Source: Chitinispirillaceae bacterium (lineage in GTDB: Bacteria; Fibrobacterota; Chitinivibrionia; Chitinivibrionales; Chitinispirillaceae). From it: a stretch of 64,000 bases of DNA. A program made the translations under genes and the position numbers. How positions within the stretch are numbered: position 1 is the first letter of the stretch; each line of letters opens with the position of its first letter. The stretch is from the NCBI GenBank assembly GCA_016929595.1, contig JAFGIN010000220.1, forward strand, positions 1 through 64,000. The letters are read 5' to 3'. A model generated the notes under the pieces. The model did not search any database, was not told the origin of the DNA, and saw only the letters and a list, made by a program, of their open reading frames with translations. Shown in pieces: positions 1-64,000 of this stretch.

Positions 1-803
1 CTGTCGCCAGAATTATCGTACGCTATACAAGTGAAGCTGTAAGAACCTGCTTCAGTATTGGTAATTATGTATGAATAAGGAGCTTCGGTGTCATTTCCCA
101 GGAGCTGACTTCCGTTGTAAAAACTGACACTGCTGATTGTTCCGTCAGAGTCATCTGCAAGTGCAGAGATCTCAATAGAATCACCTGCAATAAACTGAGA
201 ACCATTTTCCGGTGATGTGATTACTACTGTTGGAGGAATATTCACAATGTTGGAAACCGTAACATTAACTGTGTCTGAAACAGTACTGTCGCCAGAATTA
301 TCGTACGCTACACAAATGAAACTGTAAGAACCTGCTTCAGTATTGGTAATTATGTATGTATAAGGAGCTTCAGTGTCATTTCCCAGGAGCTGACTTCCGT
401 TGTAAAAACTGATACTGCTGATTGTTCCGTCAGAGTCATCTGCAGATGCAGAGATCTCAATAGAATCACCTGTAATAAAGTGAGAACCATTTTCCGGTGA
501 AGTAATTTCTACTGTTGGAGGAATGTTCACAATGTCGGAAACAATAACATTAACTGTGTCTGAAACGGCGCTGTCCCGAGAATTATCGTACGCAATACAA
601 ATAAAACTGTAAGAACCAGCTTCAGCATCGTTAATCGTAAAGGTATAGGGAGAGGCTGTGTCGACAACCAGAAGTTGACTTCCGTTATAAAAACTGACAC
701 TGCTGATTGTTCCGTCAGAATCACTTGCGGATGCAACGATTTCAATTGAATCTCCAGTATTAAACTGTGAACCGTCTTCCGGTGATATGATTCGTACCGT
801 TGG
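1..803 (-). repeat. Tandem 285-bp Ig-domain coding repeats
   Basis: Three in-frame units of 285 bp (95 codons) start at 803, 518 and 233 on the minus strand; the last is cut by the window edge. The first 60 bases of the window differ from 286-345 at only about four positions. The unit at 519-803 is more diverged. Confidence 0.9.
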
Positions 804-1265
804 CTGTATATTGGTATCAGATGGAATTGAATCGACAATAGTGCCATTGATATTGGCATCTCCGGTTCCGGAATATCGATAAAGAGTTAAAGGAATATTG
901 TTTGTGATTCCGGCGATTATATCCATGTATGCCTTACCGTAATAGCAGATCGTATTTGAATCCGTATAAACAGTTACTTCGAATTTCCTGTTAAATCCTG
1001 CAGGTATATCAGAAATAGTTCCACTGACACTGAGTGTGTCTACATCTAATACTTGTATGATAGTGTCAATACCTGGAGCGCTAACTTTAGCTTCAGCATG
1101 ATGTGCAAGGGCGCTAAATGCACTTTCCGCACTCGCCACAAGCATAAATCTGGCTTGACCACCAATATTTTCAGCTGATTGCTGATCGACCGGATTTTTT
1201 GAACAGAAAAGAAAAAAGAGTGTGGTTGCACACACTACAGTTGAAAACGTTTTAGCTATGGACAT
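1..1265 (-). CDS. Ig-like repeat lipoprotein, C-terminus cut by window edge
   Basis: The reading frame is open from the ATG at 1265 to the window edge, giving 421 codons of a longer protein. A strong ribosome site (AGGAGGT) lies just upstream at about 1273-1280. The N-terminus is a lipoprotein signal: MSIAKTFSTV, a hydrophobic stretch, then FLFC-SKNP, so Cys 22 is the likely lipidated residue. About 130 residues of unique sequence follow, then at least three 95-residue bacterial Ig-like units of the type PTV.ITSPE.GS....GDSIEI.A.A.DSDGTI (resembling Pfam Big_7). Such units usually form rigid stalks of surface or outer-membrane adhesins and glycan-binding proteins. I infer an envelope-anchored extracellular protein; its C-terminal function lies outside the window. 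Confidence 0.85.
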   Translation of the reverse strand, partial: MSIAKTFSTVVCATTLFFLFCSKNPVDQQSAENIGGQARFMLVASAESAFSALAHHAEAKVSAPGIDTIIQVLDVDTLSVSGTISDIPAGFNRKFEVTVYTDSNTICYYGKAYMDIIAGITNNIPLTLYRYSGTGDANINGTIVDSIPSDTNIQPTVRIISPEDGSQFNTGDSIEIVASASDSDGTISSVSFYNGSQLLVVDTASPYTFTINDAEAGSYSFICIAYDNSRDSAVSDTVNVIVSDIVNIPPTVEITSPENGSHFITGDSIEISASADDSDGTISSISFYNGSQLLGNDTEAPYTYIITNTEAGSYSFICVAYDNSGDSTVSDTVNVTVSNIVNIPPTVVITSPENGSQFIAGDSIEISALADDSDGTISSVSFYNGSQLLGNDTEAPYSYIITNTEAGSYSFTCIAYDNSGD

Positions 1266-2365
1266 AGATCAATACCTCCTGTGTCTTGAAGAGTTTAAAG
1301 TATGCATTCATAATAGTTTATAAATGCTTATAAAGGATATAAAAATAGATATAGACAGAATAATAATCAATTTTTATTTTCAATAAAAATCGTTCTAACC
1401 AATGATATAGGTACAATTTTCTCTCCGACTAAAAATAGTTGGTTGTTCCATGAATGTCAAGAAAAAAGTATCTATTTATCAAACTGTTGTTCTCTTGATT
1501 GACAGTTATATTATCTTTTCAAAACGTGTATTCAACTTTCATCTTGATAAATCTTCCACAATCAGAATGCCAGTATCATGCTGATTATGGAAATGGTTTT
1601 GACCCTGCGTAACGTAATGGGCATTGGCTAATAAATTGGGGAAACTTCCGCATTTTGCACGGTCTTGGGCAAAGCATTCATCGTGGCTTTCAAGCAGATT
1701 TTAAAAAAGTGTCCTGAGAGTACACTTGAATATGAAAAGTGTCTTTAACCGGCTCGATATAAAACCGATAATGATTCGTCCTTCGTTTCGAATTCAGCAT
1801 TCAAAACCAGATATTGTATTTACTAGTACACTATACTTTTTTGTCTGTTCTTTACCGGAAGAATAACAATTTACACTCAATCCGGATGTGAAAATTCTCA
1901 TCTCAAGGTAACGGATTACTTAACAGACCTATATCATTCGTAGTTACCAACTGACCTTATAATCTCTTTTTTTATATACGATAGTCTCACTCAAACATGA
2001 TAGAACTTTATCCAGACCTCTATTTCTACAAGAACCTACATGAAAATTTTGACATTTTTGCAAGGACTACCCCGAAAAACTTGCCCATAATTTGTAGTAA
2101 TTGTACAATTATGTGGTATTTATCGGATCAAGATTTCTTAACAGCCTAAACAACCGACATGTTTGTCGATTTCGGCAAGAAGCTGAACTTTGCTTCAAAA
2201 CAGGTATAAGATATAAGAAAAGACACTCCATCACCTTCTGAAATTGCAGGTAATTTGGATGGAACCAATGACCATTTCAGGTTTTTCGACCAGGAGTTCT
2301 TATATATCGTCTAAAACTCCTGAAAAATATGATAGTACCCGTGAAAATTCGAAGGGAATATTAGT
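1266..2365. other. Gene-free stretch of 1.1 kb
   Basis: AT-rich with many stops in all frames; I see no supported gene, RNA or mobile element. Just before the CheY-like gene a small inverted repeat, CAGGAGTT (2291-2298) with AACTCCTG (2315-2322), could form a leader hairpin. The stretch could be a decayed gene, but no family is recognisable. Confidence 0.5.
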
Positions 2366-2767
2366 ATGATCCAGAAAATTCTTATCGTTGATGATTCTCC
2401 TGTAGCTCGAAAGATGTTAAAAGCGAGCATTCCCAAAGACAAAGAATATGAAATATATGAGGCATGTAATGGAAAAGAAGGAATAGAGAAATTTAAAGAA
2501 GTTTCTCCAGATATAACATTTATGGACCTCACAATGCCTGTTCTTGATGGATATAAGGCAATCCCTGAGCTCAGGAAGATCAATCCTCATGCTATAGTTA
2601 TTGTTTGCTCAGCAGATGTACAACCTAAGTCAATCGCTGAAGTTTTCTCACTGGGAGCCTTAACGGTATTGAAAAAACCAGCAAAAACAGAGTCTGTTCA
2701 AAATGTAATGGATCAGGCAAATGGAAAACTTAAAAATCTCAGAGAACAAAATGAATCTAAACAATGA
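2366..2767 (+). CDS. CheY-like single-domain response regulator
   Basis: A 133-residue stand-alone receiver domain. Visible landmarks are the acidic pair D9-D10 in ILIVDDSP, the phosphoacceptor D54 in MDLTMP, S82 at the Thr/Ser switch position and K104 in the KKP motif, so all catalytic positions are intact. There is no output domain, so it should act by protein contact, like CheY. It overlaps the downstream CheC-like gene by 17 bases, and a PAS-GGDEF gene follows with a 4-base overlap, suggesting a translationally coupled operon. The natural inference is that the CheC-like protein dephosphorylates it or is controlled by it. No chemotaxis receptor or CheA is nearby. Confidence 0.9.
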   Translation: MIQKILIVDDSPVARKMLKASIPKDKEYEIYEACNGKEGIEKFKEVSPDITFMDLTMPVLDGYKAIPELRKINPHAIVIVCSADVQPKSIAEVFSLGALTVLKKPAKTESVQNVMDQANGKLKNLREQNESKQ

Positions 2768-3392
2768 ATTACTTTCTGAAGACCAGAAGGATATTTTGCA
2801 GGAAATAATGAATATCGCCTTTGGTAACGCAACTGCTGACCTGGCTGATGTAATTGATATATACGTTGAGCTTAGCGTACCTGCTATTGAACTCATTAAT
2901 ACCGGAGAGTTATCTGGATACATTGACAGATCATTAAATTCTTATACAAATGCTTTTATAATCAGTCAGAAATTTCTTGGAGATTTTAATGGGCACGGTC
3001 TTTTTGTATTTCCTAATGGTGCTGGACACGATCTGGTAGCAATTATTGAGGATACTGTGACTAAAGACTTAAATTCCAGCCCAGCTGCATCTCTGGAAAA
3101 AGAGATAATCATGGAAATCGGAAATATCCTGATTGGTGCATGTGTCGGAAAGATAAGTGAACTTTTAAATACTGCTGTAATATATTCTCCACCCAAGGCG
3201 ATAATCGGGAAAAGTACAGAATTTGATTCATTTATTGACTCATTCGTCCCATTGCAGACTGTTATTGCAATGAAAACAGTCTTTAAGTTTCTCCAAAAAG
3301 ATATAAATGGGTTTATAGTGGTATTAACCGATCAGGAATCAATAAAATGGTTAAAGACTGCGTTGGATAAGTTTATGGAGTCTTATCAATGA
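2751..3392 (+). CDS. CheC-like CheY-P phosphatase
   Basis: A 213-residue protein with both phosphatase signatures of the CheC/CheX/FliY family. The first is D14-xxx-E18-xx-N21 (DILQEIMN) with Pro 44 at the usual spacing. The second is E118-xxx-E122-xx-N125 (EIIMEIGN), where Glu replaces the usual Asp/Ser, with Pro 147-148. The family hydrolyses CheY phosphate. I chose the ATG at 2751 because it places the first motif at the usual distance from the N-terminus; an in-frame ATG at 2721 would add 10 residues and overlap the receiver gene more deeply. Its stop overlaps the next gene (ATGA). Confidence 0.85.
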   Translation: MNLNNELLSEDQKDILQEIMNIAFGNATADLADVIDIYVELSVPAIELINTGELSGYIDRSLNSYTNAFIISQKFLGDFNGHGLFVFPNGAGHDLVAIIEDTVTKDLNSSPAASLEKEIIMEIGNILIGACVGKISELLNTAVIYSPPKAIIGKSTEFDSFIDSFVPLQTVIAMKTVFKFLQKDINGFIVVLTDQESIKWLKTALDKFMESYQ

Positions 3393-4294
3393 TGTATACC
3401 CAGATCTTCGAAATAATCAACGTGGGTATAGTGGTTCTGGATAAAGAACTGAAGGTTAACAAATGGAATCGATGGATGGAAAACCACAGTAAAATCCCTT
3501 CAGCTCAGATTGTCGGGCATTCAATTTTTGAATTCTTTCCCCAGTTAGATACTAAATGGTTCAAACGTTCATGTAAATCGGTTTTGGCGTTCGGAAATTT
3601 TTTATTTTTCTCGCAGAAACTTCATAAATACATTTTTCCCTTTAAATCAGAGTTCTCGAATTATACCGAATATGACAATATGCAACAAAGTGGTACTATG
3701 GGGCCACTGCGGGGTGAAAATAATCAGATCCAATATCTTTACATCATGATCCAGGATGTTACAGAGATAGCTGCTTACGAACAAAAACTACTGGAGATGA
3801 ACACAAGAGATCCACTGACTGGAGTATTTAACCGCCGCTTCATGAATAAACGTCTTCATGAGGAAATTGAGCGGTTCAACCGCTACGGCCGCCCATTTTC
3901 AATCATACTTCAGGACATTGACTATTTTAAAAAAATTAACGATGACTATGGCCATCTCTGCGGTGATTTAATCTTAAAGGAATTTGCACGTCTGAATACT
4001 GAGAGATTGCGAAGTATAGACTTTTACACCCGTTATGGTGGAGAAGAATTTTGCTGTATTCTTCCTGAGACCAGACTTCAATCTGCATGCAATCTTGCCG
4101 AACACCTTCGCCTTGCTATCGAAAAAAATATCTTCTCATTTGAAGGAATAGATTTGAATATTACCATGAGCCAGGGGGCTGTAGAAATGTCTCCTGTTAT
4201 ATCTACTGTTGACCAATTATTTAAATGTGCTGATGAGCTGCTATACGAAGCAAAAAAAACTGGACGCAATAAGATTGCAGTCAAACAGGAGTGA
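3389..4294 (+). CDS. PAS-GGDEF diguanylate cyclase
   Basis: 301 residues. Residues 1-130 form a PAS-like sensor domain (FEIINVGIVVLD, then YIMIQDVTE), and 135-298 form a GGDEF domain. The active-site motif GGEEF is at 217-221, and RSID at 208-211 is an RxxD inhibitory site five residues before it, so both cyclase activity and c-di-GMP feedback look intact. The enzyme makes c-di-GMP from two GTP. Start codon and upstream stop overlap by four bases (ATGA); a second Met follows immediately. The operon joins a CheY-like protein and its probable phosphatase to c-di-GMP synthesis. Confidence 0.92.
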   Translation: MMYTQIFEIINVGIVVLDKELKVNKWNRWMENHSKIPSAQIVGHSIFEFFPQLDTKWFKRSCKSVLAFGNFLFFSQKLHKYIFPFKSEFSNYTEYDNMQQSGTMGPLRGENNQIQYLYIMIQDVTEIAAYEQKLLEMNTRDPLTGVFNRRFMNKRLHEEIERFNRYGRPFSIILQDIDYFKKINDDYGHLCGDLILKEFARLNTERLRSIDFYTRYGGEEFCCILPETRLQSACNLAEHLRLAIEKNIFSFEGIDLNITMSQGAVEMSPVISTVDQLFKCADELLYEAKKTGRNKIAVKQE

Positions 4295-4548
4295 ACTCTT
4301 TTTTTAGTACCTGTATTTCATTCTCCCATTCCCAATGTTACTGCAATGTCTGAATTATTTGCTATAAAACGAGCAAAAAAGCTCTCATTTTTATGCACAT
4401 CCCAATAACCAGTATCAATTTTCCCGTTTTTCACACATATGTGCAACTTACACTTAAATACCATTTTAGTGTGTTCTATCCAATTATCTGAATCTTATGA
4501 TTCGGTGCAAAATACCAAGAAGTTTTTCAGGTAAAAGGTAAAAAATAA

Positions 4549-4580
4549 AAAAAGGCCGGTTTGATTTCAAACCGGCTTTT
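4549..4580 (+). terminator. Rho-independent terminator after the CheY/CheC/GGDEF operon
   Basis: Perfect 10-bp stem GCCGGTTTGA (4555-4564) with TCAAACCGGC (4567-4576), 2-base loop, followed by TTTT and preceded by an A-rich run, so it could work on both strands. Confidence 0.8.
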
Positions 4581-4850
4581 CCCATTTGCTACGGAAACGA
4601 TACCTGTGAATCGTCCGTTAATTTGAAGCAGAAACGCGGCAGAATCTCTCCTTACTCGAATTGTTTCTTTCAGGCTGAAAACCGGGAAACCTTCAGTGAA
4701 GGGGCCTGCGTTTTCAGAGCATCTATTTTCCTTCGCTCATATTTTCCAGTTCTTCAGTGAGAACAACATAATATGAATCAAATTCTGTGCCATTTCTTAG
4801 TTCTAAAAAACAGTGATACGATCAAAATTCAGGCACTTTTATTTTTTCAG

Positions 4851-4898
4851 GAGTCGCATTTTTGTAAATCCTGAAAAAAGGTCGCGGAAATGCGACTC
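4851..4898. repeat. GTCGC palindromic element, copy A
   Basis: A 48-bp element with outer arms GAGTCGCATTT and AAATGCGACTC and the inner string AAAAAAGGTCGCG. It resembles the element at 7979-8025 in length, ends and inner string, and shares its arms with 5223-5246. Confidence 0.7.
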
Positions 4899-5222
4899 TA
4901 ATTTTAGACGTGCCCTTTCAAAATTGAGTCCACTCGAAAAGGCAGAATGAACACTTCGTCCTGCTTTTTGCGGGATCACGCAGTGGCGGGGTGAGTGAAA
5001 TGTGTCTTAATTTCGCTAAAAACGTCGTTCTTGTTGATCCCGCTAAAGTCGGGAGAAACATAGTTATTATCTATCTGCTTTTTAGAGGGGATTCACAATT
5101 GACATGCAAAAAAACAAATCAATAGGAAATAGGGCAGAAAATTTAAAAAATATGGACTGAAGGTGAGATTTTCAGAGATAAAAAAGGTTTTAATAATATA
5201 ACAAGGTCATGAGAAGAGATTG

Positions 5223-5246
5223 AAGAGTCGCAGAAATGCGACTCTT
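5223..5246. repeat. GTCGC palindromic hairpin, copy B (possible terminator)
   Basis: Perfect 10-bp stem AAGAGTCGCA / TGCGACTCTT around loop GAAA. It abuts the stop codon (5247-5249) of the leftward PEP-synthase-like gene, so it probably caps that mRNA. On the plus strand it is followed by a T-rich tail. Confidence 0.75.
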
Positions 5247-7850
5247 TTATTTACAAGAGATATCCTGAGGTGTGGATGCACGATTCATTATGGTAATTTT
5301 TCCAGTAAGGCTATCCAGTTCGACAGAATCACCGTTGTTGAATTTCCCACAGTATCGATTGGGCGAGAATACCAGGGGAATAGAAAGCTGGTGACAAGCC
5401 AGGCTCAGCTCAGACAGAGTAGAGCTGTTTTCTAGGATGATACCTTTAATAAATGGGAGGCAGAGGATCCATTTCGAACTGCAATCCTGAACAACAAGTA
5501 TTGAATCTTTAATTGAGCTACTATTTTTTGTCGTTCCTGCGAGAACGACTTCGCCAGTCACTGATCCCATCTGGTTACCGAATCCCTGAAAAAGCAGAAT
5601 CTTTTGATTGTTATTACTCTGTACTGTTGTTGATGGTAGCATATTATACGCTATACCGTGAGTGAAAACCAGATCTGGCGCAACCAGTTTTTCACTATTG
5701 ATGTACTCCTGCTTTCGTAGTGTGACCATTTGTTTCAAACTGCCTGTTATAGATTGTCCCGATATGTAATCTTTAATTTCATCCCGGGTTAGAAACCGGA
5801 TATCTTCTACATTCTCGAGTATACCCTCTGAATAAGATTTTTTCCCCAGCAGATGAACCACTTTTTTTAAACGTGTGAATTGAACTTTTTTAATTTTGTT
5901 AAGAGTCTGTTGCTGTGTAATTAATTTGTACATCATGGCATTACAATAGCGTACATGGAAAGATCCATTCAAAGATAGATGTTTCTGTTTAGCTGCCATG
6001 ACAGAACTAGTATTTGACTCAAAAACGCTATTGCATACAAAAGGATGTTTTAAATATAAACGAATAATATCTATGATGGTATTGAGATAACTGGAATTAT
6101 TGTCAAACTCGGTGATCTCTTTTAAACTGCAGCTGGAGCCGTCTGCCACCTCAAGAATCCTTTTACGGATTGTCAGGTATGCCATATCTTTAGCCGCAGG
6201 CGGGATAGCTGCATCAAGTCCAAGACATTTGCGTATTTCAGTATTTGATGAGTGTTCAAAAAGATCTTGAGCAGATTGATTCTGTTTAATACTGGTTGCA
6301 ATAGCGGATATAACTGCAATTTCATCCGGTAATACGTTTTTGTTTTGAGGTGGGTTTAGTTTTAAAAAAATGTCAAAAAAAGCAGTACCAGTTTCCCCCT
6401 TATTCATTTGCAATGCATGAAGAGCATTTAGATAGTGTTCATTTATTATCAGGGATTTCCAGAGAAGACTCAACTGGCATTCAATCTGTAAATAGAGACC
6501 GAGTAATTCCTGGAAGCTATAGTCAAAGAATGATTTTCCTGAAGGGACAATTTCTTTATCGATGTTTTCTGAAAACGTTTTGCAGCCTTTATTAACGGTG
6601 CAATAATCAGAATGCAGCATTAAATGAGAATGTGCAGCATCTGATAATGAAATTGTTTTTGTTTTTTTTGTACATAGAGATCCGAATGGGAGCAATTCTA
6701 CCAATCGGTCGTGAACCGATTTGTCGATATACATATGGCTATTTGTATACGTAAGAAAGTCAAAAGAACTCTCTGTTGACTTAGAATGTTTCTTTATGTC
6801 TGGGCGATTACACAGAGATTTGAATGCTTCAGCTGTAATTTTTTTTAATATAGAGTAGGTAAGCGGAGGTGTACGTCCTGTTGTAAATAATGAACTGGCA
6901 GGTCGTTGCCATATCTGTTTTTTTTCGGTGGTATCCGGAATGTTTTTGAGTGAATTGACTGCACGTGCCTGTAAAACATAAAATGTACCCTTTGAAAAAG
7001 TCCAGTCGAGAATCTGCGGTTTACCTGTTTTAATGGAAGTGGCGCGAGTGATTGTTGCAAGTGCCATAACCTGCTCAGGTGATAAACTGCTCTTTGATCT
7101 CATGGAATAGGGAACGGGTCCTGGTGCGGTACCACTGCCGGAAAGCTGGTCGGGTATAACACGGTTTTTCTTTTCATAAACTCTTGATATTCTTGATGCT
7201 TTTTTACCTGAAAAGTTCACGGTGAATTGATCACAGTCTGTCCGTGTTGTAGTAATACCGGTGTTGATACCATAGCAGGATGAGATGACAATATTAGAAC
7301 GTGATCCGTTTGAAGGGTCAAAACACATTGCGATTCCTGAAGATTCACTATTGACCATTTTCTGGATTACTACTGCGATTTGGATAGAATTTTGAGAGAT
7401 TCCCCATTGTGCACGGTATGCAGCTGCTTTGGGATAGAACGGAGATGTCCAGACGTCAATAATAGCTTCAGGTAACTCATTGAGAGGCACGCAGAGATTA
7501 GTTTTTAACTGACCTGCAAAGGTGTGATCCAAAGACCTGTCTATACAAATTGATGAGCGCACAGCAAAGAGTTCGTTGTCAAGACCATTATTATGTACCC
7601 AGCTGTGGATAGAAGTAATAAGCGAGGAATCAAGAGTGATTTTCCTGATAAATGGAACAATGTCAGAAGCACAATGATCACGAATTGATTCCGGGACGTA
7701 CTCAGAAAAAATTGTTGATGGGATTACCATCCATTCAGGGACCTGAAGTCCCAATGTCTGGAGTTGTGTCAGAGTATCAGCTTTAATGCCGGTAATAGAA
7801 AAGGGTGTCGACTCTGATAGTGGTGGTGTGGTGGTGATAATGGTTCTCAT
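5247..7850 (-). CDS. PEP-synthase / rifampin-phosphotransferase-like protein lacking the phospho-His
   Basis: 867 residues, the size and layout of rifampin phosphotransferase-like proteins. The N-terminal ATP-grasp domain (PPDK_N type, about 15-315) shows GIKADTLTQL, FAVRSS (95-100), FAGQ (111-114) and LDWTFSKGTFYVLQAR. A long middle region follows, then a C-terminal swivelling domain (about 760-855). In relatives that domain carries GG-x-x-S-H, whose His ferries phosphate; here the segment reads ENSSTLSELSLACHQLSIP, with SS for GG and Glu 814 for the His. It therefore should not run the usual phosphohistidine cycle. It may be a pseudoenzyme, a nucleotide-dependent binding protein or a diverged enzyme. 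The ribosome site GGGAGG supports this ATG. It is a monocistronic leftward gene. Confidence 0.8.
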   Translation of the reverse strand: MRTIITTTPPLSESTPFSITGIKADTLTQLQTLGLQVPEWMVIPSTIFSEYVPESIRDHCASDIVPFIRKITLDSSLITSIHSWVHNNGLDNELFAVRSSICIDRSLDHTFAGQLKTNLCVPLNELPEAIIDVWTSPFYPKAAAYRAQWGISQNSIQIAVVIQKMVNSESSGIAMCFDPSNGSRSNIVISSCYGINTGITTTRTDCDQFTVNFSGKKASRISRVYEKKNRVIPDQLSGSGTAPGPVPYSMRSKSSLSPEQVMALATITRATSIKTGKPQILDWTFSKGTFYVLQARAVNSLKNIPDTTEKKQIWQRPASSLFTTGRTPPLTYSILKKITAEAFKSLCNRPDIKKHSKSTESSFDFLTYTNSHMYIDKSVHDRLVELLPFGSLCTKKTKTISLSDAAHSHLMLHSDYCTVNKGCKTFSENIDKEIVPSGKSFFDYSFQELLGLYLQIECQLSLLWKSLIINEHYLNALHALQMNKGETGTAFFDIFLKLNPPQNKNVLPDEIAVISAIATSIKQNQSAQDLFEHSSNTEIRKCLGLDAAIPPAAKDMAYLTIRKRILEVADGSSCSLKEITEFDNNSSYLNTIIDIIRLYLKHPFVCNSVFESNTSSVMAAKQKHLSLNGSFHVRYCNAMMYKLITQQQTLNKIKKVQFTRLKKVVHLLGKKSYSEGILENVEDIRFLTRDEIKDYISGQSITGSLKQMVTLRKQEYINSEKLVAPDLVFTHGIAYNMLPSTTVQSNNNQKILLFQGFGNQMGSVTGEVVLAGTTKNSSSIKDSILVVQDCSSKWILCLPFIKGIILENSSTLSELSLACHQLSIPLVFSPNRYCGKFNNGDSVELDSLTGKITIMNRASTPQDISCK

Positions 7851-7978
7851 AAAACAACCTCCCTATTAATTGCAGGGCAGTTAGATTGTATGTGATATAT
7901 TTTTTCGTCCATACTATGATATAAGCTACAAGCATGCCATGAGAAAAAGCCGAAATTTAGCAATTTAAAAGGGTGGGC

Positions 7979-8025
7979 AGTCGCATAAATGCGACTACTA
8001 AAAAAAAGGTCGCGTTTCTGCGACT
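7979..8025. repeat. GTCGC palindromic element, copy C
   Basis: Two hairpins, AGTCGCA-TAAA-TGCGACT (7979-7996) and GTCGCG-TTTC-TGCGAC (8009-8024), joined by an A-rich linker. It lies in the upstream region of the leftward 5247-7850 gene, whose other end carries copy B. Confidence 0.75.
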
Positions 8026-8094
8026 TTCTACAGGTGCTGGCACGTATTGTGCTATTTTGTTTCATTTAGAAATCTCATTACGTTTAAAAAAAAT

Positions 8095-8124
8095 TTGACT
8101 GCTATATGAAAAAATAACTATATT
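8095..8124 (+). promoter_or_regulatory. Sigma-70-like promoter for the tRNA genes
   Basis: TTGACT (8095-8100), 18-base spacer, TATATT (8119-8124), ending about 15 bases before the tRNA-Gly 5' end. Confidence 0.6.
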
Positions 8125-8138
8125 AGACGTTCAAACAT

Positions 8139-8213
8139 GCGAGAGTAGCTCAGTGGTAGAGCTCTACCTTGCCAAGGTAGCTGTCGCGAGTTCAAATCTC
8201 GTCTCTCGCTCCA
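8139..8213 (+). tRNA. tRNA-Gly (anticodon GCC)
   Basis: Full cloverleaf: acceptor GCGAGAG (8139-8145) with CTCTCGC (8203-8209), D-arm GCTCAGTGGTAGAGC, anticodon stem CTACC/GGTAG with loop TTGCCAA (anticodon GCC at 8171-8173), T-arm CGCGAGTTCAAATCTCG, discriminator T and encoded CCA (8211-8213). Confidence 0.96.
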
Positions 8214-8219
8214 ATCTTT

Positions 8220-8256
8220 CGGGTTTCCTCAATCTGGGGAAACCCGCAATTTTTTA
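8220..8256 (+). terminator. Terminator-like hairpin between the two tRNAs
   Basis: Perfect 9-bp stem CGGGTTTCC (8220-8228) with GGAAACCCG (8238-8246), then CAATTTTTT. It lies between tRNA-Gly and tRNA-Cys, so it may end or attenuate the tRNA transcript before tRNA-Cys, or help processing. Confidence 0.65.
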
Positions 8257-8271
8257 GATACCTACCTTTGA

Positions 8272-8345
8272 GGCGGCATAGCCAAGTGGTAAGGCAGAAG
8301 TCTGCAAAACTTTCATCTCCAGTTCAAATCTGGATGCCGCCTCCA
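8272..8345 (+). tRNA. tRNA-Cys (anticodon GCA)
   Basis: Acceptor GGCGGCA (8272-8278) pairs with TGCCGCC (8335-8341), D-arm GCCAAGTGGTAAGGC, anticodon loop CTGCAAA with GCA at 8304-8306, T-arm CCAGTTCAAATCTGG, discriminator T and encoded CCA (8343-8345). Confidence 0.96.
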
Positions 8346-8422
8346 ATCTTTCTCTTCGAACTACCCTCTAACTTTCAAATTACCATATTTTTTTACATTC
8401 AAAAATAAGGATGTAAGGTAAA

Positions 8423-8506
8423 ATGATTGAATGTAAATTGTTAATGCTACTGTCTTTGTTAATCCTTGCAATGACTGTTGAACTGAGTGCCAGAGTTAAG
8501 AATTAA
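8423..8506 (+). CDS. Possible 27-residue hydrophobic peptide
   Basis: ATG at 8423 after TAAGGATGTAAGG; the peptide is MIECKLLMLLSLLILAMTVE followed by LSARVKN, essentially one membrane-spanning or signal-like helix with a basic tail. It lies between tRNA-Cys and the photolyase gene. No homologue is recognised and it could be chance; the hydrophobic composition and the ribosome-site-like sequence are the only support. Confidence 0.25.
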   Translation: MIECKLLMLLSLLILAMTVELSARVKN

Positions 8507-8587
8507 AAGGTGTTGATATCATTATAAGCAAACCGCCGGGTTGAAGTATATTCCATGTGTATATATGACCGAAAGGGGTTTCAACGC

Positions 8588-9937
8588 ATGATACAAAAGA
8601 CAAGGATTCATCTTCTCAACAGTAATCAATTACAGAATAAAAGTTACGTTCTTTACTGGATGCAGCAATCGCAACGGGTCGATTATAATCATGCCCTTGA
8701 ATATGCTGTGATAGAATCGAACAGGGTGAATCTTCCTCTGATTGTGCTGTTCTGTTTAACACCGGATTTCCCGGATGCAAATTACAGGCACTACGAGTTT
8801 ATGGCACAGGGACTTATAGAAGTGAAAAAGTCTCTGCATGAACGAGGTATAAACATGTTTATGGTTAATGGAGATCCTGTCAAAGAGGTTGTATTGGTAG
8901 CTTTGAATGCAGCGCTTCTTATTACAGATCGGGGATATCTACGTTTGCAGCGTCAATGGAGAATGAATGTCGCAGCCGCTGTAAAGTGCGCCATGATAGA
9001 GATTGAATCTGAGTGTATAGTTCCGGTTGAAACGGTATCGTCAAAAGAAGAGTATACAGCTGGAACGCTGCGGCCAAAAATTCAGCGATTACTACGCGAA
9101 TATCTTGTACCCTTAAAACATAATTCTGTAAAGAGAGATTCGCTCACAGCAAAATGTGATGCGGCATTATTTCCTGCTTCAACAAAAGAAATAATACGAT
9201 TAGTAAAACCCAATATGACTGTTCCTGCTGTGAAATGGCTCTCTGGCGGTTACATCGCAGCATCAGAGCGATTGAGCAGTTTCATTAATCATAAACTTGA
9301 CAAATTCGGTTCTTTGCGTAATGATCCATCAATGGATTACAGCTCAGGTTTAAGCTCGTATATCCATTTCGGACAGATTTCTACATTGCAGATAGCCCTT
9401 GAAGTCAATAAAACCCACAGTCCGGGAAAAGATGTTTTTCTTGAGGAGCTCATTGTCAGAAGGGAGCTTGCGTATAATTTCGTATGGTATAATAAAAACT
9501 ACGATTCTTACAAATCTCTTCCATCATGGGCTGCAAATACACTGGAAACCCACCGGACTGATACAAGAAAGCCGTGGTACTCAGAAACACAGCTGGAAAA
9601 GGCGTCAACGTATGATCCATACTGGAATGCAGCACAACGAGAAATGCATATTCGCGGAAAGATGCATGGATATATGCGAATGTATTGGGGGAAAAAGTTG
9701 ATAGAATGGATGAGCTCTCCTGCCGATGCGTATGCATTTGCACTGTATTTGAATAACAAGTATGAACTTGATGGAAGAGATCCAAACGGGTTTGCCGGCG
9801 TCGCATGGTGTTTTGGTAAACATGATCGCGCCTGGAAAGAACGCCCTGTTTTTGGAAAAGTGCGCTACATGAATGCATCAGGGCTTGAGAGAAAATTTGA
9901 CATCGATGCGTACGTGTCAAAAATCGAAGCATTATGA
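8588..9937 (+). CDS. phr: Class II CPD photolyase
   Basis: Deoxyribodipyrimidine photolyase, a cytoplasmic FAD enzyme that uses blue/near-UV light to split cyclobutane pyrimidine dimers. Class II hallmarks are clear: SYVLYWMQQSQRVDYNHAL near the N-terminus, EELIVRRELAYNFVWYN, HGYMRMYWGKKLIEW, and the C-terminal NNKYELDGRDPNGFAG and WCFGKHDRAW. From the ATG at 8588 it is 449 residues, normal for the class. That start has an AAAGGGG ribosome site about nine bases upstream; an in-frame ATG at 8555 has none. It converges with the metalloenzyme gene, with 10 bases between stops. Its presence suggests the organism meets sunlight at times despite anaerobe-like neighbours. Confidence 0.95.
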   Translation: MIQKTRIHLLNSNQLQNKSYVLYWMQQSQRVDYNHALEYAVIESNRVNLPLIVLFCLTPDFPDANYRHYEFMAQGLIEVKKSLHERGINMFMVNGDPVKEVVLVALNAALLITDRGYLRLQRQWRMNVAAAVKCAMIEIESECIVPVETVSSKEEYTAGTLRPKIQRLLREYLVPLKHNSVKRDSLTAKCDAALFPASTKEIIRLVKPNMTVPAVKWLSGGYIAASERLSSFINHKLDKFGSLRNDPSMDYSSGLSSYIHFGQISTLQIALEVNKTHSPGKDVFLEELIVRRELAYNFVWYNKNYDSYKSLPSWAANTLETHRTDTRKPWYSETQLEKASTYDPYWNAAQREMHIRGKMHGYMRMYWGKKLIEWMSSPADAYAFALYLNNKYELDGRDPNGFAGVAWCFGKHDRAWKERPVFGKVRYMNASGLERKFDIDAYVSKIEAL

Positions 9938-9947
9938 GCCCTGTGTG

Positions 9948-10838
9948 TCAGCTGCAGAGATAGTTGATTATTGCAGGAGTGACCTGGTCGATTGCCAAGA
10001 CATGTTTCAGTGATGCTGAGGCTGGGCCGATTGAGATCAGCGGTACAGGATTTTCGGTATGCGATCCTTTTGAACAGTTTTCGATATTACCATGATCACT
10101 GCAAATCATAACCGAGGTATTTTCTTCCCTGGATGAAAAAACGCCTTCAAGAAACCTGTCAAGTTTCAGTAAGAACTGCTTCGCTGCATCCATGTCACAG
10201 GCATGTCCAATCAAATCAGATTCAAAACATTCAAATAATACAAAGTCGTTTTCTCTGGCAATCCGGGCAAGATGGGTGCCTGCTTCAAATGGATCAATTG
10301 GTTCGGGAGCGGGGTCTGTTTTTCCTTTCAGTGAAGTACGTGTGATATCCCAGTAAACAGCATTGTTGTTAAGAAGTTCAGATATCATTCGGAATGGAAT
10401 ACCGGCAGCCTTTACACAATGTGTGGTAACACTGTAAGATACATCCGTTTTTTTGAAATATGTTTCAGTGTATGCGTTTGCAAATGTTGCACGTAATCCT
10501 GCATAAGTAAGTGTTTTAAGTATTGAATACTTTTGAATAATAGAGACAAGTCTGGAATCAGGGAATGCGGGCAGGTGGTATCCAAGAAATGCCTGGGCAT
10601 TTTTTCCTGTCAACAGTGACGTTTGTCCGGTTGCACTTTGTGGAATCCCCTCGATTCCTAGAATGGCATCAATACCTGCGAAATGACAGTTACCGGATGT
10701 ATTGTTTGTTCCTGCAATCAGTTTTGTGTGCAGCCGGGATTCCAGTGCTGGTATACCATATAAGGCCAGCGGGTTTGTTTCGCACTCTTCTCCGAGTCCG
10801 AAACCATCAAGAAAGATGAAAATTACAGATTTTTCCAA
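9948..10838 (-). CDS. Alkaline-phosphatase-superfamily metalloenzyme (phosphomutase-like)
   Basis: A compact member of the superfamily holding cofactor-independent phosphoglycerate mutase and phosphopentomutase. Metal-ligand motifs are visible: FIFLDGFGLG at the N-terminus, SATGQTSLLTG with the nucleophile Ser/Thr, FECFESDLIGHACD, SDHGNIE and GSHTENPVPLI. Substrate cannot be told; at about 296 residues it lacks the large inserted domain of true iPGM. I chose the TTG at 10838, which has GAGGAA upstream and starts directly at the first core strand (EKSVIFIF). An ATG at 10907 would add 23 residues encoded partly by an inverted-repeat element and looks less likely. Confidence 0.75.
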   Translation of the reverse strand: MEKSVIFIFLDGFGLGEECETNPLALYGIPALESRLHTKLIAGTNNTSGNCHFAGIDAILGIEGIPQSATGQTSLLTGKNAQAFLGYHLPAFPDSRLVSIIQKYSILKTLTYAGLRATFANAYTETYFKKTDVSYSVTTHCVKAAGIPFRMISELLNNNAVYWDITRTSLKGKTDPAPEPIDPFEAGTHLARIARENDFVLFECFESDLIGHACDMDAAKQFLLKLDRFLEGVFSSREENTSVMICSDHGNIENCSKGSHTENPVPLISIGPASASLKHVLAIDQVTPAIINYLCS

Positions 10839-10874
10839 AAAATGTTCCTCAAATAGTTTATCGTCAGGTATTAG

Positions 10875-10966
10875 TTCTACATTGTTAGAATACCAAAATA
10901 GCATCACCCGGTCCTTGATTCCGAGTTTGGGATCGATGACCGGTGTGTAATTCTAACAATGTAGAA
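10875..10966. repeat. Long inverted repeat with 17-bp perfect arms
   Basis: TTCTACATTGTTAGAAT (10875-10891) is exactly inverted at 10950-10966. Inside, near-complementary CACCCGGTC and GACCGGTGTG extend the pairing. It looks like a small palindromic or MITE-like element between the metalloenzyme and methyltransferase genes. Confidence 0.75.
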
Positions 10967-11003
10967 TACAATAAGGGTAATTGGTTCTTCAAGGATACAT
11001 TAA

Positions 11004-12113
11004 TCAGAATAATGAAATCTGCTCTTCCTGCGGAGAACGCAATTTTTTTACCGGGGGTTTCGAATCATATTTTCCCAATGGTTTATACTCTATAACTGTT
11101 GTATCAGTTCCATTCTGTGACGACCCTTCAATTGAAAACAGTTGCAGTTCTTTTTCCTGTCCGGTAATAACCGGGAATCCGTGGTTGGCGTTAAAATATT
11201 TTGGCGTATCTTTATTTTTTGAATACTCTTTAATGAACTGAAGGTGTGAAGAGATGCGACTGGTTGTTGGCTCTGTTGCATACGGGATGAACGATTGAAT
11301 GCGTTTTTCAATATGTTCGCGAAACGCGGGATCTATTTCTATTCCGATGCTGTTTCGCCCTGATGCTATTGCTGCCAGAGTGGTCGTTCCGGTCCCCATG
11401 AATGGATCGAGAACGGTATCGTTATAAAGAGAATACATGTTAATAAGACGGTGAGCAAGTTCAAATGGGTAGGCTGCACTTCGTCCTCGCAGATCGGTAT
11501 TATAAAGTGTTTGACGAGTGCCTTTGAAATCCCAGAGATCGGAAAACCAGGCATTTCGTTCCTCCCAGAACAGTGCGCTGCGCATTCGTGCAAGTTTTTC
11601 TTCTGCACGTTTAAATACGCGCTTGTTTCCTTTGCGAAAGATGAGAATGTATTCATGTTCAAGAGTTACATAGGCACCTGCCGGAAGCATCCCTGATCCC
11701 ATAAATTTATTTGGCGCATTGGTCTGCTTTCGCCATAACACTAAAGGAAGTGGATCAAACCCAAGCTTCAGACAGGATGCAATAATTCGTGCATGGTTCG
11801 GGTATAAGGAAAACCGCTCTGATATCGTCCGCACAGCATCACCAACGTTAATACAGAGAAAAGATTCGTTTTTTAAAATCCGGTACATTTCTGCCCAGAC
11901 TTTATCGAGCTCCAGATGCATCAGCTCAAAAGCTTCTGAACGTTTTTCTGATTCTAACGTGATTTTGATATCATCAGAAAAGGATGAAAAAAGACCATCC
12001 CACATCTCAATCATAGGATAGGGAGGGGATGTAACAACGAGATCGACTGATTCAGGTTTAACATATGTGACATTACGTGAATCATTAAATAGAATGGTAT
12101 GAGTTGAAATCAT
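11004..12113 (-). CDS. Orphan DNA methyltransferase (SPPY type)
   Basis: 369 residues. Catalytic motif IV is TSPPYP (28-33) and the AdoMet-binding motif I is DPFMGTGTT (236-244), the order of beta-class amino-methyltransferases. S/T-S-P-P-Y is typical of N4-cytosine enzymes, though some N6-adenine enzymes share it. A linker (FMGSGMLPAGAY, EHEYILIFRKG) matches the family. The C-terminal 100 residues are extra and less conserved-looking. No restriction endonuclease lies beside it, so it is an orphan or regulatory/epigenetic methylase, or the remains of a restriction system. No clear ribosome site is seen upstream of the ATG. Confidence 0.88.
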   Translation of the reverse strand: MISTHTILFNDSRNVTYVKPESVDLVVTSPPYPMIEMWDGLFSSFSDDIKITLESEKRSEAFELMHLELDKVWAEMYRILKNESFLCINVGDAVRTISERFSLYPNHARIIASCLKLGFDPLPLVLWRKQTNAPNKFMGSGMLPAGAYVTLEHEYILIFRKGNKRVFKRAEEKLARMRSALFWEERNAWFSDLWDFKGTRQTLYNTDLRGRSAAYPFELAHRLINMYSLYNDTVLDPFMGTGTTTLAAIASGRNSIGIEIDPAFREHIEKRIQSFIPYATEPTTSRISSHLQFIKEYSKNKDTPKYFNANHGFPVITGQEKELQLFSIEGSSQNGTDTTVIEYKPLGKYDSKPPVKKLRSPQEEQISLF

Positions 12114-12477
12114 TTTTTTTCCGAAAGTTTGTTATTATTGCGGGTATCCATCCCGAGCTCGGGATGAATACTGGATTCTGACTCCTGATTAGTAATGTAA
12201 AATACTTTGTTTCTACTCAGGAGGTATCCAGAATTCATTAGTCATCCTACCAAGCGGGAAGAATTCGAAAAAAAAATACCTGCAATGGGGTGTGCTAACT
12301 GTTAAACTCAGTTTTTCTTCTGAATTCTTGATTCTTGTATTCTGAGCAGTAATAAATACTTTTTGGTTTAAGTTATTTTATCGACTATGTTTTTTTGTAT
12401 AAAAGAACAGGCAATGCTGGCAAAGTATTTGCTGTTATGTCATTTTGATAATTTTTCACAAGAAACGAGGTTTTTTT
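12114..12477. other. Intergenic stretch with perfect 18-bp palindrome
   Basis: No gene seen. CATCCCGAGCTCGGGATG at 12149-12166 is a perfect palindrome. The surroundings hold imperfect repeats of TATCCAGAATTC type (12229-12239). Confidence 0.6.
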
Positions 12478-13338
12478 ATGATGAAGTCTTTCAGAAACAT
12501 TATGGTAGTCCTGATCTCTGGTGTTATGTCGGTCTCTGCATTGGAAAGTTCTGATGCAACCAGCAGCAGTCAAGCTGGTAAAAAAGGGCCTCTCAAAGTT
12601 GAATTAACTGCAGAACTGGGGTTTCTTTCAGTTCTGGATCACAAAATTCAGTTTGGAAGGGGTGGGACCTATTTTGATTATAATAAAACAGGTGGTCAGG
12701 ATGTATTGTTTCCGTTCAATCGTTTAAGTATAAATACACAATGGAAACGAAACACTTTTGTATTATTATACCAGCCTTTAGGTCTGGAGACTGAAGAACT
12801 GGTGGATAGGGATCTGGTAATTGATGGTATGACATTTCCGGCACAAAGCGGGGTAAAGTTTTTCTATAATTTTCCTTTTTACCGGTTCAGCTATCTTTAT
12901 GAGGTTGTTCCTGAAGGACAATGGAACGTTGGGCTGGGGGTCTCTCTTCAGATACGAAATGCAACGATCACATTTGAGTCTACTGATGGAGAGCGGTTCA
13001 GGACTAACCGTGATCTAGGGCTTGTTCCAGCACTCAAAGCTCGTATACGGTACAACCTCAATGAGATGTTCTGGCTGGCAACAGAACTTGACGGGATCTA
13101 TGCCCCGGTAAGTTATCTAAATGGTGATGATAATGATGTTACAGGGGCTATACTTGATGCAAGCATACGGGCTGGATATACACACAATAAAGGCTATACG
13201 GCATTCCTGAATGTCAGGTATATTGGTGGTGGCGCAGAGGGACAATCTGACAATTATGAGTTCCCATCGGATGGGTATGTGAAAAACTGGCTGCATTTTC
13301 TTGCCGTGAGCGTAGGGTTTTCATGGGAGATTTTTTGA
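12478..13338 (+). CDS. Probable outer-membrane beta-barrel protein
   Basis: 286 residues from the ATG at 12478, which follows GAGG at proper spacing and starts a classical signal peptide (MMKSFRNIMV, cleavage near SVSA). The mature chain is rich in alternating hydrophobic/polar beta segments and aromatic residues (NVGLGVSLQIRNATITF, GYTAFLNVRYIGGGAE), contains no Cys and ends in Phe (SVGFSWEIF), the C-terminal signal used by the Bam machinery. This suggests a barrel of about 10-12 strands. Transport or structural function is unknown. An in-frame ATG at 12445 would place 11 charged residues before the signal and is rejected. Confidence 0.75.
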   Translation: MMKSFRNIMVVLISGVMSVSALESSDATSSSQAGKKGPLKVELTAELGFLSVLDHKIQFGRGGTYFDYNKTGGQDVLFPFNRLSINTQWKRNTFVLLYQPLGLETEELVDRDLVIDGMTFPAQSGVKFFYNFPFYRFSYLYEVVPEGQWNVGLGVSLQIRNATITFESTDGERFRTNRDLGLVPALKARIRYNLNEMFWLATELDGIYAPVSYLNGDDNDVTGAILDASIRAGYTHNKGYTAFLNVRYIGGGAEGQSDNYEFPSDGYVKNWLHFLAVSVGFSWEIF

Positions 13339-13406
13339 AGATTTTGACTGCGTATGAGCCTCTACTAATGGCGGGATACTTAAAAAACTAAAGGTTTCGC
13401 TAAAAA

Positions 13407-13451
13407 AGTAACGGGCTGAAAACAGTAGCGATTTGTTTTCAGCCTGTTACT
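13407..13451 (-). terminator. Strong hairpin terminator for the fapA operon
   Basis: 17-bp stem AGTAACGGGCTGAAAAC (13407-13423) with GTTTTCAGCCTGTTACT (13435-13451), one G-U pair. On the minus strand it is followed by a T-rich run (CTTTTTTAG), matching the leftward operon that ends at 13475; it may also stop rightward transcription from 12478-13338. Confidence 0.8.
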
Positions 13452-13474
13452 TTGAGAACTGACTGAAGAATTTT

Positions 13475-15337
13475 TCAATAAAACCGGCAACCGATTCTTC
13501 CACCCTCTGTATCTTCATAAAATTTAACATTAGAACGCGGTTTTACAATTGTAGTATGGAACTTTCTGATTTTAATGAGTACATCACTGTAGCATGTCTC
13601 AAGAACTTTCACAAAACAAGCCTCAGAGTATTCGGAAGTTTCAACGAGCTGTGAAATTTTAGCATTGATTAGTTTAAGGTTCATATCAATTTCACTTCTC
13701 TTTTCAAGTGCTTTGACAACCAGTGGTTTTCGTGATACAGCAAGTCCAGGATTGCATTTAAATGCGGCGTATACCGTTTTTAGCGTATCATCAATCTTCT
13801 TAAGGTTTGCAGACAGCAATTTTACAACATCCATGAATTCGGTAATTTTTTTCTTGGCTATAAAATCGGTACCGGCTTCAACATATGTTTTTACACCCTG
13901 TTCGGACCCCAGCGATTTTACATCAAAACCACGAAGTGCATATGCTTCTCCCCCAATGAGTGTACCGCGCTTTTGGGTAAGGCAAAGCTGGTTTGTAGTT
14001 GCAATGTAACTGTTGATAGCAAAATTACCGATTTCAATAATCCCCTGTGCTTCAAGATGGCCGTTTTGAACATATTCAACAAAAATATCCCTTCCTGCAC
14101 AAATATTGCCTTTACCTTTGCCCTGTATTCCACCCTTAACAAAAACGTCTCTTCCAGCCTCCAGTCTGGCAGCTTCCACATTTCTCATTACGATAATATC
14201 ACCTTCGGCCTTTACTTCGAAACCATCAGGTACATTACCGGTAATAATGACGGTACCGTTAAAAGTGACATTTCCAGTAGAATAATCGATATCACCCTTA
14301 ACAATGTAGGTATCGACAACTTCAAGTGTCGGTTTGTTATACAAAAGGCAACCCTTACAGGATGCAAAAAACTGCTTTTTATCATCAGAAAGCTTAACTC
14401 CCTTTCCTGCAACCAGATTTGCGGGTTTACCATTTTCTGCTTTTACCGGGTAATTGAAAACATCAGAACCTGCGATCCCCTCTTTCGGGTCAGTCAAAGA
14501 AGCCAGTAATTGTCCATCCTGAGCCATAAGAATTTCAGCCATGCTTTTATAGTCAATTCTTCCATCAGGAAGTATTTTGAAGTCGTAATCCCTTTTTTCT
14601 GCATTGAAATGTAATTCTATACTGCCGTCTGAACCATGTATGGGAGGAATTCCTTGTGCGACAATAACGCCTTTTTGCGGAGTAAGACTCTCATTGGCTG
14701 AATTAACTGCTTTCTCAATCGCAACAATGTCAATACCTTTGAGAATTTTCTGTTTTTTCAAAGCATCCCTGACTGCGTTTATGGAAAGCTCTTCACCATT
14801 ACCATATGCAGGTGTACAATCCATTCGTACCACCATCTTATCATCTGAAACGTGTAGTTGTATGGAGTGGTCTATATCTGATGAAACTATGTGCAGCACA
14901 TCATCCAGAATAACAAGCCAACCACGGCAGATAGAAAATATTTCAAGTTTTGTATCTGTCTCCTTTATTTCCGTGTTCCGTCCTACTGAAATCTTTGCCA
15001 GCCCCTTGAGATCTTTTATTCCGATAAGGGTGTTATTTTCGACTGGCTTGAGCGGAAGGAGTTCATTGATATCGATAGAATCCAGATTTGTACCCTTGGG
15101 CATTCTCCTGAATTCAACTCCAGGCTGCAGTACGGTATTTTTAATATCGAGATTTCTGCTATGTTGAGCCCTGTTAATCACAACCGGCGTGTCTGATGCT
15201 ATGCCTCTTTCTCTCAGTTCATCGGTGGAAATACCATCAATGATTTCATTGAGCTCGATTGCATCCAGTTGCTCTTTGAGGCGTGCGAATAAATCATCCG
15301 CATCTTCAGTTTCTTTTGAATTTTTTTCCATAGTCAT
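13475..15337 (-). CDS. fapA: FapA-like polymerising protein (DUF342)
   Basis: 620 residues of the FapA/DUF342 family. The core (about 240-490) has the right-handed beta-helix-like pattern typical of it: VKGDIDYSTGNVTFNGTVII, TGNVPDGFEVKAEGDIIV, GRDVFVKGGIQGKGKGNI and AGRDIFVEYVQNG. The C-terminal 130 residues are predicted helical/coiled coil. In Vibrio, FapA affects flagellar assembly and polar signalling; in many bacteria the role is unknown. It is the last gene of a leftward block whose upstream members are HDOD, histidine kinase and receiver proteins, suggesting a polar or motility output. Its start lies 10 bases after the HDOD stop; Met 3 is an alternative start. Confidence 0.85.
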   Translation of the reverse strand: MTMEKNSKETEDADDLFARLKEQLDAIELNEIIDGISTDELRERGIASDTPVVINRAQHSRNLDIKNTVLQPGVEFRRMPKGTNLDSIDINELLPLKPVENNTLIGIKDLKGLAKISVGRNTEIKETDTKLEIFSICRGWLVILDDVLHIVSSDIDHSIQLHVSDDKMVVRMDCTPAYGNGEELSINAVRDALKKQKILKGIDIVAIEKAVNSANESLTPQKGVIVAQGIPPIHGSDGSIELHFNAEKRDYDFKILPDGRIDYKSMAEILMAQDGQLLASLTDPKEGIAGSDVFNYPVKAENGKPANLVAGKGVKLSDDKKQFFASCKGCLLYNKPTLEVVDTYIVKGDIDYSTGNVTFNGTVIITGNVPDGFEVKAEGDIIVMRNVEAARLEAGRDVFVKGGIQGKGKGNICAGRDIFVEYVQNGHLEAQGIIEIGNFAINSYIATTNQLCLTQKRGTLIGGEAYALRGFDVKSLGSEQGVKTYVEAGTDFIAKKKITEFMDVVKLLSANLKKIDDTLKTVYAAFKCNPGLAVSRKPLVVKALEKRSEIDMNLKLINAKISQLVETSEYSEACFVKVLETCYSDVLIKIRKFHTTIVKPRSNVKFYEDTEGGRIGCRFY

Positions 15338-15347
15338 ATCGATATTT

Positions 15348-16211
15348 TCAGATTCCCCATTCTCTAACTACAGTAGCAACCGTATTTTGCGTTTCCTCCC
15401 ATACAGGAATTATGTCCGATTCAGTGATTCCAAGACGGTGAAGTATTACTCGTGAACCTTTTGCTGGTTCCCCTTTAAGTCCGATATGGTAACCCTTACT
15501 TTGAATAAACGAATCAGAAATATGTACTGTGAAAAGAATGTCCAGAATTGATGGTGGTATGTTAAGTGCGAATAATGGAGTATGGTGGTACTTGATGCTT
15601 AATGAAAGTAGTTCCGGTATATGCCATTTTTGTGAAAGGTACTCACCAATATCGCAATGCGTTACTTGTATTATGGCTATTTCGGTCTCTGTATAATCCG
15701 TATGGTTTTTCGTATATTCCTGTAAAATAGAAATAAATTTTTCATGAAAGAACTGGTCAAGCACAAGTATGCCGATATCATGAAGTAAGCCGGCCATGAA
15801 ATAATCTTCAGGTTCCCCACATTTTCTTAATCTGGAAATTCCTCTGGAAAGAACAGCACAGGCGAATGTATGCATCCAGAATTTCTGGCGATCAAAGATA
15901 GAAGGCTTACCCGGATTGTCGAATGCTTTAATTACAGCAACTCCGGTTACAAGATTTTTGACAGTATTGAGCCCCAGAAGTGTTATTGCCTGTTGAATAG
16001 AGGAAACCCTTCCCTGCAGCCCATAGAACGCCGAATTTACAAGGCGGATTACTCTTGATGCAATTGCCTGGTCACGTGCAATTACTGCAGCGATCTGTGC
16101 CATACTTGAGCGGTTACTTGCAATCAGTTGATTTATTTGGTTGACAACTACCGGAAGTGTTGGCAGCTTGTCGATCAAATCCAGCTGTTGAAGTATTGGC
16201 AGTTCATTCAT
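15348..16211 (-). CDS. HDOD-domain signalling protein
   Basis: 287 residues; the HDOD domain spans about 10-210 (DKLPTLPVVVNQINQLI, VIRLVNSAFYGL, AITLLGLNTVKNLV). An HD-like GLLHDIGILVLDQFF and later YHHTP are present, but HDOD proteins usually lack phosphohydrolase activity and act as scaffolds in c-di-GMP, motility or two-component pathways. The start overlaps the upstream kinase gene by eight bases and fapA follows 10 bases downstream, so translation is probably coupled. Confidence 0.9.
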   Translation of the reverse strand: MNELPILQQLDLIDKLPTLPVVVNQINQLIASNRSSMAQIAAVIARDQAIASRVIRLVNSAFYGLQGRVSSIQQAITLLGLNTVKNLVTGVAVIKAFDNPGKPSIFDRQKFWMHTFACAVLSRGISRLRKCGEPEDYFMAGLLHDIGILVLDQFFHEKFISILQEYTKNHTDYTETEIAIIQVTHCDIGEYLSQKWHIPELLSLSIKYHHTPLFALNIPPSILDILFTVHISDSFIQSKGYHIGLKGEPAKGSRVILHRLGITESDIIPVWEETQNTVATVVREWGI

Positions 16212-17247
16212 GAGATGATATACTCCCGGAAGGCACTGTCAATATAACAGTTGTTCCCTGATTTTGTACACTTTCAATCGAAATCGAACCGGACATCGAT
16301 TCCATCCATGCGCGGGAAATAAAGAGACCTAACCCATTTCCCTGAACCGTGCGGTTTACCTGATTATCTTCTCTGAAATATTTTGTAAATAACATTGGAA
16401 TAGTATCTTCTGCTATTCCAATTCCGAAATCTTTTATTTTAATAGTGCAAAGATCATCTATCAGGAAAATTGATGTTGAAACAATATCTTTGGAGAAAAC
16501 GAGTGCATTGTCAATGAGTAATTCCAGTACACGGCAAAACCTCTGAAAGTCTGCAAATACAGGAGTGCTCAGAGCGCCTTCAATCTTAACTCGTGTAATG
16601 ATATCCTTGTGCAGAAGAAGTAATTTTTTAAGAGCCGCTTCAATGGCATTTCCAGCAGTAAAATGTTCGTATTTTATATCATCCTGCTCAAGTCCGGTCT
16701 CGATAATGAAGAGGTCACGCAGGCTATTGAGCAAGTGGTTTAATCTGTCGATCTCATGTCTTCCCATTTCAAGTACTTCGCGGGCCTCATCGGTCATTGT
16801 TTGAGATTGGTATTCGTGAAGAACCGATAGTGAAGTCTGAAGTGTTGCAAGCGGACTGCGGATTTTGTGAAGGATCGCACTTATAAATTCCTTTTTCACT
16901 TCCTCAAGTCGTTTCAGTGAAAAAACATCTGAAATGGAAACGATGGTCTGTTTACCCTGATCGAGAAGACCAGATGTCCTATTTATTCCGCAGTGCAAAC
17001 ACCTTCCTGACTTAAAAATTTCAATATGAGACTGTTTTCTTACTTCAGCATCCCTGATAGCCTGTGATAGTTCGTATCCTAAAGTCGTTTCAATTGAGGT
17101 CTGAAGAAGGATTTCCTCTACTGAAGTTCCGAGTAGTTTAAGCGCTTGTTTATTGAAAACAAGGATGTTTTCAGAGCCATCAATGATAAGGATTCCTTCC
17201 GGGACATTATCTGCAAATGCCTGCAATTTAGCGATATCATCCTGCAT
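16204..17247 (-). CDS. PAS sensor histidine kinase
   Basis: 347 residues without membrane segments, hence a soluble kinase. PAS domain at 5-110 (VPEGILIIDGSENILVFNKQ), H-box at 120-135 (ISAILHKIRSPLATL) with phosphoacceptor His 127 followed by Lys instead of the usual Glu, then a HATPase domain with N-box ELLIDNALVFS, G1 DFGIGI and G2 GNGLGLF. PAS Cys 83 and 86 (CLHC) might bind metal or sense redox. A ribosome site GGAAGG is present. The response regulator lies five bases upstream in the same operon and is the likely partner. Confidence 0.9.
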   Translation of the reverse strand: MQDDIAKLQAFADNVPEGILIIDGSENILVFNKQALKLLGTSVEEILLQTSIETTLGYELSQAIRDAEVRKQSHIEIFKSGRCLHCGINRTSGLLDQGKQTIVSISDVFSLKRLEEVKKEFISAILHKIRSPLATLQTSLSVLHEYQSQTMTDEAREVLEMGRHEIDRLNHLLNSLRDLFIIETGLEQDDIKYEHFTAGNAIEAALKKLLLLHKDIITRVKIEGALSTPVFADFQRFCRVLELLIDNALVFSKDIVSTSIFLIDDLCTIKIKDFGIGIAEDTIPMLFTKYFREDNQVNRTVQGNGLGLFISRAWMESMSGSISIESVQNQGTTVILTVPSGSISSHE

Positions 17248-17252
17248 ATGAA

Positions 17253-17642
17253 TCAGCCTTCCATACGGTTATTCTGTTCAAGGATTTTTAATAACGTTGA
17301 AGCGAGGAGTCGGGGATCCACAGGTTTGGTAATCATATCAACCGCACCTTTTTCCCTGGCCAGAGCTGTTCCATTTGAATATTCTCTTGCAGTAAATATT
17401 ACTACTGGAATCCGGCTTGTACCGGAGCTACCTTTAAGGCGTTTCAATATTTCCCACCCATCAATACCAGGCATCATTATATCCAGAAGGATAATATCAG
17501 GGTGAAAGCTGTCAGCTAATTCAAGTCCTTTAATTCCATCTCGTGCGCCAAGAGTGTCAAAGCCCTTATAATTTAAAGAAAGACGCATGGATTTGATAAG
17601 CAAATCTTCATCGTCAATGATAAGTATTTTCCATTGTTGCAT
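17253..17642 (-). CDS. Single-domain response regulator
   Basis: 129-residue receiver domain with DDE (10-12), phosphoacceptor D54 in LLDIMMPG, T84 in FTARE and K106 in TKP. No output domain. It is preceded by a perfect AAGGAG site, lies just downstream of the REC-PAS-kinase gene and just upstream of the soluble kinase, so it may relay phosphate between the two. Confidence 0.92.
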   Translation of the reverse strand: MQQWKILIIDDEDLLIKSMRLSLNYKGFDTLGARDGIKGLELADSFHPDIILLDIMMPGIDGWEILKRLKGSSGTSRIPVVIFTAREYSNGTALAREKGAVDMITKPVDPRLLASTLLKILEQNNRMEG

Positions 17643-17678
17643 TTATAACTCCTTATAAATAATACATGTTTTTTGAAG

Positions 17679-19211
17679 TTAAGGGATTGTAACCGGAACA
17701 TTAATCGTGAAAATGCTTCCACCAAGAGGGTATTGGGCATAATTGAGTGTACCACCGAGAATTTCGATTGCACGTAATGCAAGCGGCAGACCAATACCCA
17801 GACCGTTGTAGCTCCTGGTCAAAGAATTCTCGCTTTGCCAGAACCATTCAAACATTTGTGATTGTTGTTCAGCTGGTATACCAGGGCCCCTGTCGAGAAT
17901 CGATATTGAAAGACTTTTATCTGAATTTATCTTTTCCATCAATTTGGCTGTTATTTCAACTTCAGAATCTGGTGGAGAAAATTTTATTGCATTATCGATA
18001 AAGGATTCAAGTGTATCGCCCAGAAGAACCGGGTCTGTATAAATAGATTCAGGAACGTTAACATTTTTGACATTGATCTGTATATGTTTTTTATTTGAAC
18101 TTTCACTACATCTCAATAATATGACATCGAAAAAATCACGTGTGTTAACACATAAATGATCAGCTTTGATATCGGCTCTTTGAATATTTGAAAAGGTGAT
18201 CAGGTGATCGATAAGCTTTTTTAATCTGCTGGTTGATTCCAAAATTATTTGCGCTGCTTCAGCAGAAAATGCTTTGTCAATATCTGTTTCATGAAAGATG
18301 CTGGCACTGTTAAGTATTGATGCAAGAGGAGTTCTGAATTCATGCGCGACAAGAGAAAGAAATCCGGATCTAAGTTGGGCCGCTCTGAATATTTCGGTCT
18401 GATCCTGAAATGTCAGAACACATCCTGATGGTTTGTCAATACTGTTTTTTAGAATGTTTATAGATACTGAAAAAAAAGTATTCTGGATTTTTGCCGGTAC
18501 AGAACTTAAGGTAAGATCATGATCATCATTTAATCCGTTTTTAAAATGTGTAATTGTTTTTAAAAGTGATTGATTCAATCGTGGAGAATGAATACATCGT
18601 CTGAATGGAGACCCCAGACACTCGGGTTTTAATCCAAGAACCTGTTCCGCAGCCTTATTTAAGATTATAATGAGGCCGTCCATATCGACTGTAACCAGAG
18701 GTTCAGACATGCTGTTGAGAATAAGGTCAATCTGACGGCTCTGGAATTCGGCGATTTCAAGAGCCCTGCTGATCTCTTTTGTTCTGGCGTTTACAAGCTC
18801 TTCAAGCAATTTTTGATAGTTTTCTGTTTTCTCACGTTCTATTATTCTGTCCAATGAAAGTGATACCTGCGAGATCAATTCACCATAGCGAACTGGTTTA
18901 TTCAGAAATCCCCGGGCACCAAGATTGACTGCATTATGGATGATCTGAACATCTTCCTCTGCAGACATCATTATAACTTCAGTATTTCGGCTGGACACGT
19001 TTAAAGATTTTAGCAGGTCGAGCCCTTTGGCATGGGGCATCATTACATCAAGTATAATAATGCGTGGTTCGAAGCTAGTTGCGATTGTAATAACTTCATC
19101 AGGATTTCCGGTGTCTTTTACATAATATCCTTCGTTGGTAAGAATCGATTTTATCGCATTCCTTGTATCAAGCGAATCGTCAACAACAAGAACATTTCGT
19201 TTAATTTCCAT
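17679..19211 (-). CDS. REC-PAS histidine kinase
   Basis: From the Met at 19211 (GGATC just upstream) it is 510 residues; an earlier Met at 19229 has no ribosome site. Domains in order: receiver (VLVVDDS, phosphoacceptor Asp in IILDVMMP, NKP lysine), a short coiled linker (EREKTENYQKLLEELVNA), PAS (IDLILNSMSEPLVTVDMDG), HisKA with VAHEFRTPLASI, and HATPase (SFIDNAIKFS, DRGPGI, GLGIGLPLA). No membrane segment. The N-terminal receiver suggests it takes phosphate from another kinase before acting. It is the first gene of the leftward signalling block. Confidence 0.92.
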   Translation of the reverse strand: MEIKRNVLVVDDSLDTRNAIKSILTNEGYYVKDTGNPDEVITIATSFEPRIIILDVMMPHAKGLDLLKSLNVSSRNTEVIMMSAEEDVQIIHNAVNLGARGFLNKPVRYGELISQVSLSLDRIIEREKTENYQKLLEELVNARTKEISRALEIAEFQSRQIDLILNSMSEPLVTVDMDGLIIILNKAAEQVLGLKPECLGSPFRRCIHSPRLNQSLLKTITHFKNGLNDDHDLTLSSVPAKIQNTFFSVSINILKNSIDKPSGCVLTFQDQTEIFRAAQLRSGFLSLVAHEFRTPLASILNSASIFHETDIDKAFSAEAAQIILESTSRLKKLIDHLITFSNIQRADIKADHLCVNTRDFFDVILLRCSESSNKKHIQINVKNVNVPESIYTDPVLLGDTLESFIDNAIKFSPPDSEVEITAKLMEKINSDKSLSISILDRGPGIPAEQQSQMFEWFWQSENSLTRSYNGLGIGLPLALRAIEILGGTLNYAQYPLGGSIFTINVPVTIP

Positions 19212-19954
19212 TGATATGGATCCAAACATTTAATTACAAAATTGCGTTTAAACAACCCAATAACCTGCTTGTAAAAATAAGAACAGATAAAATTATTTTA
19301 TTTGAAAAATCTGATGAGCCATGTTTTCTCCAGTGTTTTTATGGTGCGAGATGTCGGAAGAGATAGAATTGCTGTTCTTCTATTACTGCATTCCGTAATT
19401 TAAGAATGTTATTCAATAATCTTTGAATAATTATATAGTTTCAACTATTGATAATGCCAATAAAAATGTAGCCTGCGACTGCATTCTAATAAACGTTTGT
19501 TGAAATATACGGAACAATCGATTGATTTGCAGTCGGTTAGCTGATCGTTCAGGCCTGAATTTAAAAAAAAGTGAGGGGCCACAATGAAACTTTTTGATCG
19601 AATGCCCTGTCAGAGGTGACAGGTCCACACAAATCGTCAATAATTTCGGTATACAATAATGATAAACCCTGCAATTTGCAAAATTGGGACAATACATGGG
19701 CCCTGGCCTGAAAAGTATAATGCAATGGTTGGTTCAAAGATTGGCAGGTAATGTTACTGTTTCATAAAAAAGAACCGCCGGGAATAAATCCCGGCGCTTC
19801 CGCTTCACCCAAATGTTGCAAGGAGGGCCCTTGCATGTAGTAGGAAAATAAGAGGTACCAATAATATAGTATTGATAAATAGGGAATACAAGTTTTTTTT
19901 AAAAAAAGTGAAAAAATTTTATTCAGTTAAGCAATTACCCTGCCGTGTAATTGC
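19212..19954. other. Intergenic stretch of 0.74 kb
   Basis: No credible gene. The right part holds the terminator of the oxidoreductase gene (19764-19795, minus strand) and next to it a second hairpin, TGCAAGG...CCTTGCA, near 19814-19836. The left part should contain the promoter of the signalling block, but I cannot place it firmly. Confidence 0.5.
19764..19795 (-). terminator. Rho-independent terminator downstream of the oxidoreductase gene
   Basis: Stem GCCGGGA (19777-19783) with TCCCGGC (19789-19795); on the minus strand it is followed by GGTTCTTTTTT, a classic U-tract. Confidence 0.75.
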
Positions 19955-20995
19955 TCAGTCTCTATTAAGGATTTTGAACAGGATTGAAAGATGTTTCGCT
20001 GCAAGCTCCGGAGTCATTGCGGCCTCACACTTTGTCTGGATACAGTTTATAAAATGATTAATCAGTTCTATATGATCATTTGTATGTGCAGACATATCCG
20101 CTCTCATGATTATATGCTCTTCTGTGCTTTTAGCATCAATGTGAAAAAACTCAATTTCAGAGCAATCCCATGTTAAATAGCCAAAACGGAGACACCCCTT
20201 AGTACCATACAATCTGGTTTCGTTTTTCTGCTCGCAATGTACACCGGCACCACGTTCATAGTACCAGGTTAAACCGGTATCAAATTTCATAAATGCAGCG
20301 AAATGTTCCTCGATATCCTGGTGAATACTGCTGTCGTTGAATTTTTTCAACCCGTTCTGTGTAAAGGATTGGACAGAATCGATCTGTGGAGTGTCATTCA
20401 GGAGGCCCAGGTGAAACGAAAGATCATAAGGTCCCCAATCTATAACGGGGCCTCCGCCACTGGTTGATTTGTCAAGCATCCATGTTCCGGCGGGATTGTA
20501 TTCGATGAATGTGCCTCTTGTCAGGTGATTGTGATGAATATGGTAGATTTCCCCCAGAAGTCCGTCATGGATCATTGTTTTTATAAATGCATATTTAGGC
20601 TGAAGGCGGCTGTGACGACAGGAGCATTCAACAACGATACACTCCGGGTGCCTTTTAACTGCTTCGCAGACTGTACCGAGATCATCCCTGCAAATCACCA
20701 TAGGTTTTTCGATTAAAACGTGTTTGCCTGCATCGAGGGATTCAAGAAGTATCTGCTTATGCAGCAATGGTGGAGTCGCAATTACTACAGCGTCAATACC
20801 GGTGTCATCAAGAATGTCGCGGTAATTGACAGTTCCATAGGGGATGTTGAATTTTAAACATTTTCTGTTAACTGTCTCCTGTGTGCGTGCGGAAATACTT
20901 TTTACCTCTGCATTGCGCGCAGACCTGATCGATGCAATATGATAATCTCCTATCATACCTGCACCGATAATACCGAATATAATAGTTTCAGACAT
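19955..20995 (-). CDS. Gfo/Idh/MocA-family oxidoreductase
   Basis: 346 residues. The N-terminal Rossmann fold carries GIIGAGMIGDYH (GxGxxG, NAD(P) binding), then VVIATPP and GKHVLIEKPM with the family's EKP lysine; the C-terminal half has GGGPVIDWGPYDL, with Asp and His-like positions of the catalytic region. Members oxidise or epimerise sugars, inositols or amino sugars; substrate cannot be assigned. Ribosome site AGGA precedes the ATG. It lies 17 bases downstream of the ABC exporter genes but has no obvious functional tie to them. Confidence 0.88.
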   Translation of the reverse strand: MSETIIFGIIGAGMIGDYHIASIRSARNAEVKSISARTQETVNRKCLKFNIPYGTVNYRDILDDTGIDAVVIATPPLLHKQILLESLDAGKHVLIEKPMVICRDDLGTVCEAVKRHPECIVVECSCRHSRLQPKYAFIKTMIHDGLLGEIYHIHHNHLTRGTFIEYNPAGTWMLDKSTSGGGPVIDWGPYDLSFHLGLLNDTPQIDSVQSFTQNGLKKFNDSSIHQDIEEHFAAFMKFDTGLTWYYERGAGVHCEQKNETRLYGTKGCLRFGYLTWDCSEIEFFHIDAKSTEEHIIMRADMSAHTNDHIELINHFINCIQTKCEAAMTPELAAKHLSILFKILNRD

Positions 20996-21012
20996 ACTCT
21001 ATCCTGCTACTG

Positions 21013-21639
21013 TTAACGTACTCTAATTGTTTTAATAATAATAGTTTCAAGTCCGAAGAGCAATAATGAATAGATCATCATATCCCATACATCCGGAAAT
21101 GGAAGCGATCCCCAGATACACTCATTACCTGCAGAAATAAATATTGCAATTGGAATTATCAGGAGAAACAATAGAGGCAGCAGAAAAAGACTTCTTCGTA
21201 AAAGTAGAAGAGCTGGAAGTGCCAGAAGTTTAATTGTACAGAAAACAGCTAAGATGTGAAACGCTTTAAGAAGTTTCTGCTCTGTTGCCGTATTTGAAAC
21301 TGGAAATACTGCTATTGAAAATAGCACGACCATAAAAGGCAGGATGGCAAGCATATGGGATTTGAAATATGTACCGAAACGATGCACAGGTAATAAACGG
21401 TAAAATCCAATACTGCCGATTTGTGATGCCAGGACGCGTACGTGTAATCCAATAAATCCAAGGAAAAGTAAAAAGAGAAGAACGATTGTTCTGAAAGGAT
21501 AGATTCCAACAGTGACTGGTGTGAAAAGATACCATACTGTGCAAATAAGTAAAAGCATATCTATCAGGTAAAAAGATTTGATGAGGTCTATATGCATTTT
21601 AATAAAATGCCTGAAAGAATTGAATCGGGAATTGTTCAT
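21013..21639 (-). CDS. Integral membrane protein, probable ABC exporter permease subunit 2
   Basis: 208 residues with about five to six hydrophobic segments (LIDMLLLICTVWYLF, TIVLLFLLFLGFIGL, MLAILPFMVVLFSIAVF and a long run near 140-170). The start codon overlaps the stop of the preceding membrane gene (ATGA) and a strong GGAGGTGAT site lies within that gene's end. Third gene of an ABC operon; it probably partners the 283-residue membrane protein to form a heteromeric ABC-2-like permease. No family motif recognised. Confidence 0.7.
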   Translation of the reverse strand: MNNSRFNSFRHFIKMHIDLIKSFYLIDMLLLICTVWYLFTPVTVGIYPFRTIVLLFLLFLGFIGLHVRVLASQIGSIGFYRLLPVHRFGTYFKSHMLAILPFMVVLFSIAVFPVSNTATEQKLLKAFHILAVFCTIKLLALPALLLLRRSLFLLPLLFLLIIPIAIFISAGNECIWGSLPFPDVWDMMIYSLLLFGLETIIIKTIRVR

Positions 21640-22487
21640 TTTATCACCTCCGCACCTCTGAATATCGGTCGATAATAATAAAGAAGGAGCAAAATTACGA
21701 GTAGAGAAAGGCTTCCGAAGAGAGCTGGTATAATCCAGAGGTGAATGTCAAGTAGAGACCGTAAAGCCCAAACCATTTTTGAGTCAGAGAATGAATCGAC
21801 TATTAACCCTGTGATAAGAAGAGCAATAATTGAAAGTAAAATGAAATTCCAAACGACAGGGTGATTGTTTCGTTGCAATACAGGGGCTATATGGTGACTT
21901 GAGATAAAATAGAATGTTAGTGATGCACAAAGGACGGGCAGTATCAACCACCAGAATGGGAAAACCGGATACCCTGCGGGTGTTTTGACAATTCCAAAAA
22001 AGAGGGATGGTTCAAGGATTTTATGGTAAGGAATTTCTATTCGGCCGCTAAGATCGGTAATGTATCCTGATGCTATACTCATAATTTCTCCATCCTGGGA
22101 TTGAGTAAAGGTAATATGGGCATTACCTATGAATGGGAGTCCCAGGCTTAATCCGAGAACCGCAGTCAGCACAGTTTGAATGGTAGCGCTGTAGAGGAGC
22201 GCAGAAAGTGCAAATAAGCGTATAAGGTGTTCAGTGCGAATTGGTAACATCCTGAAACAGGAGAGAATCATGCCGGATTTGTCGCAAATAGTTCTTCCCA
22301 TACCATATGATGAAAAGCACAACAGAAACATGGAAAGCAGAATATCGTGGTGTTTGAGGTCCTGGCCTCCTTTTAAAATGAGCAGAACAATACCAAACAG
22401 TATGTAATAAAAATTTACTGATGGAGCGAACCATAAGTTTTTCAAAAAAAAGAAAGTACCGGATATATAGATGTTTTTATTTCTCAT
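21636..22487 (-). CDS. Integral membrane protein, probable ABC exporter permease subunit 1
   Basis: 283 residues with about six transmembrane stretches (SVNFYYILFGIVLLIL, WNFILLSIIALLITGLIV, LWIIPALFGSLSLLVILLLLYYY) and an extracytoplasmic segment around 120-165. Start overlaps the ATPase gene's stop by four bases, so stoichiometric co-translation is likely. ABC-2-type exporters often consist of one ATPase and one or two such membrane proteins; cargo unknown (antibiotic, peptide or lipid). Confidence 0.72.
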   Translation of the reverse strand: MRNKNIYISGTFFFLKNLWFAPSVNFYYILFGIVLLILKGGQDLKHHDILLSMFLLCFSSYGMGRTICDKSGMILSCFRMLPIRTEHLIRLFALSALLYSATIQTVLTAVLGLSLGLPFIGNAHITFTQSQDGEIMSIASGYITDLSGRIEIPYHKILEPSLFFGIVKTPAGYPVFPFWWLILPVLCASLTFYFISSHHIAPVLQRNNHPVVWNFILLSIIALLITGLIVDSFSDSKMVWALRSLLDIHLWIIPALFGSLSLLVILLLLYYYRPIFRGAEVIK

Positions 22488-23203
22488 AGTGCCATCCCGT
22501 AGTGTTTTCGAAAGATTACTTCAATAGATTCGGTCGATTCTTTTAAAGGCTGATCATAAACTTTTTTTCCCTCACGGATTATCACAAGGCGATCGGCAAG
22601 CTTGTGGACTTCCTCAAGTACATGAGTGGTATACAGGATTGTTACTTGCGTCTTTTTCTGCAGTTCTTTGAGAATTTTCTGAAGGTTAATTCTGTTAACA
22701 GCGTCAAGTCCGTCAAATGGTTCATCCAGGATAAGAAGTTCAGGGTGATACGATAATACCAGTGCAAATTCTGAAAGCCTTCGCTGGCCCTTTGATAAGT
22801 CCTTCAATTTTTTGTTTTTTAAAAGACTCCATTGTCTGATGTAGTTTTCGAATAGTTGAACATCCCATTTGTGGTAAATAGAAGCGTAAAAATCAGCAAT
22901 ATCGCAGACCGGCGCCCATGGAACCGGGCTCATATCTGATGATATATAACCAATCTTCTGTAAATCAGATGGTTGTAGTGAGATGCTGGGAATACTGAAA
23001 ATTTCAGAGTTTCCTCCTTCCGGAGGCGCTTCAGGGCTTTCCAATCCTAATGCAATTCTGATAAAGGTCGATTTTCCTGCACCGTTGGCACCAAGTAATG
23101 CCACGAACTCTCCTTTACGAACCTCCAGACTGAAATTGTTTAAAGCTTTTGTAGATGAATAAATCTTTTTTAAAGAGTCTGCTTTTATTGTTATTTGACA
23201 CAT
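22484..23203 (-). CDS. ABC transporter ATP-binding protein
   Basis: 239 residues with all nucleotide-binding motifs: Walker A GANGAGKST, signature LSKGQRR (degenerate LSGGQ, common in ABC-2 exporters), Walker B LLILDEPFDGLD and switch His in TTHVLEEV. Ribosome site GAAGGA. First gene of a three-gene operon with the two membrane proteins, typical of ABC-2 exporters such as YtrB/CcmA-like systems. Confidence 0.92.
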   Translation of the reverse strand: MCQITIKADSLKKIYSSTKALNNFSLEVRKGEFVALLGANGAGKSTFIRIALGLESPEAPPEGGNSEIFSIPSISLQPSDLQKIGYISSDMSPVPWAPVCDIADFYASIYHKWDVQLFENYIRQWSLLKNKKLKDLSKGQRRLSEFALVLSYHPELLILDEPFDGLDAVNRINLQKILKELQKKTQVTILYTTHVLEEVHKLADRLVIIREGKKVYDQPLKESTESIEVIFRKHYGMAL

Positions 23204-23491
23204 GAATATTCCTTCGTTAATAGTTGTTGAAACTCTGGTAAAACAGCACCTTCCACTACTTTACCCGATCCGTCTGCCCCTGGTGATTGTGAATAAAGAT
23301 AAATCTGTCACATTCACTTCCTCTCCTCCTTATCGGGTGAGAGGACAGGGCGGAGTACCGAGCTTCGCTGCTGAAATGGATAAGGACAGTGAAAACTGTA
23401 CTATGAAAGTACTCTCTGAAATAGACGTGTAAACTAAAGCTGATGACGATTCAGTACAGAGCTTCAGCTATACAGTAAAGCTGGAGAAGGA

Positions 23492-23923
23492 TCAGATGCG
23501 AAGGACTTCATGTCTGAGGTGCTCCGGCGAGAGATAATAGTTATATCGCCCAGGAGTGTTGATCTCCGGGATTGATGAGGTGATGAAAATCTGCTGAATC
23601 CGATTTGGGGATATCGGTGCTTTTTTATTGTCAAATCGAGGACTGCTTTTCAGAACCTGAACTACCGTATTATCACGCGGTGTTTCTGGAGGGAATGGTA
23701 AGTGATTGGGGTATTGAGTCTTTGTCGCATCCTGTTCTGATACGTGATCGGAAAAGATGAAAACAGAGTCTGCACTTGCAGATGAAACTTCTGTGACTGT
23801 AATGACATTATCTTTGTTATTATAACTTATCTGAGAAAATGCATGTGTTGCCTGAACTGGTACACTGAAAGAAGAGAGAATCAGAGGGAAAAAACTGAAT
23901 ATCAAACGTTTTGAAATAAACAT
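23492..23923 (-). CDS. Small exported protein of unknown function
   Basis: 143 residues with a clear signal peptide (MFISKRLIFSFFPLILSS, cleavage near VQA-THA). The mature part has one beta-rich segment (QISYNNKDNVITVTEVSSA) and a proline-rich middle; no Cys. It follows the merR-like gene by 20 bases and may be the last gene of the der operon. No family recognised. Confidence 0.55.
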   Translation of the reverse strand: MFISKRLIFSFFPLILSSFSVPVQATHAFSQISYNNKDNVITVTEVSSASADSVFIFSDHVSEQDATKTQYPNHLPFPPETPRDNTVVQVLKSSPRFDNKKAPISPNRIQQIFITSSIPEINTPGRYNYYLSPEHLRHEVLRI

Positions 23924-23943
23924 ACTAACCCTTTTTAAGGTGT

Positions 23944-24300
23944 TTATGTTTTTATCAGGTCAAGAACATCACTCAATTCCTGTCGTAACTCTTCAATAGA
24001 AACAGGCTTTTTCGCTGCTGGCTGAGAAAGGTTGAGTGAAAGCTGTTCCCACTCGCCATCTTTCATATCTGTAATTTTTTTCCGGGCGCCTGGAATGGTA
24101 AATTTCTCATCGTAAAGTAAAAATTTAATATATCTGATAATCTCTATGTCTTTTTCGCGATAAGCGCGATTTCCGGCACGGTTTTTTTTGGGGTGAAGCT
24201 GAGGAAATTCGCTTTCCCAGTATCGCAGGACATGCGGTTCGAGGCTTGTCATACTGCATACTTCACTGATCGAATAGTACATCTTTTTACCATTGACCAT
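23944..24300 (-). CDS. MerR-family transcriptional regulator
   Basis: 118 residues. The N-terminal winged helix-turn-helix is typical: YYSISEVCSMTSLEPHVLRYWESEFPQ, then KNRAGNRAYREKDIEIIRYIKFLL. This subgroup (stand-alone MerR next to gpsA or der) is widespread in diderm bacteria; the effector is unknown. The C-terminal 35 residues are helical and may dimerise. AAGGAAAGG upstream supports the start. 37 bases downstream of gpsA in the same direction. Confidence 0.88.
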   Translation of the reverse strand: MVNGKKMYYSISEVCSMTSLEPHVLRYWESEFPQLHPKKNRAGNRAYREKDIEIIRYIKFLLYDEKFTIPGARKKITDMKDGEWEQLSLNLSQPAAKKPVSIEELRQELSDVLDLIKT

Positions 24301-24337
24301 AAAGAAAACCTTTCCTTAGTTGCGTAAATGGCGGCAA

Positions 24338-25354
24338 TTACCACCATTCAGGTTTAGCCTCACGCTGCATCAGATCGCGTGTTGCCAGTTGAGCACATTT
24401 TCCTTCAAAAAGTGTCTTGTAAACTTCCTGAGTAATAGGCATTTCTATGTTGTGTTTAAGGGCAAGCTGATAGGTTGAACGGGCCGTTTCAACACCCTCT
24501 GCAACCATGGTCATTTGAGAAAGAGCTTCTTTGAGGCTTAAACCTGATGCGATAAGTTCACCCATTTTCCGGTTGCGACTGTGTTTGCTTATGCAGGTGG
24601 TAATAAGGTCACCGATTCCCGCAAGCCCTGAAAAAGTTGTTACATCAGCCCCCATTTTTTTCCCAAGCCGCATCATTTCGACAATACCTCTGGTCAGAAG
24701 TGCACCTTTGGAGTTATCTCCCAATCCCAGTCCATCACAGATTCCTGCTGCAAGTGCAATAACATTTTTAACACTTCCGGCAAGTTCAACGCCCATAACA
24801 TCAGTATTAGTATAAATTCTGAATGTTTCGTTTGAGAATGCATTCTGCACAGTTTCTGCCAGAACGAGATCTGTTGATGCGGCAACGACGGTTGTCGGGA
24901 TGTTACGGGAAACTTCTTCTGCGTGTGACGGGCCGGAAAGAACGACGAGTTTATTTTCCTTGACCTGGGGAAGCTCCTCGAGAATTACTTCAGTCATCAA
25001 TTTCAGTGAATCAATTTCGATACCTTTCGCTACAATGACCCAGCATTTTATCGCTGCAATAGATTCGGAAGGAATAATTGACTTGAGCGTTTTCATTGTG
25101 GCCCGCATTGTCTGCGAGGGAACTGCACAGACGATACACTCTGAAGGGCGCACTACTGAGGCCATATCGTTACTGATCTCAATTTCATTGGGAATGGTGA
25201 TTCCCGGGAGTTTTACCGGATGCACTCTTTTCTCGCTGAGCATCTCTGCATCTTTCGGGTTGAATTCCCACATGCGTACCTGATGCTCCTTTTTATGTAA
25301 AAGCACAGAAAGTGCGATAGCCCAGCTTCCCGCGCCTAAAATCCCAATGTTCAC
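24338..25354 (-). CDS. gpsA: Glycerol-3-phosphate dehydrogenase [NAD(P)+]
   Basis: 338 residues, normal length. Makes sn-glycerol 3-phosphate from dihydroxyacetone phosphate for membrane lipid synthesis. N-terminal GILGAGSWAIAL (NAD(P) binding), KGIE, LSGPSHAEEV, the catalytic Lys in AGSVKNVIALAAG and TFSGLAGIGDLITTC are all present. Translation starts at a GTG that overlaps the der stop (GTGA) with AAGGAGGAGG just upstream, so the two essential genes are co-translated. Confidence 0.96.
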   Translation of the reverse strand: MNIGILGAGSWAIALSVLLHKKEHQVRMWEFNPKDAEMLSEKRVHPVKLPGITIPNEIEISNDMASVVRPSECIVCAVPSQTMRATMKTLKSIIPSESIAAIKCWVIVAKGIEIDSLKLMTEVILEELPQVKENKLVVLSGPSHAEEVSRNIPTTVVAASTDLVLAETVQNAFSNETFRIYTNTDVMGVELAGSVKNVIALAAGICDGLGLGDNSKGALLTRGIVEMMRLGKKMGADVTTFSGLAGIGDLITTCISKHSRNRKMGELIASGLSLKEALSQMTMVAEGVETARSTYQLALKHNIEMPITQEVYKTLFEGKCAQLATRDLMQREAKPEWW

Positions 25355-26748
25355 GCCTCCTCCTTCTCAAAAGTACCATCAGAACGGTTGCCATTTGATG
25401 GTCGGCTTTTTGACCGTGTTATTGAATTGAATTCCAGTGTAAGTGGGCAACCTTCAAAGCCCCATGTATCATAAATTTTATTGGTAAGATAGCGCTCGTA
25501 TGAAGGAGCGATATCTTTATGATTCGTTACAAAAAATTTAAAAAGCGGAAATGGTGCAGGGACCTGACGGGCACCGAGAAATCGTACAGGGTTTTCGGGA
25601 ATTGCAGGATGAGGGTGTGAGCGAACCCATTCAAACACCGTATTTTCAAATTCAGCTCCCGGTATCTTTTTTTCCATTCTCTGCTTAATCTCCATTGCAA
25701 GGGAGATTATCGCCTGCACTCTCTGGCCTGTAAGAGCTGAAACAGAAATCATTGGCACGGGCTTAAGTTCCATATACTGATGCCTGGTTTCCGCAACGAG
25801 TTGATCAAATGTCCGGTGATCTTTTTCCATGATATCCCATTTATTCCACACAAGCAGGACACCTTTTCGCAACTGTGAAATACTTCGTAAAATACGAAGA
25901 TCCTGAACGCCAATACCTTCAGTGACATCGATCATCAGAATACAGACATCACACCGCTCAACGCTCTTCATGGCACGAAGATTCGAATAATACTCGACAT
26001 CATCTTTAACACGGGCCCGTTTTCGTATACCTGCAGTATCGATAAGAATGACCCGGGAATCATTGAAAACCACTTCTGAATCGATAGAATCACGGGTTGT
26101 GCCAGGCAATGAATCAACAATCATACGGTTGGTGCCAAGCATTTTATTTACGAGTGAACTTTTTCCGGCGTTGGGACGTCCGACTACCGCAAGTTTAAGC
26201 GCATTGTCTTTTTCTTCTGTAAGGACAAGCTCATTTTGACTCAGAGAACGTAACCGTATAACAATCTCATCGAGAAGGTCTGCAATTCCGGAGCCGTGTA
26301 ATGCAGAAACCGGAAATGGGTCACCTATACCTAAAGATCTGTAGGAGTCAAGTTCAAAAACTGAATCTGCAGATTCGGATTTATTTACGATCAGAAGTAC
26401 ACGGTTCTGAAAAGAGCGCCTGAGCTGCTTTGCGACCATAAGATCCAGATCAGTCGGGCCGGTATGTGCTTCAACCAGGAAAAGGATAACAGATGACTCT
26501 TTTGTGGCAATTTCAACCTGCTCATGTATTCTTTCGGGAAGTATGTCGTGCAGTGTTGGAACCAGACCGCCCGTGTCTACGAGCATGAAAGGACAATCAT
26601 TCCAATCCGCTTTAAAATAGTTCCTGTCCCGGGTAACACCAGCAAGATCATCAACGATCGCAATACGTTTTCCTATAATTCGATTGAAAAGACTCGATTT
26701 GCCGACATTTGGTCTGCCGACAATGGAAACAACAGGAATTGAAGACAA
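25351..26748 (-). CDS. der: Ribosome assembly GTPase Der (EngA)
   Basis: 465 residues with two G domains and a C-terminal KH-like domain, acting in 50S subunit assembly. First G domain: GRPNVGKSS (11-19), TRDRNY, DTGG; second: GRPNAGKSS, GTTRDSI, DTAG, NKWD. The first domain's G4 reads NKSE rather than NKxD. The C-terminal extension (SKSRPSNGNRSDGTFEKEEA) is basic then acidic. Start is TTG at 26748 preceded by GGGAGG; no ATG fits better. First gene of the der-gpsA-merR operon. Confidence 0.95.
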   Translation of the reverse strand: MSSIPVVSIVGRPNVGKSSLFNRIIGKRIAIVDDLAGVTRDRNYFKADWNDCPFMLVDTGGLVPTLHDILPERIHEQVEIATKESSVILFLVEAHTGPTDLDLMVAKQLRRSFQNRVLLIVNKSESADSVFELDSYRSLGIGDPFPVSALHGSGIADLLDEIVIRLRSLSQNELVLTEEKDNALKLAVVGRPNAGKSSLVNKMLGTNRMIVDSLPGTTRDSIDSEVVFNDSRVILIDTAGIRKRARVKDDVEYYSNLRAMKSVERCDVCILMIDVTEGIGVQDLRILRSISQLRKGVLLVWNKWDIMEKDHRTFDQLVAETRHQYMELKPVPMISVSALTGQRVQAIISLAMEIKQRMEKKIPGAEFENTVFEWVRSHPHPAIPENPVRFLGARQVPAPFPLFKFFVTNHKDIAPSYERYLTNKIYDTWGFEGCPLTLEFNSITRSKSRPSNGNRSDGTFEKEEA

Positions 26749-26775
26749 AAATTTCCTCCCGGGCTGTAATAAAGA

Positions 26776-26804
26776 AAGTTACCTTATTTTTAAAGTGTTG
26801 TCAA
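26776..26804 (-). promoter_or_regulatory. Probable sigma-70 promoter of the der operon
   Basis: On the minus strand TTGACA (26799-26804), a 17-base spacer, then TAACTT (26776-26781), about 28 bases before the der start. Confidence 0.5.
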
Positions 26805-26895
26805 TATTGTAGATGGGTGAACCGATTAAAGCCATACTCTGAAAATATACTTGAACTGGCTCCTGATGAGCTCTCAAATTAATGCCGCTATGATA

Positions 26896-27381
26896 TCAGG
26901 ACTCTGTAGAACGGTTTTCCGATCGTTTAATTTGCTGCTCGTTCAACCTCTGAATTTTGTCGCGTAAGAGACCTGCATTTTCATACTGTTCGTTTCTGAT
27001 CGCTTCTGATAGAGCAAGCAGCAGACGATCTTTTTCACTGATTTTTCTTGATATCGGTTCCATTTTTTTTATCTTTTCTGACATTTGAGGTGTAATCATA
27101 TCTGATAATTTAATCGAAGTGTCAGAAGTTGGCTGAAAATTTTCATCGTCCACTTCAGAAAGTGAATTCTCATCGACATTAATGCTGCCTTCGTCATTAT
27201 CTGAAAGCGAAGAACTGTTCATTTCATTTTTATCTGAAATAAGCAATTCGTTGACAATGTCTATAACGTTGGTATTCAGGTCATTACAGAAAAAACAATC
27301 TATACATAAAGGTTTATATTCACCGTTCCGGATAACCGGTACCAGTGATGAAACCTCAAGATTACAATTAGAACATCTCAT
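26896..27381 (-). CDS. Zinc-finger / UVR-motif protein (McsA-like)
   Basis: 161 residues from the ATG at 27381, which has GAGG at ideal spacing; an upstream ATG at 27438 has none. N-terminal CSNC...CIDC (plus a nearby FFC) forms a probable zinc site. A long acidic Ser/Asn/Asp-rich linker follows, and a C-terminal UVR motif (LLLALSEAIRNEQYENAGLLRDKIQRL) resembles UvrB/UvrC and McsA contact helices. McsA-like proteins modulate arginine kinase McsB or Clp proteases in Gram-positives; no mcsB lies here, so the role is open. Confidence 0.72.
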   Translation of the reverse strand: MRCSNCNLEVSSLVPVIRNGEYKPLCIDCFFCNDLNTNVIDIVNELLISDKNEMNSSSLSDNDEGSINVDENSLSEVDDENFQPTSDTSIKLSDMITPQMSEKIKKMEPISRKISEKDRLLLALSEAIRNEQYENAGLLRDKIQRLNEQQIKRSENRSTES

Positions 27382-27765
27382 TTTAACCTCAATTATCTGA
27401 TCATACAATTCAGAGAATTGCTTGAAAAAAAACCTCATATGTGACTAACGTATGTGTATTTCGAATATTATCAATACAATACACGAAAAAATCCGGGTAC
27501 TGAACTTTGAACATACTGTAAAAGAACCGTTATTCACTCAGGATTGGGGTAGTAATAAATATAGCTATTGGAAACATGAGTTCTGCTAATTTTCGGGGAA
27601 TCTTCATTTTCCTACAATTAATTCTACGGCCTGCTGAGGGTGAAAACGACTTTTCAGTTCTTAAACAGAATATTTATTACGTTTAAATTTTATAAAAACA
27701 GTGTTCGTCTCAGTTACAATCGCGTTCAGGGTTATAGACATACAATGATATTTCAATGTACAATC

Positions 27766-30117
27766 ATGAGTATGATTCGCAATTCAATAACTCAACCAGT
27801 GATGATACCATCCGGGGTGCGGACGCTTCGTTTTCAGGGAAGCGGTAAAGTTGTGGTTACGCCTCACACTGACACTGTTATGCTGGAAACTGATAATGCT
27901 AACTATATGGTTAAGGTGCCGGGACATACTTTCAGTGATGGGGATGAGGTTGATTTTGAAATTGCCGGTGAGGTGGTTTATCTAAGTAAAAAAACGGAAC
28001 GGGTGGCAGGGTTCACAGTAAATATACTGCCAAAGGATGAACTGATTCTTCAGGATAATCCTGATGCGGATCTGTTAATAAAAACATTGAAATCATTCTT
28101 AACCGGGATCAATTCAGGAGAAGAGCTTTCGTCTCTTCCGGCTGATTTTCTTAAACAGATAGCTGTCGGTATAAAGGGCACAATTAATGAAAACCAGCAG
28201 GAACAGCTGGATATAATAATCGGGATGATCATTAAAAATGAACAACTGAATGTGCCTGAAATGGTAAAACAGTTACGTTCGCTTATTGCTGAACTTGGTA
28301 CCGATACATCAAATAAGACTCCCTTACTTACAAATATGAGACGTCTTGTTACATTTCCGGAATTAATGATAAGTGAGGGGATCTATCGGTTCCAGGACGT
28401 TTCTTCTGTTAAAGAGTTTCTTGGAAATCCAGAAAATGGCGGATGGGAAATTTTTTTGAGAGAACAGTTTGCCAGAGATGGCTGTATATGGTTGCGAATT
28501 GCCGAATCGGGGGACAAATTTCCGGGCGTGTTTCAGGTTTCAACTGCGGCTTTGAAAAACGAGTTAGTTTCAATGATTACATCGGTGTCAAGCGATATTC
28601 TCAGGCAGATTCCAGTTGAAACGTTTATGGATTTTATTAGTACTAATAATGGAATCGATAAAAAAATGTTGCATCTTTTGTCAGGACATATGTCAGTAGC
28701 GTCGGATTCACCTGTCATGTCTGATAGGATCAGTTCCCAGGCGCGGCTTCAATGGTTGCAGACAATTAAGGATCTGGGAGATTATTCAGAGAACCTTACT
28801 TTACTGCTGCCAGTCAGGAGTACGGAGCTTTTCCGTGGGGTGCTAGAAATAAGAGAAAAACATGGTGTACTGCAGGGGATGAGTCTCAACGATATCGGGA
28901 TTATTCCAGGGACAGGTAAAACCCCCATCTCTCTCATTGAAAATGCCATTGATGGCATTGGTCTTACATTTGAGAATAAATTAAGTAAAGGTGTAGTTTC
29001 TTTGGGATCCCTAAAAACAGAGCTGTATCGTCTTCTGGACGATACACACTCAACGGAACAGAGCCTGCCTTCATCTGAGTTACAGAAAAATAACAATGAT
29101 ACGGTTGGTGCTGTTGCTATCAAAGGGAGTCTGGGGACATCCCAGACCTTACTGAGTCAGGATGGTTCCCGTTTAAGAAATGGTGATTTTCCACAGAATG
29201 AATTCCTGTTAAAAAATCTTTTAAGGATAGGGGATGTTATCGATCAGGTAATCATTATTTCTGACAGTTTGGGTGATAAAGCACTATTCTCCGGAACTTC
29301 TTCTGAAATGCGGGAACGGTTACCGATACTTGCGAATTCAATTGAAACTCTGGTTCAACCCGGTAATTCTACAGAATCCGCCTGGTTGCAATTGCTAAAA
29401 GATGTTTCTTCTGTGCTGCCGATGTTAAAGTATATATGCAGTACGACACCCGCTTTACATTCTCTAAATACTCAACTTGAAGATGTAGTGGTTGAATTTA
29501 AAGCTTTCTTAAGCCAGGTTTTTGCAGACAGGAATAATAGTGCGGTTAAGGACCCGGCAGATGTACAAGAAATATTGGAATCTGAATTTTTTTCTGAAAA
29601 AACAGCGTCTGGAGATGCAACTGCGGCTGATGGCGGAAGTAGTATACCCCGTAAAGTCGTGGAACAATTGATTAACAGGATAGAATCTCTCCAGCTGCTG
29701 GCCAGGCAGGTAGCAACGCCGGAAGGTTCATCACAGATACTTGAGTTGCCTGTTAAAATTGGTAATGAGTGGACTGATGTAACACTTCAGATTATAAAAA
29801 AAGAAGCCCGGAAAAAAGATGGGACAAATGCGCAGAAACACTTTTCCATATACCTTGATACTGTACCATCACGTCTGGGAGGAATCCATGCGGTGCTTGA
29901 CTATGAAAAGGGGAAAAATCTTTCGATAACAATGGAGTTTGAGCAAAAGGAGGCGGCTTCCTGGTTTAAGGGAAATCAGGAAAATATCAGAAGAAGTTTA
30001 CAGGAGAATAATATACACTTTGTAAGTATCCATTTAAAAACACGGACGGATTCTGATGTAAACAGGGCTGCTGAGATGCCGGAAGACCGCAGTACTAAAT
30101 TTGATATAAAGGCTTGA
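27766..30117 (+). CDS. FliK-like large protein (hook-length-control-like C-terminus)
   Basis: About 783 residues from the ATG at 27766; the true start is uncertain (ATG 27745, ATG 27772 or GTG 27640 are in frame and none has a clear ribosome site). The 42 residues encoded before 27766 look non-coding. The C-terminus (about 690-765) has a FliK-type pattern: SIYLDTVPSRLGGIHAVLDY, SITMEFEQKEAASWFKGNQE, IRRSLQENNIHFVSIHLKT, like the secretion-switch domain of flagellar FliK. The long middle is helical and low in recognisable motifs. The next gene is an FlhB-cytoplasmic-domain homologue, the same pairing as Bacillus YlqG-YlqH, which supports the call. Confidence 0.65.
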   Translation: MSMIRNSITQPVMIPSGVRTLRFQGSGKVVVTPHTDTVMLETDNANYMVKVPGHTFSDGDEVDFEIAGEVVYLSKKTERVAGFTVNILPKDELILQDNPDADLLIKTLKSFLTGINSGEELSSLPADFLKQIAVGIKGTINENQQEQLDIIIGMIIKNEQLNVPEMVKQLRSLIAELGTDTSNKTPLLTNMRRLVTFPELMISEGIYRFQDVSSVKEFLGNPENGGWEIFLREQFARDGCIWLRIAESGDKFPGVFQVSTAALKNELVSMITSVSSDILRQIPVETFMDFISTNNGIDKKMLHLLSGHMSVASDSPVMSDRISSQARLQWLQTIKDLGDYSENLTLLLPVRSTELFRGVLEIREKHGVLQGMSLNDIGIIPGTGKTPISLIENAIDGIGLTFENKLSKGVVSLGSLKTELYRLLDDTHSTEQSLPSSELQKNNNDTVGAVAIKGSLGTSQTLLSQDGSRLRNGDFPQNEFLLKNLLRIGDVIDQVIIISDSLGDKALFSGTSSEMRERLPILANSIETLVQPGNSTESAWLQLLKDVSSVLPMLKYICSTTPALHSLNTQLEDVVVEFKAFLSQVFADRNNSAVKDPADVQEILESEFFSEKTASGDATAADGGSSIPRKVVEQLINRIESLQLLARQVATPEGSSQILELPVKIGNEWTDVTLQIIKKEARKKDGTNAQKHFSIYLDTVPSRLGGIHAVLDYEKGKNLSITMEFEQKEAASWFKGNQENIRRSLQENNIHFVSIHLKTRTDSDVNRAAEMPEDRSTKFDIKA

Positions 30118-30118
30118 A

Positions 30119-30403
30119 ATGAAAAAAAAAGAGAGTAGAGAAAAGGCGGTTGCTCTCAGGTACAGGGAACATGAGGACCGGGCACCTCGGGTGGTTGCAA
30201 AAGGTGAGGGCCATGTAGCGCAGCGAATTTTAGAAACAGCTCGTCAGAATAACATTCCTGTTTATCAGGACCATGATCTTCTGGAGTTACTGGCGCAGGT
30301 AGATATTGACAGAGAAATACCATCAGAATTATATACTGCGGTTGCAGAAATATTAAGCTGGATATACCGCGCAAACAGTGAGATGAGGGCAACTCATTTA
30401 TGA
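30119..30403 (+). CDS. FlhB-like cytoplasmic-domain protein
   Basis: 94 residues matching the C-terminal cytoplasmic domain of FlhB/YscU type III export proteins: AVALRYREHEDRAPRVVAKG, ERILETARQNNIPVYQD, LLELLAQVDIDREIPSELY. The membrane domain and the NPTH autocleavage loop of full FlhB are absent; this is the stand-alone form (FlhB2/YlqH). Such proteins can partly replace FlhB's C-domain in substrate switching. It starts one base after the FliK-like stop with AAAGG upstream, and its own stop overlaps the next start (ATGA). Confidence 0.9.
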   Translation: MKKKESREKAVALRYREHEDRAPRVVAKGEGHVAQRILETARQNNIPVYQDHDLLELLAQVDIDREIPSELYTAVAEILSWIYRANSEMRATHL

Positions 30404-31134
30404 AGAGGCTCACGATTGCATTTTTGATAGTAGTATTACACTCTACTGTTGATGCTGGAGTCCAGGAAGTCGTATTCATTGGAATTACCGGTGATGGTGC
30501 GCCGGCAATCGAAAATACGTTTGAACTGCAGTTGAGAAAAAGGTTATCAACGCAGTCATCACTCTATCTTGCTGATTGTATTGTATCGCAACGGTATGCA
30601 CGAATGATAAAATTCAACTATTATCCGGTAGTTTCAAGAGAACTGGTTGAATCAATTGAATCGTTTGCTACAGATACAACCCTTTTCGTTTGGGGGACAG
30701 TTAAAAGATGTGATGTCACCACTGTCCGGAAAAATTTTTTAAAAACCGCAGTAAAAGGCGTTCTGGAAATAAATCTGACGGTCTATAGCCTTGACACAAA
30801 AAATTATTCCTATTCCGGTGTTATATTCGCTGATGTAGAAGAGCCAGGGAAGTACAGTCTTTTTGCAGATCAAAAAAAGAGTTCCCATGTTGATGCAATT
30901 AAAAGGCAGGAAGTTCTGCAGAAATGCATCGATGAAGCTGTGACCAAAACGACGGCGATGATTAATGCGCTGGTTCAGAAGAATGTTGGAGAAAAAACAA
31001 CCGTTCCGGAAAATGTTGAGGAAAACAAAGTACCTTCAATCTATGATGTTTTTACTGTTCCCAGTGTAAAAGCACGCGAAGTAAATGAAGAAAACAAACC
31101 GGCGGAAAAAAAGGAGGAAGAAAGTGAAAAATGA
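30400..31134 (+). CDS. Exported protein of unknown function, charged tail
   Basis: 244 residues. A signal peptide (MKRLTIAFLIVVLHSTVDAG) precedes a mixed alpha/beta domain of about 180 residues with one notable block (TLFVWGTVKRCDVTTVRKNF) and a Glu/Lys-rich C-terminal tail. Some features recall periplasmic proteins with an ABA-type nucleotide-binding-like fold, but I cannot name a family. Translationally coupled to the FlhB-like gene, so it may belong to the flagellar or envelope export context. Confidence 0.75.
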   Translation: MKRLTIAFLIVVLHSTVDAGVQEVVFIGITGDGAPAIENTFELQLRKRLSTQSSLYLADCIVSQRYARMIKFNYYPVVSRELVESIESFATDTTLFVWGTVKRCDVTTVRKNFLKTAVKGVLEINLTVYSLDTKNYSYSGVIFADVEEPGKYSLFADQKKSSHVDAIKRQEVLQKCIDEAVTKTTAMINALVQKNVGEKTTVPENVEENKVPSIYDVFTVPSVKAREVNEENKPAEKKEEESEK

Positions 31135-31243
31135 GAAAGCCTTGAGCGTTTTATTGCAACAATTACGGGAACGGTTCGTAATAGGGGTTATTACAGATTG
31201 GCCTGTTGCAAATAATGCTTGCTGTGATCTTTTTTTAAATTAG
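31124..31243 (+). CDS. Possible 39-residue protein with strong ribosome site
   Basis: GTG at 31124 preceded by AAGGAGGAAGAAA, an excellent Shine-Dalgarno at proper spacing. The frame runs to TAG at 31243 and encodes MKNEKALSVLLQQLRERFVI followed by GVITDWPVANNACCDLFLN. It overlaps the end of the preceding gene by 11 bases in another frame. The first half is a plausible amphipathic helix; it contains a CC pair. It could be a real microprotein or the stub of a longer decayed gene. No homologue recognised. Confidence 0.35.
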   Translation: MKNEKALSVLLQQLRERFVIGVITDWPVANNACCDLFLN

Positions 31244-31324
31244 CATTTACAGCAATAGTTTCGATGATATACTATATTATATATTTATTTACTAATATTG
31301 ATCTCTGATTATTCGGAGGGTATT

Positions 31325-31660
31325 ATGGCGGAAATTGGTTCATACAGAAATGTTTTTGATGATTCCAAAGAGTTTAATAAACTTAATGATTTGATTCTTG
31401 GAGCAATACAGGAGTTTTCTGATTATCGTAAGGGTAATCTGACTTACGGTGAAATAATGTTCGTCATGGAGTGTATCCTCGATACATTACGGGGAGGTTC
31501 TGAAAAAGATGCTCAGGCGAATGATCAGATAAAAGGTCTCAATGATGCTCCTACATTCACAACACTTCTTTCAATCACTTCGAGACTTGTGGAACAGCTA
31601 CTGAAAAAAGGGGTAATCAACAGTGCTGATGAAGCATATATTCTTCATGGTGATGAATAG
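31325..31660 (+). CDS. Small helical protein of unknown function
   Basis: 111 residues from the ATG at 31325, which follows TCGGAGGGT; a TTG nine codons upstream is less likely. Predicted mostly alpha-helical, no Cys, no signal peptide, acidic. It directly precedes an anti-sigma kinase-like gene and the STAS genes and is probably co-transcribed, so it may be a regulator or partner of that switch. No family recognised. Confidence 0.65.
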   Translation: MAEIGSYRNVFDDSKEFNKLNDLILGAIQEFSDYRKGNLTYGEIMFVMECILDTLRGGSEKDAQANDQIKGLNDAPTFTTLLSITSRLVEQLLKKGVINSADEAYILHGDE

Positions 31661-31699
31661 AGCTGTTGATTTATCAAACAGAAAGGTTTTATTCCAATA

Positions 31700-32158
31700 A
31701 TGGATATCTCTTTTCCTTATCACATTAAGCTTTGTTTTCCTGGTAACCTCGAGTATATTCCTGCTGTTCGAAAGTATATCTCTGAACTCCTCCAGATATC
31801 CAGTTTTTCACCAAAGTTTGCATATCGTTCAGAAATAATCGTAGATGAACTTTGTAATAATGCAGTTAACTTTGGTTGTCGCGCAGAGGATGCTCGTGTT
31901 GAGCTTGAGTGTACTTTTTTTAATGATCGTATAGAGTTTACCATAAAAGACCAGGGCGGGTTGAAAGAAAACGTTGATAAACTCAGGTCCTCTCTGGACA
32001 GTCCCGTATCAGGTAGCGACTCCGGTATGATGCCTCACCAGGGGATGGGGCTGGAAATCGTTAGAATGCTTTCAGAAAAACTGGATGTAAAAATTGACAA
32101 AGAAAATCTTACATCGGTTCATGTTGTCAGAAAACGTGAAAATTCAGCATCTGAATGA
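31700..32158 (+). CDS. RsbW-like anti-sigma ATP-binding protein
   Basis: 152 residues with the GHKL/HATPase_c_2 fold of anti-sigma-factor serine kinases: opening PGNLEYIPAVRKYISELL, N-box DELCNNAVNFG (E50, N54), DQGG, and GMGLEIVRML as the G2 box. In RsbW/SpoIIAB these bind ATP, phosphorylate a STAS protein and sequester a sigma factor. The N-box His/Tyr position is Phe here. Two STAS-containing genes follow, supplying obvious partners; no sigma factor is adjacent. Confidence 0.88.
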   Translation: MDISFPYHIKLCFPGNLEYIPAVRKYISELLQISSFSPKFAYRSEIIVDELCNNAVNFGCRAEDARVELECTFFNDRIEFTIKDQGGLKENVDKLRSSLDSPVSGSDSGMMPHQGMGLEIVRMLSEKLDVKIDKENLTSVHVVRKRENSASE

Positions 32159-32178
32159 AATTATAATCAGGATATTAT

Positions 32179-32973
32179 ATGTCGAGTACGTTTAAGATAG
32201 ACATTGAAGAGCTCTCCTCGATTCCGGGAGTTGTGATTGTTCGTTTTCAGGGCTCACTGGAATCTGAAACAATCGGTGCAATAGAAAAAATATTTACTCG
32301 TGTGCAGATGGGGGACAGCGTATTTGCAGTTGCAGATATGGGTTCTGTAAATCTAATATCATCAGCTGCCCTCGGTGAACTTATGGGGGCACGAAAGCGA
32401 CTGATTGAATTAGGTGGGGATCTGGTTCTTGCTGGCGTAATCCTTGAGATTCGAACAAAGTTGAATTTAATGGGAGCATCAAAGATATTCAAAATCTTTA
32501 ATGATGTTCGTTCTGCAATAAATGCGTATAAATGGGAAACCGGGAAAAAGTCAGAGCAGGTAGAGCTGACATTCCCATCAAACCTTAAAATGGTTCCGGC
32601 TGTCCGGCAGTTAATCAGCAGGGTAGCTCGTCAGAAAGGTTATGGGAACAGGGACTCGTTCAGAATCGAAACGATTGTTGATGAAATCTGTAATAATGCG
32701 ATAGAGCATGGTTTAAACGATTCGAATTTGAATATCGGAATTAAAGTGGATATTGATCCTGATAAAATTGAGATCGATGTTACCAATATCAGTGATCCAG
32801 AAAAGATATTCTCTTTAAAAACACACCTTAAACCCGAAGAGCATCTGGAAATTCAGAATGATGAAAGACGGGGCAGAGGATTGATGTTGATCAAGATGCT
32901 TACTGATGAATTAACCTTTAATATTTCTGAACAGGGTACTGTTGTGCACGTTAAAAAGGTCAGAGAGGAATAG
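32179..32973 (+). CDS. STAS-HATPase fusion (antagonist joined to anti-sigma kinase)
   Basis: 264 residues. Residues 1-115 form a STAS domain with the usual phospho-Ser region LISSAALGEL (S61/S62). Residues 128-262 form an RsbW-like HATPase domain: PSNLKMVPAVRQLISRV, N-box DEICNNAIEHG (E169, N173, H177), and GRGLMLIKML. Normally these are two proteins that bind each other, the kinase phosphorylating the STAS protein. Here they are one chain, so self-phosphorylation or a locked intramolecular complex is possible. Preceded by AGGA; stop lies six bases before the free STAS gene. Confidence 0.88.
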   Translation: MSSTFKIDIEELSSIPGVVIVRFQGSLESETIGAIEKIFTRVQMGDSVFAVADMGSVNLISSAALGELMGARKRLIELGGDLVLAGVILEIRTKLNLMGASKIFKIFNDVRSAINAYKWETGKKSEQVELTFPSNLKMVPAVRQLISRVARQKGYGNRDSFRIETIVDEICNNAIEHGLNDSNLNIGIKVDIDPDKIEIDVTNISDPEKIFSLKTHLKPEEHLEIQNDERRGRGLMLIKMLTDELTFNISEQGTVVHVKKVREE

Positions 32974-32979
32974 ATTGAT

Positions 32980-33336
32980 ATGGAGTCTCAAATTGAATTA
33001 ATTTATGAAGAGATTCGTGGCCGGGAGAATGCAAAGTTGATCCATTTCATTGGTGATCTTGATGCTACTAATGTGGAAACAGTGCTGGAGAAGGTTATCA
33101 ATCTTTTTAACGATGGTGTCGTAAAACTTGTTGTAGATTTCAAACAATTACGTTATGTAAATAGTACCGGTCTTGGAATTCTGCTGCATTTTTCCAAATC
33201 AGCAAAAGAAAAAGGCGGTTGTTTTAAAATCGCAAATATTAATGAAAATGTCTATGAAATAATAGAGATTATCGGTGCAGCATCTCTCCTGGAAATTTAT
33301 GATGATCTTGATGAGGCTGTAGCTGCTGTTGATTAA
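32980..33336 (+). CDS. STAS anti-sigma-factor antagonist
   Basis: 118-residue single STAS domain; the canonical phospho-acceptor Ser 62 sits in LRYVNSTGLGILL. Unphosphorylated antagonists bind the anti-sigma kinase and release its client; phosphorylation blocks this and PP2C/SpoIIE phosphatases reverse it. Ribosome site AGAGGAA. Completes the partner-switching module 31700-33336. The downstream lipoprotein gene follows after about 46 bases. Confidence 0.92.
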   Translation: MESQIELIYEEIRGRENAKLIHFIGDLDATNVETVLEKVINLFNDGVVKLVVDFKQLRYVNSTGLGILLHFSKSAKEKGGCFKIANINENVYEIIEIIGAASLLEIYDDLDEAVAAVD

Positions 33337-33382
33337 AAGTAAAAAACTATTAACTCCCCTTAACATACTGAGGTTTTGTTTA

Positions 33383-35014
33383 ATGAAACGATTGATTCTG
33401 CTGGCTGTTGCTGCGTTACTCGCAAGCGGTTGTTCAAATCAAAAAAAAGTATCTGATCCGTTGTTGAAAATCGGCTCAAAAACCTTAACAAAGGATGATC
33501 ACGAAAGTTACAAAAAGGCTATGCGCTTTTATCCGTCCGCATTGTCTGGCTATTTTCCGGAGAATTTTTCGGAAATCACCAGAATGATTGAAGTTGAAGT
33601 TCTCAGTTCCAAAGCATCTAATATGAAATCAAAAGTCATGAATAGTAAGGACTGGGAGTGGAAAAAGAGATTTTTTCCAGCGCAGATGTATCTTATTGAG
33701 CATCTTCCAAAAACACTTGGTTTTACTGAACTGGAGCTCAAGACGCACTATAATCAGAACCTTGAGAAATTCCGTACAACTGTGAAAGTTGACACAACGG
33801 GAAGGGATTCCTCATATGTGATGCCGTTTGAGGAGGTGCAAAACAAAATAGTCGATGATATGTTTTATGCTAAATTCCCACCGGATTCAGCGTTCCGTGC
33901 ACGTTTTGCTCAGGCACCTGACGATACCATTACAATAAAGAACGAATGGATTTATAGCATCCGAACCCGGATTCCTGAATATTTTATGAAATATTACTTC
34001 GAAAAGGAGTATGGAAAACCTTTTCCAGATTCACTTTCAGAGATTTACGGTGATGGCAAAGCAATTACTCCCCAGGATTTTGACGTCATTCTGTCCTGGA
34101 TTCCTGAAGGAAGAAGAAAACCGTATATGGAAGCGGATGGAAATAGAGAGCTTGTTGAGTGGTTGTTAAAGTGGAAGCTGTTTTCAAAACAAGCAGAAGT
34201 CGCCGGTATAACCAGTGAACCATTCTTCCGTAATGTTATGGACTGGGCATTGAAAATCTGCGTTGCAGACACCTATATGGAAACAGAGTATAGCAAAATA
34301 CTGCCAAAAGATTTTCCGGTTGATACTTCAATGGTTACTTTTGCCGCTTATGATGATGCTTATTCTGCGACGGAAAGCCTGTCGTCTGATGATATTGCGG
34401 TTAAAGTCAATGAATTTCAAAGGGTCAGAAAGTCAATATTTTATGACAGCATGATGTATTCGCTAAGGACAAATGCAAAGGTGTCATTTCTTCAGTCGGA
34501 TTTTCGGGATGAACGGGATCAGGATCCTGTGGCGCTTCTTCGTAAAGCGGACTCGTTAAGAGATACTGGTGCTGTTGATCAGGCTCAGAGTGTCTACCAG
34601 ACTCTTTCTCAAAATTTCCTCTTCTGTAAGGAAGGTTGGAACGCCCTGGTGGAACTGGCTAAACTGCAAACTGAAAAACAGTCTTACATACAAGCTATCT
34701 CGAATTATCGAAAGTACCTTCTGCTTACAAATGATGACGATAAACGATGTAATACATTTTTTATGATAGGTTTTATCTATGACGAGCATCTTAACAAGCC
34801 AGAAAAAGCGGAACGAAACTACAAATGGATTCTTAAAAACGCACGAGATTGCGAGTTGGCTGATGATGCCGAATTTATGGTCTTACACCTTGATGAACCT
34901 ATGTCAAGTGTTGAAGAGTTGCGCGCTGAAGCTCTCAGGCAGGGAAGAAAGATCGAATCGTTTGATGATGATGTGAGCACATCTCAAACTGATGCAACGG
35001 CTGCAGCAAACTGA
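33383..35014 (+). CDS. TPR lipoprotein with SurA/PpiC-like N-terminal region
   Basis: 543 residues from the ATG at 33383 (TGAGG upstream), which starts a lipoprotein signal: MKRLILLAVAALLASGCSNQ, lipidated Cys in the box LASGC. Residues 25-150 resemble the chaperone segment of SurA/PpiC proteins (LKIGSKTLTKDDHESY, THYNQNLEKFRTTVKV), but no parvulin catalytic domain is evident. Residues 390-500 show TPR-like helices (VYQTLSQNFLFCKEGWNALV, AISNYRKYLLL). Probably an envelope assembly or chaperone factor. Followed by a strong terminator. Confidence 0.72.
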   Translation: MKRLILLAVAALLASGCSNQKKVSDPLLKIGSKTLTKDDHESYKKAMRFYPSALSGYFPENFSEITRMIEVEVLSSKASNMKSKVMNSKDWEWKKRFFPAQMYLIEHLPKTLGFTELELKTHYNQNLEKFRTTVKVDTTGRDSSYVMPFEEVQNKIVDDMFYAKFPPDSAFRARFAQAPDDTITIKNEWIYSIRTRIPEYFMKYYFEKEYGKPFPDSLSEIYGDGKAITPQDFDVILSWIPEGRRKPYMEADGNRELVEWLLKWKLFSKQAEVAGITSEPFFRNVMDWALKICVADTYMETEYSKILPKDFPVDTSMVTFAAYDDAYSATESLSSDDIAVKVNEFQRVRKSIFYDSMMYSLRTNAKVSFLQSDFRDERDQDPVALLRKADSLRDTGAVDQAQSVYQTLSQNFLFCKEGWNALVELAKLQTEKQSYIQAISNYRKYLLLTNDDDKRCNTFFMIGFIYDEHLNKPEKAERNYKWILKNARDCELADDAEFMVLHLDEPMSSVEELRAEALRQGRKIESFDDDVSTSQTDATAAAN

Positions 35015-35100
35015 CACTTTTATACCAAACTTATTCATCAGAGATGGGTGTACATCACCTATGACCTGGTAGATAAGTCTGCTTTAGTAACGAGTTAAAA

Positions 35101-35130
35101 AAATCCCCGATTGTATAATCGGGGATTTTT
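35101..35130 (+). terminator. Rho-independent terminator
   Basis: Perfect 12-bp stem AAATCCCCGATT (35101-35112) with AATCGGGGATTT (35117-35128), loop GTAT, then further T residues. Ends the rightward 27.7-35 kb transcription unit. Confidence 0.9.
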
Positions 35131-35472
35131 TATTGGTAAAAAGAAGAATATTTAACCTGAATTCGGCGACCGGTGATGATCCCGAATGGAACTCGGGACC
35201 TATTCAGTTGAAAGATATTGTCATTCCATATTTTAAGGATAGGTATTCAGTGCTGCCGCACTGTTGATTATACATATTTCCATTTAAATGTGGAAAGACT
35301 TGACCATGCAAAAGGCTACAATCAAAGTACCAGTATCGAAGTACTGGAAATCCTATCTTAGCTGAATAACCGCCCTGGCGGCCAACAACACCCTTGAAGA
35401 TGTTATCGGCTGGTGAAAAGATCACGAGCCCGGGACGCGTTATTCGCGTCAATCTACTGCTGTTTTTAAGGC
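35131..35472. other. Intergenic stretch between convergent genes
   Basis: No supported gene. It has small inverted repeats (TCCCGAATGGAACTCGGGA near 35182-35200; GACGCGTTATTCGCGTC near 35435-35451). A minus-strand frame of 82 codons (35204-35452) starts with TTG without a ribosome site and resembles no family. Confidence 0.5.
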
Positions 35473-36588
35473 TTAAGCAGTAATACCGGCAGTGCTGTAT
35501 TCTCTAATAAATATCTCGACATCTCTGAATGCTTCATCATCACTGACCTGCCGTGGAGGATGCTTACAGAAATACGATGAAGGAGAGTGAAGGATTCCAC
35601 CGATTCCGGCGTTCAGAGCGAGTTTACAGCATCGAATAGCATCAATAGCGACCCCAGCACTGTTAGGTGAATCTTCTACGGAGAGACGTAGTTCAATATT
35701 CATGGGGACATCCCCGAACAGTTTACCTTCCATTCGAATAAAACAGATTTTCTGATCATCTTGCCAGGGTACATAATCAGAAGGGCCAACATGAATATCT
35801 CTATTTTTTAAGCGCTGTGCAGTGACTGATTGAACAGCTTCTGTTTTGGAGACTTTTTTAGAACTGAGCCTGTCTCTGTTAAGCATATTTAAAAAATCGG
35901 TATTTCCACCAGTATTGAGCTGATAGGTTCTTTCGAGTTTAACACCACGTTTTTTAAATAGATCTGTCAAGGTTCGGTGTGTTATAGTAGCACCAAGCTG
36001 AGCCTTGATATCATCTCCGATAAGTGGAAGTTTTTTTTCTTTGAACTTATCTGCCCATTCAGGATTGCTAGCGATAAAAACCGGAATATTATTGACAAGG
36101 GCAACACCTGCATCAAGTGCGCACTGTGCATAGAACTTCGCCGCTTTTTCGGATCCGACTGGTAGATAATTCAACAGAATTTCTGTACCAGTTCCTTTAA
36201 GCGTTTTTACTATATCATCAGACGAAGATTCCGGAAGGTCACTTTTTAAAAAAGTATAATCATCTTCATAGTTTTTCATATGTTCCGAGATTCCATCAAG
36301 AATAGATCCCATGGATACTTTAACATTTGCCGGAGGCATATCCGGACAGAAGACTTTTGTACAGTTTGGCCTGGCAAAGATAGCTTCATGTACATCTTTA
36401 CCCACTTTCCTTTTATCGATATCGAATGCTGCAACAACCTCAATATCTGAAGGTAAGTATCCATCAATATCCCAGTGCATCAACCCTACAATATCCTCTG
36501 GGTCCCTGTTTTTGTAAAATTGAATCCCTTGCAAAAGAGAACTGGCACAGTTGCCAATTCCGACAACTGCAATCTTAATTTTTCTCAT
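35473..36588 (-). CDS. ino1: Inositol-1-phosphate (myo-inositol-3-phosphate) synthase
   Basis: 371 residues, the size of bacterial/archaeal enzymes. Converts glucose 6-phosphate to inositol phosphate with bound NAD. Visible: IAVVGIGNCASSLLQG (NAD binding), AAFDIDKRKVG, NYLPVGSEKAAKFYA, the catalytic-domain signatures IGDDIKAQLGATITHR, LNTGGNTDFLNM and KVSKTEAVQS, and VEDSPNSAGVAIDAIRCCK. The product may feed inositol phospholipids or compatible solutes. It is upstream of nothing obviously related; the oxidoreductase at 19955-20995 is too far away to link. Confidence 0.93.
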   Translation of the reverse strand: MRKIKIAVVGIGNCASSLLQGIQFYKNRDPEDIVGLMHWDIDGYLPSDIEVVAAFDIDKRKVGKDVHEAIFARPNCTKVFCPDMPPANVKVSMGSILDGISEHMKNYEDDYTFLKSDLPESSSDDIVKTLKGTGTEILLNYLPVGSEKAAKFYAQCALDAGVALVNNIPVFIASNPEWADKFKEKKLPLIGDDIKAQLGATITHRTLTDLFKKRGVKLERTYQLNTGGNTDFLNMLNRDRLSSKKVSKTEAVQSVTAQRLKNRDIHVGPSDYVPWQDDQKICFIRMEGKLFGDVPMNIELRLSVEDSPNSAGVAIDAIRCCKLALNAGIGGILHSPSSYFCKHPPRQVSDDEAFRDVEIFIREYSTAGITA

Positions 36589-36669
36589 AATTAACCATAA
36601 CCTGTTTAAAATTCAGCAATAAATTTACGTGTTATCTTTATTAAGCAATTGCTATGCCTGATACGATAT

Positions 36670-37641
36670 TCAGTATGGGTATGGGTTTGAGAGTCGAAGG
36701 ACACCATTATCAGTCGCATACCAGAGATTACCGCTTCCATCACGGTACATCTTCTGAACTGAAGCTGCAGGGATACCATGTTTTTTGGAATCTGTAATCC
36801 ATTCATCACCATTAAATTTGATGACACCTGCAGCATGGCCAACCCAGATGCGGCTTTGGGTATCAACCATGATGGATGTGATATCCGTAGCGATGTCCAT
36901 ATATACTTTCCATTTTCCATCGGTAAAGGCATTAACATCTTTTTCTCCGACAGCAGCCCACATTGTTTTTTGTCTTTTGTCCCATGCAAGCGCTTTTACA
37001 TCATTCCAGCTCATCCCTTTTTTCATATTCCAGACTGTCCAGGTTGAGCCGTTAAGTACTGAAACTCCCTTGCCTGTACCAACCCATATTCCACCTTTGG
37101 AATCAGCTGCGACAGCTTTTGTATTGTCACTGGAGAGTCCGTCTGCTGCAGTATATGTTTTCCAGGAACTACCATCAAATGAGGCAGCACCTTTAGCAGT
37201 TGCAATCCAGACTTTCCCATCAGGTGCGATCATAAGATCTCTGACATCATTATCGGGAAGACCATTTTCAGATGTATAATTGGTAAACTGTGTTCCACTT
37301 TTGACCGCGATGCCACCAGGACCGGCAACCCAGATTTTCCCATGTGCATCAGTAGCAACGGATACTATTCCAGTTCCCGGAATTTTACCCAGAGTTGGGA
37401 ATTTCTGAATGTCTTTCTGTTTTGTGCTTGAGGAGAAGAGCGCTTCTGCGGTTGCATACCAGAGGATGTCTTTGCTTATAGTAAATGCAGTAACCGGTGC
37501 ACCGGCTGAAAAAATTCTCCATTCTGTAGGTTTTTCATAGACGATCTCTTCTGCTTTAATATCTTTATCCTCATCTTCGTCCTGAGCATAAATGGCAACA
37601 GCAGCACAAACGAGAGACAATGTAATTAAACGTTTTACCAT
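36670..37641 (-). CDS. Exported beta-propeller protein (two-component-regulator propeller repeats)
   Basis: 323 residues: signal peptide (MVKRLITLSLVCAAVAIYAQ), short acidic spacer, then about six blades with the Reg_prop signature NDVRDLMIAPDGKVWIAT and relatives (TKAVAADSKGGIWVGT, ASVQKMYRDGSGNLWYAT). In Bacteroides-type hybrid two-component systems these propellers form the periplasmic glycan sensor, but no membrane or kinase domain is attached here. Excellent GGGGAGG site before the ATG. Probably a periplasmic or secreted binding protein. Confidence 0.82.
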   Translation of the reverse strand: MVKRLITLSLVCAAVAIYAQDEDEDKDIKAEEIVYEKPTEWRIFSAGAPVTAFTISKDILWYATAEALFSSSTKQKDIQKFPTLGKIPGTGIVSVATDAHGKIWVAGPGGIAVKSGTQFTNYTSENGLPDNDVRDLMIAPDGKVWIATAKGAASFDGSSWKTYTAADGLSSDNTKAVAADSKGGIWVGTGKGVSVLNGSTWTVWNMKKGMSWNDVKALAWDKRQKTMWAAVGEKDVNAFTDGKWKVYMDIATDITSIMVDTQSRIWVGHAAGVIKFNGDEWITDSKKHGIPAASVQKMYRDGSGNLWYATDNGVLRLSNPYPY

Positions 37642-37799
37642 GCTTTCCTCCCCTGGAATTCAAAATAGGTAAATAGCTTCAGGAAAATACCTGATAACAA
37701 GCTATCACATTAAAATTAAGTGCTATTTAAAAATAAGTGGGTTCAACGGTCAGGGGCAAACAAATTGAAGATAAAAAAAACTTATATATAAAACTGATA

Positions 37800-40013
37800 T
37801 TAGAAATTCATTTGTGTGGAATAATAGTTTTGTTTATATCCTGGAAAACGGCATAATTCCTGGTAAGACCAGTAATTACCCATCACCTTTTTTACATATC
37901 CCCGGGTTTCGGTGAACTCGATATCTTCTACAAAAAGATCATATTCTTCTTTTTTATTTCTGTCATACCATTTTTTTGCATTATGGGGGCCCGCATTGTA
38001 GCTGCAAAGAGCAAGTACATAGTTGTTTTTAAACTTGTCGAGCAGCTGTTTGAGATAAAAAGTACCAAGTTTGATATTGTATGAGGGGTTATAAAGGGAA
38101 TCCACAACATAAGGAATTTTTAAATCATCAGCAAGCTCTACTGCGGTGTATGGCATGATCTGCATTAACCCTATAGCTCCGGCCGGCGAGACTATAACGG
38201 GGTCAAAAATGCTCTCCTGGCGCATGACTGCACTAACCAGGTTTGGATTGATATCTTCCTGTTTTGCCCTGTCTGTTATAATATCTGAATAGAATGCAGG
38301 GTAAAGCAGCATGTATACTCCGACCGGCGCGGTTCTTCGATTCTCAAGAGGGATTCTCCAGGCAAGTCGCCTCATAATTCTAAATGCCGGTGCACTTGCT
38401 CCACAGGCTGAGTAGAATAGCCCTATTTTGAACTGGGAAAAAAGATCCTGAATATTCAGCGCTATTGCACCAAAGTAGTATTCAGCGAGATTGTGAAAAC
38501 CCAGTGATGCGCAAATCATGGCTCGCTGGTAATTGAGGCTGTCGGTTTTAGAAAACGTTGTACGCTGCTTGATGCTGATTGAATCAATCCAGTTGAGAGC
38601 AAAATCCATACTTGTTGTTGAGTCAAGATCCGGTGAATAATTTTTCTTATCAAGTGATGACAGGTAGGATCGTGAACGGAATGCATAATAGTCAAAAGGG
38701 TCGTAGTCTGAGACTTCTTTAAAATATTTCAGTGCTGAGGCATCATTATCTTTTGCAAGATAAGCTTTGCCTTTCCAGAAAGCTGCTGCCGGATAAAATG
38801 ATGAGGATGGGAATTTTTTAATAAACGATGTGAGAATGATAATCGTTGAATCATATTTTTCCATCCGGTAGTAGCACAAGGCATGTCGTAAGTAGGATTC
38901 CTCACGTCTGCTGCCCGATTTAAATTGCGTGTAGATTTTTTTGTAAAAATTAGCGGCAGCACTGAATTTACCTTTTAATTCTCTCTGCCATGCCTTGAGC
39001 CACAGTATTTCCTGGGTTTTACTGTGCTTCGGGAAATGCTGTATGTGCTTATTATACCAGCGTGATGACTCGAAAGAATTGTGTTTTTTCCTGTAACAAC
39101 GTGCAATATTCATTATGACTTCGGAATCAGGACCATAACGGGTGTAGTACTGCTTAAACAGTCGTGCTGCTTCATCAAAACGACTACGGGAATAGGCCAT
39201 TTTTGCATTGAAATTCAGTGCTCTGGATGCAAGCGTTTTACTGCCGTTTTTAATAACTTTTTGAAGCAACCGCTCAGCTATATCAAATTTTCCACATGCT
39301 GAAGCTTCCTGAGCTATTGTAAAGATTGCGGATAAACGTAAAGAATCCAACGGAACATTGTCAATAATATTCTCGATAGCTCTACAGAGGCTTCCAGCCT
39401 TGAATCTGATGGTATCAAAGAGTGTGTCGAGAGTTTTCCAGGATCCGGTGCTGATTATAGAGTCAATAATTGAAGCGGTGGTACTGGGCATCTGTGATGG
39501 CTGTGTATTTTGAAGCCATGTAAAAAAGGCAGTACTCCGGGAATCTCTTCTAAAAACTGAAGAGTCGGTATCATACAATTGCCTGAGTTTCTCGAATATA
39601 GATAGTTGATACTTTGAAGGTGATCCATCGGGAAGGGCATTTAGATAAGCATCTGTTGCGTTTGTCAGTTGGTTGCTTGAAGATTCCAGGTCGCCTATAA
39701 CATAAAATGCCAGTGGAGCCAGCAGTGAAGATTGCTGTGCGGCGAGTTTGAGATAGGGAAGCGCCGTCGAACGGTTGTTCAAGCGTGCATGGATTAGCCC
39801 CAGTTTTAAAAAATAAAAGGCGGTATCAACATCAAGAGAGTCCTGCTTCAGTATCTGAAGGGCCTGCTCGTAATTTGCGGCCCTGATAGCATCAGTGCCA
39901 TTCCACTCTATTGGAAAAATTTTCAAAGCCTCAACTGGAACTACTGCTGCAGTTTCTATGCTGAAAAGAAGTAACATAGTTCGAAGTAGGCGTAATGGGA
40001 TAGATAATTTCAT
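37800..40013 (-). CDS. Slt-type soluble lytic transglycosylase with TPR-like helices
   Basis: 737 residues. N-terminal hydrophobic signal (LRLLRTMLLLFSIETAAVV), a long helical solenoid of TPR-like repeats as in Slt70 (WNKHI-type, KGKFSAAANFYKKIYTQF, KAYLAKDNDASALKYF), then a C-terminal SLT domain. That domain shows the catalytic Glu in SAVMRQESIFDP, then SPAGAIGLMQIMPYTA and ALCSYNAGPHNAKKW, all diagnostic. It cleaves peptidoglycan glycan strands to 1,6-anhydromuropeptides in the periplasm. The ribosome site is weak. Confidence 0.92.
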   Translation of the reverse strand: MKLSIPLRLLRTMLLLFSIETAAVVPVEALKIFPIEWNGTDAIRAANYEQALQILKQDSLDVDTAFYFLKLGLIHARLNNRSTALPYLKLAAQQSSLLAPLAFYVIGDLESSSNQLTNATDAYLNALPDGSPSKYQLSIFEKLRQLYDTDSSVFRRDSRSTAFFTWLQNTQPSQMPSTTASIIDSIISTGSWKTLDTLFDTIRFKAGSLCRAIENIIDNVPLDSLRLSAIFTIAQEASACGKFDIAERLLQKVIKNGSKTLASRALNFNAKMAYSRSRFDEAARLFKQYYTRYGPDSEVIMNIARCYRKKHNSFESSRWYNKHIQHFPKHSKTQEILWLKAWQRELKGKFSAAANFYKKIYTQFKSGSRREESYLRHALCYYRMEKYDSTIIILTSFIKKFPSSSFYPAAAFWKGKAYLAKDNDASALKYFKEVSDYDPFDYYAFRSRSYLSSLDKKNYSPDLDSTTSMDFALNWIDSISIKQRTTFSKTDSLNYQRAMICASLGFHNLAEYYFGAIALNIQDLFSQFKIGLFYSACGASAPAFRIMRRLAWRIPLENRRTAPVGVYMLLYPAFYSDIITDRAKQEDINPNLVSAVMRQESIFDPVIVSPAGAIGLMQIMPYTAVELADDLKIPYVVDSLYNPSYNIKLGTFYLKQLLDKFKNNYVLALCSYNAGPHNAKKWYDRNKKEEYDLFVEDIEFTETRGYVKKVMGNYWSYQELCRFPGYKQNYYSTQMNF

Positions 40014-40530
40014 CTTTTACCAGAATCAGTTGGGATTTTAATGAGTTACTAATTTAAAACGACTGTTTCAACCTGAGCTTATCAGGCGCAGGTATCACCA
40101 TTTCCTGCAATTATCTGTCCTGTAATGCAGCTCGAAATCAGGAGTGCTAAACCGTGTTTAATTTGTAGTTGATTAAAACTAAACACTCGTCACGAGTGCA
40201 CCTGACCGGAACTGCTTTTCCAATCATTCTGCCGTCACCTGTGACCAATGGACATATTTCAGAATCTTTCATCTCAACCTATGCTATCGCAATTTAATAG
40301 AAAACAAGCGATTTATCTGGTAAAATAGTATCATGAACTCTGAGCTGCAAGTATTATCCGGCCGTTACCTTATCGATGTATTCGTAATTGTAAGCAATTG
40401 GTTGTTACAAAAGGATTCTAAAAGAATTAAATGTTTAACCTTTTTAAGTAACACTGAGAAGGTATTGCCGGGTAGCGTTTTTATGTACTTTAATCCTATC
40501 TGATTTTTTTTGTGGAAAGTGAGTGTAAGA
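40014..40530. other. Divergent intergenic stretch of 0.5 kb
   Basis: No gene seen. It holds a small perfect hairpin CACTCG-TCA-CGAGTG (40185-40199) and should contain the divergent promoters for the transglycosylase and cellulase genes, which I cannot place. Confidence 0.45.
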
Positions 40531-42561
40531 ATGAGTTTGCTGCAACAAGATTTCCTTAAGGTCTCTCTAACGTTATTAATCACAGTTTGTTCATCATCAG
40601 GAGATATTCACCTCAATCAGATCGGATATTATCCCGATGACAAAAAGATTGCAATTGCAGTCGGCCCGCAATCCGATTCTTTTTCAATTGCAGATGCGCA
40701 GACAAATTCAATTGTTTATACGGGAGGCTGTGTTTCGGGCGGGACCTGGGATGCATCAGAAGAGTCAACACAGGTAGCAGATTTTTCCAGTTTTGAGAAA
40801 CCGGGTAGTTACAGGATCAAAATTAAGGGGCATACCGACTCATCACCATTTCAAATTGGAGATAATATTCACAATGGAGTTCTGAAATCGGCAATAAAGG
40901 CGTACTATTTTAATCGTGCATCGATAGATCTGGAGAGTGCTTATGCAGGGAAATGGTCTCGTACTGCAGGGCATAGAGATACACAGGTAAAAGTGCACAG
41001 TTCTGCAGCATCAAAGAGCAGGCCCTCCGGAAGCTCTTTTTCCTCCCCTGGAGGCTGGTATGATGCCGGAGATTATGGTAAATATATAGTCAATTCAGGG
41101 ATTTCCACTTATACATTACTCCTGGCGTATACAGTTTTTAAGGATTTTTATGACACTCTTACGCTCAATATTCCCGAATCCTCCAATAGCATTCCGGATC
41201 TTCTTGATGAGATCATCTGGAATCTCCGTTGGATGCTTACTATGCAGGATGCTGATGGAGGAGTGTACCACAAATTGACGACGCTTCAGTTCAGCGGTGA
41301 TGTAATGCCAGCTCAGGATAGAGCAACACGGTATGTTTTCAGGAAAAGTACGGCTGCTACACTGGATTTTGCAGCTGTTACGGCCCAGGCATCAAGAATA
41401 CTGAGAACGTTTGAATCGAAGCTCCCCGGGCTTGCAGATAGTTGTTTACAGGCATCGCGCAGGGCATGGGCATGGGCACGTCAGAATCCGGGTGAGACAT
41501 TTGTTAATCCGCAGGATGTCAATACAGGACAATATGGTAACGAAAAGCTTGGTGATGAGTTCTACTGGGCCGGGACAGAGTTGTTCATTTCAACCAGAGA
41601 GGACAGCTTTTATACCATCGGAAAAGATATTTACAAGGAAGGAACGTTCGATCTGCCGGGATGGCCTGATGTCGCGACACTGGGTAACTATTCTTTGTTG
41701 ATTGAAAGAAATAATCTCACAGATGTTGTTAAAATAGATTCAATAGTTACCATCATTGATACACTTGCCAATCGATATGCTCAACGTTATCAAACAAATC
41801 CTTACCGGGTCACAATGGCCAAAAAAGAGTTTTACTGGGGAAGTAACGCAGTAGCGGCCAATCAGGGGATGTTACTACTGATTGGTTTTATGGTAAATGG
41901 AAAGAGTGTGTATAAAGATGCTGCAATTGGTGTGCTTGATTATCTTCTTGGCAGGAACCCCAATGCGTACTGTTTTGTAACTGGTGCGGGGGACAGACCT
42001 GTGATGAATATTCATCACAGGCCATCTGTTGCTGATGGTGTAATTGAACCCGTTCCAGGTTTTCTCTGTGGAGGGCCTAATGCTCAGCAGAATGAATTTC
42101 CTTCATGTGAAGAATGGAACGGGTGTCCGGAATACCCGTTTCCAAAAGGGGTGAAAGTGGCTATGTCGTATGTCGATCAGGCAGAGAGTTACGCATCCAA
42201 TGAAGTAGCGATCAACTGGAATGCACCGTTTGTTTTCCTGTGTGGTGGCTGTGAAGCGCTGCAGAAGACATCTTTTTCAGGGGTCAGGAAACCTCATCAT
42301 AAATCCGATGGTGTGATGCAGCCGTCAGTTTACTTTCGTAGAGCCGGTTCTTTTGCTATAGAGCTTCCTGATGGATACAATGGGTCTGCATCGATGATCG
42401 ACCTGCGGGGAAAAGTTCTTTTTCGTACAAACTTAACTGGAAACAGTTTTGTTACAATTTCCTCCGACAGAGTCAGGCGAACGGCGGTCATAGTACTGGA
42501 TGTACAGGACGCCCGGGAGAAGAAGCGCCGTTTTGTGTATAAAATTTTGAACGCGAAATGA
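40531..42561 (+). CDS. Glycoside hydrolase family 9 endoglucanase
   Basis: 676 residues from the ATG at 40531. A signal peptide ends near SSSG-D. Residues 25-110 form the Ig-like CelD_N module (IHLNQIGYYPDDKKIAIAV, GSYRIKI). Residues 115-580 form the GH9 barrel: GGWYDAGDYGKYIVN with catalytic-base aspartates 178/181, LLGRNPNAYCFVTGAG, NIHHRP (493-498), SYVDQ-AESYASNEVAINWNAP with D549 and the acid E558. It cleaves beta-1,4-glucan by inversion. The last 75 residues form a separate beta-rich, basic tail (MIDLRGKVLFRT, VIVLDV, RRFVYKIL) like T9SS-type sorting domains, so I infer secretion or surface attachment. A TTG at 40510 in the same frame is rejected. Confidence 0.94.
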   Translation: MSLLQQDFLKVSLTLLITVCSSSGDIHLNQIGYYPDDKKIAIAVGPQSDSFSIADAQTNSIVYTGGCVSGGTWDASEESTQVADFSSFEKPGSYRIKIKGHTDSSPFQIGDNIHNGVLKSAIKAYYFNRASIDLESAYAGKWSRTAGHRDTQVKVHSSAASKSRPSGSSFSSPGGWYDAGDYGKYIVNSGISTYTLLLAYTVFKDFYDTLTLNIPESSNSIPDLLDEIIWNLRWMLTMQDADGGVYHKLTTLQFSGDVMPAQDRATRYVFRKSTAATLDFAAVTAQASRILRTFESKLPGLADSCLQASRRAWAWARQNPGETFVNPQDVNTGQYGNEKLGDEFYWAGTELFISTREDSFYTIGKDIYKEGTFDLPGWPDVATLGNYSLLIERNNLTDVVKIDSIVTIIDTLANRYAQRYQTNPYRVTMAKKEFYWGSNAVAANQGMLLLIGFMVNGKSVYKDAAIGVLDYLLGRNPNAYCFVTGAGDRPVMNIHHRPSVADGVIEPVPGFLCGGPNAQQNEFPSCEEWNGCPEYPFPKGVKVAMSYVDQAESYASNEVAINWNAPFVFLCGGCEALQKTSFSGVRKPHHKSDGVMQPSVYFRRAGSFAIELPDGYNGSASMIDLRGKVLFRTNLTGNSFVTISSDRVRRTAVIVLDVQDAREKKRRFVYKILNAK

Positions 42562-42723
42562 TGGTGTCGGATAATTGCACGGAATAGTCAGTGCAGAAAG
42601 AGTCCCTGTTATTGGTGTGTCAGTAATGTACATATCGCCTGACTTTTCAACAGAATAGTAATGGCCTCACAATTATCAGCACTTTTTTTCGGTAGCAGAG
42701 TTATTGGGGGACGCTGTCGGTAT

Positions 42724-42771
42724 CGGAATCGGGATCGATCCTCAATTACTGTGCTTTCGATACCGATTCCG
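42724..42771. repeat. Inverted repeat between convergent genes
   Basis: CGGAATCGGGATCGA (42724-42738) pairs with TCGATACCGATTCCG (42757-42771), 14 of 15 matches, 18-base loop. No U-tract, so a terminator role for either neighbour is only possible. Confidence 0.6.
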
Positions 42772-42811
42772 AAATGAAATGAAAACCTGTGCATTGTACT
42801 AGTTAATAAGA

Positions 42812-43495
42812 CTATTCTACGGAAATATATTCCAGATTAGTTTTTATTTTATGATTGCCGCCGGAGATGTTAAGTGATACCTGGCTTCGCTTATTATTCC
42901 AGACTGTTTTGCAGGTAAGAAACCCGATGCTGATTGCAAATCCCCATCGTGAACGGTCGTTTTTATACATCTCATTTTTCCAGTTTCTGACATCGCTTAG
43001 TGGGGTTCCGTAAATGGGATTAAGATATCGTATCAAATTTTCATAATCTTTATAATATCGTGCCGGATCGGTATGATCCTGGCTGATCAGCAGTTCAGCC
43101 CTCTGCAGCCTGGATGTAATGAAGTAGTAGACAACTTTACATGTGTAGCCCAGAAAATCAGCTTCATATTCAAGCTGATTCAGGTTCTCTTTAAGCAATT
43201 TTGCTGATTCCCTGGTCTTAACATCTGATATGCTCATCCCCCAGCGTACTTTCCGGAAATCGTCCTCTTCACTGTTTTTAATGATGTCAACGAGGGTAAT
43301 TCTACTTTTTTCAGCTGTTGCTGTATCCGGGGTGAGGTTATCGGTGCTTGAAACCGGTGAAGTACCCCTGTCATCTTTAGTGACTTTGCGCCAGGTGCCA
43401 TTATCGTAAAGTAAAACCTTTTCTCCGCTTTCGGTTGTGGCGGTTTGCGGAGCACTAAAACACACTATTAACGGCAGAACATACTCAAAAATCAT
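42812..43495 (-). CDS. Exported protein of unknown function
   Basis: 227 residues from the ATG at 43495, which has GGAG upstream and begins a signal peptide (MIFEYVLPLIVCFSAPQ); in-frame Met codons farther upstream give no signal sequence. Next comes GEKVLLYDNGTWRKV, a short motif seen in many exported proteins of unknown function. A Ser/Thr-rich linker follows, then a C-terminal domain of about 150 residues (VRWGMSISDVKTRE, LGYTCKVVYYFI) resembling proteins that follow variation in substrate binding but not assignable. Convergent with the cellulase gene. Confidence 0.65.
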   Translation of the reverse strand: MIFEYVLPLIVCFSAPQTATTESGEKVLLYDNGTWRKVTKDDRGTSPVSSTDNLTPDTATAEKSRITLVDIIKNSEEDDFRKVRWGMSISDVKTRESAKLLKENLNQLEYEADFLGYTCKVVYYFITSRLQRAELLISQDHTDPARYYKDYENLIRYLNPIYGTPLSDVRNWKNEMYKNDRSRWGFAISIGFLTCKTVWNNKRSQVSLNISGGNHKIKTNLEYISVE

Positions 43496-43687
43496 AAAAA
43501 TCTCCGGGACTGGGAAATTTGAAACCTCGATTTCTAAAACAGGTATGTAAATTGTACACTTCATGAGCCCGAAATGCAACCGGGTATCAAATGCTGTTTC
43601 ATCATAGTTCACATATGGACATCCTGTTTTCCTTAACCTATATTGGAGTAGATTTTTTACTGAGACTTGTTTCGTTCAGGACTAATT

Positions 43688-45715
43688 ATGAGCACTAAGA
43701 GCTTCTTGGAGGAACTTAATACACAACAGAGGGATGCGGTTACATCAGAAAATGGACCCGTTCTGGTTGTAGCTGGTGCTGGAAGTGGAAAGACGAAAAC
43801 TCTTGCTTACCGTGTCGCATATCTGATTTCAAGGGGAGTACCAGCCGAGCGGATTCTACTTCTGACATTCACAAGGCGTGCTGCAAAAGAGATGCTCTCA
43901 CGTGCAGTTCAAGTGTTGAGTTCCGAAAATTTTATTTCAAATCAGGTATGGAGCGGCACGTTTCATTCTGTTGCCAACAGACTGCTGCGGATCTACGGGA
44001 AATCACTTGGTCTTGAACCCGAATTCACAATTATTGATCCTGCAGATGCTGAGGATATGCTTGATGTTATAAGACAAAAGAAAATTGATGTTGCAAAAAC
44101 AGGCCGTTTTCCTAAGAAGTCAACGTTGCTTTCAATTTACACGCGCAGGATGAATGCCGGTGAAGAGCTGGAGCTGATACTTAAGCGGGATTTTTCATGG
44201 TGTGAGAAATGGAAAGATGAGCTGAAAATAATTTTCAGAGAGTATACCGCTCAGAAGCAGACACGAAACGTCCTTGACTACGATGATCTGCTTCAATACT
44301 GGTTCTATCTGCTTCAGGATAAAACCGCTGCATCGATAATTGATAAAAAATTTGATCATGTTCTGGTTGATGAATATCAGGATCTCAATAATCTTCAGGC
44401 GGATATATTAAAGTTGATGCGTCAACAGAACAGAAATATTATGGCTGTAGGGGACGATGCACAGAGCATTTACAGTTTCAGGGCTGCATCAGTGAGGAAT
44501 ATGCTTGATTTCCCCAGTGTGTATCCGCAGACTCGTATTATAATGCTGGAGCAGAATTACCGTTCTGATGCTCCGATTCTTGAAACTACCAACACCCTGA
44601 TAGCATCAGCTCGAAACAGGTTTTCAAAACAGCTTTTTACCAGTAAACACGGCGGGGAGCTTCCACAGCTCATTACATGCAATGATGAGGATCATGAGGC
44701 TGATGAAGTTATCGGGCGGGTGCTTAAGCATTATGAGCAAGGAGTTGCTCTTCATGAACAGGCGGTTCTGTTCAGAGCAGCTTCTCACAGTGCAACACTT
44801 GAGATTGCACTGATGAAAAGGGATATACCTTTCATAAAGTATGGGGGTTTACGGTTTCTTGAGGCGGCACATGTCAAGGATTTTATTGCTTTTGTGCGTA
44901 CGGTGGAAAATATTAAGGATGAACCGGCATGGTTTCGTATTCTCAAGTTGTTTAAAGGCGTGGGACCTGCAAAGGCAGCTGCGATATTTGAACACCTCGC
45001 AAACAACCAGTTTTCACTTGACTCACTGGCAACTGCACCGGTAGACAAAAAAGTTCATTTTGAACTGCTCAACCTAAGGAAATTGCACCTTGATTTGAGA
45101 AATGGTTCCGGACTGGAGTGTGCCGTACAGCTTGAGCGGGTCGGAAGGTTTTATCAACCGCTTCTTCAGGAAAATTATGATAACGCTGATCCGCGTAAAA
45201 ATGATATAGAACATATTATTGAGATGTCGTCGCAATACCAGACGCGTTCACAGTTTCTCTCTGAATTGATGCTTGATCCACCCTCATCGACAAGCGATCT
45301 GGCAGGTGCTTCAAAAAAAGATGAAGATCATCTGGTGCTTTCGACAATTCATTCTGCAAAGGGTTGTGAATGGGACGCAGTATATGTGATTCATGCTGCT
45401 GATGGATGTATACCCTCGGATATGGCTACGCACAATGATGAGAGTATCGATGAAGAGCTTCGTTTAATGTATGTTGCTATGACCCGTGCAAGGAAAAATC
45501 TGTATGTGTTGTGGCCGATGCGTTTTTTTTCACGTCCGCAGGGATTTTCAGATCGTCACATCTATTCTCAATGTTCCCGTTTTTTTAAAAAGGATGTATG
45601 CGCGACCATGAAGTGTATCGCCGGCGATGATTCATCAGTGGTTATTGACAACCCCGAAGAGATGACAGGCGCACGCATCGATATTAAAACCAGGCTGAAG
45701 GATTTCTGGGATTAG
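43688..45715 (+). CDS. UvrD/PcrA-family superfamily 1 helicase
   Basis: 675 residues from the ATG at 43688 (AGGA upstream). All SF1A motifs are in order: Q-motif LNTQQRDAV, Walker A AGAGSGKT (29-36), LLLTFTRRAAKEM, Walker B region VDEYQDLN, GDDAQSIYSFRAA, EQNYRS, LSTIHSAKGCEWDAVYV and LRLMYVAMTRARKNLYV. An ATP-dependent 3'-5' DNA helicase for repair or replication restart. Whether it is the main UvrD or a paralogue cannot be told; it lacks a clear C-terminal Tudor-like extension. A perfect hairpin follows the stop directly. Confidence 0.95.
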   Translation: MSTKSFLEELNTQQRDAVTSENGPVLVVAGAGSGKTKTLAYRVAYLISRGVPAERILLLTFTRRAAKEMLSRAVQVLSSENFISNQVWSGTFHSVANRLLRIYGKSLGLEPEFTIIDPADAEDMLDVIRQKKIDVAKTGRFPKKSTLLSIYTRRMNAGEELELILKRDFSWCEKWKDELKIIFREYTAQKQTRNVLDYDDLLQYWFYLLQDKTAASIIDKKFDHVLVDEYQDLNNLQADILKLMRQQNRNIMAVGDDAQSIYSFRAASVRNMLDFPSVYPQTRIIMLEQNYRSDAPILETTNTLIASARNRFSKQLFTSKHGGELPQLITCNDEDHEADEVIGRVLKHYEQGVALHEQAVLFRAASHSATLEIALMKRDIPFIKYGGLRFLEAAHVKDFIAFVRTVENIKDEPAWFRILKLFKGVGPAKAAAIFEHLANNQFSLDSLATAPVDKKVHFELLNLRKLHLDLRNGSGLECAVQLERVGRFYQPLLQENYDNADPRKNDIEHIIEMSSQYQTRSQFLSELMLDPPSSTSDLAGASKKDEDHLVLSTIHSAKGCEWDAVYVIHAADGCIPSDMATHNDESIDEELRLMYVAMTRARKNLYVLWPMRFFSRPQGFSDRHIYSQCSRFFKKDVCATMKCIAGDDSSVVIDNPEEMTGARIDIKTRLKDFWD

Positions 45716-45718
45716 CAC

Positions 45719-45753
45719 CGGATAGAGACGCCATGGTATGGCGTCTCTATCCG
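45719..45753. repeat. 16-bp-stem GAGACGCCAT palindrome (likely terminator)
   Basis: CGGATAGAGACGCCAT (45719-45734), loop GGT, ATGGCGTCTCTATCCG (45738-45753). Sits four bases after the helicase stop codon. Lacks a U-tract; core shared with 45833-45853. Confidence 0.8.
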
Positions 45754-45785
45754 CACGCGGCAATACAAAATGTGTTGTGTACGAT

Positions 45786-45817
45786 GCAATAATGTGAATG
45801 TGCAATAATGTGAATGT
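45786..45817. repeat. Tandem 16-bp direct repeat, two copies
   Basis: GCAATAATGTGAATGT repeated exactly at 45786-45801 and 45802-45817, lying between the two GAGACGCCAT palindromes. Confidence 0.85.
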
Positions 45818-45832
45818 GCGATGTGGGGCCAG

Positions 45833-45853
45833 AGACGCCATATCATGGCGTCT
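45833..45853. repeat. Second GAGACGCCAT palindrome
   Basis: AGACGCCAT (45833-45841), loop ATC, ATGGCGTCT (45845-45853); same core as the element at 45719-45753, 26 bases before the cyclophilin gene's stop. Confidence 0.8.
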
Positions 45854-45878
45854 GTGCGATGCCAGCGCGGGATGGCAT

Positions 45879-46466
45879 TCAATTTCTTTCAAGATCAACT
45901 GGTGTATCGAGTCTGGTGGCTTTTGTAATCACCACAGGTGTGGTAGGTACATCCTGGGCACCAGTCGGGATCCGGGCAATAGATTCGGCCACCTCCATCC
46001 CCTTTATTACTCTCCCGAAAACGCAGTAGCCCCATCCCATGGCCGACTGGTTTTTGAAATCAAAATTGGGATTGCTGACTATATTGATGTAGAACTGGCT
46101 CGTTGCGGAGTTGGGGTTACTGGTACGGGCCATGGCAATTGTTCCCCGACGGTTTGATACGCGGTTATCAGCTTCATTTTTAATTGGTGCTTTGGCCTTT
46201 TTTCTCGCCATATCGGCGGTGACTCCACCACCCTGGATTAATAATCCTTTTTTAACACGGTGGAAAATTGTACCTTCATAAAACCCTTCCTTTACGTAAT
46301 CGAGGAAATTCTTGACTGTTATGGGAGCTCTTGCAGAATCAAGTTCAACGATAATTTCACCTTCTGATGTCGTTATGGAAACCTGAATCTTTGCAGCAAC
46401 AGGGGCTTGAGCAGTGGAATTGGTATTCAACAAAAACACAACAATTAAAAATAACAGTTTCTTCAT
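45879..46466 (-). CDS. Exported cyclophilin-type peptidyl-prolyl isomerase
   Basis: 195 residues: signal peptide (MKKLLFLIVVFLLNTNSTAQ) and a complete cyclophilin domain. Family residues visible: IIVELDSARAPITVKNFLDYV, FHRVKKGLLIQGGG (catalytic Arg in FHR), GTIAMARTSNPNSATSQFYI, and YCVFGRVIKGMEV. Catalyses proline cis-trans isomerisation of periplasmic proteins (PpiA-like). AAAGGAA precedes the ATG. Confidence 0.94.
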   Translation of the reverse strand: MKKLLFLIVVFLLNTNSTAQAPVAAKIQVSITTSEGEIIVELDSARAPITVKNFLDYVKEGFYEGTIFHRVKKGLLIQGGGVTADMARKKAKAPIKNEADNRVSNRRGTIAMARTSNPNSATSQFYINIVSNPNFDFKNQSAMGWGYCVFGRVIKGMEVAESIARIPTGAQDVPTTPVVITKATRLDTPVDLERN

Positions 46467-46926
46467 TTAGTTCCTTTCTGAACATTAAATGGGGCAGTCT
46501 TGTTGTTTTGTAAAATATAGCTAAATAAAATTGAAGTATCCAAAAAACCGCATCAGATGACGATGGAAAACCAAAGTTCAAATTAAGAGATACAGCCCGG
46601 TTTTTTTACCAGATCTGCTATCAGGATGAAATTGAACAATCGTTGTGGTAAAAATGAAATCTACCAGTAAGAAGCTTCACTGTTAGTATCACAATTCATC
46701 GAAAATCAAAACGTTATGACTGTTTTTGAAAAGTAGCGGCACCCCAGTTCGGTGATAATTCGGGGACAAATTGTAATGTTCAGTGAACAATACCACACAT
46801 GGAGCGTATTTTTTTTAATCGTGGGCTTTGTTTTTTTTGAAAACTTCAGTATCAATAAGTATTTTACTGCATCGCTGTACCAATCAGGCAGTGAATACCA
46901 CTTGTTTTTTCCGGGAGTTTCATTTA
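46467..46926. other. Divergent intergenic stretch of 0.46 kb
   Basis: No gene seen. It separates the cyclophilin and S1 genes and should contain both promoters. A small CCCC...GGGG hairpin lies near 46742-46765. Confidence 0.45.
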
Positions 46927-48411
46927 ATGAACGATAAGAATGATGATACCTTCTTTGATGAAAATAAAGCTGAGGATAAGAATGCCGAGCTTTTAAACAT
47001 GATTAATGCGTACGATAAAAAAATCCGTACAGATATTAAAGTCGGTTCCAAAGTAAGCGGAACTGTTACCCGGATTGGCTCAGAATATGCATTTGTTGAT
47101 ATCGGTGGAAAGAACGAGGGGCTTTTGGGGCTTAATGAACTTAAGGATGAAAGTGGTGAGTTGTCGGTAAATGTTGGTGACAAAGTAACTGCGTATGTTG
47201 TTTCGGATAATGCCGGGGAAACGGTATTAAGCAGAAGTATCGGTTCGCAAAGTGCCGGAATTCAGGATCTTATTGATACCATGAACAGCCGCACTCCGGT
47301 GCAGGGTAAGATTACTGGTGTTGCAAAAGCCGGTTTAAATGTAAAAATAATGGGACATCGTGCTTTCTGTCCGGTTTCTCAGATTGACATTAGGTTTACA
47401 GAGGATGTTAACCAGTTTCTTGGAAAGACACTTGATTTTGTTGTTACAAAAGTGAGTGAAGGTGGGCGGAACATTGTTGTAAGCCGTATCCCGATACTTG
47501 AATCCGGTCTTGAAGAGAAATTGGATGGTATTGCTGCATTGTCTGGTGATAAAAAAATTATAAAGGGAACTATCAGTAAAATTGCAGATTTTGGACTTTT
47601 TGTTGACATCGGTGGTCTGGAGGGCCTTGTTCATATTTCTGAGGTCTCCTGGGAGAGGGCGGAAAAACTGAATGATTCTTTTCAGGCCGGGATGGAAGTT
47701 GAGTGCGTCGTTCTCAAAGTTGAAAAGAAACAGCCGCTGCGTAATTCGAAGATATCCCTTTCAATAAAACAGGTTCTCAACGATCCCTGGAGTACGGTTC
47801 ATGAAGTTATTAAAGCCGGTCAGTCTGTGCAGGGGAAGGTTACACGAATAACCAATTTTGGAGCATTTGTTGAACTTACTCCTGGAATTGAAGGGCTTGT
47901 TCACGTTTCAGAGATGTCATGGGTCAAACGGGTTCATCATCCATCTGATGTGGTCAATATCGGAGATCTTGTAAATGTTACGGTTCTGCTCATTGATGAT
48001 AAAAAGAAAACGGTTTCGCTTAGTCTCAAAGATGTGGCAAATGATCCGTGGAAAGATATTGGAGAGAAATTCCGCGTTGGCTGCGAATATGACGGAACTA
48101 TCGCTCGTAAAAGTAAGTTCGGTTATTTTGTTGATCTGGCTGAGGGTATTACCGGACTGCTGGTTTTCTCAAATATCAAGTCAGATGTAAAAGATAAGCT
48201 CACTGAAGGTCAGATTCTTAAAGTGCTTGTTGAGTCGGTGGATTCTGAAAGTCGACGAATATCCCTGTCTCATGGTGTCAAAGAAGCGCGCGATCATGAA
48301 ACCGAAGCTGCAGAGTATATAAAAAAACAGAATCAGAAACCCGAAAAGTCTGTACCTGCCTCAACAGAGTTTGGTGCAGCATTATCTGCTGCGCTGAAAG
48401 CAAAAAAGTAG
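46927..48411 (+). CDS. rpsA: Ribosomal protein S1-like RNA-binding protein
   Basis: 494 residues from the ATG at 46927 (GGGAG upstream); in-frame codons from 46828 encode a non-S1-like hydrophobic extension and are rejected. Five S1/OB-fold repeats start at VGSKVSGTVTRIGSEYAFVD, PVQGKITGVAKAGLNVKI, IIKGTISKIADFGLFVDI, VQGKVTRITNFGAFVELT and YDGTIARKSKFGYFVDLA. Repeats 3 and 4 carry the best VHISE/VHVSE signatures. S1 binds mRNA leaders on the 30S subunit; Gram-negative S1 usually has six repeats, so this is a short form or an S1 paralogue. Confidence 0.85.
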   Translation: MNDKNDDTFFDENKAEDKNAELLNMINAYDKKIRTDIKVGSKVSGTVTRIGSEYAFVDIGGKNEGLLGLNELKDESGELSVNVGDKVTAYVVSDNAGETVLSRSIGSQSAGIQDLIDTMNSRTPVQGKITGVAKAGLNVKIMGHRAFCPVSQIDIRFTEDVNQFLGKTLDFVVTKVSEGGRNIVVSRIPILESGLEEKLDGIAALSGDKKIIKGTISKIADFGLFVDIGGLEGLVHISEVSWERAEKLNDSFQAGMEVECVVLKVEKKQPLRNSKISLSIKQVLNDPWSTVHEVIKAGQSVQGKVTRITNFGAFVELTPGIEGLVHVSEMSWVKRVHHPSDVVNIGDLVNVTVLLIDDKKKTVSLSLKDVANDPWKDIGEKFRVGCEYDGTIARKSKFGYFVDLAEGITGLLVFSNIKSDVKDKLTEGQILKVLVESVDSESRRISLSHGVKEARDHETEAAEYIKKQNQKPEKSVPASTEFGAALSAALKAKK

Positions 48412-48423
48412 GGTTGTGAAACT

Positions 48424-49389
48424 ATGAAGATACTTGTTGTTGGTGGAGCAGGATATATTGGAAGTCATGTAACCAGGGCTTTGCTTGACAAAGGTGACGA
48501 TGTAACCGTTTTTGATAATCTTTCAAGTGGCTTGAGGGAAAACCTTTTTCCTGAAGCCACTTTTGTTCATGGAGATATTCTTAATTACGAGCAGCTTCGT
48601 CAGGTGATGCAGGGTGGATTTGATGCTTTTGTTCATCTTGCAGCGTTCAAAGCTGCCAACGAATCGATGACCCATCCATCAAAGTACTCTGTCAATAACA
48701 TCAGTGGTACCATCAATCTTTTAAATGCGGCGGTTGAGTGTAGCGTAAAAAACGTTGTTTTTTCATCATCTGCTGCAATCTATGGTGAACCTGAGTACGT
48801 TCCCATGGATGAAAATCATCCCGCAAAACCCGAAAATTACTACGGATTTACAAAACTTGAGATTGAGCGCTTTCTTTACTGGTACGACAAACTTAAAGGG
48901 TTACGTTTTGCAGCACTGCGATATTTCAATGCTGCAGGGTACGATGTAAAGGGGCGTATTTGCGGTCTTGAGCGCAATCCACAGAATCTGCTTCCCATTG
49001 TGATGGAAGTAGCAGCTAATCAGCGGAAACAACTTTCTATTTACGGTAATGACTACAATACTCCTGATGGGACCTGTATTCGTGACTATGTACATGTAAA
49101 TGACCTCGCAGATGGTCATGTCAAGGCTCTGAATTACATTGTAAGCGAAAATAAAAGCCTGACCGTTAATCTCGGTAGCGAAAACGGCATCAGCGTTAAG
49201 CAGATGGTGGAGATAGCCCGTGAGGTTACCGGGAAAGCGATACCATCAATTTTTGCTCCACGACGCGAGGGTGACCCCGCGAAAGTTGTTGCTTCATCAG
49301 GTCTGGCAAAAAAACTGCTCAATTGGGAGGCACACCATAGTGATGTCCGCACATTGGTGAGCAGTACCTGGCAGGTTTATCCACACTAA
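48424..49389 (+). CDS. galE: UDP-glucose 4-epimerase
   Basis: 321 residues, short-chain dehydrogenase fold. NAD site GGAGYIGSHV, then FDNLSSG, HLAAFKAANESM, FSSSAAIYG (catalytic Ser) and YYGFTKLE (Tyr-xxx-Lys), plus YFNAAGYD and IRDYVHVNDLADGHV. Interconverts UDP-glucose and UDP-galactose for surface glycans. Other NDP-sugar 4-epimerases share these motifs. Lies 12 bases after the S1 gene; its stop overlaps the convergent lipoprotein gene by four bases. Confidence 0.92.
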   Translation: MKILVVGGAGYIGSHVTRALLDKGDDVTVFDNLSSGLRENLFPEATFVHGDILNYEQLRQVMQGGFDAFVHLAAFKAANESMTHPSKYSVNNISGTINLLNAAVECSVKNVVFSSSAAIYGEPEYVPMDENHPAKPENYYGFTKLEIERFLYWYDKLKGLRFAALRYFNAAGYDVKGRICGLERNPQNLLPIVMEVAANQRKQLSIYGNDYNTPDGTCIRDYVHVNDLADGHVKALNYIVSENKSLTVNLGSENGISVKQMVEIAREVTGKAIPSIFAPRREGDPAKVVASSGLAKKLLNWEAHHSDVRTLVSSTWQVYPH

Positions 49390-50105
49390 TGCAAGATCAT
49401 CGCATTGTGTGCCGCTTCATTCAAAGCCCTTAAAAGCGGGGGCGAAAAGATTTTGTTTGAACGATTGACAATTTCGCCATTGTTGTTTCGTCGTTTTTTC
49501 GCAAAATCATACAATATAGGCCGTCTGGTCGAACCAGCTCCGATCTTTTCAAACAGCAGCTTTCCATCCCTGTTCCATATCTGTACATGAAGTTTGGTCG
49601 AAGCTGTGTAGGTTACAGGCTGCTCGTATGAGCCGTTGTATTTGTTGTTCCTCCATCCATTGCGCCGAAGGGCTGAGTGCTGAAGTGTACAGCTATAGGG
49701 GATAACCACGTAGCCGACGTCATATTTCTGAGCGAAATTTCTTACTGCATTTTGTGTTATTTCCTGATCCCTGGCGGTATCCACAAATGAACTCCATTGA
49801 GGAATTCTGGTTGAATCGGATCTATGCAGGACACTTTTTACTGTAAAAAGCTTTGAGCATTCATAAAGCAAGAGGTTATTTGTCGCTGAGCAGTAAAAAG
49901 AGTCATTGTACTCAATTTCAGGTGCAAAGTCAGTGTTGTCGACATAGATTGTTGTGATTGAGTCTATGTTTACAAATAGAACTGTACGCGGCAGCTCCGC
50001 CCTGATAACGCCTTCACTGGCCTTAAAAACTTTTTGTGGTACAGTTGATGCGCATGAAAAAATAAGCATCTGGATGAGTTGTACTGTTAAAAGCATGTAT
50101 TTCAT
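49386..50105 (-). CDS. Lipoprotein of unknown function
   Basis: 239 residues from the ATG at 50105 (AGGA upstream), which starts a lipoprotein signal with box LIFSC-AST (Met-rich MKYMLLTVQLIQM). The mature part includes a conserved-looking centre (KYDVGYVVIPYSCTLQHSALRR, TYTASTKLHVQIWNRDGKLLF) with the pattern VQIWNRDGKLLFEK seen in many diderm lipoproteins of unknown role. An earlier in-frame Met (50129) would spoil the signal. Confidence 0.7.
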   Translation of the reverse strand: MKYMLLTVQLIQMLIFSCASTVPQKVFKASEGVIRAELPRTVLFVNIDSITTIYVDNTDFAPEIEYNDSFYCSATNNLLLYECSKLFTVKSVLHRSDSTRIPQWSSFVDTARDQEITQNAVRNFAQKYDVGYVVIPYSCTLQHSALRRNGWRNNKYNGSYEQPVTYTASTKLHVQIWNRDGKLLFEKIGAGSTRRPILYDFAKKRRNNNGEIVNRSNKIFSPPLLRALNEAAHNAMILH

Positions 50106-50315
50106 CGTCAATTCCTTATAATACATCAAAGTATATATGTAAAAATAGAGGATAACAAGAAAGGAATAGAATTAATTGCTCAGTATTTTACAAATTTCTG
50201 TACTCAGAATGAAAATAGAATCTGCAAAAGATGGGAGTGGATAATTAAATGCATAGATTATATTATGAGTATCTTCTTTTATATGCCAAATTGTAACTTT
50301 TTATGGGGATTTTTT

Positions 50316-51629
50316 ATGGCAATACGTTCAGAACCGGTAGAGTTCATTGATGATGATGACTTTGACTCATTAAAAATTGTCAGACGGGTTGTTTTCAGTA
50401 TTTCCAGAAAATTTCAGAGTTCTTCAATGGTAGCAGTATTTGGCTCCAGGGGAAGCGGAAAAACATCATTAATCAATATGTGTAAAAATTTTACTGAACA
50501 TAATCCTCTTTCTGTTGAGCATAAGATCACAACGTGGTTCAAACCGTTTGAATCCTGGCGTCTTGCCGGGATGGGCAATCTGACTCAGGCACTGTTATGG
50601 CATATCCATAAAAATCTGCCCGAGATCGCAGCCAATGATGAAAAGGTGCTCTATAAAATGGGCAGAATCAGTGTCGCGCTCAGTATGCTTACAGGTAATA
50701 ATAAACCGGTATCTTTTACACAGGTGTCAAATTCCGGGTCGATACATCAACTGGATCTGATAAGTAAATCAATTTCACCTGAACGGAAGTCTGCTGTATC
50801 CTCACAATTTTCTGCCTGTGAGCAGATTGATGAGCTTTCGGAACTATTTTCATCACTGGGAGCACATCTATGCAGTCTCTGTGGATGCAATGGGTTTGTT
50901 GTTCCGATCGATGATCTTGATAAATGCAAACCAGTGGAAGCTATGCAGCTTCTCTTCGCCCTACGGCTTATGATTACTTCGGAATCATTTTCCTTCGTTG
51001 TTGCGGCTGATAAATTAATGCTCTCCAGATTTTGTAATTATGCATACGGTTCGGTGTTTTCTGAGAGGCAGGCGCAGGATTCACTGTTGTCGTTTTTTAA
51101 TGACTGGGTGTATCTTCCTTCACCTCCCCTGATTGCGATTTTGAAAAAAATAGACTTCCCTTTGTCTATGCGTGAAGCGTTTTGTCATGAGCTGGAACGC
51201 ACAGGCCTTCTGAATATTTTTCCGATTACATCACCAGTTGTTCAGGGATGTAAACGGTTTGAGTTGTATATGTATAATGAAGGATCTCGTTCTGATTGCT
51301 CTATAAGAGATTGTTGTGTCTGGCTTGGATGGTTTCTTATTAGTGAAATTCAGCCTGAGATTGTCCAGGAGATTATCCGATCCGACAGACCAGAGATGTT
51401 TTTCGGACAGCGAACGGAAATCGATCTGGAAGAAAAAAACGGTGCTGTTCAGGAAGAGAAAGTGTGCTATCCTGAAAGAATTACAATAGGGCAACGAAAA
51501 TCCCGAAAAAATAAAGCGGATAGCAGTATGGCAAATGATCTTCTCATTCGTTTCAAAAACTGCATGTCTGCAATGATACCTGTGGATTCACTGGTGAGAG
51601 CGTTGAAAGAGATCTACCCTTTTTTGTGA
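50316..51629 (+). CDS. KAP-type P-loop NTPase
   Basis: 437 residues from the ATG at 50316 (GGGGA upstream). Walker A GSRGSGKTS (43-51) and Walker B with the KAP-typical PIDDLDKC (197-204). Unlike most KAP proteins there is no transmembrane insertion between the motifs, so it should be soluble. Two CxxC-like clusters (CSLCGC at 186-191, CSIRDCC later) are unusual. KAP proteins include phage-exclusion PifA and signalling ATPases, so defence or membrane-associated signalling is possible; no partner gene is adjacent. Confidence 0.78.
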   Translation: MAIRSEPVEFIDDDDFDSLKIVRRVVFSISRKFQSSSMVAVFGSRGSGKTSLINMCKNFTEHNPLSVEHKITTWFKPFESWRLAGMGNLTQALLWHIHKNLPEIAANDEKVLYKMGRISVALSMLTGNNKPVSFTQVSNSGSIHQLDLISKSISPERKSAVSSQFSACEQIDELSELFSSLGAHLCSLCGCNGFVVPIDDLDKCKPVEAMQLLFALRLMITSESFSFVVAADKLMLSRFCNYAYGSVFSERQAQDSLLSFFNDWVYLPSPPLIAILKKIDFPLSMREAFCHELERTGLLNIFPITSPVVQGCKRFELYMYNEGSRSDCSIRDCCVWLGWFLISEIQPEIVQEIIRSDRPEMFFGQRTEIDLEEKNGAVQEEKVCYPERITIGQRKSRKNKADSSMANDLLIRFKNCMSAMIPVDSLVRALKEIYPFL

Positions 51630-51934
51630 AATAACAGACATGAATCGGATCATTCCTTTAAGCGATTTGCCTGCGTATCTTTGGTAATCCTACTCTCTCA
51701 AATGATGACAGTGTATCTCATCGATAAGTAATCACAGTTCCTGGTGAACTGAGAACATCCCAGAATAAAAATCTGTTGTTTTCTTGATCCGTATCAAGGA
51801 AGAAAATCCTGTTTTATATCATATTTATAGTGCAAACTGATTCGAAAGATTGCTCGGCGATGAAATATCTGGGCAGGTCACGTAAAAAATGTGGCCGGAT
51901 CAGGATCAGGTAGAATAAGCAAAGGGAGATGACT

Positions 51935-52774
51935 ATGAAACGGAACATTATTACGATAGACCAGCAAAAATGTACAGGTTGCGCCTTGTGCATTCCAAAC
52001 TGTCCGGAGGGGGCGATTCAGATCATTGATGGAAAGGCCCGAATGATAAGTGACCTTATGTGCGATGGACTTGGCGCGTGCCTTGGTCATTGTCCGGAGG
52101 GGGCAATACGTGTAATTGAACGGGAGGCGGAGCCTTATGATGAATCGAAAGTCATGGAAAACATAGTTGCACAGGGTGATGGAACGATAAGGGCGCACCT
52201 TAAACATCTTAAAGATCATAATCAAACGGAATATTACACTGTTGCACTTGAGTACCTGAAGAAAATCGGAAAAGAAGTACCGGCGGAAAATACTCCGGAA
52301 CAAGCACATTATCATAGCGGCGGGTGTCCCGGTTCCAAAGTGAAAACAATGGAAACCGCCGGAGGTGTTAAAGAAATTTCTGGTGTTGTACCTTCACATT
52401 TGAGTCACTGGCCGGTTCAGATGCACCTGCTTTCGCCTAATTCGCAGCATTTCAAAGGCGCAGATATGGTTCTGGCTGCTGATTGTACCGCTTTTTCTTT
52501 TGGTGATTTCCATTCGAAATTTCTCAAAGGGAAAAAGGTTGGTATTGCATGTCCGAAACTTGACAATGGAACTGAGATCTATACCGATAAGATACGTGCT
52601 CTGATCGAAGTCGCTGAGATCAATACATTGACAGTTGTGATTATGGAGGTTCCATGTTGCAAGGGTTTGCTGTCACTGGCATTGAATGCACGTGATTCGG
52701 CATCAAGAATGGTTCCTGTAAAGTGTATTACAATCGGTATCGAAGGTGATGTTGTTGATGAAAAGTGGATGTAA
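51935..52774 (+). CDS. Ferredoxin-domain redox protein
   Basis: 279 residues from the ATG at 51935 (GGGAG at proper spacing). N-terminal double 4Fe-4S module: CTGCALCIPNCPEGA and a second set CDGLGACLGHCPEGA with one longer spacing. The rest is an uncharacterised domain with further cysteines (SGGCPG, AADCTAF, IACPKLD, EVPCCKG). Such proteins are common beside hydrogenases and may pass electrons or act as redox sensors. It faces the sensory hydrogenase operon convergently, with 217 bases between, so a shared function is plausible but unproven. Confidence 0.82.
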   Translation: MKRNIITIDQQKCTGCALCIPNCPEGAIQIIDGKARMISDLMCDGLGACLGHCPEGAIRVIEREAEPYDESKVMENIVAQGDGTIRAHLKHLKDHNQTEYYTVALEYLKKIGKEVPAENTPEQAHYHSGGCPGSKVKTMETAGGVKEISGVVPSHLSHWPVQMHLLSPNSQHFKGADMVLAADCTAFSFGDFHSKFLKGKKVGIACPKLDNGTEIYTDKIRALIEVAEINTLTVVIMEVPCCKGLLSLALNARDSASRMVPVKCITIGIEGDVVDEKWM

Positions 52775-52991
52775 GGGAAGGGCGGTAGAAGACTGAGAGA
52801 CTGCCGGACAAGGGGACGCGGTGGGACTGGGAAATCTGGAGACGGAGAAGAGAGGAATGGGGAGATTTTTTGTAACTATTCAGGTACATTGACACCAATG
52901 TTTACATGACCGCTTGTGGAGTAGTTTTTTTCCCGTTCTGCCAGGAGTTCTTCCTGATCGATATCGCTTACGACTACGACATTAAGAAAGG

Positions 52992-54170
52992 CTACATGAA
53001 CCGGACGGTAACCTTTTTGAGATACTTTTCTTCGAGCACTCCCGCGATTCGTCTGACAATTGCGTGGCGAAGTTCGACGTTGTGATTTCCGATGATCCGG
53101 TTGGCGTCGTTGAGCCGTGTACCGACAACAAACAGGATCTCATCGGAGTCAAGAAACTGGTTGTAAAGTTTAAATGCCGCATTACCACTTTCTGAAGCGC
53201 AGTACGGATCTTCAAGGTATTGCGCGGTTCTGGTCATGGTGATGATTCCCTCGGTGACAAGGTTGATGCCTTCCATGATCGAAAACGGTGGGATTTCAGG
53301 GTGAAAGCTTCTCATGTCAACGTTGATCGGGCGATTGAGTTCCCGAGCAATAATTTTTGCAGTAGTACCACCGCATATCACTTTTTTCCCGTCAAAACCG
53401 GCGCATTGTCTCGCCATCTCAGGGTCATCTTCGATATTTACAGGAGGGCCGGTAAAAATGATAAGCTTTCTTGGAATGCGGAAATAGATCACTCCACAGG
53501 TGGTGTCATCACCACTGCGCCACGCATCATGTTCCTGCGCCTGTTTGACAAGTACTGTGGCAAGTTCACGGGCACTCATGTCTGGTCTTTCGAGAAGTAA
53601 TTTTTGTATATAGGTCTGAACCCCTTCACTTCCCCAGCCAAGCGGCATTGCAGATGTTCCCATACCTGATTGACAGAGACCATCAGAATGAAAGATGATT
53701 CGGTCGCCTTCTGATGCGTTAAATTGTGTTAAGGACAGGGTGACCGGTTTTCGACGACCGGCAGAGATCGTAATAGTACTTTTAGGTGAAATAATCTGTT
53801 CATCATTTTTAAAATAGATAAATGATGGATTGTCGTATTCGATGATGCTGACTGCGCCACTGGAAGAGATATCTACTATGGTAAAGGTGGCATAGCTGAT
53901 TTTCCTTACTTTGCAAACCGGCAGGGTTTTCATGATCGTTTTAGCAGCCTTTTCGATATCCATCCTTCCTGCCATGTATTTCAGGGCCATCGTGGCAGTC
54001 AAGGTCGCAAGGACATTAGCTTTAACACCGCTTCCAAGGCCGTCAGAAAGTACCGCGACAATGCGGTTTTCCTCTTTAATTCTTTTAAAAAGAAAAGCGT
54101 CTCCGCAAACCCTGCGGTTATGTTTGAAACACGATGCACTGCCGATCTCGACACTCCAGGGCTTTTTCAT
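52992..54170 (-). CDS. SpoIIE-type (PP2C-like) serine phosphatase
   Basis: 392 residues from the ATG at 54170; a TTG at 54188 overlapping the hydrogenase stop is a possible alternative. Residues 15-240 form a PP2C/SpoIIE domain with metal-binding motifs GDAFLF, VLSDGLGSGVKA, FHSDGL and GDDTTCGV. The C-terminal half (FTGPPVNIEDDPE to the end) is the extra domain found in proteins next to sensory hydrogenases (CGGTTAKIIAREL, NLVTEGIITMTR). It dephosphorylates Ser/Thr, probably on a STAS protein or other target. Last gene of the operon. Confidence 0.9.
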   Translation of the reverse strand: MKKPWSVEIGSASCFKHNRRVCGDAFLFKRIKEENRIVAVLSDGLGSGVKANVLATLTATMALKYMAGRMDIEKAAKTIMKTLPVCKVRKISYATFTIVDISSSGAVSIIEYDNPSFIYFKNDEQIISPKSTITISAGRRKPVTLSLTQFNASEGDRIIFHSDGLCQSGMGTSAMPLGWGSEGVQTYIQKLLLERPDMSARELATVLVKQAQEHDAWRSGDDTTCGVIYFRIPRKLIIFTGPPVNIEDDPEMARQCAGFDGKKVICGGTTAKIIARELNRPINVDMRSFHPEIPPFSIMEGINLVTEGIITMTRTAQYLEDPYCASESGNAAFKLYNQFLDSDEILFVVGTRLNDANRIIGNHNVELRHAIVRRIAGVLEEKYLKKVTVRFM

Positions 54171-54184
54171 AGAAGATCCATTAT

Positions 54185-55915
54185 TCAATCGGTCCCGAGA
54201 TTGTTTGAATTCTGTTTAAAAGATTCGATGATTGAGTCAAGTACTATTTCTGTTTCTGATGCGTTCTCTCCAAGTAAATAAGCAATTTTCTGGACCATTG
54301 TAAGGTTTTTCTGAATAACATCCCGTGCCCTCTTGATAATCTGTTGTTTATGTATGGAAGGCGTGGTGATGTCTGCAAATACGCCACCAATAACGGCGTT
54401 TGGTTCGATGGTAAAAATTGACCCCTGAATAATTCTGTTTTCAACTTTGAAATCACGCTGGATGATATCTTCACCGGTTTCAAGTACATGTTTGAAAAAG
54501 TCATGAAAGGGAACGACCTTATGGAGTGAAACGTTTTCAAGCCCCGGAGAGGAATCGAAAGCTGTTTCGATTGCAGATCCGAAAAGAGTGGCGAAATTAC
54601 GGTTGCTCTCAATAATACGGAGGTGCTCATTGACTATGACAACCCCTGATGGCATGGTCCGGATAAGTCCGCCAGCCTTGTTTTGTGCAAGTTTTCTCAT
54701 GTAAGTAACACACATGCTGCGTTCAGCTTTACCTGACAAAAGCGCGATGGCAAAATCTCGGCATGAATCGTAGCCGCATCCACCGCAGTTAAGCTGATCT
54801 TTAATCGAATGTTTACCAACCTGACGGAGTGCATCAGTAATTTCTGTCTCTGTGTACAGCGCTATTTTAACGGTAGAGTCAGAGACAAATTCTGCGATCG
54901 GTAATGATGGAGTACGGGGAAATTTTTTGTTCGGATAGCTGACACTGTTGACAATGGCAAGCCTTTTCCCTATTGTAGAACCCCGATCGGTGCAGAGCGG
55001 ACCGTTAATGCATCCGCCTTCACAGGCAAGTGCTTCAATAAATAGATTTTCCTTTATATCTTCAGGGTTAATTCCTTCCAGAGCGGTTCTTATATTTTTA
55101 AGTCCTGAGAAAGAGATAAAACCCGGGTCGTGAATTGCACAGTTGGATTTAATAGTTGCAGACATTCCACCGTCAATCGGATATAGAGTTCCTTCGTCAG
55201 CTGCGTTAGGAATAAAAACATCATCCGGGTTGAAAGCGATAGTGTTTATGTCAATGTTATCTTCCTCAAACCATTTCCTCAGGTCTTCAAAAGTGATTAC
55301 CGTATCGATCAGATTGGGATGGCTGTCTGCTTCCCGTTTTTTTGCAATACAGGGGCCGATAAATACGATGCCAACAGATTCTCCATAACGCTTTCTGAGC
55401 ATTTTGCAATGAGAAAGCATGGGTGAAAGGAAACCGGTTATTGAACTTGTCAGTTTTGGAATGTAATGAGTTATCAGATCTACAACAACCGGACAAGCTG
55501 AAGAGATGTATAATTTACCGGTGTCGGGGCATGAGAGCTGCTGAGCGATATGCGCTGAAACCTGCTGAGCACCAAGAGCTGTTTCGGAAACTCCGAAAAA
55601 ACCAAGCTTTTTAAGAGCATTTATTATAACCGATCCTTCTGAAAGCGCAAATTCGCTTTTGTAAGATGGCGCCAGTGATGCGATAACCTTTTTCTTTGAT
55701 TTAAGAAGTAGTTTTACTTTGCCAAGATCATCACGCACTCGTTTGGCATTTGCCGGACAGACGCTGACACAGTGGCCGCACAGCACACAAAGTTCAGGTA
55801 TAATAGCTGCTGCGCCATTCTGAAATTTGATTGCCTTTACTGGACACTCCCTTACGCACTTATAGCAATCCTGACATTCTGTTTTTTCAGTGTAAACAGG
55901 ATTGAAATTATTCAT
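54185..55915 (-). CDS. Sensory [FeFe] hydrogenase (group C / HydS-like) with PAS domain
   Basis: 576 residues. Two N-terminal 4Fe-4S clusters (C14/17/20/24 and C43/46/49/53), an H-cluster domain with its four cysteines C141 (SSACP), C189 (GPCIAKK), C298 and C302 (ACEGGCINGP), a further 4Fe-4S motif (C377, C380, C385, C402) and a C-terminal PAS domain (415-530). In catalytic hydrogenases the L1 motif is TSCCP, with an extra Cys for proton transfer; here it is SSACP, so Ala replaces it, as in sensory group C proteins. The PAS domain probably passes the H2/redox signal to the PP2C gene downstream. Ribosome site AGGAG. Confidence 0.92.
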   Translation of the reverse strand: MNNFNPVYTEKTECQDCYKCVRECPVKAIKFQNGAAAIIPELCVLCGHCVSVCPANAKRVRDDLGKVKLLLKSKKKVIASLAPSYKSEFALSEGSVIINALKKLGFFGVSETALGAQQVSAHIAQQLSCPDTGKLYISSACPVVVDLITHYIPKLTSSITGFLSPMLSHCKMLRKRYGESVGIVFIGPCIAKKREADSHPNLIDTVITFEDLRKWFEEDNIDINTIAFNPDDVFIPNAADEGTLYPIDGGMSATIKSNCAIHDPGFISFSGLKNIRTALEGINPEDIKENLFIEALACEGGCINGPLCTDRGSTIGKRLAIVNSVSYPNKKFPRTPSLPIAEFVSDSTVKIALYTETEITDALRQVGKHSIKDQLNCGGCGYDSCRDFAIALLSGKAERSMCVTYMRKLAQNKAGGLIRTMPSGVVIVNEHLRIIESNRNFATLFGSAIETAFDSSPGLENVSLHKVVPFHDFFKHVLETGEDIIQRDFKVENRIIQGSIFTIEPNAVIGGVFADITTPSIHKQQIIKRARDVIQKNLTMVQKIAYLLGENASETEIVLDSIIESFKQNSNNLGTD

Positions 55916-56183
55916 TCAATTCTCCTGTGGCCTGGAGCAGTTTGAGGGTAAGTATTTTTTGTAAGATGGTGCAGTTCAATCGTGTATATGTTTCATTGTC
56001 AATAATAATTGATGGCCCGTTTTTACAGTTGCCCTGACACAGGCTGCCTTTAAGCTCCACTGTTTTCTCCAGGTCGTGTTCTTTTATGAATTGCTGTATT
56101 AATTGTAATATCGGGACACTGCCATTGACATAGCAGGAACTGCCCATACAGAGGGAAATTGTGTGAGTCTTCGTTGTATTCAT
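55908..56183 (-). CDS. Thioredoxin-like [2Fe-2S] ferredoxin (NuoE-like)
   Basis: 91 residues with the four ligands C12, C17, C49 and C53 (CMGSSC, CQGNC), the pattern of NuoE/HydC-type [2Fe-2S] domains. Probably passes electrons to the hydrogenase-like protein, whose gene it overlaps by eight bases. AAGGAAAA precedes the ATG. First gene of the three-gene operon. Confidence 0.9.
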   Translation of the reverse strand: MNTTKTHTISLCMGSSCYVNGSVPILQLIQQFIKEHDLEKTVELKGSLCQGNCKNGPSIIIDNETYTRLNCTILQKILTLKLLQATGELNE

Positions 56184-56319
56184 ATGTTTTCCTTCAGGTC
56201 TGAAGTCAGACTGCTGAATCTATAAATCCAAAATTAGCGTCAAATCGTTGTAAGAGGTGTAGTTGGATAATAATGAGTGTATCTAAATATACCATAATCT
56301 GAGAAAATTGTCCATATAA

Positions 56320-56337
56320 TCGTGAATATATTCACTT
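56320..56337 (-). promoter_or_regulatory. Rex-like palindromic operator candidate 1
   Basis: Perfect palindrome GTGAATATATTCAC (56322-56335), matching the core GTGAA-N4-TTCAC of the Rex consensus, 137 bases upstream of the [2Fe-2S] gene start. The outer bases (TC, TT) do not match TTGTGAA...TTCACAA. Confidence 0.45.
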
Positions 56338-56394
56338 AAAATTGGGTCTGTTTTCCATAGAAAGGTTGAATGCGATAAAATTACTGTGATTTAA

Positions 56395-56411
56395 TTGTGA
56401 ACAATTCACAT
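56395..56411 (-). promoter_or_regulatory. Rex/CRP-like palindromic operator candidate 2
   Basis: TTGTGAACAATTCACAT; perfect arms TGTGAA and TTCACA with a 3-base centre, one base shorter than the Rex or CRP consensus spacing. CTGTGATTTAATTGTGA just before it adds a direct TGTGA repeat. Confidence 0.35.
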
Positions 56412-56780
56412 AAAGACGGCATCCAGAGGAAAAACTGTGACTTTTTTCTTACCATGAACGTTCGGGAACTCAGGAGCTATGATTGGGAAGTAACTGAACC
56501 GTTGAGGAGGGTGTTATCTATCGGGGTCAAAAGCAAGAATCGTTTTATCTATTGAGAGAACATAAACTGTATTTTCCAGTGCCTTTAAAGATATAATCAG
56601 GAACATTGTATAATGTGTGATGGATAGAGACACTGTCTTACAATGAACTAGTACTTACGTAAAACACTCAAAAGTTGATATGTGAATCCTGCACTACATC
56701 CTTCGCCTAAAAGCTGCGGCAGGTCAGGAAAGCACAGGACCATCCATAATTGCAATGTGTAAAATCATACAGGGTAAAAA

Positions 56781-57359
56781 TTAATGAGCGTAAATCTCCC
56801 TGCTGCCTTTTCCTGCGCGTGGAATTGAATAGGGAAGTACAATCATCACGATGCCCTGAATCAGGATCTCAATGCCTATCAGCAATCCAATCAGCAGGAA
56901 TGAAACCTCTGGCCACAATCCGATAATCCAGATTCCAAATATGAGCGATATTATCCCCGATAACATCATCCATCCCCAGTTTGCATCATGCTCAATAGGT
57001 GCTGCAATGGTTTTAAACAGGCCAAGAACGACCAGAAATGCTGCAAGTAAATAGGTCAGCGTGGCAGCGGTCACTCCAGGCCGGAGGATCATCAGCGCTC
57101 CAATTGCGATTGAAAGAATACCTCCAAAAAGATGCCATGCAAGCCCTCTTTTGTTATGTGGCATGAATAGGGACATAATGTCACCGAGCCCACGGATAAT
57201 CAGAATGACTCCTAAAAAAATTGTGGTTAAAAAGGTAGTAAATAAAGCAAATGCAGATGTAAATATGCCGAGAAAAACCAGGCCGATACCGGTGGAAAGA
57301 CTCCAGGTCTGAATCTTTTCATACGTGGATCTATCGATCTGCGGTGTTTCCGTAGCCAT
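56781..57359 (-). CDS. HdeD-family (DUF308) membrane protein
   Basis: 192 residues with about six transmembrane helices in repeated pairs (FLGIFTSAFALFTTFLTTIF, GGILSIAIGALMILRPG, LTYLLAAFLVVLGLF, MLSGIISLIFGIWIIGLWP, LLIGLLIGIEILIQGIVMIV). HdeD proteins are inner-membrane proteins tied to acid or general stress in Escherichia coli; the molecular function is not known. Very strong ribosome site AAAGGAGGAATCT. Confidence 0.9.
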   Translation of the reverse strand: MATETPQIDRSTYEKIQTWSLSTGIGLVFLGIFTSAFALFTTFLTTIFLGVILIIRGLGDIMSLFMPHNKRGLAWHLFGGILSIAIGALMILRPGVTAATLTYLLAAFLVVLGLFKTIAAPIEHDANWGWMMLSGIISLIFGIWIIGLWPEVSFLLIGLLIGIEILIQGIVMIVLPYSIPRAGKGSREIYAH

Positions 57360-57583
57360 AGATTCCTCCTTTGAATATTTTCAGAGAAATTAAATTGATG
57401 AAAGAGGATGCGCAGTGCGCTGGTTACTATAAAGATTACGTAGATCTGGAGCAACTAGTGTTTTATTAATGTTATGGGAGTACACCTGCTCAATAATCAT
57501 GTACTCATCTGATATAACGTTAAAAATGTCGAACAGGTAATAAATAATACCTGCTGTTAAACGAAAATAGTTCATTCAATAGC

Positions 57584-58531
57584 CTACACATGATTTCTCA
57601 GCATGAGTTCCATCGGATGAGGATGGAGATAGTATTGATGTTCCAGATAAACTGGTTGATATTTACGGACATAATGGTTGATTAATGTAACGGGTACGAT
57701 AAGCGGTACCAGATGGTTGTGGTAGTTGTCAATAATCTCCAGAAGTTCGGCTTTTTCATCAGGGGTGAGGTTGTTGCGGAAATATCCCGAAATATGCATC
57801 AGTACGTTAGTGTTTTTGCTTACTGTAGCAATTAATGATAGTGCATCGCAGAGCCGGCTGTAATAGCTCTGGTATACTTTTAATGTGTTTGTTTTCTTTG
57901 CTGTTGCAATATACGCACCAAGCTCCTTGAGTAGTTTAGGGCTATGCGACATTATCAAATACTTGTGCTGTGCATGAAATGTCATCAGATTGCTGAGCAT
58001 TTTTTTTTCTTCAAGAAGTCTGTGCCACCGATGAACAATAAACACCCGCTCTATAAAGTTCTCTCTTATTTCTGAATCGTGAAGCCGTCCTTCGTCTTCA
58101 ATGGGAAGTAATGGGAAAGATGAAATGAGATGGTTTGCGAATACTCCTCTGTCGGATTTTTCAAAAACTCCCTTTTTATAAACCTTAACTTTGCTGAGTC
58201 CGCAACTTGGAGATTTTGCTTTCAGAATATAACCACATAGAGAAGACGTTGTAAGTTCCCGGATCTTTTTTTTTGTCCAGGAGAACATCTGTTCAGACAG
58301 ATCAATTCCAGTTCTTTGAGTTTTCAAACGGATCTCGCCGGATTCATCGGTAAGATGCATTGCTTCACGGGGCACACTCATGCCGCATTCAACTTCCGGG
58401 CAAACAGGAATAAATTCTACATACTTTCCAAACACATCATGAATATAATGGTCAAGTTTGTGCCCGCCATCATAACGGACCTTGAACCCCAGAAGACATT
58501 TACTGATACCAACCAGTGGTTTTTCATTCAT
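57584..58531 (-). CDS. DUF523-DUF1722 fusion protein
   Basis: 315 residues from the ATG at 58531; an earlier Met at 58636 would overlap the coiled-coil gene and adds a His/Arg-rich stretch without support. N-terminal DUF523 (VGISKCLLGFKVRYDGGHK, FIPVCPEVECGMSVPRE, LKAKSPSCGL) with conserved cysteines, C-terminal DUF1722/YbgA (VFIVHRWHRLLEEKKM, FHAQHKYLIMSHSP, LEHQYYLHPHP). The same fusion is widespread, often near photolyase or MerR genes; function unknown (a thiouridine desulfurase role has been reported for DUF523-only proteins). Last gene of the ParA cluster, 37 bases after the coiled-coil gene. Confidence 0.9.
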   Translation of the reverse strand: MNEKPLVGISKCLLGFKVRYDGGHKLDHYIHDVFGKYVEFIPVCPEVECGMSVPREAMHLTDESGEIRLKTQRTGIDLSEQMFSWTKKKIRELTTSSLCGYILKAKSPSCGLSKVKVYKKGVFEKSDRGVFANHLISSFPLLPIEDEGRLHDSEIRENFIERVFIVHRWHRLLEEKKMLSNLMTFHAQHKYLIMSHSPKLLKELGAYIATAKKTNTLKVYQSYYSRLCDALSLIATVSKNTNVLMHISGYFRNNLTPDEKAELLEIIDNYHNHLVPLIVPVTLINHYVRKYQPVYLEHQYYLHPHPMELMLRNHV

Positions 58532-58568
58532 AATGTGTCTACTTATAAGGTTTGGATTGTGTAAGCCA

Positions 58569-59837
58569 CTATTGCCGTAGCCGTGCCCGCGCCTGTGAAA
58601 GTGCATGGTGCACCTTTTCGAGTGCCTTCTTTGCATTAGTCAATTCATCGCGTTCCCGGGTCAGGAGCTCGACATTGTGCGAAAGGGTGTCCCGTTCTCT
58701 GGTGAGCTCTGTCAGTAGTGTATGAAGCCGTGAATTTTCGGCTGAACTTTCATCAAGTTCTTCGGTGAGTCGCTCCTCTTCCATTTTACTCTCATCAAGA
58801 GCTCGCTGCATCTCGGTACATTGCTGACGTACATCATCAAACTCCTTTTGTCGCTCCTTATCTTTTAGAGTCAACATCTGTACCATTCGAACTGCCTGAT
58901 CACGTTCCTCTTCAAGAGCCCCCATTTCAAAGAGCATCTCTTCGAGAACCTTACGTTTCTCATCAAGCTGTTCTTCCGCCTGCACTAAGCGCTCCGATGC
59001 GGTTCGTTCATCGTCTACTGTACGTGTCAAATCTGTTTTTGCTTCTTCCAGTTCGTTTCGCAGAGCAATCTCGACTTCACGCGAACGCGAGAGCTGCTCC
59101 TCAAGATCGCTCACCAGTCCAAGCACGCTTTCAACTGCAAGTGCCGGATCCTCAGGAACTGGCTCGATGCGGATTTCCTGACGCACTGCTTCGGAAACTT
59201 TTCGTTTTACATTTTCAAGCCGCTTACGTCTGGTCTCGCTGTTGTCAGCAGTAAAAACAGGTTCTGCAGAAGACGTCGTGGTTTCATCATGCAGTGAGTG
59301 TTGTAATTCGGGCGGATTTTTTATAGCATCAACGCCCGGGCTTTCGGCTCTTTGAACCTGCTGATCAGCCACGTCAACTTTGTCGGTTTCGGTGATTGCT
59401 GAATCAGGTAATCGCCTGTTAAGGAGTTCTTCCTGTGCTTGCAAATCGTTCTGTTCCGGAAGTACTTCTTTGTTTTCGACGGCATCGTTTTTTTTAGGTG
59501 CGGTATTGGGAAACGGGACAATGTTCACATCAATATTATCCTGTTTTTTGAGATGAATTGTGTGCTCTTTTTCAAGAACTTCCGGAGTGGTGCCAGTGTC
59601 CTCATCTGTCGTTTCGACGGATGGTGCATTCTCATTCGCTATACTCTCCGAAGTATCCGCAGAATCGGATTCGAATACTTCTTCCGGTGCAGTTACAGCA
59701 GTTTCATCAATTGGCTGTTCGATAGAATGATCAGTGTTTTCATTCTCTGATTTCGCTGTGGTGTCTGAAACGACGGTCATTGCCGGTCGTAACCGCGGTT
59801 TTAGTTTGGGAACATTGGCATCAAAAGCTTTTCTCAT
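58569..59837 (-). CDS. Acidic, coiled-coil protein in the ParA cluster
   Basis: 422 residues. The N-terminal 210 are disordered and strongly acidic (long Glu/Asp/Ser/Thr runs, no domain); the C-terminal 210 form an almost unbroken coiled coil (LVSDLEEQLSRSREVEIALR, then Glu/Arg heptads to the end). No Cys, no membrane segment. The start overlaps the ParA stop by four bases with GGGAGG upstream, so it is co-translated with ParA and is the likeliest partner or adaptor, in the place where ParB would normally be. No family recognised. Confidence 0.75.
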   Translation of the reverse strand: MRKAFDANVPKLKPRLRPAMTVVSDTTAKSENENTDHSIEQPIDETAVTAPEEVFESDSADTSESIANENAPSVETTDEDTGTTPEVLEKEHTIHLKKQDNIDVNIVPFPNTAPKKNDAVENKEVLPEQNDLQAQEELLNRRLPDSAITETDKVDVADQQVQRAESPGVDAIKNPPELQHSLHDETTTSSAEPVFTADNSETRRKRLENVKRKVSEAVRQEIRIEPVPEDPALAVESVLGLVSDLEEQLSRSREVEIALRNELEEAKTDLTRTVDDERTASERLVQAEEQLDEKRKVLEEMLFEMGALEEERDQAVRMVQMLTLKDKERQKEFDDVRQQCTEMQRALDESKMEEERLTEELDESSAENSRLHTLLTELTRERDTLSHNVELLTRERDELTNAKKALEKVHHALSQARARLRQ

Positions 59838-60793
59838 ACAGCACCTCCCGGTGCGCTTACGAACTCTGTAAACCCGGCTCGAATTCGTTTCATAATCTCT
59901 AACTGCATGGCTTCGATATCACAGGCTCCTTTTGATGTGGGATCAAAGCCGAAAATTGGATAACCCTCGCTTGATGACTGTGCAAATTTAGTACATTGAC
60001 GCACTACAGTGTTTAACAGGTAGTCCGCGTAGTGGGTCTTAAGAGCATCAAGCGCTTCACGTGCAATCTTGAACGTTTGATTATATGAATTAACAACTAT
60101 AAAAATATTTTCAAGTTGATGCGAAAGGTCTTCCTCGAGCCCCTGAATGCATTCAAAAAGGAGCTTGAGACCGTCGTATGAGAGGAAATCGGCAAGAACC
60201 GGCACAATAAGGTCTGCGGCTGCCATAAGAGCGTTGAGGTTGAGCAGGCCGAAAGAGGGTGGCGCATCCATGATGATAAAGTCGTAGTTTCCTTTAACCT
60301 GTTCTAGTGCATTACGCAGTCGAAACTCACGACCCGAAAGGGGCATGAGTGCAAGGTCGATGGTGCTCATGGAAAGATTTGACGGTACCAGTGAGAGGCC
60401 GGGCATACCGGTTTCGATAATGACTTCAGAAATCGGGGTTTTACGAATCATTACTTCATGAAGCGTTCGCGGAAAATCGGATCCTTCGAGGCCGAGGCAT
60501 TTGGTGGCATGTCCTTGGCTGTCAAGATCAAGTACCAGTACCCGGTATCCCCGTTCTGCCAGACGAAAAGCATAAGAGGTCGAGATGCTTGTTTTTCCGG
60601 TTCCACCCTTGAAATTGAGGAAAAGCTGAACGCGCGGAGGAAAAGGGTCTGGTGTCCGTTTGAGCTTCTCCCGAAGAAGAACAAGGTCGCTTATTGTATA
60701 CGATTCTTTCTTACCGAGAATATTCTCGATCTGTTTGTTCGTAGTGCCTGCGACTACGGAGAGCCGCCTGGGACTGTATCGGATTTTATCCAT
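59834..60793 (-). CDS. ParA-family partition ATPase
   Basis: 319 residues. Deviant Walker A FKGGTGKTS (61-69) with signature Lys 62, VLVLDLDSQGHATKCLG (A' box), Walker B region IIMDAPPSFGLLNLNAL. Residues 10-50 form a helix-turn-helix-like extension (LSVVAGTTNKQIENILGKKE, YTISDLVLLREKL) like type Ia ParA proteins, so it may bind DNA. ParA proteins form ATP-dependent gradients on nucleoid DNA that move plasmids, chromosome origins or protein clusters. No parB or parS-like repeat is visible here, so a protein-complex cargo is more likely. AAAGGAAA precedes the ATG. Confidence 0.92.
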   Translation of the reverse strand: MDKIRYSPRRLSVVAGTTNKQIENILGKKESYTISDLVLLREKLKRTPDPFPPRVQLFLNFKGGTGKTSISTSYAFRLAERGYRVLVLDLDSQGHATKCLGLEGSDFPRTLHEVMIRKTPISEVIIETGMPGLSLVPSNLSMSTIDLALMPLSGREFRLRNALEQVKGNYDFIIMDAPPSFGLLNLNALMAAADLIVPVLADFLSYDGLKLLFECIQGLEEDLSHQLENIFIVVNSYNQTFKIAREALDALKTHYADYLLNTVVRQCTKFAQSSSEGYPIFGFDPTSKGACDIEAMQLEIMKRIRAGFTEFVSAPGGAV

Positions 60794-60874
60794 GATGTTT
60801 CCTTTTAACTAACACTATGCCTCCACCCGGCATTCCTGGTACTTTTTTGACAGTATATCATTCATGTTTTACTT

Positions 60875-62497
60875 CTAGCTCATAAAGAATCGAGGACCGC
60901 GTTGTGATATCATCCCCCGTTTCAACAGTGTTGATAATGAATCCATAACATCTGCCAATTCTGAACTGGTAAACTGCGACAGTTCCTCAGCGGTACGGCC
61001 TCTCAGTGATGTCCGAATTTCGCCGATCAATGATACTTCCAGTGCAGAAGATTTCTTCTCGGGCAAAGGGACCTGTTTAATCGGTTCTGGGGCTTTTTCG
61101 ACAATAACGGATTCAACAATTTTTGTTTTCTGCGGTTGTGAAACCGGAGGGGTGCAGTGATGGGTCTGCGGTTTTTGAACCGGCACAGATGGCTGCTCCA
61201 GTGTTGAGGATACTGATGGTACTCTGGTAACCGCTTTTCGCAAAGTTTCTTCGTCGAGTCGGGAAAGTTTATCAGCGATACGTCTGGCAGTCCGGCGGCG
61301 CTGCACAGGTGATGCATCAGGATCAACAACTTCTCCGGACCAGCGGGATACAGCATCTGCTGCGCACCTTCGCACTGAAGATTCCTGATGGTTCAGTGCT
61401 TTGGTTAATGCTGACTGAGCTTTTGGCTCGGGTCTTCCGGAAAGCATCTGCGCAGCCATTCGAGCGACACCGGGGTCTGAGTCAGATACCATAGTGGTCA
61501 GAGCATTTACTGCAGAAGGAGTGGTTATGAAACTCAGGAGCAGCACAGCACGACGACGTACCAGTGGACTGGGATCACTGAGCGCTCCAATTAATACAGG
61601 TTCGGCGTGTTCTTTTGCAAGTGCTGCAGCAGTATCAATGGCAGCGACGCGAACTTCAGGGCGTTCATCAGCGATTTCGCAGATTGCCTGAGATGCGTTT
61701 GATGGCTCACCGGCGGTTGCCAGTGCATTAAGCAGAGCCACTTTGACTGTCGGATCGCTTTCACGCTCAAGGGCTGCGATAATTGATAGTGCTGCTGCAT
61801 GTGAACTGAGTGCACGCAAACATTCCGCTGCGCGCTTGCGACGATCAGGATCTGCAGCTGCAAGTTCGTCTATTGAACGCTCGTATAAAGAAGTTTCGGT
61901 CCTGGTGGTAAAAAGTTCTTTCCTTTGCTCCGATCCGACATTCAGCAAACTCAGTCTGCCTGCTTTTTCGAAATGGTCTGCAAGACTGGAAACTGTTGAA
62001 ACTGAACTGGATGCCTTAAAGGCCCGCCCTTCATCGATACTGATACCCGCTTTTTGAGCCGCTGACTTCCACATCTTGAGTTGCTCGATTTTTTCACGCA
62101 TTTCAGCAATAAAACCGGCTAATGCAGCAAGATCTGTCTGTTCTCCAGGACTTTCGCTATCAATTCCACCAGGAGTGCTTGCAACTTGTGCACGCTCTAC
62201 AAATCCGGCCAGAAATTGTTCCCGCTCAGTTTCAAGCAAACGAACCCGTTCTTCGAGTTCAACAATACGTGATTTCATCGTAGTAGCAGAACTGCGTGCC
62301 TGAGCCAGAAGCATTTCGAGCTCTACTTCCCGGGCGCGTATCGATGCAATCACTTCTTTTTCCCGAAGCACTGCAGCACGTTCAGCTGCCAGTTCAGCAG
62401 TGAGCTGTGAGACCCGGCATTCGAAAAAAACAATCTTTTCCAGAGCTCCACGAAGGAACTCCTCAGGGCCACCTTTTGAAACGAAATTTTCTGCCAC
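60875..62497 (-). CDS. Coiled-coil / HEAT-repeat protein in the ParA cluster
   Basis: 540 residues. Residues 20-100 form a coiled coil; 130-200 are helical; 205-400 contain at least five HEAT/PBS-lyase-like repeats (DPDRRKRAAECLRALSS, DPTVKVALLNALAT, RPEVRVAAIDTAAALA, DPSPLVRRRAVLLLS, DPGVARMAAQMLSG, ESSVRRCAADAVSRWS). A Pro/Lys-rich linker follows, and the last 60 residues look like a small winged-helix domain (SLIGEIRTSLRGRTAEELSQ, LSTLLKRGMIS). Start is a GTG with GGAGG four bases away. First gene of the cluster; it probably scaffolds protein or DNA contacts. No named family recognised for the full chain. Confidence 0.75.
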   Translation of the reverse strand: MAENFVSKGGPEEFLRGALEKIVFFECRVSQLTAELAAERAAVLREKEVIASIRAREVELEMLLAQARSSATTMKSRIVELEERVRLLETEREQFLAGFVERAQVASTPGGIDSESPGEQTDLAALAGFIAEMREKIEQLKMWKSAAQKAGISIDEGRAFKASSSVSTVSSLADHFEKAGRLSLLNVGSEQRKELFTTRTETSLYERSIDELAAADPDRRKRAAECLRALSSHAAALSIIAALERESDPTVKVALLNALATAGEPSNASQAICEIADERPEVRVAAIDTAAALAKEHAEPVLIGALSDPSPLVRRRAVLLLSFITTPSAVNALTTMVSDSDPGVARMAAQMLSGRPEPKAQSALTKALNHQESSVRRCAADAVSRWSGEVVDPDASPVQRRRTARRIADKLSRLDEETLRKAVTRVPSVSSTLEQPSVPVQKPQTHHCTPPVSQPQKTKIVESVIVEKAPEPIKQVPLPEKKSSALEVSLIGEIRTSLRGRTAEELSQFTSSELADVMDSLSTLLKRGMISQRGPRFFMS

Positions 62498-62572
62498 TAC
62501 ACCTCCAGCAAATACTAGAGAAAATAGATGCCAAGGCGGCAGTTATGCAAGAAGCGAAGAGAACTATTGGGT

Positions 62573-63868
62573 TTAATCGATACTTTTTTTGAAGTTGCAG
62601 CAATTAGAATCGGAAACGGTGGCGATTGCGGCATGCCAGCGGTATCTGGCAAGATAGTTAAAGAATCGCCGATCAATGGTAATCCCGGTAGTATCAATGC
62701 AGGGGCATTCTCTATAGGTCTTATCAATCCGGTCCATTTCGTTTCTGGTTCGCAACAGCTCTGCCGCCCCGCAGGCTCCAACCGCCGAAAACTGGCCAGC
62801 AAGTTTTCCGGTTAAAGAGCTGGAGGCATGCTGCTTCATTGGTGGTACAATGGCAAAAAACAGTAGATTGCAGAACGTCAGTGCAATCCACCAGCGCATC
62901 TGCAAAACGGGCCTGGCAGCCCAGAGTGACCATACAAGAAAAAAACCGAAGGCTGTTCCGTAATATCCCGGTTTCGGCCCATGAACCAACAGGCCAAAGA
63001 GAATGCTGGGTGATATTCCGAGAAGCAGCAGGATGCGTGCATCAGGTGCTGCCCGTTTCCAGCAGGCAACGAGATAAACGATTCCTGCTGGTCCGAAAAC
63101 GCCTAAGCCGTAGAGAGTAAACCGTACGGCATAACGTAGCGCTTCGGAAATTGATGTTCCCATGAAAAACGAACTACCTTTTGCAAATAGGTGAAAGATT
63201 TCTATTGAAGAATCGACTGGCGATCTGTTCGAGGCAAGCATTGTTGGAACAAACCAGAGCGCACAGCACATCGAAAATAAAACGCCCATAAGAGAAAGCT
63301 GTCGGAACGATGGCTGGTATTTCCTCAATGCGTAGAGGAATGCAGGCAGCAGAAAGAGCGAGAGGTCCTGCCGGAACCCGATGGCGATACCGAAGGTTGC
63401 CGCCAGAACCACCGGACTGCGGTGTTGCTTTATGACTGCAATAACCTGGTAACAGATGATCGCAGAAAATCCGGCAAGTGCACTATAAATGACCGGTGCG
63501 CCTGCAAAAAACAATGGTAGCGGAAACAGGCAGAGAAAGAGGCGAATGCCACGTCCTGCCGGCACAAGAAACAATGCGGTTAGCATTATGGTCATGTAAA
63601 TTATTCCCTGAATTTGAAGGATCCTGAAGGGATTCTTGATCATCGGGTGGAGGAGCTGACCAAACAGAACGTGAAAGAAATACCCCGGTGGCTGCGGCTG
63701 ATGGAGCGAGGGGTTGAATGAATCAACGATTGCCAGTGCATAGTTGACCGAATCATAATCAAATGGAAATGAGGTGCCATAGAATAAAAAACCTGCGCTC
63801 CACAGAGTGAGAATCACCCAGAATTCAACGCTGGAAATAATTCGCTTCGCTTCCGCCATCGGTCCCAT
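62573..63868 (-). CDS. Multi-pass GT-C-like membrane protein
   Basis: About 431 residues with 10-12 transmembrane stretches. The N-terminal loop has FDYDSVNYALAI with an Asp pair after TM1 and HQPQPPGYFFHVLFGQ, the arrangement of GT39/GT83-type (PMT-like) transferases that use polyprenyl-phosphate sugars; RQDLSLFLLPAFL follows. The C-terminal 100 residues are soluble. It probably transfers a sugar on the periplasmic side. Start is uncertain (ATG 63868, ATG 63859 or TTG 63886). Same direction as the HEAT/ParA genes, 75 bases upstream of them. Confidence 0.72.
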   Translation of the reverse strand: MGPMAEAKRIISSVEFWVILTLWSAGFLFYGTSFPFDYDSVNYALAIVDSFNPSLHQPQPPGYFFHVLFGQLLHPMIKNPFRILQIQGIIYMTIMLTALFLVPAGRGIRLFLCLFPLPLFFAGAPVIYSALAGFSAIICYQVIAVIKQHRSPVVLAATFGIAIGFRQDLSLFLLPAFLYALRKYQPSFRQLSLMGVLFSMCCALWFVPTMLASNRSPVDSSIEIFHLFAKGSSFFMGTSISEALRYAVRFTLYGLGVFGPAGIVYLVACWKRAAPDARILLLLGISPSILFGLLVHGPKPGYYGTAFGFFLVWSLWAARPVLQMRWWIALTFCNLLFFAIVPPMKQHASSSLTGKLAGQFSAVGACGAAELLRTRNEMDRIDKTYRECPCIDTTGITIDRRFFNYLARYRWHAAIATVSDSNCCNFKKSID

Positions 63869-64000
63869 AACAGTATGATACCGCAACTGCTATCCGAATG
63901 CAAGAAACGAGGTATATTAATAGTTTGACTTTTTTTTAAATGCCTTTGCAGGTCTCGGAATTTTCCTCCTTAAATATCCCGGCAAAAGCAGCCATGCACA
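63869..64000. other. Window end, no gene seen
   Basis: Only 132 bases. A minus-strand AAGGAGG near 63966 is not followed by a start codon. Confidence 0.4.

Follow-up and report, generated by a model that had tools for sequence, protein, structure and literature searches.

The FtsZ ring of Myxococcus xanthus is positioned by PomXYZ, a published system (PMC7993993, PMC10307791, PMC13170346). In published models PomX residues M1, K2, A4, F5, V9, K13, R15 and L16 face PomZ, and K13 and R15 are required for PomX activity. The published gD domain of PomY has 59 residues, three helices followed by two strands. M. xanthus PomY is also modelled to touch PomZ through the alpha5 helix. The alpha5 logo in the literature rests on nine PomY orthologues predicted to have the helix, which is variable and not defining. 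Published surveys treat PomXYZ as a myxobacterial system, and orthologues were sought among fully sequenced myxobacterial genomes. No report of PomXYZ outside myxobacteria was found in a literature search that covered mainly open-access journal papers.

The ParABS partition and McdAB carboxysome positioning systems resemble the locus described here in having a DNA-binding ParA ATPase and an AAP with a basic N-terminus. They differ from it in that the window (the whole 64,000 nt stretch of DNA that was analysed) has no ParB adjoining ParA, the partners are PomX and PomY, and PomZ-specific residues replace those of ParA. The cluster in the window is very probably a complete PomXYZ in a Fibrobacterota genome, formerly acquired from an Anaeromyxobacteraceae-like myxobacterium.

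Gene organization of the locus

Four ORFs lie on the minus strand throughout, at the positions given by an earlier, sequence-only reading of this DNA (Table 1). The first three form a complete cluster on one strand in the order pomY-pomZ-pomX. The three genes are coupled, as in the earlier reading, and the ATG of pomX shares 4 nt with the last codons of pomZ, the ParA gene. A promoter and terminator scan returned sites no commoner than in shuffles.

Table 1. Positions of genes and protein features in the window
Feature	Position	Strand	Basis or remark
pomY homologue, 540 aa	60875..62497	-	HEAT_2 and sequence match to Myxococcota PomY
PomY coiled coil, long N-terminal helix, residues 11-107	62467-62177	-	AlphaFold model
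PomY HEAT array, residues ~199-424	61903-61226	-	AlphaFold model
PomY C-terminal gD-like winged-helix domain, residues 482-540	61054-60878	-	59 residues, HHHEE, confidently modelled
pomY-pomZ spacer, 81 nt	60794..60874	-	AAAGGA ribosome-binding-like site before pomZ
pomZ homologue, 319 aa ParA/MinD ATPase	59834..60793	-	Profile and sequence match
PomZ deviant Walker A KGGTGKT, K62-T68	60610-60590	-	K62 and K67 conserved
pomX homologue, 422 aa	58569..59837	-	Sequence match, AAP peptide, coiled coil
PomX NPEP-equivalent stretch, AAP peptide MRKAFDANVPKLKPRLRPAMTV, K13 and R15 kept	59772..59837	-	PomX orthologue alignment
PomX C-terminal coiled coil, residues 225-422	59165-58572	-	
DUF523-DUF1722 (TudS-like) gene	57584..58531	-	Start probably at 58531; host gene lying after the cluster

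The protein features described in the sequence-only reading were recovered as well. The HEAT/coiled-coil protein matches HEAT_2 (Pfam, E 8e-22) and its AlphaFold model contains a 97-residue helix and a HEAT array; the "winged-helix-like end" is a C-terminal three-helix/two-strand domain in the same model. The ParA with an HTH extension matches AAA_31 (Pfam, E 3e-46) and has HTH-like N-terminal residues 1-44. The coiled-coil protein is acidic, with a pI of 4.65.

The fourth gene lies downstream of the cluster and is not one of its partners. Its start is most likely at 58531 and not 58636, because alignments of DUF523-DUF1722 homologues to the longer ORF begin at residue 38-42 and the Pfam match begins at residue 42. 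What looked like an overlap with the coiled-coil gene was thus produced by ORF calling, and 37 nt separate pomX from this gene. The gene is missing from 80/80 pom loci fetched and is present in relatives that lack pom. It is an unrelated host neighbour.

Similarity of the cluster to PomXYZ

A ParA scan of the genome collection identified 364 relatives, and the loci of the best 80 were fetched. Nearly all of these 80 are from Myxococcota, and one is another Fibrobacterota record. Most loci with enough contig have a match to the HEAT protein before ParA and a match to the coiled-coil protein after it on the same strand. The conserved-synteny search thus found the identical three-gene order in dozens of genomes, far above chance. 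M. xanthus AM003 (L046) matches the window with 62% identity for PomZ (E 9e-140), 32% for PomY (E 1.2e-27) and 32% for the PomX coiled coil (E 4e-19). The closest sequences are those of Anaeromyxobacter oryzae (L007), with 74% (E 4e-178), 49% (E 1.6e-90) and 51% (E 1e-57), respectively. Anaeromyxobacter differs from the window host in being a high-GC myxobacterium.

The earlier statement that no described system has this composition does not stand, since M. xanthus PomXYZ (PMC7993993, PMC10307791, PMC13170346) has the same components with the same domain plans and key residues, in the same gene order, and the homologues belong to a named ParA-adaptor system. A ParB-less ParA positioning cluster with two scaffold-like partners was correctly recognized; the partners, then thought to be unknown, are PomX and PomY.

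PomZ is a ParA/MinD ATPase with the deviant Walker A motif, the catalytic Asp and the DNA-binding Lys. D91 corresponds to D90 of M. xanthus, and a Lys is aligned with the M. xanthus DNA-binding residue K268. The partner-contact residues are also similar. In the pocket for alpha5 8/8 residues are as in M. xanthus, and 7/8 positions are invariant across 81 PomZ sequences, the exception being A147. In the pocket for PomX 7/13 residues are as in M. xanthus and the other six changes are conservative (F205Y, V229I, L242I, E248D, E256D and F257Y). A. oryzae has all of them except E248D. ParAs native to Fibrobacterota carry other residues at the majority of the PomZ pocket sites.

PomX is built as in M. 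xanthus, from a conserved basic peptide at the N-terminus that includes K13 and R15, a disordered region and a C-terminal coiled coil. The first 16 residues of its N-terminus, MRKAFDANVPKLKPRL, are the same as in A. oryzae. Seven of the eight modelled PomZ-contact residues are as in M. xanthus (M1, A4, F5, V9, K13, R15 and L16), and K2 is replaced with R. The disordered region (residues 23-200) is acidic, whereas that of M. xanthus is Ala/Pro-rich and that of Anaeromyxobacter is less acidic.

PomY shares with M. xanthus the plan of a coiled coil, HEAT repeats, a mostly disordered linker and a C-terminal gD. The linker, at about residues 425-481, is basic and modelled with low confidence by AlphaFold. 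In the model the C-terminal domain matches the published gD in length and element order. In a Foldseek search with this model the array matched HEAT-type and other helical-repeat proteins, and the C-terminal domain gave no match. At 540 aa the protein is shorter than M. xanthus PomY (682 aa in literature numbering), and its pI as a whole is 6.4 compared with a reported 9.3, suggesting that condensate behaviour may differ.

A further difference from M. xanthus, besides the phylum of the host, is alpha5. A strict motif search for the nine-residue VQAALVAM-type helix found none in the window PomY. Among the loci the motif occurs only in PomY of the Myxococcus/Corallococcus type; it is missing from Anaeromyxobacter, Archangium and Fibrobacterota PomY. 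Because alpha5 is absent outside the Myxococcus/Corallococcus group but the PomZ pocket is conserved, the pocket probably has another role too.

Host distribution and division context

The host genome (G000) is 6.6 Mb, and a second carrier (G003) belongs to the same family, which is distinct from the phylum's large f8 family and falls in another order group. PomZ is found in 2/168 Fibrobacterota genomes, these two, at 89-100% identity. All further matches in the 168 genomes have at most 32% identity and lack most of the N-terminal extension.

FtsZ is encoded in the host (G000:C176:8703-9695) and in 59/61 genomes searched. Min proteins were sought in 41 genomes. MinE is absent from 41/41 genomes, and no MinD model scored above the cut-off in any of the 41 genomes, in a search in which the positive controls worked. 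No MinC_C match exceeded the cut-off in the family; one order-level relative passes by a partial match (41 genomes). MinC and MinE, which would together indicate MinCDE, were not found in the genome. ParABS, for which ParB would be encoded beside ParA, is likewise not indicated: the only ParB matches are on contigs C69 and C212 and not on the window contig C77, in agreement with the sequence-only reading.

Both pom copies are under purifying selection, with dN/dS between them of 0.19 for pomY, 0.04 for pomZ and 0.14 for pomX, values calculated with synonymous sites near saturation. Together the FtsZ, Min and Pom searches describe a host with an FtsZ-based divisome, no detectable Min, and PomXYZ under purifying selection.

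The most economical reading, by homology with M. xanthus, is that PomXYZ would position the Z-ring in this host, and we infer its biochemistry and localization on the same basis. Through its coiled coil, PomX would polymerise to form one scaffold. PomY would join this scaffold through its coiled-coil/HEAT region and then condense on it. ATP-bound PomZ dimers would bind the nucleoid non-specifically, tethering the PomX/Y assembly. The nucleoid-riding PomX/Y/Z condensate would place the Z-ring at midcell, where PomY would enrich FtsZ and promote Z-ring formation.

Most close relatives lack pomXYZ, suggesting that Z-ring placement in the family is generally independent of it. PomXYZ could therefore be supplementary in this host, or repurposed. 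We wondered whether a PomXYZ-derived system might now serve another cargo, such as a polar or envelope machine, instead of FtsZ. The division of most family members with FtsZ and without pomXYZ favours this idea, as do the missing alpha5 helix of PomY and the rapid evolution of PomX, the fastest of the three proteins (52.8% identity between the two copies compared with 89% for PomZ). However, purifying selection acts on all three parts, including the coiled-coil/HEAT portion of PomY, and since each of the two hosts has its own set of genes around the cluster, no gene for another cargo accompanies it. We consider repurposing unlikely.

Origin of the cluster

Phylogenetic trees were used to place the Fibrobacterota genes. 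In the PomZ tree the window and locus L006 group with Anaeromyxobacteraceae (support 100/100), and the concatenated PomY+PomZ+PomX tree gives the same grouping (100/100). For the order of the Fibrobacterota pair relative to the Anaeromyxobacter rows, a place inside Anaeromyxobacteraceae and one just outside it fit about equally well (AU p 0.38). The pom genes most likely reached this host by horizontal transfer, with an Anaeromyxobacter-like bacterium as donor, and we infer that the direction was from Myxococcota to Fibrobacterota. Since only the best 80 of 364 ParA relatives were fetched, other non-myxobacterial carriers may exist.

The transfer appears to be old, because the divergence of the two copies is close to that of FtsZ and of RpoB (PomZ identity between the carriers 89.0%, RpoB 89.0%, FtsZ 88.6%). 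An RpoB tree was used in place of a family FtsZ tree, which was unusable, being poorly supported and containing two rows that seemed to be translated out of frame. The RpoB tree places both carriers in one supported 8-genome clade and does not recover them as sisters. The two pom copies have zero flanking genes in common. Flanks of the window cluster are native, with hydrogenase and DUF523-DUF1722 genes on one side and a membrane protein on the other that have relatives in other family members. An empty insertion site was sought in relatives and none was found, because the flanks are reshuffled. To us these results suggest a single old transfer, from a myxobacterium to this part of the family, with later loss or relocation; less probably, there were two transfers. 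Spread on plasmids was rejected, as a search of 72,556 plasmids gave no PomZ match at E<=1e-40.

Base composition is weak evidence of transfer, as the GC3 of the pom genes (0.38-0.46) is near that of the host and nearby genes reach 0.47-0.52. It was also used to ask whether the contig, or its pom part, is myxobacterial contamination of a draft genome. The closest kin of the cluster are myxobacterial, and both carriers are multi-contig drafts with contamination of 3.6% for G000 and 8% for G003, a MAG. Against this, window GC is 41%, pom GC3 is close to the 0.37 of 18 other window genes, both flanks carry genes native to the Fibrobacterota family, and the second genome holds the cluster in another context, also at about 41% GC. 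Given the GC, the flanks and the second copy, we reject contamination as highly improbable.

Least probable of all is the proposal of the sequence-only reading, a ParA-adaptor system that is new and has no relation to PomXYZ: none of the three proteins has a specific Pfam or NCBIfam name, but all three are homologous to PomX, PomY and PomZ in identical gene order, which rules it out. The cluster is a known system extended to a second phylum and not a new kind of system.

Implications

On balance we favour the view that a complete three-part division-site machine was passed from one phylum to another, where a Min-less Fibrobacterota lineage received it, and that it operates there with the FtsZ of a foreign host. 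If true, such a machine is portable, and systems for Z-ring placement can be swapped by horizontal transfer. PomXYZ must work, or once have worked, with Fibrobacterota FtsZ and the Fibrobacterota nucleoid. The presence of the whole pom cluster in a distant phylum is a natural experiment on the host requirements of PomXYZ, and the window proteins are divergent orthologues informative on mechanism. PomXYZ is a candidate for Min-less division-site placement in two Fibrobacterota genomes.

Genes neighbouring the pom clusters

Judged by its sequence, the membrane operon that follows pomX in G003, the second pomXYZ carrier of the family, appears to resemble TolQ/ExbB-ExbD. The predicted membrane protein encoded upstream of pomY in the window has homologues in four family members only (32-37%), and the GC3 of its gene, 0.52, is higher than that of the pom genes. 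The sensory-type hydrogenase cluster encodes a 576 aa protein with Fe_hyd_lg_C, FeS and PAS domains, a SpoIIE-type phosphatase of 398 aa and a small protein of 91 aa with cysteines. Adjacency of hydrogenase and phosphatase is kept in several members of the host's family.

Features near the pom clusters of the window and of G003
Feature	Location	Strand	Remark
TolQ/ExbB-ExbD-like membrane operon	G003:C26:34338-36771 (L105)	same as pomX	3' of pomX; resemblance from sequence only
Predicted membrane protein	window 62573-63886	-	upstream of pomY
Sensory-type [FeFe]-hydrogenase cluster	window 52992-56183	-	three genes

PomY motifs in other pom loci

A Myxococcus-like pom cluster that includes the PomY alpha5 motif is present at L056, on a record (BNCN01000008.1) whose title reads 'Comamonas sp. 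KCTC 72670'; this genome is probably mislabelled or contaminated. Among PomYs without alpha5 a short hydrophobic 'VAVLE'-like motif is frequent in the linker preceding the C-terminal domain gD (e.g. pom loci L031, L057, L069 and L018). In these PomYs the motif may possibly contact the conserved pocket of PomZ in place of alpha5.
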